A DNA stretch of 38,679 bases from a virus. The position numbers and the translations under genes were made by a program. The DNA lies in the IMG/VR virus record IMGVR_UViG_3300046311_000013, positions 1 through 38,679 of that record; one strand, written 5' to 3'. Positions 1 to 38,679 of the stretch are shown in pieces (the first letter of the stretch is position 1; each line of letters starts with the position of its first letter). The notes under the pieces are model-generated. The model had not been told where the DNA came from, made no database searches, and saw only the letters and a program-made list of their open reading frames with translations.

Positions 1-140
1 ACATTCAACACTAAAGCCTTACCCCTCCCCCCCCCATCAAAGTATCAGCCAAGGCTTATATAAGTCCATACTTATGCACCAATGTAGTGCTCTAAAGTTA
101 TCCACAGGTTATCCACAACTGTACATCCATACAGTAGTCA
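1..140. repeat. Left copy of terminal direct repeat / contig overlap
   Basis: Bases 1-140 recur at 38539-38679 in the same orientation. The only difference seen is the length of the C run after ACCCCT (9 C here, 10 C at the right end). Either the genome has direct terminal repeats of about 140 bp, as T7-like phages do, or a circularly permuted genome was assembled with overlapping ends. The repeat includes the tandem DnaA boxes and an ATAAGT-CCAT-ACTTAT inverted repeat at 60-75. Confidence 0.9.
98..117 (+). other. Tandem DnaA boxes; candidate replication origin
   Basis: Two perfect copies of the DnaA box consensus TTATCCACA lie at 98-106 and 109-117, 11 bp apart on the same face of the helix. 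They sit in the largest gene-free stretch of the genome, between divergent operons, with AT-rich DNA nearby. Host DnaA could bind here and assist origin opening or act on transcription. The boxes are seen directly; origin function is inference, since T7-like phages normally do not need DnaA. Confidence 0.55.
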
Positions 141-210
141 CGCTAATGACTATCGAGTCAGTAAAGTGTATACAATCTTGCGTACACATAAGTGAGGGAT
201 GATGTAGGTG

Positions 211-232
211 CCTACAACGCTGACCTACAACG
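211..232 (+). repeat. Two CCTACAACG direct repeats (iteron-like)
   Basis: CCTACAACG occurs at 211-219 and 224-232, starting 13 bp apart. The first copy forms the right arm of an inverted repeat GTAGG-TG-CCTAC. A close variant, CCTACAATG, overlaps the -10 of the next promoter at about 645-653. The repeats could be protein-binding sites for replication or early transcription; that role is inference. Confidence 0.4.
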
Positions 233-286
233 TACACTTCAACGTCACACATCAGAGGATCAGCAAAGGTCAGCACATCCAGAGTC

Positions 287-303
287 TGTTACAAACTGTT
301 ACA
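287..303 (+). promoter_or_regulatory. Paired TGTTACA sites upstream of first early promoter
   Basis: TGTTACA occurs at 287-293 and 297-303, exactly 10 bp apart, followed by CTTTA, with 20 nt between the second site and the -35 of the promoter at 324. The same arrangement, TGTTACA-N3-TGTTACA-CTTTA, is found at 2192-2213 just upstream of the promoter at 2218. One-turn spacing suggests a protein binding side by side on one face of the DNA. A role as activator or repressor site is inference. Confidence 0.45.
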
Positions 304-323
304 CTTTAAAGGTCATAAAAGGG

Positions 324-351
324 TTGACAATCTGCGTTTAAGGCTTATACT
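324..351 (+). promoter_or_regulatory. Sigma70 promoter of the first early operon
   Basis: TTGACA at 324-329, a 16-bp spacer and TATACT at 346-351. Transcription should start near 358, giving a leader of about 30 nt before the first gene. The leader carries the palindrome CCTTTAAAGG (371-380), which overlaps the ribosome binding site. This is the promoter nearest the control region on the + strand, so it probably fires at once on infection with host RNA polymerase. Confidence 0.75.
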
Positions 352-387
352 TAGACACATCAGAAACAAACCTTTAAAGGAAATAAC

Positions 388-606
388 ATGAGCACCACAG
401 AATATCCCCTCGGCACCCAGTATCTTGAACACGGTAAGCACCCTAATTTGTGCACTGTGGTCGATGTGTGGAAAACATATAACAGCGCAGGGGAGCTTGT
501 CCGTTTACGTTACGTTACTGAACATACATTCTGCGGGCAGACTGTAAAGAACAATGATGTGGTAGCAGTTACAATTGCCCGTGGAATTATGAGACTTCAA
601 GGGTAA
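388..606 (+). CDS. Small early protein of unknown function (72 aa)
   Basis: First gene of the early operon, with an AAAGGA ribosome binding site about 7 nt before the ATG and a strong sigma70 promoter just upstream. The protein is soluble, without membrane segments. Its core, around TYNSAGELVRLRYVTEHTF followed by CGQTV and VAVTIARGI, is of a kind I recognise from many proteobacterial phages, always without known function. Its position suggests an immediate-early role such as a host-takeover or regulatory factor, but nothing in the sequence proves it. Confidence 0.75.
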   Translation: MSTTEYPLGTQYLEHGKHPNLCTVVDVWKTYNSAGELVRLRYVTEHTFCGQTVKNNDVVAVTIARGIMRLQG

Positions 607-624
607 ACACCTATAAAATAGTTC

Positions 625-652
625 TTGACAGGTCACGCAAGTGGCCTACAAT
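625..652 (+). promoter_or_regulatory. Second early sigma70 promoter
   Basis: TTGACA at 625-630, a 16-bp spacer and TACAAT at 647-652. It lies just after the first early gene and would transcribe the following group of small genes from about 660. The spacer and -10 include GGCCTACAATG, resembling the CCTACAACG repeats of the control region. Confidence 0.65.
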
Positions 653-681
653 GACACCATCAACACCACTGAAAGCAACCC

Positions 682-771
682 ATGAAACACGATATTCAAG
701 AAACCCTTATAACAATCGCCTGTCTCGCAGTCTTCGCCCTTTGGGGTGTTCTGCTTGCCTTGGGAGTCTAA
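682..771 (+). CDS. Tiny single-pass membrane protein (29 aa)
   Basis: A 29-codon frame starting ATGAAACACGAT, just downstream of the promoter at 625-652. After a short polar N terminus (MKHDIQETL) it is a continuous hydrophobic segment rich in I, A, V, L, F and W, so probably one transmembrane helix. A GAAAG sequence lies about 7 nt before the start. Position and composition support a real small early membrane protein of unknown function; the short length keeps confidence moderate. Confidence 0.45.
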   Translation: MKHDIQETLITIACLAVFALWGVLLALGV

Positions 772-885
772 ATGACTCTACACCGTGAAGGGTTTTACAC
801 TCAGTGTAGAATCCTTTGCAGTGTAGCGTCAAATCAGTACACACACTCAGTGCCTGACTGTATCAGGTATCAACTGGAATTTATC

Positions 886-1230
886 ATGAAACAATCTAGC
901 ACCTTCTCTGACTTCTGCGATGCCTTTCACGCTCATGACCGATATGATTCATTCGGCTATGATGGCCTGCGTGTTATCTTTGACTTCTTGGAGTCTTACG
1001 AAGAGGACACAGGCACAGAGGTTGAACTTGATGTAATCGCCATCTGCTGTGACTACAACCTGATGCACTGGTCTGACATTGCTCAAGAGTACAGGATTGA
1101 TTTGTCACACCTCAATGATTCAGATGATGACTATGATGAACAAGCAGAACAGTCTGTTCTTGACTATCTAAACGACAACACTATGGTGTTGGGCCAGTGT
1201 GCTGATGGTATCGTGTTTCAATGTTTCTAA
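886..1230 (+). CDS. Acidic early protein of unknown function (about 114 aa)
   Basis: The frame is open from an ATG at 772, but the conserved-looking part starts at the ATG at 886 (MKQSSTFSDF), preceded by a TGGAA weak ribosome binding site. I prefer this start because 772-885 carries inverted repeats (TACAC-TCA-GTGTA near 798 and CCTGA-N5-TCAGG near 853) typical of non-coding control DNA. The product is strongly acidic, with runs of D and E and several Cys. I recognise the middle part (EVELDVIAICCDY, WSDIAQEYRIDLS) from hypothetical phage and plasmid proteins, some of which act as DNA mimics or antirestriction factors. No function is claimed here. Confidence 0.7.
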   Translation: MKQSSTFSDFCDAFHAHDRYDSFGYDGLRVIFDFLESYEEDTGTEVELDVIAICCDYNLMHWSDIAQEYRIDLSHLNDSDDDYDEQAEQSVLDYLNDNTMVLGQCADGIVFQCF

Positions 1231-1241
1231 GGGGTTTTAGC

Positions 1242-1439
1242 ATGAGATACGAAGTCCAATTCAAAACATCCGGTATAGTGGCTTTCAGCGCCTCTGAGCG
1301 CGGCATCTGTCAGCACTGGTACGATTGCAACAACTACGGGCCTGAAATGGCCTATTGCGACCCTGACACGGGCGAGATTGTTCCTGACCGATGGGTTAAG
1401 GGCGAATGTTTAGATCTTTTTAAGGTGGTCAAATGCTAA
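1242..1439 (+). CDS. Small early protein (65 aa), unknown function
   Basis: The start at 1242 (MRYEVQF) is chosen over the in-frame ATG at 1221 because an AAGGGG ribosome binding site precedes it and it avoids overlap with the gene before. The product is a short soluble protein with several Cys and Trp (CQHWYDCNNYG, CDPDTGEIVPDRW). Its last codons overlap the ATG at 1433 of the next gene, so the two are probably translationally coupled. I do not recognise a domain. Confidence 0.65.
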   Translation: MRYEVQFKTSGIVAFSASERGICQHWYDCNNYGPEMAYCDPDTGEIVPDRWVKGECLDLFKVVKC

Positions 1440-1603
1440 AATTTAAAGTAATCCGCTTACCGGATGGTGGTTATGTCTGGGAACGTCAGGCGTGTGCGCA
1501 TCCTGCAAACTATTGGCCCTTCCCTGCCTTCCCTAACCCATTGGACACAGGGCACAAACGCCCTAAATTCAACCCTTCAAACCATGAGGATGCACCGCTA
1601 TGA
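1433..1603 (+). CDS. Small Pro/aromatic-rich protein (56 aa), unknown
   Basis: A 56-codon frame that starts inside the stop region of the gene before (ATGCTAA) and ends in an ATGA overlap with the ATG at 1600 of the next gene. This four-base stop/start overlap on both sides is typical of real compact phage genes. The product begins MLKFKVIRLPDGGYVWERQ and then becomes rich in Pro, His, Asn and aromatic residues. No known domain is visible. An AAGGTGG sequence about 5 nt upstream serves as ribosome binding site. Confidence 0.6.
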   Translation: MLKFKVIRLPDGGYVWERQACAHPANYWPFPAFPNPLDTGHKRPKFNPSNHEDAPL

Positions 1604-1821
1604 TCAAGATTAAACAATTCATTTACAAACTGAGGGGCTGTGAGTGGCACGGCCTGTGTGAGATTCAATCTATCGAATCTTTGCCACTGATTGTTCGATG
1701 CACTGACCTTTATCTGGGCGGCTATCAAGATGATAACCCTCCTGACATGATGGACATTGTAGACTATCAGATCATCCTTGACATTGAGGATATGGTAAGG
1801 ATTGAGTATGAGAACAACTAA
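1600..1821 (+). CDS. Small protein (73 aa), unknown function
   Basis: Starts by ATGA overlap with the preceding gene and overlaps the next small frame at 1808. The N-terminal part is basic (MIKIKQFIYKLRG); the C-terminal half is acidic (DDNPPDMMDIVDYQIILDIED). No membrane helix and no recognisable domain. Part of the early run of small genes, probably read from the promoters at 324 and 625. Confidence 0.65.
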   Translation: MIKIKQFIYKLRGCEWHGLCEIQSIESLPLIVRCTDLYLGGYQDDNPPDMMDIVDYQIILDIEDMVRIEYENN

Positions 1822-1894
1822 CCATTGGCTGGCGCTGTTAGTGGTGCTTTGTGCATACTTGATCGGGGGATACATTGATTCGCTGGCTTATTGA
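1808..1894 (+). CDS. Tiny membrane protein (28 aa)
   Basis: A 28-codon frame overlapping the end of the preceding gene by 14 bases. After MRTTNHW comes a hydrophobic stretch of about 18 residues (LALLVVLCAYLIGGY), so a single transmembrane helix is likely. AGGAT lies about 9 nt before the ATG. It is too short to assign by sequence alone, but coupled tiny membrane proteins recur in this early region (682, 2635). Confidence 0.4.
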   Translation: MRTTNHWLALLVVLCAYLIGGYIDSLAY

Positions 1895-1913
1895 GCTAAT
1901 CCTACCGTCACGG

Positions 1914-1952
1914 AAGGCCTGAGAAGGCCTCTAAAAGGGCCTACAAGGGCCT
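1914..1952 (+). repeat. Four phased AAGGCCT / AAGGGCCT repeats
   Basis: AAGGCCT occurs at 1914-1920 and 1924-1930, and AAGGGCCT at 1935-1942 and 1945-1952. The starts are 10, 11 and 10 bp apart, in phase with the helix. Each unit is nearly self-complementary, so the RNA could also fold into small hairpins. The array fills most of the gap before the gene at 1995. It may bind a protein or control expression of that gene; I see no other explanation. Confidence 0.5.
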
Positions 1953-1994
1953 CAAATCAATCAACTAAGGGCTACATAGCCAAAGGAGTTAAAA

Positions 1995-2231
1995 ATGCGT
2001 TGTATCTGTTGTGATAAGAAGTTGAAAGAACATGAATCTGTGCGGCGTCACGCCATCACCAATGAGTTCTTGGATATGTGTGACACTTGTCTGAAAGATG
2101 TACCCAATATTCCGACAAAGCTACCCACAGGAATTGTGATCGAGTCTGACCCGTTCGAGGACATCGAAGACAACAGGGTAGACATTGATGATGTTACAGA
2201 TTGTTACACTTTAGATCTTGACAAGGATTGA
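1995..2231 (+). CDS. Small zinc-finger-like protein (78 aa)
   Basis: An AAAGGAG ribosome binding site lies 8 nt before the ATG. Two Cys pairs, CICC at residues 3-6 and CDTC at 29-32, frame a short helical segment and look like a treble-clef or zinc-ribbon knuckle. The C-terminal half is acidic. Similar small phage proteins (two CxxC pairs, then IPT and an acidic tail) are common in T7-related podoviruses with no known function. The 3' end of the gene contains the TGTTACA pair and the -35 of the next promoter, so coding and control sequence overlap here. Confidence 0.75.
   Translation: MRCICCDKKLKEHESVRRHAITNEFLDMCDTCLKDVPNIPTKLPTGIVIESDPFEDIEDNRVDIDDVTDCYTLDLDKD
2192..2208 (+). promoter_or_regulatory. 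Paired TGTTACA sites upstream of promoter at 2218
   Basis: TGTTACA at 2192-2198 and 2202-2208, 10 bp apart, followed by CTTTA and then, 9 nt after the second site, by the TTGACA of the next promoter. This is the same composite as at 287-308. The sites fall inside the 3' end of the zinc-finger-like gene. Confidence 0.45.
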
Positions 2232-2245
2232 GGAGCGTGTATAAT
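2218..2245 (+). promoter_or_regulatory. Perfect-hexamer sigma70 promoter, early operon 2
   Basis: TTGACA at 2218-2223, 16-bp spacer, TATAAT at 2240-2245. The -35 overlaps the last codons of the upstream gene (LDLDKD). Transcription should start near 2252, giving a leader of about 200 nt that contains the 45-bp palindromic element and the TGTAACA cluster before the gene at 2450. It is well placed to drive the primase-helicase and polymerase genes downstream. Confidence 0.75.
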
Positions 2246-2283
2246 ATACTATATAGACACTAGGACATTGCTTCTATGCTTAG

Positions 2284-2328
2284 AAGTTAAATACTATAAG
2301 TATATACTTAGATAAGTACTTATAATAT
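2284..2328 (+). promoter_or_regulatory. 45-bp leader element shared with the terminase leader
   Basis: This stretch matches 38159-38204 read on the - strand, with one inserted A as the only difference. It contains two neighbouring 12-bp perfect palindromes, AAGTATATACTT (2298-2309) and ATAAGTACTTAT (2312-2323). It lies about 30-75 nt downstream of the predicted start of the transcript. A hairpin CTTCTA-TGCT-TAGAAG (about 2271-2286) adjoins it. It could be an operator, a processing site or an antitermination-like RNA element. Confidence 0.6.
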
Positions 2329-2345
2329 TAACGTATAAGCATTGA

Positions 2346-2393
2346 TGTAACGTCTTAGTGACTTTAATGTAACATTAAAGACTCTATGTAACA
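2346..2393 (+). promoter_or_regulatory. Cluster of TGTAAC inverted-repeat sites in the leader
   Basis: TGTAACG at 2346-2352, TGTAACA at 2368-2374 and TGTAACA at 2387-2393. The second is the centre of a longer inverted repeat CTTTAATG-TAA-CATTAAAG, the third of CTATG-TAA-CATAG. TGTAACA is the reverse complement of TGTTACA, the site paired upstream of the promoters, so the same factor could bind here. The hairpins could also act in the RNA. Confidence 0.4.
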
Positions 2394-2449
2394 TAGACAA
2401 TGTTATATGTGTGTCTAAATGTTATAAACTATCATTAAAAGGTGATAAC

Positions 2450-2638
2450 ATGAATGAATTGTCTATTGATATGTACGAAGAATTTGACTCACAGGAGCAA
2501 GAACTTATGCGCTTTGAGTGCTGGTATCACTCTGTGATTGATGACATGGCTGGTCTTATTCGTGCCAATGGCTACGATAAGGTCATGTATGATGTTATGT
2601 GTGCAGTGAAGCGAATGTCTGAGGAGACAAAAGAATGA
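2450..2638 (+). CDS. Small acidic protein (62 aa), unknown
   Basis: The start at 2450 (MNELSIDMYEEF) is preferred to the in-frame ATG at 2411 because an AAAGGTGA ribosome binding site precedes it at the right distance. The product is predicted helical and acidic, with no membrane segment and no domain I recognise. It is the first gene after the structured leader at about 2252-2449, so it may be controlled by that leader. Its end overlaps the tiny frame at 2635 by ATGA. Confidence 0.65.
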   Translation: MNELSIDMYEEFDSQEQELMRFECWYHSVIDDMAGLIRANGYDKVMYDVMCAVKRMSEETKE

Positions 2639-2691
2639 TTGTCTCTCTGTTTGTGGGTGTCTTAACACTGTTAAAGGTTGTATTGAAATGA
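2635..2691 (+). CDS. Possible 18-residue hydrophobic peptide
   Basis: Frame of 18 codons (MIVSLFVGVLTLLKVVLK), linked by ATGA overlaps to the genes on both sides (2635 and 2688). The peptide is almost entirely hydrophobic with two Lys near the end, so it would insert in the membrane. The overlap geometry is the main support. It may only couple translation of its neighbours. Confidence 0.3.
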   Translation: MIVSLFVGVLTLLKVVLK

Positions 2692-2921
2692 CTAGATTTA
2701 GTCTTGTCTTGAACTTAGGTGAGAACGCTAAAGTCACTGTAGGCTTTGACCTACTGAGTGACGATGGTGATCCTTACGTGGACTTTGAAGGCCTTGAAGT
2801 ATGGTACAAAGGTGTCGACATCATTGACACTCTTGACCAGAATGATCTAGCCTACTTGGATACTCAGATCATGGAGTCATGGGACTTGATCGAGGATCAG
2901 ATTTATCATGATGACTATTGA
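2688..2921 (+). CDS. Small acidic protein (77 aa), unknown
   Basis: A 77-residue acidic protein (MTRFSLVLNLGENAKVTVGF at the start, then many D, E, Y and W). Alternating hydrophobic residues in the first third suggest beta strands; the rest looks helical. AAAGG lies 10-14 nt before the ATG, and coupling through the overlap at 2688 is likely. I recognise no family. Confidence 0.6.
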   Translation: MTRFSLVLNLGENAKVTVGFDLLSDDGDPYVDFEGLEVWYKGVDIIDTLDQNDLAYLDTQIMESWDLIEDQIYHDDY

Positions 2922-2931
2922 GGGTAAACAC

Positions 2932-3300
2932 ATGATCTGTAACGAATGCGAAACAGTCTCGCACTGCCTGAAGAATGGGCGTGTGCCTAAGCAACCGAGC
3001 AAGGATGAAGCATTGAAGCTGGCGCTGGAGGCGTTGGAAAACCTGCTTGAGCAGTATTACTGCAACAGTGTTGCAGGGACGGACTGCGACCAAGCGCATG
3101 ATGCCATCACCGCCATCAAGCAAGCCCTTAACGATGCTACGCATCTGGCAGCACCAGCTCCGGAGGAGCGTAAGCGGCCTTGGGTTAGGCTAACTCAAGA
3201 AGAAATCGACATTGCTTTTGATGACACACAAGAAGGTGGAGGCTTTGATGACTTTGCTTATGCCATCGAAGCCAAACTCAAAGCGAAGAATTCGCCATAA
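2932..3300 (+). CDS. Hypothetical protein with KLALEALE-type helix (122 aa)
   Basis: The ATG at 2932 is chosen (GAGGG 7 nt upstream) over the in-frame ATG at 2908, which would overlap the preceding gene. The N terminus has four Cys or His residues (CNECETVSHC) that could bind a metal. It is followed by a helical region (ALKLALEALENLLEQ, AITAIKQAL) and a Pro/Ala linker before WVRLTQEEIDIAF. I associate this layout with hypothetical proteins of phages and prophages of Comamonadaceae and other Burkholderiales. No function is known. It ends just before the primase-helicase gene. Confidence 0.65.
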   Translation: MICNECETVSHCLKNGRVPKQPSKDEALKLALEALENLLEQYYCNSVAGTDCDQAHDAITAIKQALNDATHLAAPAPEERKRPWVRLTQEEIDIAFDDTQEGGGFDDFAYAIEAKLKAKNSP

Positions 3301-3311
3301 GGAGAAGAATA

Positions 3312-4922
3312 GTGACTAGCAAGTTTCTACGGCATATTGCCTGTGAGCACTGCGGTAGCTCTGACGCGAACAGTCTCTATGACGATGGCCATACACATTG
3401 CTTTAATTGCGGTGTAACAGCGCACGAAGGTGCTTACGATGAACGAACGGTAATGAGGGACGCAGTAGCGCCCAGCGGAGCGAATAAGAAAGTAACTCAA
3501 ATGACCATCAAAGGTACATTCAAATCAATTCCTGATCGAGGAATCAGTCAGGCCACCTGTGAAAAGTATGGAGTAACAACCGATGGAGACAACCAATATT
3601 ATCCTTACACTGACGGAGACGGAGTTAGAACGGCTGTTAAACAACGCAATGTTCCTACAAAGGCATTCTCCATCACCGGAGATTTCAAGGGAGCAACACT
3701 ATTCGGTCAGTCTCTCTTTCACTCTGGAGGAAAGGCTATCACCATCACAGAGGGAGAGCTTGACGCTCTCGCAGCTTTCCAGATGCAAGGATCACTTTAC
3801 CCTACAGTGAGTATCCGTAACGGTGCTCAGGCTGCTCTGAAGGACTGTAAAGCCCAGTATGAGTGGTTGAACAGCTTTGACTCTGTGGTGATCTGCTTTG
3901 ATGCCGATGAGCCGGGGAAGAAGGCTGCTAAGGAAGTTGCTGAGTTGTTCGGTAACAAGGCCAAGATTGTTCAGCATAAGTCAGGGTTCAAGGATGCTTG
4001 TGACTACCTGATTGCAGGAGCTACCAAGGACTTTGTTAACGAATGGTGGAGGGCTAGTCCTTATGTGCCTGACGGTATTGTGAATGCTGCTGACCTCTGG
4101 GAGGAAATCTCCAAGCCAGAGCCGATTGCAGAGGCTCAGTACCCTTGGAAAGGCTTGAATAAGCTCTTGTATGGTCTTCGGCCTGCTGAGTTGATTACAG
4201 TCACCGCAGGCAGCGGCCTCGGTAAGAGTCAATTCCTTCGGGAGATTCTGTTTAATCTACTCAAGACAACAACGTGGAACATTGGTGGGTTGTTCTTGGA
4301 AGAGTCAACACGTAAGACAGCACGAAGTATCATGTCATTGCACGCTAACAAGCTGTTGCATTTGCCTGATACACCTACAACTGAGCAGGAATTGAAGGAG
4401 GCTTTTGATGCCACACTCGGTAGCAATCGTATTTATCTGTTTGACCATTTCGGTTCTAGTGACGTTGATAATATCTCTAATCGAATTCGGTACATGGCAA
4501 AGGCTTGTGACTGTCGTGTTGTGTTTCTTGATCACATTAGCATTGTTGTATCTGGGCAAGACTTAGGTGATGAACGTAAAGCAATTGATAACATGATGAC
4601 CAAGCTGCGTACACTGGTTCAGGAGTTGAACATCACCCTGATCTGTGTGAGTCACCTTCGTAGGCCTCAAGGAAACCAAGGCCACGAGGATGGAGGAAGC
4701 GTGTCTCTGTCACAGTTGCGAGGCTCTGGAGCCATTGCACAGTTGAGTGATGCAGTGATCACGTTGGAGCGTAATAGCATGGCTGAGAACGAGGATGAAC
4801 GTCACTTGACAAAGATTGCAGTGGCTAAGAATCGGTACAACGGGGAAACTGGCCCTGCTTGTAAGTTACAATACAATGGCTATACTGGACGTATGGTTGA
4901 AGTTGAGGAGGAAGTGTTATGA
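3312..4922 (+). CDS. T7 gp4-like DNA primase-helicase
   Basis: A single 536-residue protein that primes and unwinds DNA at the phage fork. The order is: a zinc-binding domain (C11, C14, C30, C33), a TOPRIM primase core (ITEGELDALAAF, then VICFDADEPGKKAA) and a RecA-like hexameric helicase (Walker A GSGLGKS around residues 300-306, Walker B VVFLDH, then LICVSHLRRPQG and a LRGSGAIAQLSDAVI motif). Length is close to that of T7 gp4 (566 aa). The start is a GTG with AAGGAGAA upstream. The last bases overlap the next ATG. It should act with the polymerase at 5629 and the SSB at 8007. The assignment is firm. Confidence 0.95.
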   Translation: MTSKFLRHIACEHCGSSDANSLYDDGHTHCFNCGVTAHEGAYDERTVMRDAVAPSGANKKVTQMTIKGTFKSIPDRGISQATCEKYGVTTDGDNQYYPYTDGDGVRTAVKQRNVPTKAFSITGDFKGATLFGQSLFHSGGKAITITEGELDALAAFQMQGSLYPTVSIRNGAQAALKDCKAQYEWLNSFDSVVICFDADEPGKKAAKEVAELFGNKAKIVQHKSGFKDACDYLIAGATKDFVNEWWRASPYVPDGIVNAADLWEEISKPEPIAEAQYPWKGLNKLLYGLRPAELITVTAGSGLGKSQFLREILFNLLKTTTWNIGGLFLEESTRKTARSIMSLHANKLLHLPDTPTTEQELKEAFDATLGSNRIYLFDHFGSSDVDNISNRIRYMAKACDCRVVFLDHISIVVSGQDLGDERKAIDNMMTKLRTLVQELNITLICVSHLRRPQGNQGHEDGGSVSLSQLRGSGAIAQLSDAVITLERNSMAENEDERHLTKIAVAKNRYNGETGPACKLQYNGYTGRMVEVEEEVL

Positions 4923-5107
4923 CAGCATGGCATGGCGGTAAAGGCTCGGGTAGCCGCCCTAAACAAGTGAGCGATGAGGATTATGCAAACCGATGGGATG
5001 CTATCTTTGGACGGGACAGCTCTGTTAAGAGCGATAAGGCTAAGAAGGAGGAACCTGTTGGCAAGCCTTTGAAAGAGGAACATTTGAAGGAAGACGAGAA
5101 TGACTGA
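4919..5107 (+). CDS. Small conserved podovirus protein (62 aa)
   Basis: Starts by ATGA overlap with the primase-helicase stop. The N terminus, MTAWHGGKGSGSRPKQVS followed by NRWDAIFG, is a pattern I know from small proteins lying next to primase-helicase genes in T7-like phages. The second half is a charged Lys/Glu tail. It is probably an accessory of replication by position, but its function is unknown. Confidence 0.7.
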   Translation: MTAWHGGKGSGSRPKQVSDEDYANRWDAIFGRDSSVKSDKAKKEEPVGKPLKEEHLKEDEND

Positions 5108-5315
5108 TGATGAGAAGCTTAAAGAAGCTGTTAAAGAGTTCTTTAATAAGTATCTAAATAAAGTAGAGGAAAGTGATAGTGGTTATCTATTTCATCCAAT
5201 AGGTGTAAATTGTTGCCGTGCTCAAATGCTGAGACCTCTAGGTAATCTACTTGAGAATATGCGAGAGCTTTCAGGAGCTGATAAAGATCCGTTAAAGGAC
5301 AGAAATGACCATTGA
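5100..5315 (+). CDS. Small protein (71 aa), unknown
   Basis: Overlaps the end of the preceding gene by 8 bases (AATGACTGA), implying coupled translation. The N-terminal 25 residues form a charged amphipathic helix (DDEKLKEAVKEFFNKYLNK); two adjacent Cys follow (NCCRAQM), then another helix. No known domain. The AAGGAAG sequence at the end of the preceding gene is a good ribosome binding site. Confidence 0.6.
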   Translation: MTDDEKLKEAVKEFFNKYLNKVEESDSGYLFHPIGVNCCRAQMLRPLGNLLENMRELSGADKDPLKDRNDH

Positions 5316-5454
5316 GCATCTAATCGTAGGGGCTACCGGAGTAGGATACCTGATCGTAGGTGTGCTACAATGGAGCAAGGGAGAAATCTCTAACGGGATG
5401 ATCTGGTCAGGGTATGCCTTTGCTCAGGTGGGTTTGTGGCTAAACTTAAAGTAA
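5305..5454 (+). CDS. Small membrane protein (49 aa)
   Basis: A 49-codon frame overlapping the previous gene by 11 bases, with AAAGGA about 10 nt before the ATG. Two hydrophobic stretches, around IVGATGVGYLIVGVL and MIWSGYAFAQVGLWL, are separated by a short charged loop (QWSKGEISN), so a two-helix membrane hairpin is likely. The ending FAQVGLWLNLK resembles small membrane proteins found next to polymerase genes in other podoviruses. Function unknown. Confidence 0.6.
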   Translation: MTIEHLIVGATGVGYLIVGVLQWSKGEISNGMIWSGYAFAQVGLWLNLK

Positions 5455-5462
5455 GGAAAGAC

Positions 5463-5669
5463 ATGGCTGACATCACGATGTGTAACGACTATTCTTGTCC
5501 TGACTTTGATAGATGCTACCGAGCACAGGCAAAGCCTAATCCGTATCGTCAAAGTTACTTCATCGAATCACCACGTAAGATAGACGGTTGTGACTATCTA
5601 TCTCCTTTAACCACTGACGAAGAACTGTATGCGAATCGTTCTAGACATCGAGACAAACCTAGCACATGA
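5463..5669 (+). CDS. Cys-containing small protein (68 aa)
   Basis: The ATG at 5463 is taken as start because AAGGAAAG lies directly upstream; the in-frame ATG at 5436 would run into the preceding gene. Residues begin MADITMC, followed by C-P and CYRAQAKPNPYRQSYF. A Cys-rich N terminus of this form, with the AKPN-YRQSYF signature, recurs in small phage proteins near DNA polymerase genes. Four or five Cys suggest a metal site. The 3' end overlaps the polymerase start by about 40 bases. Function unknown. Confidence 0.65.
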   Translation: MADITMCNDYSCPDFDRCYRAQAKPNPYRQSYFIESPRKIDGCDYLSPLTTDEELYANRSRHRDKPST

Positions 5670-7341
5670 CAAGATTCATGTTGTTGTAACCAAAGACATT
5701 GACACTGGAGAAGTAAAGTTATGGAAAGCAGCCGACAACCTGCGGGAGTATTTAAAGGGCGTGTCGTTGATAGTCATGCACAACGGCATAAGTTTCGATG
5801 CTCCAGTATTGAATCGCTTATGGAAGACGAAGATTCGTTTGAATCAAGTGTACGATACATTGATAGTAAGCAGGCTTCTCGATCCCTCAAGAGAGAACGG
5901 ACACAGCCTCGAAGCATGGGGACAGACACTTGGCTTTCACAAGATTGACTATGCAAAAGTATGGACATGGCTTATGGATCGTCCTCAAGCGTATGCTGGT
6001 GAATGTTTCGATCTTCCTCATTATGGGCTTCTTGATGACTATTGCGTACGTGATGTCGAAGTAACTGCTAAACTGTATCTCAAACTGGTCAATGACTTCA
6101 ATGAGAAACAGTTCAGTCTGGAGTCTTTGGAGCTTGAACAGAGTGTTGCAGCTATCATTGCTCAACAAGAAAGGAACGGGTTTAAACTTGACCAAATCTA
6201 CACGACCTGCTTACTTACTGACATCAAGTCAAGAGTGGCTGAAATATATGAGCGAATGCAATCACGATGGCCTCCGGTCACAGTTGAACGATACTCTGAC
6301 AAAACAGGAAAGAGACTCAAGGACAGCGTGGTTACTTTCAACCCGGGATCAAGACAACAGATCGGAGAACGACTAAAGGAACTTGGGTGGAAGCCTAAGG
6401 AGTTCACCGAGACGGGCATTCCTAAGATTGACGAGACTGTGTTGGCAGGTATCAAGATACCGGAGGCTCAGGTCATTGCTGAGTATCTGATGCTGAACAA
6501 ACGTATCAGTCAGATTGAGTCTTGGATGGAAGCTGTAGGCAAGGATGGCCGAGTACACGGTAAGGTTATCACCAATGGTGCTGTGACAGGTCGTATGACC
6601 CACAGCAGCCCTAACATGGCTCAGATTCCCAATGCAGGCAGCATCTATGGCCCTGAGTGCCGTGAATGCTGGACTGTTGAAGAAGGTAATGTGTTGGTAG
6701 GTTGCGATGCTTCAGGTCTGGAGCTTCGTATGTTGGCTCACTATATGAAAGATAATGATTATGTCAGAACTGTCTGTGAGGGATCATCTAAAGATGGAAC
6801 GGATGTTCATACAGTTAACCAAAGAGCAGCAGGACTCGCTTCTAGAGATAATGCAAAGACTTTTATCTACGCCTTCTTATATGGAGCGGGAGATGCAAAG
6901 ATTGGTAGCATTGTGGGAGGCAGTGCAAGAGATGGAACAAAGCTCAAAGCCAAGTTCCTCCAGCAAACACCAGCCCTCGCAAAGCTCATCGAAAGAGTCA
7001 GCAAACAAGCCTCAAAAGGGTGGGTTCCCGGACTTGATGGGAGGCGTATTTGGGTTCGATCCGAGCACTCGGCTCTCAATTCGCTCCTCCAAGGTGCTGG
7101 AGCCATCGTGATGAAGAAGGCTCTCGTGATCTTTGATGACAAACGTAAGGCTAATAACTGGCCTGTCAAGTACGTTGCCAATGTTCACGATGAGGCTCAG
7201 CTTGAATGCCCTAAAGATATTGCTGAAGAGGTGGGTAAAGCCTTTAAACAGAGTATAATTGAGGCAGGAGAACACTATAAACTTCGATGTCCTTTGGACG
7301 GGGAGTACAAGATCGGTGCTAACTGGAGACAGACTCACTGA
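5629..7341 (+). CDS. T7-like family A DNA polymerase with 3'-5' exonuclease
   Basis: A 570-residue replicative polymerase. The N-terminal proofreading exonuclease shows VLDIETN (D6, E8), HNGISFDAPVL and DDYCVRDVE. Polymerase motif A is VGCDASGLELRML (Asp360), motif B is DNAKTFIYAFLYGAG (Lys410, Tyr414) and motif C is VHDEAQLE (Asp521). All catalytic residues are present. It is shorter than T7 gp5 (704 aa), so the thioredoxin-binding insertion may be missing; alignment would decide. Tyr414 is at the E. coli Pol I Phe762 position, a variant linked with fast-replicating virulent phages. The start overlaps the preceding gene. Confidence 0.95.
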   Translation: MRIVLDIETNLAHDKIHVVVTKDIDTGEVKLWKAADNLREYLKGVSLIVMHNGISFDAPVLNRLWKTKIRLNQVYDTLIVSRLLDPSRENGHSLEAWGQTLGFHKIDYAKVWTWLMDRPQAYAGECFDLPHYGLLDDYCVRDVEVTAKLYLKLVNDFNEKQFSLESLELEQSVAAIIAQQERNGFKLDQIYTTCLLTDIKSRVAEIYERMQSRWPPVTVERYSDKTGKRLKDSVVTFNPGSRQQIGERLKELGWKPKEFTETGIPKIDETVLAGIKIPEAQVIAEYLMLNKRISQIESWMEAVGKDGRVHGKVITNGAVTGRMTHSSPNMAQIPNAGSIYGPECRECWTVEEGNVLVGCDASGLELRMLAHYMKDNDYVRTVCEGSSKDGTDVHTVNQRAAGLASRDNAKTFIYAFLYGAGDAKIGSIVGGSARDGTKLKAKFLQQTPALAKLIERVSKQASKGWVPGLDGRRIWVRSEHSALNSLLQGAGAIVMKKALVIFDDKRKANNWPVKYVANVHDEAQLECPKDIAEEVGKAFKQSIIEAGEHYKLRCPLDGEYKIGANWRQTH

Positions 7342-7366
7342 TCTGATAAAATAATTGTAACAGTGC

Positions 7367-7394
7367 TTGACTTTGTGTTAAATGCTGCTATAAT
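7367..7394 (+). promoter_or_regulatory. Sigma70 promoter of the broken tRNA copy
   Basis: TTGACT at 7367-7372, 16-bp spacer, TATAAT at 7389-7394. A TGTAACA site (7356-7362) lies 4 nt before the -35. The tRNA-like sequence begins 8 nt after the -10, the same distance as in the intact unit at 7445-7482. The promoter looks functional although the tRNA behind it is incomplete. Confidence 0.7.
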
Positions 7395-7402
7395 ATATGC
7401 AA

Positions 7403-7440
7403 GCGAGTATGGTGGAATTGGTATACACAGCAGTTAAATA
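7403..7440 (+). pseudogene. 5' remnant of a tRNA-Leu gene
   Basis: GCGAGTA is followed by a D-arm segment TGGTGGAATTGGTATACACA (7410-7429) that matches the intact tRNA-Leu at 18 of 20 positions. The sequence breaks off near the anticodon arm (GCAGTTAAATA) and runs straight into the -35 of the next promoter. No T arm and no 3' acceptor strand follow. I read it as the first member of a tandem tRNA-Leu pair that lost its 3' half. Confidence 0.7.
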
Positions 7441-7444
7441 TTGC

Positions 7445-7473
7445 TTGACATATCTCTTAAAATAGTGTATAAT
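7445..7473 (+). promoter_or_regulatory. Perfect consensus promoter of tRNA-Leu
   Basis: TTGACA at 7445-7450, a 17-bp spacer and TATAAT at 7468-7473: both hexamers and the spacing are optimal. The mature 5' end of the tRNA is only 8 nt after the -10, so transcription would start at or very close to the tRNA. A dedicated strong host-type promoter on a phage tRNA is notable. It also reads into the HNH and SSB genes. Confidence 0.8.
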
Positions 7474-7481
7474 ATAGGTAC

Positions 7482-7565
7482 GGACGATTGGTGAAATTGG
7501 TAAACACACTTGATTTAAGCTCAAGCGCCTTTGGTTTCAGGGTTCGAGTCCCTGATCGTCCACCA
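7482..7565 (+). tRNA. tRNA-Leu (anticodon UAA)
   Basis: Complete class II tRNA of 84 nt including an encoded CCA. The acceptor stem is GGACGAT (7482-7488) with ATCGTCC (7555-7561). The anticodon stem CTTGA/TCAAG flanks the loop TTTAAGC, giving anticodon UAA for UUA codons. A long variable arm follows and the T arm has the standard GGTTCGAGTCC core. Discriminator A7562 precedes CCA. It may supplement host decoding of UUA in this moderately AT-rich genome. Confidence 0.95.
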
Positions 7566-7582
7566 ACTTATAGGAGAACATT

Positions 7583-8014
7583 ATGAAGATTTATGGGCCG
7601 TATATAGGAAAAGATGGTAGAAAACGTGTTGTTATTGTCAACGAAGATGGGAGCAAGAGAACAAAATCTTATCCTCGTTTGTTGATGGAACAGCACTTAG
7701 GAAGAGAACTTACTGAGGAAGAAACAGTAGACCACATCAATAACGACTTTACAGATGATCGTATTGAAAATCTACAGATTCTTTCTAGGGAAGAAAATGC
7801 TTCCAAAGCAATGATAGGTAGAAATAGAGCTACACACTCTTTTACTTGTCCTTGCTGCGGAAAAGAAAGTGTAAAATACTTAGCTGATGTTAAGCATAAC
7901 AGAAGCAAAGCAAAGAGTGGGCCGTACTGTAGCAGACAATGCGCCGGGAAAGCTACTTATATAAACCCTTGGGAAACCAAGAAAATGGAAATTAAAGGAA
8001 ATTCAAATGGATAA
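7583..8014 (+). CDS. HNH homing endonuclease
   Basis: A 143-residue free-standing endonuclease. The HNH core is EETVDHINNDFTDDRIENLQ (around residues 47-66), with the DH pair, the central Asn and the N-terminal YPRLLMEQHLGREL segment usual for this class. A C-terminal zinc-knuckle-like region has CPCC and CSRQC. TAGGAGAA precedes the ATG. It lies right behind the tRNA locus and its last 8 bases overlap the SSB start, so the SSB ribosome binding site (AAAGGAA) is inside its 3' end. That suggests a mobile gene settled between polymerase and SSB. Confidence 0.85.
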   Translation: MKIYGPYIGKDGRKRVVIVNEDGSKRTKSYPRLLMEQHLGRELTEEETVDHINNDFTDDRIENLQILSREENASKAMIGRNRATHSFTCPCCGKESVKYLADVKHNRSKAKSGPYCSRQCAGKATYINPWETKKMEIKGNSNG

Positions 8015-8420
8015 CAAACCAGTCAAAATCGCAGGTCAAATCTTCTGGGCTAACTGGATGAAGGAATTCAACACCAAGTTCAACGAAGACAACACCAAGT
8101 ATGAGTGTACAGTCGGTATGCTTTCTGACAAGGCTTGCGAGGCTCTTAAAGGATTGGGCATCGTGATTAAGAACAAAGATACAATGGGTAACTACATTGT
8201 TGGCAAGTCTAAGTTTGTGTTTGAGCCTGTGGACACTGCTGGAAACCCTGTGGATATTAGCCAGATCGGTAACGGCACTAAGATCACCGCTTTGGTTGGC
8301 TCCTATCGCCACAAGATGTCTTCTAAGTTCGGAGCTGCACCGTCTATCGGTAAGATCATCGTGACTGACTTGGTTGTCTACGGCGGTGACGCTGAAGGTG
8401 ACGATGACGACATCCTCTAA
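8007..8420 (+). CDS. Single-stranded DNA-binding protein (gp2.5-like)
   Basis: A 137-residue protein ending in the acidic tail GDAEGDDDDIL, typical of phage SSBs such as T7 gp2.5, where the tail recruits polymerase and helicase. The body is beta-rich with many aromatic and Lys residues (IAGQIFWANWMKEF, SKFVFEPV), as expected of an OB fold. AAAGGAA lies 8 nt upstream. Position between polymerase and exonuclease supports a role at the fork. Sequence identity to gp2.5 is not obvious by eye, so the family is inferred from tail, size and context. Confidence 0.75.
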   Translation: MDNKPVKIAGQIFWANWMKEFNTKFNEDNTKYECTVGMLSDKACEALKGLGIVIKNKDTMGNYIVGKSKFVFEPVDTAGNPVDISQIGNGTKITALVGSYRHKMSSKFGAAPSIGKIIVTDLVVYGGDAEGDDDDIL

Positions 8421-8625
8421 GAAGGAAAATATTAGACACTTGATTGAAGCAGGAACACAAGTATTTGCTGGAACTATTTTAATTTTTGTGTCTAACTTAA
8501 TCTTCTTTCCTTTATTGGGAATTGAAGCAACAACATCTGCAAACATTGCTCTCGTGGCTATAAACACTGTTGTTGCTTTTCTAAAGTCTTACTTTGTTAG
8601 AGCGTTTTTCAGGAAGATGGAATGA
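8404..8625 (+). CDS. Small two-helix membrane protein (DUF7220-like, 73 aa)
   Basis: The start at 8404 overlaps the SSB end by 17 bases; GAAGGTG is the ribosome binding site. Residues 14-33 (GTQVFAGTILIFVSNLIFFP) and roughly 42-58 form two hydrophobic helices, and the C terminus is basic (KSYFVRAFFRK). The pattern of an EAGTQ opening, a helix, an FPLLG turn, a helix and SYFVRAFFRK fits a widespread phage membrane protein family of unknown function. The next gene overlaps its stop by ATGA. Confidence 0.7.
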   Translation: MTTSSKKENIRHLIEAGTQVFAGTILIFVSNLIFFPLLGIEATTSANIALVAINTVVAFLKSYFVRAFFRKME

Positions 8626-9431
8626 TAAAACATATCGTATGTTATTCTGGAGGACACTCTAGTGCTCTAGTTGCTATTGAAGTTGCCCGTAAGTTTGGTA
8701 AAGAAAACACTATTCTTCTGAATCACGACATTCATAGTAATGTAGAGAATGCAGACATTAAAAGATTTAAGCAAGAAGTTGCTGACTATCTTGAAATCCC
8801 AATAACTTATGCTAATCATCCAGAGTGGAACACTAAGGATCAGTTCGATGTTGTTGTAGATGCTTCCGCTTTCAAAGTAGGTAAAGGGACGGCACTGTGT
8901 ACACATCGTCTGAAGACTCAGCCTTTTGAGAAGTATTTAAAAGAGTATTTCAAAGATAAGGAATGTGTTCTCTACTATGGTTTCGACAAGAACGAACTAC
9001 ATCGTGTTCAAAGACGATCAGGTATTCTGGGTAATATGGGGTATAAATCTGATTATCCGTTAGCTTTGTGGAATGAACGTACAATTCAAAGTACGAAAGA
9101 GGTTGGTATTGAGCCTCCTCTAACGTATGGTAAATTTAAACACGCTAACTGTACTGGATGTCTTAAGGCAGGGAAACAGCACTGGTATATTGTGTTCTGT
9201 GAACGACAAGACATCTGGAACAAAGCAAAGCAAGCGGAGGAATTCATTGGATATTCCATCATGAAAGATGATTATCTTGAAGAGCTTGAGCCTATGTTTA
9301 ACAAGATGAAGGCATTAGGTATTGAAGGGAATGAACATGAAGATCCTAGAACTTTTTTTGCACGGGTTAAGAAACAAATCAATGAATATCAGGACGATCT
9401 TTTTGAGAAACCCTGTGAGTGTTTTGTATGA
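8622..9431 (+). CDS. PP-loop ATPase, PAPS reductase / CysH-like
   Basis: 269 residues. The N terminus carries the PP-loop YSGGHSSALVA (residues 8-18), which binds ATP pyrophosphate, followed by the CysH-type strand LLNHDIHS. CTHRLKTQPFEKYLKEYF and later HANCTGCLKAGKQHW are features of the phage PAPS-reductase-like group. True PAPS reductases end in ECGLH; here the end is EKPCECFV, so sulfate reduction is not shown. Relatives act in nucleotide adenylation and thiolation (for example DndC in DNA phosphorothioation), so modification of nucleic acid is possible. It is coupled by ATGA to both neighbours. Confidence 0.75.
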   Translation: MIKHIVCYSGGHSSALVAIEVARKFGKENTILLNHDIHSNVENADIKRFKQEVADYLEIPITYANHPEWNTKDQFDVVVDASAFKVGKGTALCTHRLKTQPFEKYLKEYFKDKECVLYYGFDKNELHRVQRRSGILGNMGYKSDYPLALWNERTIQSTKEVGIEPPLTYGKFKHANCTGCLKAGKQHWYIVFCERQDIWNKAKQAEEFIGYSIMKDDYLEELEPMFNKMKALGIEGNEHEDPRTFFARVKKQINEYQDDLFEKPCECFV

Positions 9432-10180
9432 GTGGAAAAAAAGAACCTAAGATTGCCCTCGTGGATGCCGACTTTCTTGTCTACCGTATTGGATTCAGTA
9501 CGGAGGATGAGCCGGTTGGCATCGCTAAAGCACGATTAACGGAGTGGTTAGAAGACTTTATCTACGTGAAACTCAAGGCTGATCATTATCTAGCTTGGAT
9601 CACAGGTAAATCTAACTACCGTTATGACATTGCCAAGACAGTCCCTTATAAAGGCAACCGTAAGGATGTATTGAGGCCTAAGCACTACGATGCGCTACGT
9701 GAGCATCTAGTCAAGCGTCACGATGCAATCATTACAGTTGGCGAAGAAGCTGATGATACAGTCGCTATGGACTCTACAATACTCTTGGATGAGTGCTGGA
9801 TTGTTCATGTGGATAAGGACTTAGATCAGCTTCAGGGATGGCATTACAATCCTGTGCGAGATGAGAGATATTATGTCGATGAGTTCACAGCGTATAAGTC
9901 GTTTGCAACGCAACTTCTCACTGGAGATAGGATTGACAATATCCCATGCTTGGCAGGAATTGGCCCTAAGAAGGCAGCTAAAGCTCTCCAAGACGCAAAG
10001 ACGAAAGAAGATCTCTTACGTTGTGCGTGGAAGAAGTATGAAGAATTGGGACATACGATGGAGTACTTTACAGAACAAGGACAGCTCTTGTGGCTGAGAC
10101 GTTATGAAGGACAGATATGGCAACCGCCAAGCAAGTTGCAATTAAGTACGGATTCAGGTCAGGACTTGAAGAGCGAGTAG
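9428..10180 (+). CDS. 5'-3' exonuclease (T7 gp6 / FEN-like)
   Basis: About 250 residues, start at 9428 by ATGA overlap with the PP-loop gene (a GTG three codons upstream is a less likely start). FEN-family acidic clusters are visible: LVDADFLVYR near the N terminus, EEADD, VDKDLDQL, and the helix-hairpin-helix region LLTGDRIDNIPCLAGIGPKK. The segment NYRYDIAKTVPYKGNR matches the arch lysines. In T7 such an exonuclease removes RNA primers and degrades host DNA. The C terminus overlaps the endonuclease I gene by about 60 bases. Confidence 0.9.
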   Translation: MSGKKEPKIALVDADFLVYRIGFSTEDEPVGIAKARLTEWLEDFIYVKLKADHYLAWITGKSNYRYDIAKTVPYKGNRKDVLRPKHYDALREHLVKRHDAIITVGEEADDTVAMDSTILLDECWIVHVDKDLDQLQGWHYNPVRDERYYVDEFTAYKSFATQLLTGDRIDNIPCLAGIGPKKAAKALQDAKTKEDLLRCAWKKYEELGHTMEYFTEQGQLLWLRRYEGQIWQPPSKLQLSTDSGQDLKSE

Positions 10181-10518
10181 CGGAACAACTGGATAAGTTA
10201 GGGGTTGAGTACACATACGAGAAGGTTAAGCTGAAGTATATCAAACCTGCTTCCTCTCATGTGTACACGCCTGACTTCCAGCTTCCAAACGGGATCATTG
10301 TGGAGACTAAAGGTCGCTTCTTAGCGCCTGATCGTCAGAAGCATTTGTTGGTTAAGAAACATAATCCTGAACTCGATATTAGATTTATTTTTTCAAACTC
10401 AAATGCACGAATCAGTAAGACATCCAAAACAACCTACGCAATGTGGTGTAGAAAAAATGGATATCTCTTTTCTGATAAGACTATCCCTGAGGAGTGGTTA
10501 AATGAATGTAAAGACTGA
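10117..10518 (+). CDS. T7 gp3-like endonuclease I (Holliday junction resolvase)
   Basis: 133 residues, close to T7 endonuclease I (149 aa). The catalytic set is intact: E18 in FRSGLEERV, D53 in YTPDFQLPNG, and E63 and K65 in VETKGR, corresponding to T7 E20, D55, E65 and K67. The segment following (DRQKHLLVKKHNPELDIRF) is also T7-like. It cuts branched DNA before packaging and takes part in breaking down host DNA. The gene starts inside the 3' end of the exonuclease gene; no separate promoter is seen. Confidence 0.93.
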   Translation: MATAKQVAIKYGFRSGLEERVAEQLDKLGVEYTYEKVKLKYIKPASSHVYTPDFQLPNGIIVETKGRFLAPDRQKHLLVKKHNPELDIRFIFSNSNARISKTSKTTYAMWCRKNGYLFSDKTIPEEWLNECKD

Positions 10519-10639
10519 GAAACAAGTAATAGTAACTTATAAGTTTACCAAAAACGAACGAGACTACCTTATTAAGATAGGTTTGTGGGACTCTATCATT
10601 GGACGTTTGCTGAGCAATGAAAGGATTGAAGTTGAGTAA
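10502..10639 (+). CDS. Small basic protein (45 aa), unknown
   Basis: A 45-codon frame beginning inside the end of the endonuclease I gene and ending inside the start of thyX. The sequence MNVKTEKQVIVTYKFTKNER and then DYLIKIGLWDSIIGRLL is well balanced between charged and hydrophobic residues, as in real small proteins. A good ribosome binding site (GAGGAG) lies upstream. It fills what would otherwise be an untranslated gap of about 100 bases. No homology recognised. Confidence 0.5.
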   Translation: MNVKTEKQVIVTYKFTKNERDYLIKIGLWDSIIGRLLSNERIEVE

Positions 10640-11315
10640 AGTATCGTTGGTTTGTTATTCCGTCCCTGCACCGGGACTTGTTGAGAAAGGTATCAAAGAT
10701 GCTCAAGATCTTCTTGCGTACATGGCTCGTGTCTCTAATCCAGACAACCAGTATGCCACTGAGTCCGGGCCTAAGTTACTGAAGTATCTGATTAAGAACA
10801 AACACTGGTCTCCTCTGGAGATGGTACACTTGTCCTTGGAGATTGAGACTACTCGTGACATTGCTCGTCAGATCTTGCGTCACCGTAGCTTCAGCTTCCA
10901 AGAGTTCTCTCAGCGATATGCTGCTGTGCAAGGCTTTGAGATGTCTGAGGTACGCTTGCAGGATGTACGTAATCGACAGAACAGCATTGAAGTGGGAGAC
11001 TCTGATCTACATCACTGGTGGTTCCAAGCTCAAAAGCGTGTACGTGATGATGCTGAGTTGATGTACAATATGTCATTGGCTAAAGGTATTGCTAAGGAGC
11101 AAGCACGTAAGCTACTGCCTGAAGGCCTTACAATGAGCCGTATGTACATGGCTGGTAATCTACGTAGTTGGCTTCACTATGTGGATATTCGCTGTGACAA
11201 GGCTACGCAGAAGGAACACCGAGAGGTAGCGGAGCAGGTTAAGCTGATCATTTGTGAACAGTTTCCTGCTGTTAAAGAATTGTTTTATGCAAAGGAATTG
11301 AATGATGCGTATTGA
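10617..11315 (+). CDS. thyX: Flavin-dependent thymidylate synthase ThyX
   Basis: Makes dTMP from dUMP with FAD, NADPH and methylene-tetrahydrofolate. The ThyX signature RHRSFSFQEFSQRY is at residues 88-101 (RHR-N7-S). Length (about 232 aa) is normal. The start is uncertain: the ATG at 10617 has a poor ribosome binding site, whereas AAAGGA at 10619-10624 would suit a TTG start at 10632 (giving MSKVSLVCYS), which matches better the usual ThyX N terminus. It heads the nucleotide-supply block shared with MazG and ribonucleotide reductase. Confidence 0.93.
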   Translation: MKGLKLSKVSLVCYSVPAPGLVEKGIKDAQDLLAYMARVSNPDNQYATESGPKLLKYLIKNKHWSPLEMVHLSLEIETTRDIARQILRHRSFSFQEFSQRYAAVQGFEMSEVRLQDVRNRQNSIEVGDSDLHHWWFQAQKRVRDDAELMYNMSLAKGIAKEQARKLLPEGLTMSRMYMAGNLRSWLHYVDIRCDKATQKEHREVAEQVKLIICEQFPAVKELFYAKELNDAY

Positions 11316-11601
11316 ACAAGTTGAAGACTTGCTAGACGAATTTGACTTTAGTAAGGTCAAGAAAGTTATGGATTTCTTGGAATGGAATTACTTTGATAGT
11401 CCAGATAAAGAGGTCAGCATCGGTGAACTTCGGCGGATGGCTCGATACTTATTGGAGATTGCCTACAATGCTGATCCAAGTCCTGAGTTCATGACAGGCT
11501 CTGGTGGCTTTGAAGTGACTCGCTATATGCACCCCGGAGATACTACAAAGTATCTTACTTTATCTTTTGTTGTCGTTAACTGGAGTAACCCTGTATGTTG
11601 A
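11302..11601 (+). CDS. Conserved hypothetical protein (99 aa)
   Basis: Overlaps the end of thyX; two ATGs in a row (11302, 11305) follow an AAAGGA site. The N-terminal half is helical (LLDEFDFSKVKKVMDFLEW and IGELRRMARYLLEIA); the C-terminal half looks beta-rich (GGFEVTRY, KYLTLSFVVVNW). Proteins of this shape stand next to thyX or mazG in other phages without assigned function. The end overlaps the mazG start. No catalytic motif is visible. Confidence 0.65.
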   Translation: MMRIEQVEDLLDEFDFSKVKKVMDFLEWNYFDSPDKEVSIGELRRMARYLLEIAYNADPSPEFMTGSGGFEVTRYMHPGDTTKYLTLSFVVVNWSNPVC

Positions 11602-11903
11602 TTGAAGAGTATCAAGAACTCGCGTTTAAGACTGCGCTAGAGACTGCTAAGAACCCTGCTTACATGGTATCTAACCTTACCTCTGAAGCTGGTGAAGTTG
11701 CAGGTAAGTATGCCAAGTGGATTCGAGATGGTATCTTGGATGAAGAAGGTATGAAGAAGGAAGTTGGTGATGTGTTCTGGCAGATCGCTGGCTTGGCTAC
11801 AGTAATGGGCTGGAGCTTGGCTGATATTGCTAGTAAGAACTTGCAGAAGCTGGCACAACGACAGATTAACAATACCCTCACAGGGTCAGGAGATTCACGA
11901 TGA
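11595..11903 (+). CDS. mazG: MazG-like nucleotide pyrophosphohydrolase
   Basis: 102 residues of the all-alpha NTP pyrophosphatase type. The metal-binding pattern is LTSEAGEVAGKYAKW with EVGDVFWQIAGLA (E-x3-E and E-x2-D). Such phage enzymes hydrolyse non-canonical or excess NTPs, or lower ppGpp-related signals, to keep the host active; which one applies here cannot be read from sequence. It is coupled to the genes on both sides by short overlaps. Confidence 0.88.
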   Translation: MLIEEYQELAFKTALETAKNPAYMVSNLTSEAGEVAGKYAKWIRDGILDEEGMKKEVGDVFWQIAGLATVMGWSLADIASKNLQKLAQRQINNTLTGSGDSR

Positions 11904-12055
11904 AAAATGATTTAATTTGGATGCTTGTTGCATGGTTCTCAATCTTTATATTTGCTTTTATTCAGCAGCCTTATTTTCTGACAGCAGCTATCGCTATCCT
12001 CGTTATTAAACAACTTGGGCGTATTAATACAACTTTGCGGGGTAAAAATGATTGA
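11900..12055 (+). CDS. Small membrane protein (51 aa)
   Basis: Starts by ATGA overlap with mazG; AGGAG lies 6-10 nt upstream. Two hydrophobic stretches (LIWMLVAWFSIFIFAFI and YFLTAAIAILVI) are separated by QQP, followed by a basic tail (KQLGRINTTLRGK). A membrane hairpin with cytoplasmic tail is likely. The end overlaps the ATG at 12048. No known family; the position in the nucleotide block gives no direct clue. Confidence 0.55.
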   Translation: MKNDLIWMLVAWFSIFIFAFIQQPYFLTAAIAILVIKQLGRINTTLRGKND

Positions 12056-12350
12056 TATTGAAGACAAAACAGAATACACATTCCGTTATATTGACTGCGA
12101 TGGTAAGATATACACATCTCAGTTTGAGAATCCCGGCCCTACGTGGATGGAAGCCTTGGATGACTTTGTAGGTTTCCTTGAGTCAGTGTATAAGTATGAT
12201 ATCCGTTCTAAGATTCGACTTCAAGAACCTGCTTATCAGAAGTTAGTTGAACAAGAGCGGAGCTACATTGATCCGTGGAGTGGTGAGTACTTTACTAAGG
12301 ATGAAGAAGAGCAAGAAGAGTTCAATCATTACTGTGATGCTCGTCGATAA
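12048..12350 (+). CDS. Acidic hypothetical protein (100 aa)
   Basis: The ATG at 12048 (MIDIEDKTEYTFRY) follows GCGGGG and overlaps the preceding gene, so it is preferred over the in-frame start at 12015. Many acidic and aromatic residues are present; the first 35 look beta-rich and the rest helical (MEALDDFVGFLESVY). The C terminus (DEEEQEEFNHYCDARR) is highly charged. No domain recognised. The stop overlaps the ATG of the endonuclease at 12350. Confidence 0.6.
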   Translation: MIDIEDKTEYTFRYIDCDGKIYTSQFENPGPTWMEALDDFVGFLESVYKYDIRSKIRLQEPAYQKLVEQERSYIDPWSGEYFTKDEEEQEEFNHYCDARR

Positions 12351-12790
12351 TGAAAACTTGCACTAAATGCAAAAAAGAACTTCCTTTGACTTCTTTTACT
12401 AAACACAAAAATAATAAAGACGGCCTACAAGGAAGTTGTAGGAATTGTAATAAAGAGTCATGTAAAGAATGGAACAAAAACCATAAGGAATCTCTTGTAC
12501 TGAAACGAATAAAAGAAAGAGCATTTAAAAAAGAACTTGATTTTAATCTAACCGTAGAAGACATTGTATTTCCTGAAAAATGCCCTGTATTTGGTTTTGA
12601 GTTACAAAGAAATGTAAATATTCCAAAGTTTAATAGTCCTTCTGTTGATCGAATTGATCCAACTAAAGGATACACTAAGGATAATATTCAGATTCTAAGT
12701 AATAAAGCCAATGCTATGAAACAAGACGCTACCCCAGAAGAACTTTTAAAGTTTGCTGAGTGGATTTTTAAAACATACAAAAAGGAGTAA
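12350..12790 (+). CDS. HNH-type homing endonuclease with Zn finger
   Basis: 146 residues. The N terminus CTKCKKELPLTSFTKHKN with later CRNCNKES is a four-Cys zinc finger common in phage endonucleases. The nuclease part has KCPVFGFEL, then SVDRIDPTKGYTKDNIQILS and NKANAMKQDATPEELLKFAEW, a known mobile-endonuclease layout. Its codons are visibly more AT-rich than those of neighbouring genes (runs of AAA, ATT, TTT), a sign of separate origin. It starts by a TAATG overlap and leaves an intact AAAGGAG site for the gene after it. Confidence 0.8.
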   Translation: MKTCTKCKKELPLTSFTKHKNNKDGLQGSCRNCNKESCKEWNKNHKESLVLKRIKERAFKKELDFNLTVEDIVFPEKCPVFGFELQRNVNIPKFNSPSVDRIDPTKGYTKDNIQILSNKANAMKQDATPEELLKFAEWIFKTYKKE

Positions 12791-12791
12791 A

Positions 12792-13559
12792 ATGAGAATT
12801 CTATGTATTCCTGATACTCAATGTAAGCCGGATGTTCCTTTAGATCATTTGACATGGGCAGGAAAGGCTATCTGTGATTATCGTCCTGATGTTGTTGTCC
12901 ATCTAGGGGATCATTGGGATTTTCCTAGTCTGAGCAGTCATGATAAAGCTGGTAGTAAATACTTTGAAGGTAAGCGCTATCTTGCTGATGTTGAAGCTGG
13001 AAATAAAGGAATGGAAATGCTGTTAGCTCCTTTAAAAGAGTTGCAGAAATCTCAGAAAGAAGCTAAACACAAGGTCTATAAACCTCGTTTAGTTTTGCTT
13101 AGGGGAAACCATGAGAATAGGCTTTCTAGGGCTGTTCAGAACAACCCAATGTTTGAAGGATTAATGACTTATGATCATCTCAATACTAAAGATTGGGAAG
13201 TGCATCCTTTTCTGGAGCCAGTCTTTATTGGCGGGGTTGGCTTTAGCCACTATTTTCCAAGTGGAGCGATGGGGAGACCCACGGGCTCTGCTAGTGCTCT
13301 TATCTCTAAGCTGCATCAGTCAGTCGTTTGTGGTCACCAACAAGGACGACAAGTGGGATATGGAAAGAGGGCTGATGGTAAGCCTATTACTGCTATCATC
13401 GCTGGTAGCTACTATCTTCATAATGAAGATTACATGGACAAACTATCTAATCAACACTGGCGTGGCTTGGTTGTACTTAACGAGGTGAAAGACGGAACAT
13501 CAGATGAGATGTTTTTGTCTATTGACTATTTGGAGCGTAAATATGGCAAACAAATGTGA
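12792..13559 (+). CDS. Calcineurin-like metallophosphoesterase
   Basis: 255 residues from the ATG at 12792, which has AAAGGAG upstream (a longer in-frame start at 12753 lies in the endonuclease gene). The metal-binding blocks are in order: IPDTQ (residues 5-9), HLGDHWD, LLRGNHENR and VCGHQQGRQ, giving the D, GD, GNHE and GH signature of the family. Phage members are thought to hydrolyse phosphoesters of nucleotides or nucleic acids; the substrate is unknown. It neighbours the DUF3310 and ribonucleotide reductase genes, consistent with nucleotide salvage. Confidence 0.9.
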   Translation: MRILCIPDTQCKPDVPLDHLTWAGKAICDYRPDVVVHLGDHWDFPSLSSHDKAGSKYFEGKRYLADVEAGNKGMEMLLAPLKELQKSQKEAKHKVYKPRLVLLRGNHENRLSRAVQNNPMFEGLMTYDHLNTKDWEVHPFLEPVFIGGVGFSHYFPSGAMGRPTGSASALISKLHQSVVCGHQQGRQVGYGKRADGKPITAIIAGSYYLHNEDYMDKLSNQHWRGLVVLNEVKDGTSDEMFLSIDYLERKYGKQM

Positions 13560-14013
13560 TCAGTGCTTCTATGCACTAATGGACAAAGAGTCAGAAGCTC
13601 CTTGTGTTACCTGCCGAGGATACTCTAACTTTGTTAAGGGGACAGTGTACGCCACAGATCATTCTTCCAAGCCTCTTAAAGAAGCTATTGACGAATGGTT
13701 TAAGTTTAACGACCACGGAGGCGGAAGCACATTGGATGACTATCCAGAGTTGAAATACGATACCGTGAGTAAGCCTAAACACTATATGCTGTTCGAGAAG
13801 GAAGGCATTGAAGTTCGTGATATTATCCAGAAATTAGTGGATAAATTTGATAAAGAATCTATCCACGCTTTTTACAGCCATATGTTCATCGCTGATTATG
13901 TGCAGATGATGCAATACGTCATGCGGTTTATGGACAAGAATGGTATTGAGGACTTGAAGAAAGCCCGATGGTACTTAGACAAAATGATTGACAACCATGA
14001 ACCTGACTTTTGA
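13543..14013 (+). CDS. DUF3310 protein, T7 gp1.7-like nucleotide kinase relative
   Basis: 156 residues from the ATG at 13543 (MANKCDQCFYALMDKE), with GGAGCG upstream. The N terminus has two Cys pairs (CDQC and CVTC), probably a zinc site. The C-terminal half carries the DUF3310 pattern: VSKPKHYMLFEKEGIEVRDI, then VQMMQYVMRFMDKNGIEDL and KKARWYLDKMI. T7 gp1.7, a member by pattern, phosphorylates dGMP and dTMP, so a role in making dNTP precursors next to ThyX and Nrd is reasonable but not proven. Confidence 0.8.
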   Translation: MANKCDQCFYALMDKESEAPCVTCRGYSNFVKGTVYATDHSSKPLKEAIDEWFKFNDHGGGSTLDDYPELKYDTVSKPKHYMLFEKEGIEVRDIIQKLVDKFDKESIHAFYSHMFIADYVQMMQYVMRFMDKNGIEDLKKARWYLDKMIDNHEPDF

Positions 14014-14152
14014 AGAGCTTAAAGAGAAGCTTCAACGTGTTGACGAAGTAACACTGCTGGAACTGTTAGAGATTCGCAGTGATGACATCGTAGAGCGTTT
14101 TGAAGACTACATTGAAGAACAACAGGATAAACTTATGCGGGAGATTGAATGA
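13997..14152 (+). CDS. Small acidic helical protein (51 aa)
   Basis: A 51-residue frame that overlaps the end of the DUF3310 gene by 17 bases and the start of nrdB by ATGA. The sequence (MNLTFEELKEKLQRVDEV, then LLELLEIRSDDIVERFEDYIEE) is strongly helical, with heptad-like Leu. Proteins of this form are frequent, unnamed neighbours of DUF3310 and nrd genes in podoviruses. Function unknown. Confidence 0.65.
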   Translation: MNLTFEELKEKLQRVDEVTLLELLEIRSDDIVERFEDYIEEQQDKLMREIE

Positions 14153-15105
14153 GAAACCTTCTAACAAAGAAGACTACTTACACCTTCGATTATCCAGAGG
14201 CTTTGGCCTTTGCAGATAAACAGAATGGTGTGTTCTGGACGTTTGATGAAATTGATTTGGAAAAAGATGTACACAGCATTCTTACCGACTTTACTCCTGC
14301 TGAACGTCATGGTGTTACTACTTCACTCAAGCTCTTTACCAAGTACGAACGTATTGTTGGCGATGAGTATTGGTCTGGTACTGTTAAACCTAACTTTCAG
14401 CATCCTGATATTGGCTTGATGGCTGATGCCTTCTGCTACTTTGAAAGTAATGTCCATGCACGATTTTATAACCGGATTAATGAACTTCTGGGATTGGCTA
14501 CTGAAGAGTTCCATCAATCTTGGCAGTATGATCCTGTATTGGCGAGCCGTGTCGGGTACTTGGATGCTATTGCTGGTAGTCGTGATATTCCCCTTTCCTT
14601 GGCTGTCTTCTCAATGATGGAAGGCTGTATCTTGTACTCCAGCTTTGCTTTCCTGAAGCACTTCCAGAGTAACGGTAAGAACAAACTGAGTAACCTTGTG
14701 GCAGGTATCAACTTCTCTGTGCGAGATGAGAATATCCACCACGAAGCAGGTGCTTGGTTGTTCCGCACCTACATGGATGAGAACAAGCTGGATAAGGCAT
14801 GGATGAAGGCACGAGTTGAGCAAGCTGCTAAAGCGTTGGTTGAGCATGAGCATCGTATCGTTGACCTGCTGTTCTCTCACGGAGACATTGAAGGTATCAA
14901 TGCTACAGCTATGAAAGCCTTCGTCAATGCACGAGCTAACGTATGTTTGAACAATTTGGGCTTTGACAGTATTTTTGAGGAAACTGGTGATACAATCTCT
15001 GAGTGGTTTTACTTGGGCATCAGCTCCAGTACCATCCATGACTTCTTTGCCAAGGTTGGCAATCAGTATAACCGTAAGTGGAACGAGAAAGGTTTTGTAT
15101 GGTAA
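14149..15105 (+). CDS. nrdB: Ribonucleotide reductase small (beta) subunit
   Basis: 318 residues; partner of NrdA at 15099, supplying the radical for reducing ribonucleotides to deoxyribonucleotides. Ferritin-like carboxylate and His ligands are seen in FWTFDEIDLEKD, FESNVHARFYNRI, MMEGCILYSS and RDENIHHEAGAWLF. In FESNVHARFY the Tyr is four residues after the His, as for the radical Tyr122 in E. coli, but Glu and His are one residue farther apart than in E. coli (EXXXH rather than EXXH). This may mark a phage-specific subclass. The genes nrdB and nrdA overlap by 7 bases. Confidence 0.93.
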   Translation: MRNLLTKKTTYTFDYPEALAFADKQNGVFWTFDEIDLEKDVHSILTDFTPAERHGVTTSLKLFTKYERIVGDEYWSGTVKPNFQHPDIGLMADAFCYFESNVHARFYNRINELLGLATEEFHQSWQYDPVLASRVGYLDAIAGSRDIPLSLAVFSMMEGCILYSSFAFLKHFQSNGKNKLSNLVAGINFSVRDENIHHEAGAWLFRTYMDENKLDKAWMKARVEQAAKALVEHEHRIVDLLFSHGDIEGINATAMKAFVNARANVCLNNLGFDSIFEETGDTISEWFYLGISSSTIHDFFAKVGNQYNRKWNEKGFVW

Positions 15106-16808
15106 GTTCAGTGTTGGACAATAAGTATGAGTTCCTGAGTGCAGAACGTAAGCGTCTACAACAGCAAGGACTTCTGCCTAACTGGTATCAGACAGGTGGT
15201 TGGGGTCTGTTCAAGAGCAAGTACATGGAAGGCTCAACAAGCTTTAAGAACCGTGTAGAACAGATCGCTGAGACAGCAGCTAAACACGCTCCACGGGATG
15301 GACAAGATTGGAAAGGTAAGTTTTATGAAGTTATTTGGAACGGCTGGCTTAGTCCTTCAACGCCTACGTTGGCTAATCTTGGCACCAATAAAGGTATGCC
15401 TGTGGCTTGTAGTGGTCAGTACATTGGTGATTCTGTTGCTGACTTTTATGGTGAACTACTTGATACTGCTGTGCTCACTAAGAATGGCTTTGGTACTAGC
15501 GGGTATCTGGGCGACATTCGACCACGGGGCTCACAGATCGCCACTGGTGGCACGGCTTCGGGAGTCTTACCAGTCTTTCAAACCTTCGTAGATGCTATGA
15601 AGCGGGTGACTCAAGGAGTTGCTCGTCGAGGGGCTTGGGCTGGTTATCTTCCTATTGATCATCCTGACTTTCACGAGTTAGCTGATTGGGTGAAGAATAA
15701 CCCTGATGATGCTAACGTAGGCTGGACTGTAAGTGCTGAGTTCATGGAGTCCTTGGACAGTGGACATCCTGAAGCTATTGAGCGTTATCAGAAGGCTTTG
15801 AAGCTGAAGATGTTGACAGGCAAGGGTTACTTCTTGTTTACCGATAAGGTTGCTGAAGCCCGTCCTGAAATGTACAAGGCTCATAACTTGGATGTTAAGG
15901 CTTCTAATCTGTGTACAGAGATCATGCTGCACAGTGGCGAAGAAGAGACATTCACTTGTATCTTGGCTAGTATGAACTTGGAGAAGTACGATGAGTGGAA
16001 AGACACGGATGCTGTATTTACTGCGACAGTATTTCTTGATTGTGTTACTAGTGAGTTCTTGTCGATGGCTGCTGGCAAAAGAGGCTTTGAAAAGGCAGTG
16101 GCGAGTACTGAAAAGAGCCGTGCGCTAGGTCTTGGTGTTCTTGGCTGGCACTCACTGCTGCATAAGCGTAAGTTGCCTTTTGAGAGCTTCCAAGCTCAGA
16201 AACTTAATGTGGAGATCTTTAATGAACTCAACCGTCAGTCCGGGTCAGCTTCGCGATATTTGGCGGACAAGCTTGGAGAACCGGAGTATTGCAAAGGATA
16301 TGGAGTCCGAAATACACACCGTCTTGCTGTCGCTCCCACCATGTCAACAAGCCAGCTTATGGGCGGAGTATCACAAGGTATTGAGCCATTCATTGGGAAC
16401 GTATTTGTCCAGCAAGGAGCAGGCGGAGAAACCATTCGAGTAGTTCCTGAGCTGCTAGAGATCATGAAGCGTGAAGGTGTGTACAGTCGTGAGACATTGC
16501 TTGAGATTGCAAGTCATGACGGTTCTGTCCAACACGTAACATGGATGACTGAGGAAGAAAAGAAGGTATTCTTGACAGCGTTTGAGATTGATCCTTATGT
16601 TATCCTTGAGCAGGCTTCTGCCCGTCAACGATATATCTGTCAAGGTCAATCTATTAATCTGTTCTTTGGCGCTGACGACCCAGAGGAGCATATCAGCGCT
16701 GTTCACAAGGCAGCGTTCAAGGATAAGAATATCCTGAGTCTGTATTACATTCGTACCAAGGCAGGCGTTAGCGCCAGCTCAGGTGAGTGTGTGGCCTGTC
16801 ATGCTTAA
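15099..16808 (+). CDS. nrdA: Ribonucleotide reductase large (alpha) subunit
   Basis: 569 residues from the ATG at 15099 inside the end of nrdB (AAAGG 6 nt upstream). An in-frame upstream ATG at 15078 would overlap more. Catalytic features: STPTLANLGTNKGMPVAC (Cys104), NLCTE (N270, C272, E274), TCILASMNL (Cys287), the radical-transfer pair in SLYYIRTKAG, and the C-terminal SGECVACHA, whose Cys pair is re-reduced by thioredoxin or glutaredoxin. There is no N-terminal ATP cone, so dATP feedback inhibition is probably absent. The glutaredoxin gene follows directly. Confidence 0.93.
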   Translation: MVSSVLDNKYEFLSAERKRLQQQGLLPNWYQTGGWGLFKSKYMEGSTSFKNRVEQIAETAAKHAPRDGQDWKGKFYEVIWNGWLSPSTPTLANLGTNKGMPVACSGQYIGDSVADFYGELLDTAVLTKNGFGTSGYLGDIRPRGSQIATGGTASGVLPVFQTFVDAMKRVTQGVARRGAWAGYLPIDHPDFHELADWVKNNPDDANVGWTVSAEFMESLDSGHPEAIERYQKALKLKMLTGKGYFLFTDKVAEARPEMYKAHNLDVKASNLCTEIMLHSGEEETFTCILASMNLEKYDEWKDTDAVFTATVFLDCVTSEFLSMAAGKRGFEKAVASTEKSRALGLGVLGWHSLLHKRKLPFESFQAQKLNVEIFNELNRQSGSASRYLADKLGEPEYCKGYGVRNTHRLAVAPTMSTSQLMGGVSQGIEPFIGNVFVQQGAGGETIRVVPELLEIMKREGVYSRETLLEIASHDGSVQHVTWMTEEEKKVFLTAFEIDPYVILEQASARQRYICQGQSINLFFGADDPEEHISAVHKAAFKDKNILSLYYIRTKAGVSASSGECVACHA

Positions 16809-16821
16809 CTAAGGAGATTAA

Positions 16822-17007
16822 ATGAAAACTGTAGTCTACAGCAAGGAGAATTGCCCTGCTTGCGTAGCTTTGAAAAACAGGTTAAACAAGGATGGCGAGT
16901 CCTTTACAGAGATTATGGTAGGTAAAGACATTACCCGTGAGGAATTCCTAGAGAAGTTCCCACAGGTACGTCAGATGCCTCACGTAGAGTTTATCAACGA
17001 AGCCTAA
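16822..17007 (+). CDS. Glutaredoxin-like protein
   Basis: 61 residues, start with AAGGAGA upstream. Active site CPAC at residues 11-14 in VVYSKENCPACVALKNRL, and the cis-Pro in MPHVEF, as in NrdH/glutaredoxin folds. The protein is shorter than E. coli glutaredoxins (about 80 aa), and the last strand and helix appear cut back. Lying 13 nt after nrdA, it most likely returns electrons to the C-terminal Cys pair of that enzyme. Confidence 0.9.
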   Translation: MKTVVYSKENCPACVALKNRLNKDGESFTEIMVGKDITREEFLEKFPQVRQMPHVEFINEA

Positions 17008-17019
17008 AGGAAGTATTAC

Positions 17020-17766
17020 ATGGCAAGTAAACCAATGAACCGAGCTATCCCAGCTAAAGAACTGACTCCTCGTGAGAAGGCAAGTAACAGCTTACGTCTG
17101 AAGCTAGATGATATGACCGTTATCAAGCCTAAGACTGAGAAGCAGATGGACTTCTTTGAAGCCTATCAAGCCTCTAACTACTTCATGGCATTGCACGGTG
17201 TAGCAGGTACAGGTAAGACATACATTGCCCTGTATAAGGCCTTGGAAGAGGCGCTGGATCGTAACAATCCCTTTAACAAGGTGACTGTGATCCGCAGCAG
17301 CGTACAAGGCCGTGATATGGGCTTCTTGCCCGGTGATGCAGATGAGAAGATGGAAGTCTACATTCAGCCTTATCGACAGATCTGTAGTGACCTGTTCAAG
17401 CGCAAGGATGCTTGGGATCGGCTGGTAGAACAAGGACACATTGAGTTTGTGTCTACCTCGTTCATTCGAGGGACTACCTTCTCTAACAGCATCATTGTCG
17501 TGGATGAGGTTCAGAACATGACCTTCGAGGAGCTTGATACCATCATTACCCGGGTTGGTGACAAGTCCAAGATTATCTTCTGTGGTGATTACCGACAGAC
17601 TGACTTGAAGAAGAAAGATGATAAGAGCGGATTGCTCAAGTTCTTTGACATTGCTGCAAAGATGAAAGAGTTTGTTCGTATCGAGTTCCACATTGAGGAT
17701 ATTGTTCGTAGCTCACTTGTTAAGAACTATATTATTGCTCGTGTTAAATATGAGGATGGTGAATGA
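17020..17766 (+). CDS. phoH: PhoH-like ATPase
   Basis: 248 residues, AAAGGAA before the ATG. The P-loop GVAGTGKT is at residues 60-67, preceded by TEKQMDFFEAY; Walker B is IIVVDEVQNM, followed by the IIFCGDYRQTDL sensor segment. These are the diagnostic PhoH motifs. PhoH is frequent in SIO1-like and other aquatic phages; its role is disputed (phosphate stress, RNA helicase or nuclease partner). Coupled to the ClpP-like gene by ATGA. Confidence 0.92.
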   Translation: MASKPMNRAIPAKELTPREKASNSLRLKLDDMTVIKPKTEKQMDFFEAYQASNYFMALHGVAGTGKTYIALYKALEEALDRNNPFNKVTVIRSSVQGRDMGFLPGDADEKMEVYIQPYRQICSDLFKRKDAWDRLVEQGHIEFVSTSFIRGTTFSNSIIVVDEVQNMTFEELDTIITRVGDKSKIIFCGDYRQTDLKKKDDKSGLLKFFDIAAKMKEFVRIEFHIEDIVRSSLVKNYIIARVKYEDGE

Positions 17767-18389
17767 AAGCAAATGAAAACTTGGAAGACTTCCTGATGAT
17801 GCCACAGGAGCAGAAGGGTCTTATCCGTACTATCACTCAGCAGATGCACACTCACTTGGTGTTCATTGACGATGATATTACAGACCCTCGTAACTACCGT
17901 GATGTTATCCACTGCTTGGCTACTTGCAGTGAGAATGACTCAGTTAACCTATTGGTAAATAGCTCAGGAGGACGCACAGATAGTATCTGGCAGATCATTG
18001 AGGCAATGAAAGGATGTCGTGGTGATGTATCTGTTACGGTTATCGGTGCTGCGTACTCAGCAGCTAGTATGTTGGCTTGTATGGCTCCTGAGTGCTATAT
18101 CGCTGATTCTGCTGAGTTCATGCTTCATACTGCTCATTATGGTTCCATCGGTACTGTGCCGAATGTCAAAGGACAGACTGAGTTTGCTACACGACAGATC
18201 AACAAACTCCTTGACCAAGCCTACAAAGGATTCTTGACAGACAAGGAACTTGATGAGCTGAAGAACGGTAAGGAGTTCTGGTTTGATGCGGAAGAGTCAG
18301 GTAAGCGTATGCTTAAGCGTTACAAATACCTGAATGACCTGAGTAAACCCACTAAGACTAAGAAGGTGAAGGAAGTTGCTGTAGAGTAA
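17763..18389 (+). CDS. ClpP-like serine protease
   Basis: 208 residues with the ClpP/crotonase fold signature: VNLLVNSSGG (residues 61-70), then GAAYSAASML with the likely nucleophile Ser102, and AEFMLHTAHYG with His122 as in ClpP IHQP. It is last in the + arm, directly behind phoH and ahead of the terminator. Phage ClpP-type enzymes often mature the prohead and lie beside portal and capsid genes; here it lies with nucleotide genes on the other arm, so it may instead act on host or phage regulatory proteins. The C terminus is a Lys-rich tail (KPTKTKKVKE). Confidence 0.85.
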   Translation: MKANENLEDFLMMPQEQKGLIRTITQQMHTHLVFIDDDITDPRNYRDVIHCLATCSENDSVNLLVNSSGGRTDSIWQIIEAMKGCRGDVSVTVIGAAYSAASMLACMAPECYIADSAEFMLHTAHYGSIGTVPNVKGQTEFATRQINKLLDQAYKGFLTDKELDELKNGKEFWFDAEESGKRMLKRYKYLNDLSKPTKTKKVKEVAVE

Positions 18390-18395
18390 ATGAAA

Positions 18396-18430
18396 AAGGC
18401 CCGTTAGAGCGATGAACTCTAACGGGCCTT
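18396..18430. terminator. Bidirectional terminator between converging arms
   Basis: A perfect 14-bp stem, AAGGCCCGTTAGAG (18396-18409) with CTCTAACGGGCCTT (18417-18430), and a 7-nt loop. On the + strand it is followed by CTTTGTTTAT. On the - strand the stem is followed by TTTTT-type sequence from the A run at 18393-18397. It stands 6 nt after the ClpP-like gene and 6 nt after the end of the lysis operon, so it ends both arms. Confidence 0.92.
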
Positions 18431-18436
18431 CTTTGT

Positions 18437-18661
18437 TTATGGCTTTTGGTTATGCCACATAGCAGCAACAGCAGCTATAATACTACCAATGAAGATGATA
18501 GGTTTAGCTACCTTAGCAATCCAATCAAGGACTGTGAAAGCTCCTTGAGCAGCGTGAAAAGCTGATACCATATCTTCTGTGTCAGTAGCCACTTTGTCTA
18601 CCTTAGCTTCTACCTTACATAGTCGCTCGTAGATCTCATTGTGTGAAACTTCCAAGGACAT
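18437..18661 (-). CDS. Coiled-coil protein with C-terminal membrane helix (74 aa)
   Basis: The ATG at 18661 (MSLEVSHNEIYERL) is chosen because it lies 4 nt after the holin-like gene; the open frame upstream only shadows that gene. Residues 8-30 form an amphipathic coiled coil (ERLCKVEAKVDKVATDTEDM) and the C terminus a hydrophobic helix (PIIFIGSIIAAVAAMW). This resembles XhlA-type haemolysin or holin-associated proteins. Last gene of the lysis cassette; probably assists membrane lesion formation. No Rz/Rz1-type spanin pair was found. Confidence 0.7.
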   Translation of the reverse strand: MSLEVSHNEIYERLCKVEAKVDKVATDTEDMVSAFHAAQGAFTVLDWIAKVAKPIIFIGSIIAAVAAMWHNQKP

Positions 18662-18665
18662 TGGA

Positions 18666-18833
18666 TTAGTTTTTCTTGTCGTACAAAGACCAGCCCACAC
18701 CGGCAAGAGCCGATGCTCCGCTGACGATGATGTTAACAGTGTCGCCATCAATGCCGTACTTGACAGCAAAACCACCAGCTAAGGCGGTTAACAAGTGGCG
18801 AACGAGGGCTTGGATAATAGTAGCGTTGATCAT
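18666..18833 (-). CDS. Small holin-like protein (Pam3-gp28 type, 55 aa)
   Basis: Starts inside the stop of the M15 peptidase gene (ATGA overlap). MINATIIQALVRHLLTALAG, then VKYGIDG and a second hydrophobic segment ending VGWSLYDKKN, fits the small two-helix putative holin family called Pam3-gp28, with its RHLLTA motif. A holin would make the inner-membrane hole that releases the peptidase at 18830. The family assignment is from memory of the motif; position in a lysis cassette supports it. Confidence 0.75.
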   Translation of the reverse strand: MINATIIQALVRHLLTALAGGFAVKYGIDGDTVNIIVSGASALAGVGWSLYDKKN

Positions 18834-19213
18834 ATGTATTTACTCCTGTGAAGTTCTATGTGAGGATAATCTTTAAAAGTAACCCAATCGCCACCGCAGA
18901 CGATAGGTATTTCTAGTTGCCTAGCTATGGCTTTGATGTGAGTCAAGACAGGTATATAATACTTAGAATCCCAAGTAACTGTACCGTCCTTGATCACAGC
19001 AATGTCCACAGCGTGTCCAGTAAGATGTCTACTGTTCATTGTCTGAGACTTACCCGCACTAAAGAGTTCCTTTTGGCGCTCCCTAGTGCGTAAGCCTTCA
19101 GTGATGGAGAAGTCCAGAGGACTATTCTTGATAGCTTCGTTGAAGACTCGCTGTAGGTCTGGGTGGACTTTAGCGAGTCTCTCAGAGCTTTTAGCACCGA
19201 ATGAAAAGGTCAT
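18830..19213 (-). CDS. M15-family peptidoglycan peptidase (endolysin)
   Basis: 127 residues; cuts the peptide part of peptidoglycan, like L-alanyl-D-glutamate peptidases of the VanY/T5 endolysin type. Zinc and catalytic residues are visible: SRHLTGHAVDIA with H63 and D70, and DYPHIEL with D115 and H118. No signal peptide, so it depends on the holin next to it. Length is typical of single-domain phage M15 enzymes. It begins at the end of the large ejection-protein gene, and the T7-type amidase is absent. Confidence 0.92.
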   Translation of the reverse strand: MTFSFGAKSSERLAKVHPDLQRVFNEAIKNSPLDFSITEGLRTRERQKELFSAGKSQTMNSRHLTGHAVDIAVIKDGTVTWDSKYYIPVLTHIKAIARQLEIPIVCGGDWVTFKDYPHIELHRSKYI

Positions 19214-21075
19214 TACTGACCTCCTAACTCTTTACGTAAAGCTTCCAATTCTTGCTTCTCTTGCGCTGACAGAGGAACTGCTTGCTGAGGCCCTGCTTGA
19301 AGTTGTTGAATCTCTTGTGGAGATACTTTAATTTCTCGGTACATTTCACCGAGTTTCAAAGCAGCAGCAGTAGCATTACCTTTACTGGCAGCACTGGAAG
19401 CCTGTAACAGTTTATTAGTAGCTACGCTAGAGTATGCAATTTTAGCTGCAATCTTAGGAGCAATAACTAAACTAGCTAAACCAGCAACGGCCCCATAACC
19501 AGCACCCATCGAATCGCCTGAATAGACATTACCTGCGGATGCCCCCAAGACACTGGACAAAGTAGCCGCAGTAGCTAAGTCAATAGATTTGCCCCGTTGA
19601 CTTAATATCTCTCCAGCTTTAGCAATAACTTTAGCACGGTTTTGAACAGCCTCTGGCAAGATTGCTTTAAACTGTTCAGCGGTAGCTTTGTCTTTCAACT
19701 TGTTACTAATGTTGGTCAATCCACCATCAGCAAAAGTCTTTTCAAGGTAAGCTCGTTGAATGTTTTCAGCTAAACCTGACGTATCTACCCCCAATGATTT
19801 AGCACGGTTTAACATCATCTGAGTTTCTTTCCACGAAGAAACATTACCAGCACTGATGATATTATCGGCAATCTTTTCAGGATACTTATTCGCAGCAGTA
19901 GCCAGCAATTTTGGATCGAGTTCAGTGATTGCCTGCTTATAATTACTATTCAAAGCTTTATAGCTATCTTTCAAAGTAGGAGAAACAGCTTCAGCAGCTA
20001 AATCCATAGCTTTGTTAATTTCACTAACTGCTTTATTAACAATATTATAGCCAACCGTGCCTTTTTCAAGCTCACGCTGTTTCTCTAATAACTTAGAACG
20101 AACTTCGTTTGCTTGTTTAAAGGTCAAATCAGGTTTTAAAGCCAACAGATCTTGCGCTTCTTTGTAGCCGCTGGCTCCCATCAAACTAGCAGCAGAAGAG
20201 CCTTCAGTTAACTTTTCCTGCGCCTGCTTGATAGCAGCAGCACCAATATTGTTAACCGATGTCATAGACACAGGAGCAGCTCCTTCTTTGTCCATCAACG
20301 TACTAAGATTATTGCCATAATCCTCATAAAGTTTAGTACGTCCCTGTTTCTGAGCTGATACTAAGTTTGCACCTAACTCTTCACGAGAAAGCACATTTGT
20401 AGCCAACTCATCAGCTAAAGAAGAAACTTCGTTAGACAAAGCATTCTTCATCTCAATGTCTTTAGCCGAAGCAGCCTTTGTAGGGCCAATACGAGAAACA
20501 CGTTCTGTCACTTTAAATAAAGTAGACTCAGGAGCAGCTTCTTGAATTCCTAAAGTAGTACCTTGGCGTTGTAACAGACGCTGTACTTCTTGCCTTGCTG
20601 CTAGTTCATCAGCTTGAGAAACAGCAGGGCCAAATAAGCGTGTGCCTAAAGGAGACTCACGTAAAGCCGTAGCTCCTTTAGAAATGCCTCTTCCAACAAG
20701 TTGACCTAAGCCCTCAGCGCCTGCTCCAAGTAAGAACTCTTTCGGATACTCCAAAGCCATGCGAGCTGCATCCACAGGCTTATTCAAACCAAAAGTTTCA
20801 ATAGCTTGCTTACCTGCTGTACCGAGAGCAGCTCCTGCACCTGACAAACCCATCCGAGCAGGTAAAGTCATAGGCCCAACACCGGGGATCAAAGTAGCGG
20901 CCATAGAACCGAGCATTGGGAGAGATTCAGCACCTATTTCAAGGGCTGTCTTTCGTGTCTGCTCAGGGCTATATTCAGGAGTTGTTGTCCCTGCTAAAGG
21001 TTCTCCAAGAGGGCCGTAGCCCATCTCTTGACGAAGAGCATTTAACTCTTGTTGTTCTGCTTGTGTTAAAGCCAT
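19213..21075 (-). CDS. Large internal virion / DNA-ejection protein (620 aa)
   Basis: 620 residues, Ala-rich, mostly helical, with hydrophobic Gly/Ala segments near the N terminus (ESLPMLGSMAATLIPGVG) and near residues 510-550. Both ends carry a similar LNALRQEMG / LEALRKELG helix. These traits, with its place after two other Ala/Gln-rich genes and before lysis, fit the largest of the three podovirus ejection proteins that form a channel across the envelope. No transglycosylase motif is obvious. The start overlaps the stop of the gene before. Confidence 0.7.
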   Translation of the reverse strand: MALTQAEQQELNALRQEMGYGPLGEPLAGTTTPEYSPEQTRKTALEIGAESLPMLGSMAATLIPGVGPMTLPARMGLSGAGAALGTAGKQAIETFGLNKPVDAARMALEYPKEFLLGAGAEGLGQLVGRGISKGATALRESPLGTRLFGPAVSQADELAARQEVQRLLQRQGTTLGIQEAAPESTLFKVTERVSRIGPTKAASAKDIEMKNALSNEVSSLADELATNVLSREELGANLVSAQKQGRTKLYEDYGNNLSTLMDKEGAAPVSMTSVNNIGAAAIKQAQEKLTEGSSAASLMGASGYKEAQDLLALKPDLTFKQANEVRSKLLEKQRELEKGTVGYNIVNKAVSEINKAMDLAAEAVSPTLKDSYKALNSNYKQAITELDPKLLATAANKYPEKIADNIISAGNVSSWKETQMMLNRAKSLGVDTSGLAENIQRAYLEKTFADGGLTNISNKLKDKATAEQFKAILPEAVQNRAKVIAKAGEILSQRGKSIDLATAATLSSVLGASAGNVYSGDSMGAGYGAVAGLASLVIAPKIAAKIAYSSVATNKLLQASSAASKGNATAAALKLGEMYREIKVSPQEIQQLQAGPQQAVPLSAQEKQELEALRKELGGQ

Positions 21076-22238
21076 TATTGCCCCTTTGCTTTACGTTCCA
21101 ATTCAGCTAATCGTTTCAGTTTAGTAGTGACTTCAGAACGTGATTCTTCAGATCCCTTAACAAAGTCATACTGAGACAGTTTACCTTGTTGCTGGTATTC
21201 ATTAGCCTTCTGATACTGGCGCTGGCTGATCAAAGCATCCTTCTCGATGTTATTCATAATGCTCTTAAGGCCTGCTTTGGTAACAGAACCTTGACCGATT
21301 GCCTCGCCCAAGATTGCCATGTCCTTATCAGACAAAGCACCTTTAAGAACAGTAGAGTTACCAATTTTAAGGTTATTTTGCAATGAACGAAGTTGCTCAG
21401 TTTCAGAAGTACCTTTAACAGGAATACCAAAAGCTTCAGCAATTTGACCAGCAGTAAGTTTAGAATCAGAAGCAAAACCTGCAAAAGATTGATCAATCAA
21501 AGGTTTGATTGTCTTCACAGCTTCAATAGTCTGTCCTGCTTGAATTCCAGAATCACGTAACTTACCGAAAGCATCTACGTTAGATTTAGTAACAGCTTCT
21601 TCTTGCTTAACTGTTACGTTTGTACCTCGTTGAGGGGCACTACCCACACGGGCAATCTTTTCACCTGTCTGTTTATTGATCAGGAATACGCCATCTGCTG
21701 TCTCACTCAGCGCAGTAGGATCACCTTTATCAATAGGTTCCAAGTCAGCAATATTACCAGACTTCTCATAAGCAGCCACAGAACCTGTGGTGTATTTACC
21801 TGTGCGAATCAGTTGCTGCACTGGATCAGCAGCAGCACGTTCACGTAAGTTCTTGGTGATTTCAGATTCTGTCTTACGGGCTGCCAAACCAGAAGCCACA
21901 GATTGCTGATAACGATTAGTCAGCTCACTGACCAGTTGGTAATCCTTGTTCTGCATAGCAGACTGGATACCTTGCTTCAACGACTCAGGACTACTCAGAT
22001 CAAGTCCTTGCAACATCTGTTGACGTTGCTGGATACGCATCATCTCAGGATCTTGAGCACCAAGCAAACCCCCAGCAGCGCCTGCCAAGCGATTACCTGC
22101 TGTGTAGAAGCCTGCCTGAGCAGACTGCATAGGACTCAACTGAGCAAACTGTTGAGCCTGTTGAGACAATGCAGCTTCGCGTTGAGCCATCAAAGACTCT
22201 GGAGTAACTCCGAATAAACTATTCATAACTTCAGCCAT
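21075..22238 (-). CDS. Internal virion protein (387 aa)
   Basis: 387 residues, mainly helical and Gln/Ala-rich (LMAQREAALSQQAQQFAQL, then QKANEYQQQGKLSQYDF). It opens with MAEVMNSLFGVTPESLMAQ and ends with a charged helix. Middle of the three probable ejection genes (22248, 21075, 19213), all rich in Ala, Gln and Ser. The AAGGAG site upstream is strong. The function is inferred from order and composition, not from a known motif. Confidence 0.65.
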   Translation of the reverse strand: MAEVMNSLFGVTPESLMAQREAALSQQAQQFAQLSPMQSAQAGFYTAGNRLAGAAGGLLGAQDPEMMRIQQRQQMLQGLDLSSPESLKQGIQSAMQNKDYQLVSELTNRYQQSVASGLAARKTESEITKNLRERAAADPVQQLIRTGKYTTGSVAAYEKSGNIADLEPIDKGDPTALSETADGVFLINKQTGEKIARVGSAPQRGTNVTVKQEEAVTKSNVDAFGKLRDSGIQAGQTIEAVKTIKPLIDQSFAGFASDSKLTAGQIAEAFGIPVKGTSETEQLRSLQNNLKIGNSTVLKGALSDKDMAILGEAIGQGSVTKAGLKSIMNNIEKDALISQRQYQKANEYQQQGKLSQYDFVKGSEESRSEVTTKLKRLAELERKAKGQ

Positions 22239-22247
22239 AATTACTCC

Positions 22248-23222
22248 TTAAAGGTATGCACCGAGATCTTGATTACCAAAGTAATCGCCTGTGCCCCAAC
22301 CACCTGTAGAGCTTGCTGCTGTCATCTGAGGAGTACCTGTCATCCAGTTACCGATACCAGACATCAGACGTTGGTTGCCAGCAGCGCCTTGCAAAGCAGC
22401 TCCGAAGGGGCTATAAGCATTAGCAGCATTGGCAGCAGTCTGAGCGTTGTAGATAGTGTTAGCAGCGTTGGCAGCACCTTGAGTAGTACGACCACCAATG
22501 TTCAAGCCTAAGTCCAGAGCACCTTGACCCGCAGATTCCATTGTCTGACTTAAGCCAAACTGAGTCTTCAGAGGGTTGTAGCCAGCGGTAGCAATATCCA
22601 AGCCAGTGCCGAATAAGCCAGCACCAAACTGAGTCTGAGCACGGCCTTGTTGCTGTGCCTGAGAAGCCAGTTGTAAGTCCTGCATCGCCTGCGCATTAGC
22701 AAGGGCTTGCTGTTCAGGGTTAGCAGCGCCCATCATACCGCCTTGAGCAACAGCAACACCGCCACGGCCTGTGTTAAACAGGTTCTGTGTGAGGCCTGCT
22801 TGAGCCTGATCACGGCTAGGTTGTAACAGAGCCTGCTGAGACTGCATCCACTGCTGTGCAGCAGCTTCAGGAGACTGAGCCAGATACTGATTACCCAGAT
22901 TGAATAAGCCTTGCTGTGCAGCTTGAGCCTGCTGAGCAGTCTGGAAGCCTTGCCCACCAGCTTGAGAGAACAGACGATCACGCATTGCAGCAATGTCAGG
23001 AGCTACGTTGTAGCCTGCACCGATAACGTTACCGTTAGCGTCTGTCTGGAAGTTAGAAGTACCGAAGCGAGTAGTCACGCCTACGGGGCGGAACTTCTGA
23101 GCTTCAGCAGCGATACGAGCAGCTTCTACGTTAGCAGCAGCAGCATCAGAGGCTGCATTTGCTTGCATAGAAGAACCTAATAAACCCACACCTGCACCAA
23201 TGGCAGCACCAATCCACGGCAT
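22248..23222 (-). CDS. Ala/Gln/Gly-rich internal virion protein (324 aa)
   Basis: 324 residues. The N terminus (MPWIGAAIGAGVGLLGSSMQ) is a hydrophobic Gly/Ala helix followed by a long Ala-rich helix (ANAASDAAAANVEAARIAAE), as in phage ejection proteins of the P22 gp7 kind. The rest is low-complexity Gln/Ala/Gly with regularly placed Asn. First of three similar genes; it should enter the host membrane at DNA delivery. Also possible as a minor tail protein. Confidence 0.65.
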   Translation of the reverse strand: MPWIGAAIGAGVGLLGSSMQANAASDAAAANVEAARIAAEAQKFRPVGVTTRFGTSNFQTDANGNVIGAGYNVAPDIAAMRDRLFSQAGGQGFQTAQQAQAAQQGLFNLGNQYLAQSPEAAAQQWMQSQQALLQPSRDQAQAGLTQNLFNTGRGGVAVAQGGMMGAANPEQQALANAQAMQDLQLASQAQQQGRAQTQFGAGLFGTGLDIATAGYNPLKTQFGLSQTMESAGQGALDLGLNIGGRTTQGAANAANTIYNAQTAANAANAYSPFGAALQGAAGNQRLMSGIGNWMTGTPQMTAASSTGGWGTGDYFGNQDLGAYL

Positions 23223-23223
23223 A

Positions 23224-23544
23224 TCAGGCCTCCTCTTTCGTGTGTTTAATTAAAACATTATCAATTTTATTCATATCTGTCTCGAATGTATGATGAATAC
23301 AAAACCAAGTTGAATCCTCTAAAGCGAGGATAGTATGATTGATGCCTTTTCTGATATTGATACAAGCAGGGGCTTCAAACACTTCATTAACATCGTTATC
23401 AAATAATACTCTTACTTTTCCTTTACCGAGAACACTCAAATGATCATATTCATGCTTGTGTTGACAGGCAATAGATCCCTTAGGTATGTCCATCTGTTTG
23501 GCGTATAAGCCATCGGAGAAATGATGAAGAGTATTATTATCCAT
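23224..23544 (-). CDS. Cupin-fold protein in the tail gene cluster (106 aa)
   Basis: 106 residues with a single cupin barrel. CQHKHEYDHLSVLGKGKVRV carries the first metal motif (H29, H31, H35), and KGINHTI supplies the later His70. Many cupins bind Fe, Mn or Zn and act as isomerases, dioxygenases or sugar binders. Here the gene sits between the SGNH spike and the first ejection protein, so it may serve the virion, a sugar or a glycan. No enzyme class can be picked from sequence. Confidence 0.8.
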   Translation of the reverse strand: MDNNTLHHFSDGLYAKQMDIPKGSIACQHKHEYDHLSVLGKGKVRVLFDNDVNEVFEAPACINIRKGINHTILALEDSTWFCIHHTFETDMNKIDNVLIKHTKEEA

Positions 23545-23559
23545 GTGTTTCCTTAATTA

Positions 23560-25170
23560 TTAAGCTAAAGTAAGCGTGTTCGAGCGAACAACACCGTCAG
23601 TGCCTCGCATACTCACCTTCAGTTGAGTGTTAGACACAAAGCTAAAGGTAATCTCTTTAGAGTTAGTTGGGCTTGCTGTGTGATCCACGTTAATCTCAGT
23701 CGCTCCAGAAGAACGACTTGTGATAGCATTCTTACGTGCAGAATCAGAAGTACCGATACCAACTTGGAACATGACAGGATCAGCCTGTGCAGTTTTGTAC
23801 TTAGAGAACAAACCAACAATAGTTTCACCAGAAGAAGAAGTAGTATTTCCACGACCTGTAGCGAAAGTGTAAGTAGCTCCTGCAATGTTCTGATAACCGA
23901 AGACGCCAGAATACTCACCTGTAGCAGTAGTGGAGCATTCACGTCCCCAGATCAAAGAGTAGTTAGACAGGTTATCTGTAGTCGTCTGGTAACCGCCTGC
24001 AAAGGTATAGTTACCATCTGCGCTACATTGGTAACCCCATGTAATGGAACCAGTAGCAGCCGAGCTATTCAGAGGGAAAGAATCTGTAACAGACTCAAGA
24101 GATACAATAGACTTGAAGTTAGCAATAGCATCTGCTTCTCCTCGCCAAGGGCCTGCACCACGGGCAGAAAAGGCAGAAGGAAAGGAGCGATGTGTGTATC
24201 CTACTTCCTTGCTGGCTGTCCAGATACGATCATAGCCCATCTCCCACAGCGAATCACCTAAGAAGTGGGTGTAGTCTCCTGAACCTGCAACATCAAACTC
24301 AGTCTTCAAGCCCATCGAGTTAACGTAGATAGTATTCTTATTGACGTTCTCACAGTAGTCTGCCTGAGCTTGCCACACCTGATAGCGAGTGTGCAATCCC
24401 GACATACCCGTCACAAAGATTGGAGTGTTGTCGTCCATCCATGTCTCTGCTCTAAACTGGGCATTCAAAGTAGTGAACTTAGTGAGATACGTACTATAAT
24501 TCATAGTAGTAGCATCTTCTTCACCTTGCGCGTAGATCAAGAAATCCAGCTCAGTAATTCCACTTAACTCTGTAGTAGCAAGCGCAGCAGTCACTTTAGC
24601 TTTAAAAGCTGCGTATCGAGTAGATGAAGTGCCTGTACCTACCCACTGATCAATAGACTGACCACCAACAGCATCATAAATGATGAAAACTTCTGCGTTA
24701 GTATCATCGGCAATTCGATGAGCCAAAGCTAAAGCCATGTTGTTGTTTCCACCGTTGCCATTAGGAGTGTTCAGACTCCAAGGAGCAGCCAGATAATCGC
24801 TACCACCCCACGAAGACGTTGCTCCGTTCCAAGTCTTTACCTTGCTAGAGGCAGGGTTAGGGCCTCCTGTATTGCTACCTGCTGCGTTGGACTGTCCTGT
24901 AATACCGATGACATACTTACGCTTTGCGTAGTTAGTAATCTTATCCAGACCACGTAAACGAGTCTGCACGGTAGTTGTAATACTATCAGCAGGCACATAG
25001 TTAACACTGTTGGAAGAAATACTATCCGTACTGTTTAACTTGGTAGCAACAGCAGTTGCAATGTTATTAAACTCAGTATCAATCTCAGTACCTTTAACAA
25101 TCTTTAAAGGATTGCCAAGGGCAAGAGAGTCCTTACTTGCAAAGTTAGTTGATTTTACATAGTTTGTCAT
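23560..25170 (-). CDS. Tail spike with SGNH/sialate-acetylesterase-type hydrolase
   Basis: 536 residues. The first 80 form a virion-binding head (LKIVKGTEIDTEFNNIATAV). Residues 85-315 are an SGNH hydrolase: GQSNAAG (Ser94), YDAVGGQSI, YAQGEEDA and DYTHFLGDS (Asp299, His302). The C-terminal third has repeated Gly/Thr/Ser strands (WGYQCSADGNYTFAGGYQ, VFGYQNIAGATYTFATGRG) like trimeric adhesin heads, then a beta-rich end. It likely removes O-acetyl groups from host capsule or LPS during adsorption; the substrate is unknown. Confidence 0.85.
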   Translation of the reverse strand: MTNYVKSTNFASKDSLALGNPLKIVKGTEIDTEFNNIATAVATKLNSTDSISSNSVNYVPADSITTTVQTRLRGLDKITNYAKRKYVIGITGQSNAAGSNTGGPNPASSKVKTWNGATSSWGGSDYLAAPWSLNTPNGNGGNNNMALALAHRIADDTNAEVFIIYDAVGGQSIDQWVGTGTSSTRYAAFKAKVTAALATTELSGITELDFLIYAQGEEDATTMNYSTYLTKFTTLNAQFRAETWMDDNTPIFVTGMSGLHTRYQVWQAQADYCENVNKNTIYVNSMGLKTEFDVAGSGDYTHFLGDSLWEMGYDRIWTASKEVGYTHRSFPSAFSARGAGPWRGEADAIANFKSIVSLESVTDSFPLNSSAATGSITWGYQCSADGNYTFAGGYQTTTDNLSNYSLIWGRECSTTATGEYSGVFGYQNIAGATYTFATGRGNTTSSSGETIVGLFSKYKTAQADPVMFQVGIGTSDSARKNAITSRSSGATEINVDHTASPTNSKEITFSFVSNTQLKVSMRGTDGVVRSNTLTLA

Positions 25171-26726
25171 TATATGATCTTTCCGTTCTTAGCCTGAATT
25201 TCAATTTTCTGAATACTTAGAGCAGAACCAATAATGTCTGCTTCGTAGCCAGTCTGGATAACTTTTCCAGCTCCTGTAGGATACGCAACTAATGTCTGCA
25301 AAGAAGTTCCGTTAGAATATACAGTCGTTGCAGTATTATACTCGCTTACGCCATAATATGCAACTGTTTGAGAAGGAATATTTACGTTTTGAGAGTAATA
25401 ATTACCTGTAAAGTCGTATCCCCACTTGATCGTCACATACTGATCAGAACCGCCAATGACAACAACAGCAAGTTTCTTCAGTACAGAAGTAACAGAAGGC
25501 TGTCCTAAGTCAGTGTGGTTAGTGAAATACTGAAACTGATAACTTTCTCCGTTGTCCAGATAAGTAGAATATCTCCCAATATACCCGGCTTTACCAAGCA
25601 ACACACTCTTATCTCTAGTGTAGCAAAAACTACTAGGTTCTAAGCCACTCCATGTTGTAACGCGACTAGAGCCGTCCTGTAGAGTTGCTTTCATATCAAA
25701 GCAGTACACTACCTTGAGTACAGGAAGAGACAACAGATAAAATGAATCGTAAGGACTGTAAACAGATTTGATGGCAGCAGTATTCTCACTGGATACAGCA
25801 GTCATCAAGTCATTACGCACATTCTTAGATAGATCACGGAAAGGCGCAGACTTTTCTTGGATGGTTCTCAAGACACTACGAACGCCTGTATCAGACAGAA
25901 AAATCACATCTGATCCTGTGTTCTGAATGCTATCACGGGCAATACATCCAATGCCTGTGGCTGCGTCAGCTAATTTAAATACCCCTGCTGATAACACATC
26001 CTGAGCACCCGAGTACACCAAGATATTGTTCCTGCCAAAGATGAATAAGAAGCCGTTATGCGCAGCTAATCCAGTAATGTTATCAGCTCCGTTAGGCCAC
26101 ACGGAAGATACATCAATAGAGCCTGTGGAGCCGTTAGCCCATTTGTGACCAGAGAGAATATCAGACCAATAGATTACTGTCTTCTCAGCGGTTGTTTCAG
26201 CTACCCATAACCGCCCATAAGCAGACAAAGCAATGTTAGCTTGAAGGACAGTACCTGTATATCCAGATTTCTCAGAGATACGGCGATATGTTGTAGTGCT
26301 CACTGAAGGGTCAAACACCAAAGGATCATGTCCTAACTGGAACAGATACAAACACTCATTAAGAGTAACGATCTGCCAGTTATTAGCAGAGATCGTAGGA
26401 GTAGTCCCTCCGCCTCCGTATGTCAATTCCGTCAGTGTTCCTGTAGCCAGTTTAAAGATTTTATTGTTACCGGCAGCAACAACGTATTCAGCGCCTGAGT
26501 CCGTGACTAACTGACCAATAGCTTCAACATTAGCAGTACTTAAACCAGCGTTGCTTGCGTGAGAGGCTAACCATCCTTTTCGAGCACCGATACGTCCGTA
26601 CTGATCAATGATACAGTTATTAGCTACTAGGGCGAAACCTGAAGACAAATCCAAGGATGAGTCCTGAGTGTTCAGTCCCATGAAGCCGGGCGCTGTAATT
26701 GAGAATGTCTGGATTTGTTGGCTCAT
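25170..26726 (-). CDS. Tail nozzle / DNA-stabilisation protein (518 aa)
   Basis: 518 residues. The N terminus SITAPGFMGLNTQDSSLDLS and NNCIIDQYGRIGARKGW matches a known start of podovirus tail proteins of the P22 gp10 / SIO1 type, with beta-propeller-like repeats after it (LYLFQLGHDPLVFD, FLFIFGRNNILVYSG, VIFLSDTGVRSV). It sits directly after the adaptor gene, as the nozzle does in podoviruses. It closes the portal and forms the short tail tube. Its start overlaps the adaptor's end by ATGA. Confidence 0.8.
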   Translation of the reverse strand: MSQQIQTFSITAPGFMGLNTQDSSLDLSSGFALVANNCIIDQYGRIGARKGWLASHASNAGLSTANVEAIGQLVTDSGAEYVVAAGNNKIFKLATGTLTELTYGGGGTTPTISANNWQIVTLNECLYLFQLGHDPLVFDPSVSTTTYRRISEKSGYTGTVLQANIALSAYGRLWVAETTAEKTVIYWSDILSGHKWANGSTGSIDVSSVWPNGADNITGLAAHNGFLFIFGRNNILVYSGAQDVLSAGVFKLADAATGIGCIARDSIQNTGSDVIFLSDTGVRSVLRTIQEKSAPFRDLSKNVRNDLMTAVSSENTAAIKSVYSPYDSFYLLSLPVLKVVYCFDMKATLQDGSSRVTTWSGLEPSSFCYTRDKSVLLGKAGYIGRYSTYLDNGESYQFQYFTNHTDLGQPSVTSVLKKLAVVVIGGSDQYVTIKWGYDFTGNYYSQNVNIPSQTVAYYGVSEYNTATTVYSNGTSLQTLVAYPTGAGKVIQTGYEADIIGSALSIQKIEIQAKNGKII

Positions 26727-27382
26727 ACTGCCTCCCAGCCATCTTCCTCAACAAAGCGGCTAGATTCGATAGCTATCGCATCAGCCAAGGAAGCCTTGTA
26801 CAATCCGTAAGCCTCAGAGCTGTTCAAGCCACCGTCTTCACCTCGCTCAACTAAAGCACGAGCAAATGCGCCAAGAATAACAGGCTCAGTCGGTACTTTC
26901 AAAGTATCTGTATCGGATGCAAGATTTTCCTGCGGCACATACAGTTGAACATTTATGGTATAAGTACCATCAGGCACAGGCCAGAACATTACTTTAGCGT
27001 CCCCGTTAGAGTCGATGCCGTTAAAGCAATAGTAATTAGGAGAACCTTTTTGAGGAACTCCTGCTGAACCACTCCATAAGTTGTACATAGCTAAAGATAC
27101 TGTCTTCAGTCCCACATACTTAGTGGCATTATGCAGCTCACTGACCTTATAGCGATGCCCTGAGTCAGCCACAGCATAAGTAGAAATATCAGCAACAGTA
27201 GTCAAGGGAATATCTGCGATCAACGCTGACCACTTATAAGCATCCTCTACTTGTCGCTTGGCATCGTTGACCAACTTACCAATGAGCTTAGAGAGTACGT
27301 TTTCTTGGACAGTAGATACTTCAGGTTCACGCATACGAACGAGAATATCATTGACTAATTCAAGGTAGGTTGGCAAAGCCAT
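26723..27382 (-). CDS. Head-tail adaptor, T7 gp11-like tail tubular protein A
   Basis: 219 residues, close to T7 gp11 (196 aa). It opens MALPTYLELVNDILVRMREP, then LVNDAKRQVEDAYKWSALIA and a beta-rich middle (YCFNGIDSNGDAKVMFWPVP), ending in a helical FARALVERGEDGG region. These are typical of gp11-type adaptors that bind below the portal. Order (capsid, adaptor, nozzle) agrees. Confidence 0.85.
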   Translation of the reverse strand: MALPTYLELVNDILVRMREPEVSTVQENVLSKLIGKLVNDAKRQVEDAYKWSALIADIPLTTVADISTYAVADSGHRYKVSELHNATKYVGLKTVSLAMYNLWSGSAGVPQKGSPNYYCFNGIDSNGDAKVMFWPVPDGTYTINVQLYVPQENLASDTDTLKVPTEPVILGAFARALVERGEDGGLNSSEAYGLYKASLADAIAIESSRFVEEDGWEAV

Positions 27383-27384
27383 AA

Positions 27385-27723
27385 TTAAATTCCTTCTTTC
27401 TTAAACAATTCAAAGGTACAGATAACACTCATGTTACTTCCTGCTTCACTTCGTGCCATAACCTTATCGTTCTCTTCTAAGACTACGTAGGCTCCGCCAT
27501 CAATCCTGATATTTTCTTTAGAACTTACACTATTTTGATTGAGGAAGTACACATCGGCAGAGGCACTAGAATCTGTCCAATAAGCAGTAATGTGTTTAGT
27601 AGAACCTGTTCCGTTAAAAACATACATTAATGCCCACTTGGCAAAATAACCTACAGGAACAGTGTAAATAGTTGTTAACGTATCAGCTACAAGGTTTAAA
27701 CCTACCGAGACAGGACGTGTCAT
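27385..27723 (-). CDS. Small beta-rich virion protein (112 aa)
   Basis: 112 residues, mostly alternating hydrophobic and polar strands (LTTIYTVPVGYFAKWALMYV, VYFLNQNSV, GGAYVVLEENDKVMARSEAG). This is the pattern of single-domain beta-sandwich phage proteins found between capsid and adaptor genes, such as head decoration or stopper proteins. No clear family by eye. It lies 2 nt before the adaptor gene. Confidence 0.65.
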   Translation of the reverse strand: MTRPVSVGLNLVADTLTTIYTVPVGYFAKWALMYVFNGTGSTKHITAYWTDSSASADVYFLNQNSVSSKENIRIDGGAYVVLEENDKVMARSEAGSNMSVICTFELFKKEGI

Positions 27724-27725
27724 AG

Positions 27726-27893
27726 TTACTTCTTCTTTGCCTTCTTAGGCTTAGTCTTACCAGCTTCAGACAAAGCGATAGCAATGGCTTGCTTACGGTC
27801 AGTCACCACAGGGCCTCCTTTACCGCTATGCAGAGTTCCTTCTTTGAACTCGCCCATAACTTTCTCTTCCTTAGTTTTCTTCTTTGTCGCCAT
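27726..27893 (-). CDS. DUF6496-like small basic protein (55 aa)
   Basis: A 55-residue frame not visible at the usual 60-residue cutoff. The core MGEFKEGTLHSGKGGPVVTD followed by RKQAIAIALSEAGK is the recognisable pattern of DUF6496, small basic proteins seen in many phages and bacterial genomes. Both ends are Lys-rich (MATKKKTKEEK, KPKKAKKK). It overlaps the end of the gene before by 23 bases. Function unknown; DNA binding is possible from its charge. Confidence 0.75.
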   Translation of the reverse strand: MATKKKTKEEKVMGEFKEGTLHSGKGGPVVTDRKQAIAIALSEAGKTKPKKAKKK

Positions 27894-28062
27894 CACTAGC
27901 TCCTTTTACCTTACGTTTACGGGTAGTAGCTTCAACAGAAGCCTGTTCTTCAATAAGCTCGTACCATTCAGGATTTAACCTAAAGCTATCAATATCCACT
28001 TTGCTCTTAACAACTGCAATAGTCTGAGGACGATTACTTGTCTTCATTTGAAAGCGTACCAT
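27871..28062 (-). CDS. Small protein after the capsid gene (63 aa)
   Basis: First gene behind the terminator that follows the capsid gene, with a good AAAGGAGA site before its ATG. It begins MVRFQMKTSNRPQTIAVVKS and ends in a charged tail (TRKRKVKGASDGDKEEN). Similar short proteins starting with a stretch on the theme NRPQTI lie beside capsid genes in other phages. No function known. Its expression relies on read-through of the terminator at 28110 or an unseen promoter. Confidence 0.6.
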   Translation of the reverse strand: MVRFQMKTSNRPQTIAVVKSKVDIDSFRLNPEWYELIEEQASVEATTRKRKVKGASDGDKEEN

Positions 28063-28109
28063 ATATTCTCCTTTGTTTATTACTCACTATACGTAAGTGA
28101 TAAATAAAA

Positions 28110-28129
28110 GAGAGCCCCGAAGGGCCCTC
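28110..28129 (-). terminator. Rho-independent terminator after the capsid gene
   Basis: Read on the - strand: GAGGGCCC, loop TTCG, GGGCTCTC, an 8-bp stem with one G-U pair and a stable UUCG-type tetraloop, followed by TTTTATTTA. It starts 9 nt after the capsid stop codon. On the + strand the pairing has an A-C mismatch and no T run follows, so it works for the - arm. It should raise capsid and scaffold mRNA relative to the tail genes. Confidence 0.88.
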
Positions 28130-28137
28130 CTCAATCA

Positions 28138-29061
28138 TTAGGCTGCCGAAGCGTCCACGATGATTGGCACAGCGCCGTAGTCACGCAGTTCAGCAACGCC
28201 GTACAGAGTGTCAGCAGTGAACAAGTTACCGAGGTATTCTTGTTTGTACTGAGTCTGAGCACGAACGCCGATCTGCTCAACCAGAACAGCCCAGTCACGA
28301 TGGAACATCAGAGCAGCACGGTCAGTGCTAGAGTTACCAGCAGCGGTATCGCAGTTGGTAGACACATACACTTTCACGCCGTAGATGTCACCGAACTCAC
28401 CGTTCATCAGTGTAGAACCAGTGCCCTTGAAGGCCTGCTCGGTGAAGCGGTTGATACCCAGCATCGAGTTACGAGCCACAGGAGGAACCACCAAAGAACG
28501 GCCATCCATAGGCACGTCTTGGTCGTCCAGCAACTGAATAGCAGCACGGATACCGGCATCAGCGATGTTGGCAGCGTTGGACGAACCCGATGTGTAAGCA
28601 GCGCCGGTAGAACCGATGATACCACCAGTGTAAGCTTGGTTAGCACCGTTACCACCACGAGCAGCACGGCCCAATTGGATCAACGAAGTGTCAACTTTCT
28701 TACCCAGAGCGAAACCAGCGTCATCAGTGTAGAAGCTACGCAGGCTCGACAGAGCTTGAGCTTCCACGATGTCTTCGATCAGACGGCTGTACTCGAAGTG
28801 CTGGTTGATAGCAACTGTGATGTCGCCTTCAGTGGCAGCGATCAAGTTCACTTGGCTACCGGCAGTCTTAGCAGAAGCGTCACCACGGGTAGGGACGGGA
28901 ATGTGAACGGTGTCACCTTTCTTGCCCTTGAACGACATCTTCTTGACCAAGTTGGCCATAACGAGAGATTTTTTGTATGCGGCTACAATTTCATCGCTCC
29001 AAACTTCAGGAATGAAGGTTGCTGCGGTTGTGACTGTAACGTGATTAGTACCTAAACCCAT
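28138..29061 (-). CDS. Major capsid protein
   Basis: 307 residues, probably HK97-fold. N terminus VTTAATFIPEVWSDEIVAAY and the region KGKKGDTVHIPVPTRGDAS are typical of capsid proteins of podoviruses related to SIO1 and T7. Later blocks (DQDVPMDGRSLVVPP, MNGEFGDIYGVKVYVSTNC) match the P-domain and A-domain of such proteins. Base and codon choice are visibly more GC-rich than in neighbours, as in the most highly expressed phage gene. Scaffold gene directly upstream, terminator directly downstream. No protease gene is adjacent. Confidence 0.92.
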   Translation of the reverse strand: MGLGTNHVTVTTAATFIPEVWSDEIVAAYKKSLVMANLVKKMSFKGKKGDTVHIPVPTRGDASAKTAGSQVNLIAATEGDITVAINQHFEYSRLIEDIVEAQALSSLRSFYTDDAGFALGKKVDTSLIQLGRAARGGNGANQAYTGGIIGSTGAAYTSGSSNAANIADAGIRAAIQLLDDQDVPMDGRSLVVPPVARNSMLGINRFTEQAFKGTGSTLMNGEFGDIYGVKVYVSTNCDTAAGNSSTDRAALMFHRDWAVLVEQIGVRAQTQYKQEYLGNLFTADTLYGVAELRDYGAVPIIVDASAA

Positions 29062-29099
29062 TTGAATACTCCTATAATTTCAAAAATTGAATGATTAAT

Positions 29100-29885
29100 T
29101 TATTTGACTCGACCTTCGCCATAAGCAGCCATGATTTCAGGTTGTAGCTGTTCATAACGATCTGGATCAGTCATTTTAAGACGGATTAAATCCGCACGAC
29201 GATACACTTTCTTTGCAACTTCGCCAGAACCACCTGAATCAACACCAGCGGCCTTTAGAGCTTGTGCTTTCTGTTGTTTACCAGTTTCCTGTACGTTGTT
29301 GTTGCGAACTTGCTTAAGTTCCTTGTATGTGCTCAAGAGTTCATCAGCAGAACTGAAGTCAAACTCTGCGTCTGCTTTAGCATACAGACCCATACGCACT
29401 TGGCTGGCTTTAACCCACTCTTGGAAACCTGTGTCTTGGACAATGGTCTGCATATCAGGGTGTTTAGCTGAAAGCTGCTGTGCTGTCTTCATCCGTTTAA
29501 GTTCAAGGTTAGCTTGTTTAGCTTCCAGAACTGCGGGATTGTTCTCAATTGCACGTTTAATAGAATCTTGAGGGTTCTCAAAGAAATCTACTTCGGGCGC
29601 ACTCTCAACTGTAGGCTTCTTATCTTCTTCGAGTTGCCGTTTAAGGAGTTGATCTGCTAAAGAGCGAACTTCATGGACTTCCTGTGCTTGCTTACCAATC
29701 ATCTTTTCAGCTTCTTGGTGCATTCGGACAATATCTTCAATAGATTTGTTCTTATACTTATCAGGAATAATCTTATCAATTACACTTTCAGATGCTTGAG
29801 TTTGTTCCTCTTGAGGATTCTCTTGAACCTGTTCTTCAATCTCGATCTCGTTACCATCAAACGATTCGGTTTCAATCAATGCCAT
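29100..29885 (-). CDS. Capsid scaffold protein
   Basis: 261 residues, highly charged and helical. It has an acidic Gln/Glu-rich N terminus (EIEIEEQVQENPQEEQTQAS), long coiled-coil-like helices (QANLELKRMKTAQQLSAKHP) and a basic C-terminal helix (YRRADLIRLKMTDPDRYEQL) that would touch the capsid. This is the standard composition of phage scaffolds, and the gene lies just upstream of the capsid gene with 38 bases between. Confidence 0.85.
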   Translation of the reverse strand: MALIETESFDGNEIEIEEQVQENPQEEQTQASESVIDKIIPDKYKNKSIEDIVRMHQEAEKMIGKQAQEVHEVRSLADQLLKRQLEEDKKPTVESAPEVDFFENPQDSIKRAIENNPAVLEAKQANLELKRMKTAQQLSAKHPDMQTIVQDTGFQEWVKASQVRMGLYAKADAEFDFSSADELLSTYKELKQVRNNNVQETGKQQKAQALKAAGVDSGGSGEVAKKVYRRADLIRLKMTDPDRYEQLQPEIMAAYGEGRVK

Positions 29886-29936
29886 ACTGTCTTTCTCCTG
29901 TCTCTAATGAGATTATAGGACTATAAAATGTGTCTA

Positions 29937-29952
29937 TACTGATTACTCAGTA
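29937..29952 (-). promoter_or_regulatory. Inverted repeat upstream of the scaffold gene
   Basis: TACTGA (29937-29942) and TCAGTA (29947-29952) flank TTAC, a perfect 6-bp arm inverted repeat in the 90-bp gap before the scaffold gene. TATAAT-like sequence lies nearby on the - strand (TCCTATAATCTC) but without a -35 at proper distance. It could be an operator or an RNA hairpin. Weak. Confidence 0.3.
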
Positions 29953-29975
29953 CTTACCCGTAAAATGAAATGAGG

Positions 29976-30218
29976 TTATTCTGGAACAGCGTAAGAGGCT
30001 TTCCTCTCAACTGCCAGCTTCTCACTTCGTTTGCGTTCCCACGCATCATACGCAGAAGGAAATGCACCAGAGATGCCTTCCAACTTTGAACGAACCATAG
30101 AAACAATTCTGGTTGAATGTTTACCGCAGGCTCGACAAGCGAGTTCCCTAACGGTTTCATCTACCAATGCTTCAGAGATGTGTCCATCTTCACAAACAAA
30201 TTCAAACATTCGGCGCAT
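29976..30218 (-). CDS. FmdB-like zinc-ribbon protein (80 aa)
   Basis: 80 residues. MRRMFEFVCEDGHISEALV with a later CRACGKHSTRI is a one-zinc ribbon, FmdB-like in form (Cys and His at residues 9 and 13, CxxC at about 28-31). Proteins of this kind sit next to scaffold and capsid genes in many podoviruses. The C-terminal half is helical and charged. Role unknown. Confidence 0.7.
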   Translation of the reverse strand: MRRMFEFVCEDGHISEALVDETVRELACRACGKHSTRIVSMVRSKLEGISGAFPSAYDAWERKRSEKLAVERKASYAVPE

Positions 30219-30457
30219 TAATGCTCCTCCTGTAACAGTTGCTCATAAATCTCTTCACAAGTCTTCTTGCGGTTTAAAATAAGATCCAGAATATCCAGTT
30301 GGCCCTGACGATAAGATAATGTTTGTGCGTCTTTGACCGTGCGGATATTTTCTAGCTCTTGCTTTAACTTTGTGAAGTCCTCCATCAAGAATGCCCACCC
30401 TTGAGTAGCCATTGTTGAGAAGGATTCTTCATAATAAGTTGCTAAGGATTGTTCCAT
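30218..30457 (-). CDS. Small helical protein at head of the capsid operon (79 aa)
   Basis: First gene behind the consensus promoter at 30487-30516. 79 residues, helical throughout (YYEESFSTMATQGWAFLMED, FTKLKQELENIRTVKDAQTL, ILDLILNRKKTCEEIYEQLL). The WAFLMEDFTKL pattern recurs in small phage proteins encoded before scaffold genes. AAGGAC precedes the ATG and its stop overlaps the next gene. No function known. Confidence 0.65.
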   Translation of the reverse strand: MEQSLATYYEESFSTMATQGWAFLMEDFTKLKQELENIRTVKDAQTLSYRQGQLDILDLILNRKKTCEEIYEQLLQEEH

Positions 30458-30486
30458 TGGAGTCCTTTGTAGTTGTACATTCTACT

Positions 30487-30516
30487 ATTATACCACATTT
30501 AGTGGTAATTTGTCAA
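30487..30516 (-). promoter_or_regulatory. Late promoter with palindromic operator in the spacer
   Basis: Read on the - strand: TTGACA (30516-30511), 18-bp spacer, TATAAT (30492-30487), both hexamers perfect. The spacer and the edge of the -10 contain TACCAC-N5-GTGGTA (30491-30507), a perfect 6-bp-arm inverted repeat. A bound protein there would cover the promoter. The promoter shares AGCTTGACAA and GGTATAATA with the terminase promoter at 38293-38321. It drives the capsid operon. Confidence 0.8.
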
Positions 30517-30521
30517 GCTTT

Positions 30522-32426
30522 TTAGAATAAAAGAAAGAAATTACCATAATAAGAAGAGGTAGGAGTAGTACTAAGTTGACCGTTGATGTAACTAACTACC
30601 AAATAGTCGATGCCGCCACCCGCGGTGAACGTCAGGCCGGTGTTGTTGCCATTATCGGTTGAGTTTGCACCCATGTACCACGTTGACGACTTCTTGAGGA
30701 TCGCCTGAGTGGTGTTGGTGCTCCCTAGCACCACTGGAGTACCTAATGCACCGCTGAGGTTAAACGCAGTGAACTCGTTGGTTGTGCCGCCAGTGAAAAG
30801 CACAGAGCCAATCGCTGTGTTGGTAATGTCGGCGAATTTGTTGGAGCCAGTAACCGTCAAAGCACCCGCACCGCCTTGATTCAAAGTGGGCCATGTCTGG
30901 ATACCACCACCCGCAAATGTCTTTGCTGTGGCTGCTACAAGACTGATTGTTCCTGTCCCTGTTACGGTCAATCCTGTCGATGTAGCAGCCCAAGGACTTG
31001 TCCCGCTTCCGCTAATAACCCAAGTACCTGCACCAATTGCCAATGTGCGGGTTGCTGTACCTGTGGCTAATACTCCCCCGTTAGCTCCTGACAGGGTTAC
31101 GTTGTACCCATTGGCATCAAATGTCCCAGCAACAAGACTAATTGCGGCATTTCGGTTTCTATCTGTTGCAAACGCATCTTGCAGAGTGACTGACCCGCTT
31201 GGCGAGTTAATCGTAAATTCCTGAGTGAACGTGCGCCCCGCAGTTGTCAGAGTTTGAGTTGTTTGACCAAGAAAACTGACTACGGCTGTCCCTGTAAATG
31301 AACACCCTGTTCCGTTAATCCAATTTCCGTATACGTTTGTTGCAGTAGTAGCTGTAGCAAATACAACAGTGTTTGTTGTACGTCCTGACATATCAAGCGT
31401 ACCGATGTTGTATTCTCCGTTCAGCGTAATTACTGCGCCAGACGAAGGGTACGTGGCTGATGGAATGATTGCAGTGTCTTGCGCTAACGGGAACTGCGTT
31501 GAGTCAATAGTGCCACCAGATGTGGCAGACCATGCCAATGCGCTTCCGTAGTTTGCAGACGTAGTGGATCGAAAATAAACAGTCTTGGCTGCATCAAACG
31601 TGATTCCACTATTGCCTTTGCAATCACCCAATCGAGTACCACTTGCAGGAGCACCTGCGCCTGTAATTGCAATGTCTCGAAAATCGGTATCTGTGGCAAC
31701 AACAGAAGCTGCCGATATGGTTCGTTGCAACCAAAGTGAGTTTGATTGAGCCATCAACCGCATCGTGGCATTACCGCCTGCGTTAAATGTCAATGTTCCC
31801 GAAACAGTTTGGTTTGCGGCAATACTGATTTTACCTATTCCGACAGAAGTTCGTCCGGTAAAGGTCAGGTTATTGAACGTGTTTGCACCAGTAATCGAAG
31901 GTGTACCCAGATTAGTTGATGTAAAAGTTACGTTATAAAAAGTCAATCCTCCACCTGCAAAAGCAGGGCTTCCCGTAGTTGCGTTAATCTGCGAAGTGCC
32001 TGCGTTGAACGTCAAGTTGGTGGATGTCGTAAAAATGACAGGCGATGTTCCGCTCAACGAAACCGTGGACGAACCAAGACTGATCGACCGAGTGTTTGAG
32101 CTGCTAGACGAAATAGATGAAGCGGTGAAGTTGTAGTTATTGGTGTTCAGTGTCCCTGCACCAAGGGTAAAAACACTAGAACACGTAAAAGCAGCTCCCA
32201 AGTCCAGCGTGATACCTGTGGCTGTGCTGGCAAACGTCACCGCACCTACGGTCACGCCGCTGTTGGTAAACGTGACAGTACCTGTACCCGAGTTGCCGTC
32301 AAACTGAGGAGTATCCACAGAAGTAGGAACAGACGCACCGCCTGCTCCACCAGAAGTGGCAGACCAGTTTGCAGTGTTGGTGCTGTCCCAGTTTCCTGTG
32401 CCTCCGACCCAGAATCGTGCAGCCAT
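30522..32426 (-). CDS. Large beta-rich fibre-like protein (634 aa)
   Basis: 634 residues rich in Gly, Thr, Ser, Asn and Ala. It begins MAARFWVGGTGNWDSTNTAN with WSATSGGAGGASVPTSVDTP, a start I know from phage tail-associated proteins. Irregular beta-strand repeats follow with recurring phrases such as GAGTWVISGSGT and LTVTGTGTISLV, which suggest a long beta helix or solenoid. Very few charged residues. It likely forms a fibre or appendage that contacts the host. A TAATG overlap couples it to the short gene before it. Confidence 0.75.
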   Translation of the reverse strand: MAARFWVGGTGNWDSTNTANWSATSGGAGGASVPTSVDTPQFDGNSGTGTVTFTNSGVTVGAVTFASTATGITLDLGAAFTCSSVFTLGAGTLNTNNYNFTASSISSSSSNTRSISLGSSTVSLSGTSPVIFTTSTNLTFNAGTSQINATTGSPAFAGGGLTFYNVTFTSTNLGTPSITGANTFNNLTFTGRTSVGIGKISIAANQTVSGTLTFNAGGNATMRLMAQSNSLWLQRTISAASVVATDTDFRDIAITGAGAPASGTRLGDCKGNSGITFDAAKTVYFRSTTSANYGSALAWSATSGGTIDSTQFPLAQDTAIIPSATYPSSGAVITLNGEYNIGTLDMSGRTTNTVVFATATTATNVYGNWINGTGCSFTGTAVVSFLGQTTQTLTTAGRTFTQEFTINSPSGSVTLQDAFATDRNRNAAISLVAGTFDANGYNVTLSGANGGVLATGTATRTLAIGAGTWVISGSGTSPWAATSTGLTVTGTGTISLVAATAKTFAGGGIQTWPTLNQGGAGALTVTGSNKFADITNTAIGSVLFTGGTTNEFTAFNLSGALGTPVVLGSTNTTQAILKKSSTWYMGANSTDNGNNTGLTFTAGGGIDYLVVSYINGQLSTTPTSSYYGNFFLLF

Positions 32427-32593
32427 TAGATCACCTCATCAGTAGGAGGAGCAGTGATGATGGCGATCCAGTTATCCACTCGTTGCTGCTTTAGATTTTC
32501 AAGTTCAGTCCATGTAAAAGTATGATCGTCTTCCAGATACAAAGCGTCACGGTACATACCATGCTCTGTTTGAAATTCAAAATCAATTTTCAT
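32426..32593 (-). CDS. Short conserved tail-region protein (55 aa)
   Basis: A 55-residue frame just ahead of the fibre-like gene; below the usual length cutoff. It reads MKIDFEFQTEHGMYRDALYL followed by TWTELENLKQQRVDNWIAII, and ends TAPPTDEVI. The pattern of F-T-H-G, DALYL, then a helix with LKQQR-NW recurs in small proteins next to fibre genes of other phages. It may assist fibre assembly; unproven. Confidence 0.7.
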   Translation of the reverse strand: MKIDFEFQTEHGMYRDALYLEDDHTFTWTELENLKQQRVDNWIAIITAPPTDEVI

Positions 32594-32595
32594 AA

Positions 32596-33864
32596 TTAGA
32601 ACCCAAAGTTTTTAGCAATCAACTGCCATTTAGAAGCTGTGCTATTATAAATAAAACCTACATAATCGTACTCAGAGCTACCGCTAGAAGCAGTAGGAAG
32701 GGCTTGATCAGTAGAACCAACAAAGATAGCATTCCAAGAAAATGTCTGTACGTTACTGGATTGTAAGCGTAACATTAGTTTTTGACCGTTAACAGGAGTT
32801 CCTGTTGGTGCGTTAATTGTTAAAGTACCTGTAGCCTGTGTGTTGGCCTGAGTAGCTAAATCAGTCGTATCTGCGTTAATGGTAATGCTTGTAGCATCGG
32901 CAATCGTAACAACACGCTCTGTGATATTCTTATTGGTAAGAGTTTGAGTATCTGTAGTACCCACAACAGCGCCAGAAGGAGCTGTAATCCCTGCCCATGT
33001 AGTCAAATCAGCATCATAGGCTTGTACAGTAGTTCCAATAGCGCTCGATGTAAGATAACCAGCACTTGCATGATCTCCCCAACCATATGCAGTATCCCAC
33101 TGACTTTGCTTAGTTGTTGTCGGTAAGGAGTAGCCAGAAGCAAAAGTAATAGTTAAAGTACCGTTGGTTGTGATAGGATTACCAGAGACAGCAAAGCCAG
33201 TAGGAACTGCCATATCAACAGAGGTAACAGAACCACCGCCGCCACTCACAGCAATCCATTCAACATCAGTCTGACCACTGTTAACGGCCAAAACCTTACC
33301 GTTGTTGCCTGTCAACGAAGGGAGCAAGTTAACACGAGCGCCTGCTGCTGTGGAAGAACCTGTACCACCATCGGCAACTGCCAGATCGGTAATACCAGAG
33401 ATACTACCACCAGTAATCGACACACTGCTTGAGTTCTGCGAAGACAGAGTACCCAAGGTAGGTTTATTCAGGATTTCAGCATCACCACTGACAGCAGTCC
33501 AGTCAGCATTGACGTTAACTTCAGCGCCTGCTGCAATGCCTGAGAGTTTAGACTTCTCTGTAGTGGTATAGTTGTTATCGGTATGCACATACGAAGAATC
33601 AACAACGGTATTAGCGTTGTACCCCTGCACTGTTACACCAATAGCAGCACTCTTGAGAATTGTAGCATCAGCAGGTTCTGCACCCACATCCGAAGGAACC
33701 AGAGTAACAGTACCTGTCTTACCTGCTACGCTTTGAACAGGAGCTTTAGCAACAATAGCGTTAATAGTTGTTTTTGTGGTTGTTGCTGATTGCACCACAG
33801 GCAATTCTTCAGTACCTGACAGCGCACTTGCTGAAGGTAGAGCTGAAATCTTTACATCTGCCAT
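32596..33864 (-). CDS. Tail fibre / structural protein (422 aa)
   Basis: 422 residues, Thr/Ser/Gly/Ala-rich beta structure. The N terminus MADVKISALPSASALSGTEE with LPVVQSATTTKTTINA is a frequent opening of phage fibre proteins. Recurrent motifs VQSVAGKTGTVTLVPSDVGA and YDADLTTWAGI also belong to that class. The last 60 residues (MLRLQSSNVQTFSWNAIFVG, DYVGFIYNSTASKWQLIAK) resemble a small C-terminal beta domain. Lies between the collagen-like gene and the 55-aa gene. Confidence 0.8.
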   Translation of the reverse strand: MADVKISALPSASALSGTEELPVVQSATTTKTTINAIVAKAPVQSVAGKTGTVTLVPSDVGAEPADATILKSAAIGVTVQGYNANTVVDSSYVHTDNNYTTTEKSKLSGIAAGAEVNVNADWTAVSGDAEILNKPTLGTLSSQNSSSVSITGGSISGITDLAVADGGTGSSTAAGARVNLLPSLTGNNGKVLAVNSGQTDVEWIAVSGGGGSVTSVDMAVPTGFAVSGNPITTNGTLTITFASGYSLPTTTKQSQWDTAYGWGDHASAGYLTSSAIGTTVQAYDADLTTWAGITAPSGAVVGTTDTQTLTNKNITERVVTIADATSITINADTTDLATQANTQATGTLTINAPTGTPVNGQKLMLRLQSSNVQTFSWNAIFVGSTDQALPTASSGSSEYDYVGFIYNSTASKWQLIAKNFGF

Positions 33865-33866
33865 CT

Positions 33867-34436
33867 TTATTCCTCAATTAAATAAGAGCCATCTTCGGCA
33901 ACAAGGAAATCACCACCCTCGGTAAGAAGCTTGTTGATAACACCAACAGAACCAATCCAAGCGGTAAACTGTGACCATGTAGCTCTAACCCACTCACCGT
34001 TCTGTTTAACAACAACTTCGGTAGGTTTAGGGTTTGTAGCAGCTACTTTTAAGTTATCAAGGCTGAAAGCTTGAGTGCTTACTGAGTATAGCTTTGCCTT
34101 TTGAGCATTGAACTCTACACTTCCAGCGTTGATCTCATTACCATCAGAAAGCTTCAGGACAAGAGACTGATCAAAGTCAATGAAAGCATCTACAACGCCT
34201 ACGCCTTGTTTGCCTGTATCACCGTCTTTACCATCTACGCCATCTCGTCCGTCTTTACCGTCTTTACCGTCAAAACCACGATCTCCTTGCTCTCCTTTGG
34301 GGCCTTGGTCACCTTTGTCACCTTTGGGCCCCGAAGGGCCTTCGAGTTTTTGGATTTCATCAGCCTTAGATTGGAGTTCCGCTACTTGTTTTTTAACATC
34401 AGCAAGTGCAGAAGCAAGGAGAAGTGCCTTATCCAT
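33867..34436 (-). CDS. Collagen-like virion protein (189 aa)
   Basis: 189 residues. N-terminal coiled coil (residues 1-30, ADVKKQVAELQSKADEI), then about 15 Gly-X-Y triplets (GPSGPKGDKGDQGPKGEQGD continuing to GKQG), a central beta-rich region and a C-terminal acidic tail (LVAEDGSYLIEE). Phage collagen-like proteins form trimeric fibre stalks or appendages. It overlaps the end of the portal gene by 8 bases, unusual for a fibre, so portal and appendage are expressed together. Confidence 0.88.
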   Translation of the reverse strand: MDKALLLASALADVKKQVAELQSKADEIQKLEGPSGPKGDKGDQGPKGEQGDRGFDGKDGKDGRDGVDGKDGDTGKQGVGVVDAFIDFDQSLVLKLSDGNEINAGSVEFNAQKAKLYSVSTQAFSLDNLKVAATNPKPTEVVVKQNGEWVRATWSQFTAWIGSVGVINKLLTEGGDFLVAEDGSYLIEE

Positions 34437-36441
34437 TCAAAGTATCCTTAAAAAGTTGATCAGCTTTCTTCTTTGACTCCATCTGTGCCAACGCAATGCG
34501 TTCGTTGGAGTCAATATCTTTCTCTTTAAGCATCAAATCAGCCAGTTTCAGGCGTTTATCAAAGTCATCGCCATTATCTAGGTTAGTAGAGGCAGCTTGA
34601 ACAACTTTAACACGCAATTCTTCTGGCATTAACTGAGTTTCAACCATAGTTTGTTGAGCTTCAGCTTGATATTTCTGTGCTTGCGCTTGAGCAACTGCCA
34701 AATCAGCCTGCATTTTAGCCATAATAGCCTGTTGCTGCATCATCTGAGCTTCTTGCTGCTGTGGGTTAGGTTGACTCATTTGATCCAAGGCAGCAATCAG
34801 TTCCATACGGTTGCTCAAAGAGCTATTACCTAAGATACCTTTAAGGATCAGAGGCAGCACAGGAGTATCTGGGCCTAATGTCTGCAACAAAGCAATGAAT
34901 TGTTGCTGTTCAAACTCACGAGCCAGAATACCTAAGGTTGCTGTGGGAATAAACTTCACATCAGCAGAAGGATAACGCTCAGAGTCGAACTGCATATAAC
35001 GCCATGCAGCTTTGTTAATGAAAGGAATCAGGAAGTCTTCTTGGAAGTTACTCAAGGTACGCTTGTACTTCTTGATGATACCTGCCATAGCCATAGACAT
35101 ACCGCCAGCGCCAGCGTCACGAGGAGCTGCTGAAGGCATACCTGCACTGTCAACAGTACCTGTAGCTTGCAACAACAGACGTTCGTAGTTCTGAGAAGCC
35201 TGCACCGAGGCAGGATCGTGAACACCGAACTTCAAAGGCATCATGATCTGGTTAGGATCACCGTTGGTCAGGAACGACTTACCGGGACGTACTTCAAACT
35301 TAGCACCACGAGGCAGTCGAGTGGCATCCATAGCCATCATAGGAGCGCTTGTAAGGGCACGAGAGTCCATATCCATACGCAGGCTACCATCAATGGCTTT
35401 CTGCATATTGTAGGCCTTCTCAGCCGTACCGCGACCAAAGACACGCCCGGGAACAGTGTCATCCTGATACAACATGACAGGACGATCCTTCATCATGTAT
35501 GGATTAGCTTCTGCCTTCAGTAACTTACTACCGTTAGCGATAACGATGATAGCTTCCACCAAGTCAGAATAGTCATCAGAAAGAGAATCTTCAGGGAAAA
35601 GATCAGCGACTTCTTCTTCATTCTCAAGTTGTTCCAAGTATTCACGAGGGACTAAACCGTAATAAGTCAGTAAACGAACCTTACCATCTTGAAAGTTAGT
35701 CAGGTCATCTGTAGCTTCCAAATCATCATCAGGAGCATCTAAGCCAAGATCAATCTTACGATAGATACCACTTTCCATGCCTTCAACGACTTTGTGAACG
35801 GATACAAACTTTTCAATGGCGCATCCCATAGCATCATCCAAGGATGTAGCGTTAGGGTCAACCAAGAAGTTCTTAGGGTTCACAGGAACCAGTTTAACTG
35901 CTGTACGGTCTTTCTCGGACACACCAATAGCAGCTTGACCAATAACACCGGGAATTCTCTGAGTGGCAGGAGCGTACTCTTTCTCGGTCTTGACGATGAT
36001 CTCACCGATACCTGTACCATAGATCTCAGCCATCAACTCGATCTGGTCAATAGCTTTCTTAATCTTGTCACGGGCAAAGTCTTCATTCAACTTCAGCTTA
36101 ATCTCTTCGACATCCAGAGGATTGCCGTTAACGTCCATGATGTCATCTTTGATGTCAAAGAAGTCACCTTGACCGAAGATAGCTTCCATGATCTCAGCAT
36201 GACGAGTCTCGATAGCCTGCTGAGTAGCAGGGGAGATGATTCGGCTACGCTCACTCTCACGAGTCTTATCTTCAGCAGCCCATTGACCACGGAAGATACG
36301 CTCATACTCAAGCCAAGCGTCCAGATAGTTCTGATCACGCCAGTCACGCCAGCTATCAGTGTGTGATACAACCCACTCAGCCAATTCCTTGTCTGACTCT
36401 GTAGGCTCATCGAACTGAGATTGTTCTAAGTTATTTTCCAT
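34429..36441 (-). CDS. Portal protein (head-tail connector)
   Basis: 670 residues. The dodecameric ring through which DNA enters and leaves. N-terminal half includes WLEYERIFRGQWAAEDKTRE, RSRIISPATQQAIETRHAEI and LVPVNPKNFLVDPNATSLDD; the middle has KAIDGSLRMDMDSRALTSAP; the C terminus is a Gln/Ala-rich coiled coil (MMQQQAIMAKMQADLAVAQA) as in podovirus portals with a barrel. It follows terL directly and precedes the collagen-like gene. Length fits SIO1-like portals. Confidence 0.9.
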   Translation of the reverse strand: MENNLEQSQFDEPTESDKELAEWVVSHTDSWRDWRDQNYLDAWLEYERIFRGQWAAEDKTRESERSRIISPATQQAIETRHAEIMEAIFGQGDFFDIKDDIMDVNGNPLDVEEIKLKLNEDFARDKIKKAIDQIELMAEIYGTGIGEIIVKTEKEYAPATQRIPGVIGQAAIGVSEKDRTAVKLVPVNPKNFLVDPNATSLDDAMGCAIEKFVSVHKVVEGMESGIYRKIDLGLDAPDDDLEATDDLTNFQDGKVRLLTYYGLVPREYLEQLENEEEVADLFPEDSLSDDYSDLVEAIIVIANGSKLLKAEANPYMMKDRPVMLYQDDTVPGRVFGRGTAEKAYNMQKAIDGSLRMDMDSRALTSAPMMAMDATRLPRGAKFEVRPGKSFLTNGDPNQIMMPLKFGVHDPASVQASQNYERLLLQATGTVDSAGMPSAAPRDAGAGGMSMAMAGIIKKYKRTLSNFQEDFLIPFINKAAWRYMQFDSERYPSADVKFIPTATLGILAREFEQQQFIALLQTLGPDTPVLPLILKGILGNSSLSNRMELIAALDQMSQPNPQQQEAQMMQQQAIMAKMQADLAVAQAQAQKYQAEAQQTMVETQLMPEELRVKVVQAASTNLDNGDDFDKRLKLADLMLKEKDIDSNERIALAQMESKKKADQLFKDTLNG

Positions 36442-36444
36442 TGT

Positions 36445-37701
36445 TTAGTATCCACTAATGTCATCATAAACCTCATATTCTTCCTCTTCAAAGTCAGGGA
36501 GGAATGATGAGACAGCAAGTTGTTCAACGTAAGCAAGAGCATCAACCAAGTCATCATGAACACCTTTGGTTGGAAACATTATGAGCTGATCCTTAAACTC
36601 TTCAAAGTCTTCATCCTCATTCAAGATGATATGACCATGTTCAAATCTACCCTGTAATGCCCACACAACACGATCAGTCTTCTTCTTGTTACCGTGAGTA
36701 AGTGTCTGAATATGAGCAAAGGTGTTGTACTGGCGCATCATGTCCTGTAACACACCCATAACAGCGTTCATGGCTGTTCCTCGCTCAATACCGATCTGAA
36801 TAGGCTGATACTCTTTAATGTTCTTCAAGATACGCATACAGGTGTCTTTGATGTCCCACCGTCCATGCTCAATCTTGTGAACATACCATTTGTTATCTGT
36901 ACCGATCTTAACCACTGCGATAGCAGTTTCGTCTAGTCTCTTCTTGTTCTGGGAACCATCTGAGATGTTCTCAAAGCCTGCCAAGTCAATGGCAATGACG
37001 TAAGAACCATCTTTGGATACTTCACCTTCTTTAATCCACTCAGGCTTGAAGATGTCAGAACCTGCTGTATCAAAGCTAGACAGGTATTCCTGCTTGAACG
37101 CAAAGCTACTGAGGCTACGCTTGGCAGCTTCAATCTCTTTAGGGTCAATGGTTTCGTTATCAGCAGTGGTCTTGTGCCATGCCTTCCACTCTTCGTCTGT
37201 TCCATCCTGTCCCAGTTTAAAGACATCATAGAACCAGTTACGACCAGAGGGAGTAGAGATAAATAAGGCTCTACCTTTTTTGTCAGACAAAGAAGCTCGG
37301 ATGATCTTCTGCCATACATCTTCTTTAATAAAGGCACATTCGTCCATGACTACGTAGGTCAAAGACACACCTCGAAGGGAGTCAGGATTGTCAGCACCAC
37401 GTACAAGGATCTTCTTACCGTTGATCAGTGTAATCTCAAGGTTATTGATATGTGAAGACTTAATCACTGGACGGCCAAGCTCATGGAGTAAGTCCCAAAT
37501 AATCGTACGAGCTTGTCCCAACGTGGGAGCAATGTACATCACCGCAGAGCCTTCAGGACAGTTCAGAGCCTCAATGAGCAGGGTAACAGCAGACAGACGA
37601 GACTTACCACAACGGCGACCAGCAGCTACAACCTTGAAACGGGCAGTGTCTTTAAAGACCTCTTGCTGCCAGTTAAGCAATGCAAAGTTAAGTTCAGACA
37701 T
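36445..37701 (-). CDS. terL: Terminase large subunit
   Basis: 418 residues from the ATG at 37701, which overlaps the small terminase stop by 8 bases (a TTG one codon upstream is also possible). ATPase motifs: Walker A VVAAGRRCGKS (ending residue 34) and Walker B TYVVMDECAF (Asp120, Glu121). The nuclease has YVIAIDLAGFENISDG near residue 230, and HDDLVDALAYVEQLA near the C terminus. It packages DNA with the portal at 34429. A headful or a site-specific cutting mechanism cannot be told by eye. Confidence 0.93.
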   Translation of the reverse strand: MSELNFALLNWQQEVFKDTARFKVVAAGRRCGKSRLSAVTLLIEALNCPEGSAVMYIAPTLGQARTIIWDLLHELGRPVIKSSHINNLEITLINGKKILVRGADNPDSLRGVSLTYVVMDECAFIKEDVWQKIIRASLSDKKGRALFISTPSGRNWFYDVFKLGQDGTDEEWKAWHKTTADNETIDPKEIEAAKRSLSSFAFKQEYLSSFDTAGSDIFKPEWIKEGEVSKDGSYVIAIDLAGFENISDGSQNKKRLDETAIAVVKIGTDNKWYVHKIEHGRWDIKDTCMRILKNIKEYQPIQIGIERGTAMNAVMGVLQDMMRQYNTFAHIQTLTHGNKKKTDRVVWALQGRFEHGHIILNEDEDFEEFKDQLIMFPTKGVHDDLVDALAYVEQLAVSSFLPDFEEEEYEVYDDISGY

Positions 37702-38053
37702 CAATTATGTCCTCATCGGTACTGACCACTGGCTGGTTAAGACCTGTGATGTTGATAGAGATCTGAGGAGTACCTCCACCTTGCTTTGCTGCCTCAAAGG
37801 ACGACACAGGAACAATCCTATCGACAATCAGCTTCCATGCAGCAGCTTGGTTCTTGTGTTCATCATTAAGAGCTGCATCGTAAATAGCCTCTAAGACCTT
37901 AACACTCTTAGGTGAGTTAAGCATACGTAGCTTATACTCATTGATGATAGCAGCCTCTCCTTTAGGACGACCTACTGATCTACTTTCTTTAATTTCTGTA
38001 AGCTCTGACTTCTTTGGTCTTCCAGCTTTACGCTTAGGTAATTCATTTTCCAT
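37694..38053 (-). CDS. terS: Terminase small subunit
   Basis: 119 residues, first gene of the late arm. The N terminus carries two AT-hook-like motifs (KAGRPKK and VGRPKGE) within a basic region, followed by a helical segment (VKVLEAIYDAALNDEHKNQA) and an acidic tail (STDEDIIDV). This matches DNA-binding small terminases of phages with repeated GRPK. It would recognise the packaging site. AAAGGATAAAG lies before the ATG. Its leader is about 230 nt and contains the shared 46-bp element. Confidence 0.85.
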   Translation of the reverse strand: MENELPKRKAGRPKKSELTEIKESRSVGRPKGEAAIINEYKLRMLNSPKSVKVLEAIYDAALNDEHKNQAAAWKLIVDRIVPVSSFEAAKQGGGTPQISINITGLNQPVVSTDEDIIDV

Positions 38054-38158
38054 TTGTCTTTATCCTTTCTGTTAGGGAGACAACCTACTTGTAGATAGAC
38101 AATCCATCTATGCTTAAAGTACTTTAAAGGAACGTATAAGTTAAGAACTTAAACACTT

Positions 38159-38204
38159 ATATTATAAGTACTTATCTAAGTATATTACTTATAGTATTTA
38201 ACTT
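38159..38204 (-). promoter_or_regulatory. 46-bp leader element of the terminase operon
   Basis: Read on the - strand it equals 2284-2328 on the + strand, with one extra A. It includes the perfect palindrome ATAAGTACTTAT (38164-38175) and the near-palindrome AAGTAATATACTT. It lies about 80-125 nt downstream of the predicted transcript start, in the same orientation relative to transcription as the early copy. It may be an operator or RNA element that coordinates early and late arms. Confidence 0.6.
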
Positions 38205-38292
38205 ATACATTCGTTGTATCAACTGTGCAGATTCCTGCTAAGTCCTTAAGAGTCCATCACCTTCTTAGTTACTTCTATTTCCTATTACGTAT

Positions 38293-38321
38293 ATTATACC
38301 ATACTTTAAAGCACTTGTCAA
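38293..38321 (-). promoter_or_regulatory. Perfect consensus promoter of the late (terminase) operon
   Basis: On the - strand: TTGACA (38321-38316), 17-bp spacer, TATAAT (38298-38293). Hexamers and spacing are optimal. The spacer contains the palindrome CTTTAAAG (38304-38311). Sequence around it (AGCTTGACAA, GGTATAATA) is shared with the promoter at 30487-30516. It starts transcription near 38286, giving a leader of about 230 nt before the small terminase gene. Confidence 0.8.
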
Positions 38322-38336
38322 GCTTTTCCTTCATCT

Positions 38337-38353
38337 TGTTACAATTTATTACA
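38337..38353 (-). promoter_or_regulatory. Paired TGTTACA / TATTACA sites upstream of late promoter
   Basis: TGTTACA (38337-38343) and TATTACA (38347-38353) start 10 bp apart on the + strand, followed by CTTTTACACTT. They lie 15 nt upstream of the late -35, in inverse orientation relative to transcription; TGTNACA is almost palindromic, so orientation may not matter. The pair repeats the geometry at 287-303 and 2192-2208. Confidence 0.4.
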
Positions 38354-38538
38354 TCTTTTACACTTCTTTGCACTTCTAAGCTCCAGTGAAGCTCACCATT
38401 ACAAACTAAACACTATGGTTTGTCTAATCCTTATACTTTTTCTTGTATATCAACTACTTAGCGCTTTAAGTAACTAAGTCTAACCTGTCCCTAATTAAGT
38501 CTATTTTTACCCTTTTGTGAGCGTCAGAGGCTCCTGCA

Positions 38539-38679
38539 ACATTCAACACTAAAGCCTTACCCCTCCCCCCCCCCATCAAAGTATCAGCCAAGGCTTATAT
38601 AAGTCCATACTTATGCACCAATGTAGTGCTCTAAAGTTATCCACAGGTTATCCACAACTGTACATCCATACAGTAGTCA
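38539..38679. repeat. Right copy of terminal direct repeat / contig overlap
   Basis: Repeats 1-140 with one additional C in the C run (10 rather than 9). It includes a second copy of the two DnaA boxes. If the genome is circularly permuted, this copy is an assembly overlap and not a second biological element; if it has terminal repeats, both are real. Confidence 0.9.

Follow-up and report, generated by a model that had tools for sequence, protein, structure and literature searches.

A conserved palindromic element in the leaders of the replication and structural operons of an uncultivated phage group, probably a control signal in messenger RNA

We found that a short palindromic sequence, present in the leader of each of two long operons of a viral genome record, is a real, conserved leader element of an uncultivated phage group. 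It is probably a control signal in messenger RNA, because the pair of copies recurs and largely changes together in dozens of related phages. In the window, that is, the whole stretch of 38,679 bases analysed here, the early copy (E, 2284-2328, plus strand) reads AAGTTAAATACTATAAGTATATACTTAGATAAGTACTTATAATAT, and the late copy (L, 38159-38204, minus strand) is, as the reverse complement, the same sequence with one extra A, just as the earlier note had claimed. The similarity of the two extends over 2281-2334 and 38153-38207, exact matches to ATAAGTACTTAT are confined to 2312-2323 and 38164-38175, and a larger inverted repeat encloses each copy with the element as its core. The features of the two leaders are as follows.

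2218-2245, plus strand: promoter P2, TTGACA-16-TATAAT, a 12/12 match, kept in relatives
2252-2366, plus strand: predicted 5'-proximal E-leader hairpin around the core (leader 2252-2450, z = -7.33; inverted repeat 2234-2385)
2281-2334, plus strand: E, early copy of the shared core (best match to L 90% over 60 nt, E = 1.9e-17)
2368-2427, plus strand: second E-leader hairpin, with TGTAACAT loops (fold; inverted repeat 2331-2410)
38055-38082, minus strand: hairpin TGTCTCCC...AAGGATAAAGACA enclosing the first late gene's ribosome-binding site (sequence, fold)
38127-38215, minus strand: predicted L-leader hairpin, outer stem 38193-38215 with 38127-38149 (fold, inverted repeat)
38153-38207, minus strand: L, late copy of the shared core (sequence comparison, element profile)
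38208-38234, minus strand: near-invariant block GAATCTGCACAGTTGATACAACGAATG (late-leader alignment)
38293-38321, minus strand: late promoter PL, TTGACA-17-TATAAT with TG before the -10 box, a 12/12 match, kept in many relatives

Both copies lie behind promoters with perfect hexamers, at about +32 (E) and +80 (L) from the predicted starts, and on these points too the earlier reading held. The block GAATCTGCACAGTTGATACAACGAATG sits directly 5' of the L core and is absent from E. When the window was compared with itself, two matches outscored that of E with L (score 49), namely the terminal overlap and the inverted repeat within the E leader (2234-2385), and the inverted repeat of L (38127-38215) came next below it. 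This makes E/L the strongest match between two separate places of the genome, the terminal overlap aside. Ten dinucleotide shuffles of the window gave self-match scores of at most 26, and local alignment of the E leader with the L leader scored 54, against at most 32 for shuffled leaders; a chance match between AT-rich sequences was rejected on both comparisons.

The first and last 141 bases of the record overlap, and therefore the two operons start out from one shared region in opposite directions and converge at a two-way terminator (18,393-18,433). The operon headed by E carries genes for a primase-helicase, DNA polymerase, exonuclease, endonuclease, thymidylate synthase and ribonucleotide reductase, and that headed by L carries the terminase, portal, major capsid and tail genes; we call them early and late from this gene content. 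The description of the phage as T7-like suits its replication genes and does not extend to the portal, for which sequenced phages offer only weak, partial relatives. PHROGs and Pfam scans of most ORFs, several of which have no assignment, revealed no phage RNA polymerase, and a direct search for RNA_pol (PF00940) missed its positive controls too. No terminase relative was found in the genome contigs searched for the host. Two further 12/12 promoters are present, at 7445-7473 (plus strand) before a tRNA-Leu gene and at 30487-30516 (minus strand) before the capsid region, and the leader element is absent at both. Within the late operon a strong intrinsic terminator (28107-28132, minus strand) directly follows the major capsid gene, with no strong promoter downstream; by analogy with T7 this terminator is perhaps leaky.

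Relatives were taken as the best 80 loci each from terminase and primase queries against viral contigs. The element profile matches many of these loci, in sense orientation to the promoter wherever a promoter was found, and the spacing is nearly fixed: most E copies begin 32-34 nt past the -10 box (24-29 in some) and most L copies 85 nt past it (109-125 where a block is inserted). A search of 24 whole related records gave element matches in 21. Nearly all records of the window clade have two loci, one per strand and ~3-4.3 kb apart, so that the element, which the earlier note had proposed to look for in related phages, is indeed found in both of their leaders; the exceptions are one record with an extra terminal duplicate and some incomplete records with one locus or a weak second one. 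The core is kept across phages whose terminases are 77-100% identical, and sister-clade records match the profile more weakly. Relatives that keep the operons and not the element, which the same note had named as evidence against it, do exist outside the window clade: in L009, L011, L014 and L016 (terminase 88-91% identical) both leaders are present without the shared element, but with other hairpins, and the records of L009, L013 and L014 (89-91%) gave no element match. For the E hairpin of L009, a promoter-like sequence was found within the 3'-terminal part of the ORF before it. Late leaders of distant relatives carry a stem-loop whose loop, GCCTGACCCCA, is invariant while its stems vary, with some matched two-sided changes (L008, L009, L013, L014, L062-L080, L130, L145 and L155). 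No sequenced phage in the phage collection carries the E leader, and a description of the element was not found in the libraries searched, which is not proof of absence.

The two copies also tend to change in concert. Across 20 genomes, the E and L cores of the same genome scored 21.6 against each other, compared with 19.0 for permuted pairs (p = 0.003, not corrected for phylogeny), and the genome's own L was the best match for E in only 6 of the 20. A different version, with AGTTAAATACACTATTAA at its centre, occupies both leaders in the sister clade (L062, L066, L072-L075, L080), where E leaders scored 28.9 against the clade's own L leaders, 13.6 against window-clade L leaders and 10.1 on average in the control; the window-clade means in this comparison are lower bounds, as some late leaders (e.g. 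that of L032) are poorly delimited. TATAAG and TAACAG versions are found at both sites and are mixed in some genomes. This likeness within genomes could come from gene conversion between the copies or from a shared recognition factor. The suggestion of a signal shared by two operon leaders is thus backed by two loci, a near-fixed distance to the promoter and partly concerted change; among the regulator, the processing site and the antitermination-like signal that it proposed, hairpin potential and location favour action at the RNA level.

In RNA, the E leader could fold from near the predicted +1 into a hairpin of ~110 nt. Among the relatives, z was below -2 in 36 of the 39 E regions and in 20 of the 32 L regions folded, and the pairs projected from the window are kept in ~80% of cells, compared with 27-44% when the projection is slid. 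The outer stem of L is 90.5% paired across 28 sequences and includes one UA-to-GC double change. Covariation above shuffles was absent in E and slight in L, so a structure proven by covariation is unsupported for E and weak for L. Run on MAFFT alignments, RNAalifold recovered hardly any consensus structure, and poor alignment of the AT-rich arms is the probable cause. At the Rfam gathering threshold the window contains only a tRNA, and neither leader matches a family; below threshold, the E leader resembles microRNA hairpins on both strands and the L leader does not. Departures from the window's Watson-Crick pairs in E were G-U wobbles rather than A-C mismatches by 14 to 6 (p = 0.058), with no such bias in L, and in E the sense arms from a single genome had a slight pairing advantage over permuted arms (p = 0.04, neither test corrected for kinship), which was not seen in L. 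From the wobble excess and the same-genome pairing in E, a functional RNA form is therefore weakly favoured over a DNA form. Antisense strands fold nearly as well as sense strands, and in L better on average, so a DNA palindrome is also possible. A conserved hairpin pattern (GTCTCCC...GGAYAAAGAC, found at 56 of the 80 best terminase loci) contains the first late gene's ribosome-binding site, which makes translation control plausible in L.

The location of the element in the transcript, its hairpin potential, the variable spacing of its half-sites and the other hairpins in relatives that lack the core point to a function of the leader RNA. We hypothesise, at somewhat less than an even chance, that a leader-RNA hairpin with the element as its core acts once transcription has begun, most likely as a site of double-strand processing or stability. 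Replication genes would be transcribed from P2 and structural genes from PL, each message carrying in its untranslated 5' leader an AU-rich hairpin with the element as core, and in L the element lies upstream of the conserved hairpin that encloses the first ribosome-binding site. The double-stranded RNA could then be cut or bound by a host factor of the RNase III type, and this cutting or binding would set the stability and translation of both messages. In T7, T3 and lambda the RNase III sites are likewise long hairpins in phage messages, some of them near 5' ends, and such sites are not known to have a common conserved sequence that changes together in two operons. By analogy, RNase III would be the simplest actor for the hairpins described here, whose predicted duplexes are nested stems of ~22 nt size in E and a 15-bp outer stem with inner stems in L. 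The enzyme needs a duplex of ~22 nt and processes RNAs of lambda, T7 and T3 (PMC5371410). A site recognised by structure alone would not, however, explain the sequence shared by E and L; the conserved core must be recognised by a protein or, as put of HK022 is, by RNA polymerase, or else be homogenised by recombination.

Among the alternatives to such a leader-RNA hairpin, we regard as rather unlikely that the element is a pair of DNA operators, at which a phage regulator bound to the half-sites TATAAGT and ACTTATA blocks or bridges both divergent operons, much as lambda CI bridges OL and OR. The palindromic half-sites are conserved in both copies, the copies are divergent and ~3-4.3 kb apart, they resemble each other within genomes, and the nearly strand-symmetric folding would suit DNA as well as RNA. 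Positions of ~+32 and ~+80 are nevertheless beyond those usual for operators, the distance between half-sites varies, with insertions in some copies, and no regulator was identified, the four-cysteine ORF at 1995-2231 being found also in phages that lack the element. Two long divergent operons whose leaders carry one element, oriented alike to transcription, also recall antitermination, in which the leader RNA, by itself as in HK022 put or with a factor as in lambda nut, would make polymerase read through both operons, and which we consider unlikely. HK022 putL and putR, of ~70 nt and similar to each other, lie downstream of PL and PR; as here, they form a pair of related elements, ~50-110 nt long, in the leaders of divergent operons of a phage that uses the host RNA polymerase (PMC9378689). 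The present pair shares this arrangement of related elements in two divergent leaders. In contrast to put, which serves two early operons, one of the operons here is structural, and the two defined stem-loops with which put contacts the zinc-binding domain of the polymerase beta' subunit are replaced by AU-rich predicted hairpins. Lambda nutL and nutR are likewise one element downstream of two divergent promoters, but they require boxA/boxB and protein N, and here no gene resembling N was recognised, nor was a boxA/boxB demonstrated. The terminator at 28132-28107 within the late operon would give antitermination a target, but, placed behind the capsid gene, it may be no more than a leaky terminator, and no strong terminator was found in the E operon before 18393. 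With slightly less confidence, an RNA element read directly by the host polymerase or by a co-evolving phage factor could control elongation of the replication operon as well as the structural one in a phage that has no RNA polymerase of its own, in clade-specific versions that changed together.

It is improbable that recombination, or a spread like that of the promoter-associated stem-loops (PeSLs) of T4-like phages, keeps the copies alike with no common recognition function. The TATAAG and TAACAG versions, present at both sites and sometimes mixed, are what such homogenisation would leave, and PeSLs join a promoter to a stem-loop repeated in the phage genome and are reported as mediators of gene shuffling (PMC4503421). 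In contrast to such cassettes, the element here occupies two fixed sites in whole records, not many, with promoter spacers and flanks that differ between the sites; the other 12/12 promoters are without it, and the core persists across phages whose terminases are as little as 77% identical. Least of all do we expect a transcription-primed replication origin, a reading suggested by a promoter and an AT-rich element beside T7-type replication genes, the primary origin of T7 itself being a promoter with an AT-rich stretch. The sign of the GC skew, which here also tracks gene direction, switches close to the genome join and again at ~18-20 kb rather than at either element, and a pair of DnaA boxes in tandem at 98-117 makes a more obvious candidate. 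These two perfect boxes (TTATCCACA, 2 bases apart, repeated at 38637-38656) lie between the divergent operons, are present in several relatives too and possibly mark an origin dependent on host DnaA.

A coupling of the early and late genes at initiation would be better explained by another repeat, found ahead of three promoters, which is the likelier candidate for this role than the leader element.

287-303: TGTTACA-N3-TGTTACA box upstream of promoter P1, a direct repeat
2192-2208, plus strand: TGTTACA-N3-TGTTACA box upstream of P2, overlapping the 3' end of ORF 1995-2231
38337-38353, plus strand: TGTTACA box with one mismatch upstream of PL, in the opposite orientation relative to the promoter

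The box gives five strand matches at these three places in the window and nowhere else, with 0.5 expected, and lies 20 bp (P1), 9 bp (P2) and 15 bp (PL) from the -35 hexamer. In 18 relatives the boxes are mostly at the counterparts of P1, P2 and PL, and downstream of ORF 1995-2231 their usual distance to the -35 is 9 or 19-20 bp, values about one helical turn apart; this arrangement would be compatible with a possible activator box. ORF 1995-2231 (plus strand), directly upstream of P2, encodes a small protein with an acidic tail and four invariant cysteines, and is conserved even in relatives without the element. Its structural model (mean pLDDT 68, moderate confidence) has no significant match in the PDB, and on this basis its identification as a known regulator was rejected.

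If the proposed role of the element is true, phages of a large uncultivated group would share a conserved regulatory signal that ties two operons together in the absence of an RNA polymerase of their own. Since E and L change largely together, the natural variants would serve as ready-made tests of whatever recognises the element, and of the RNA against the DNA reading.
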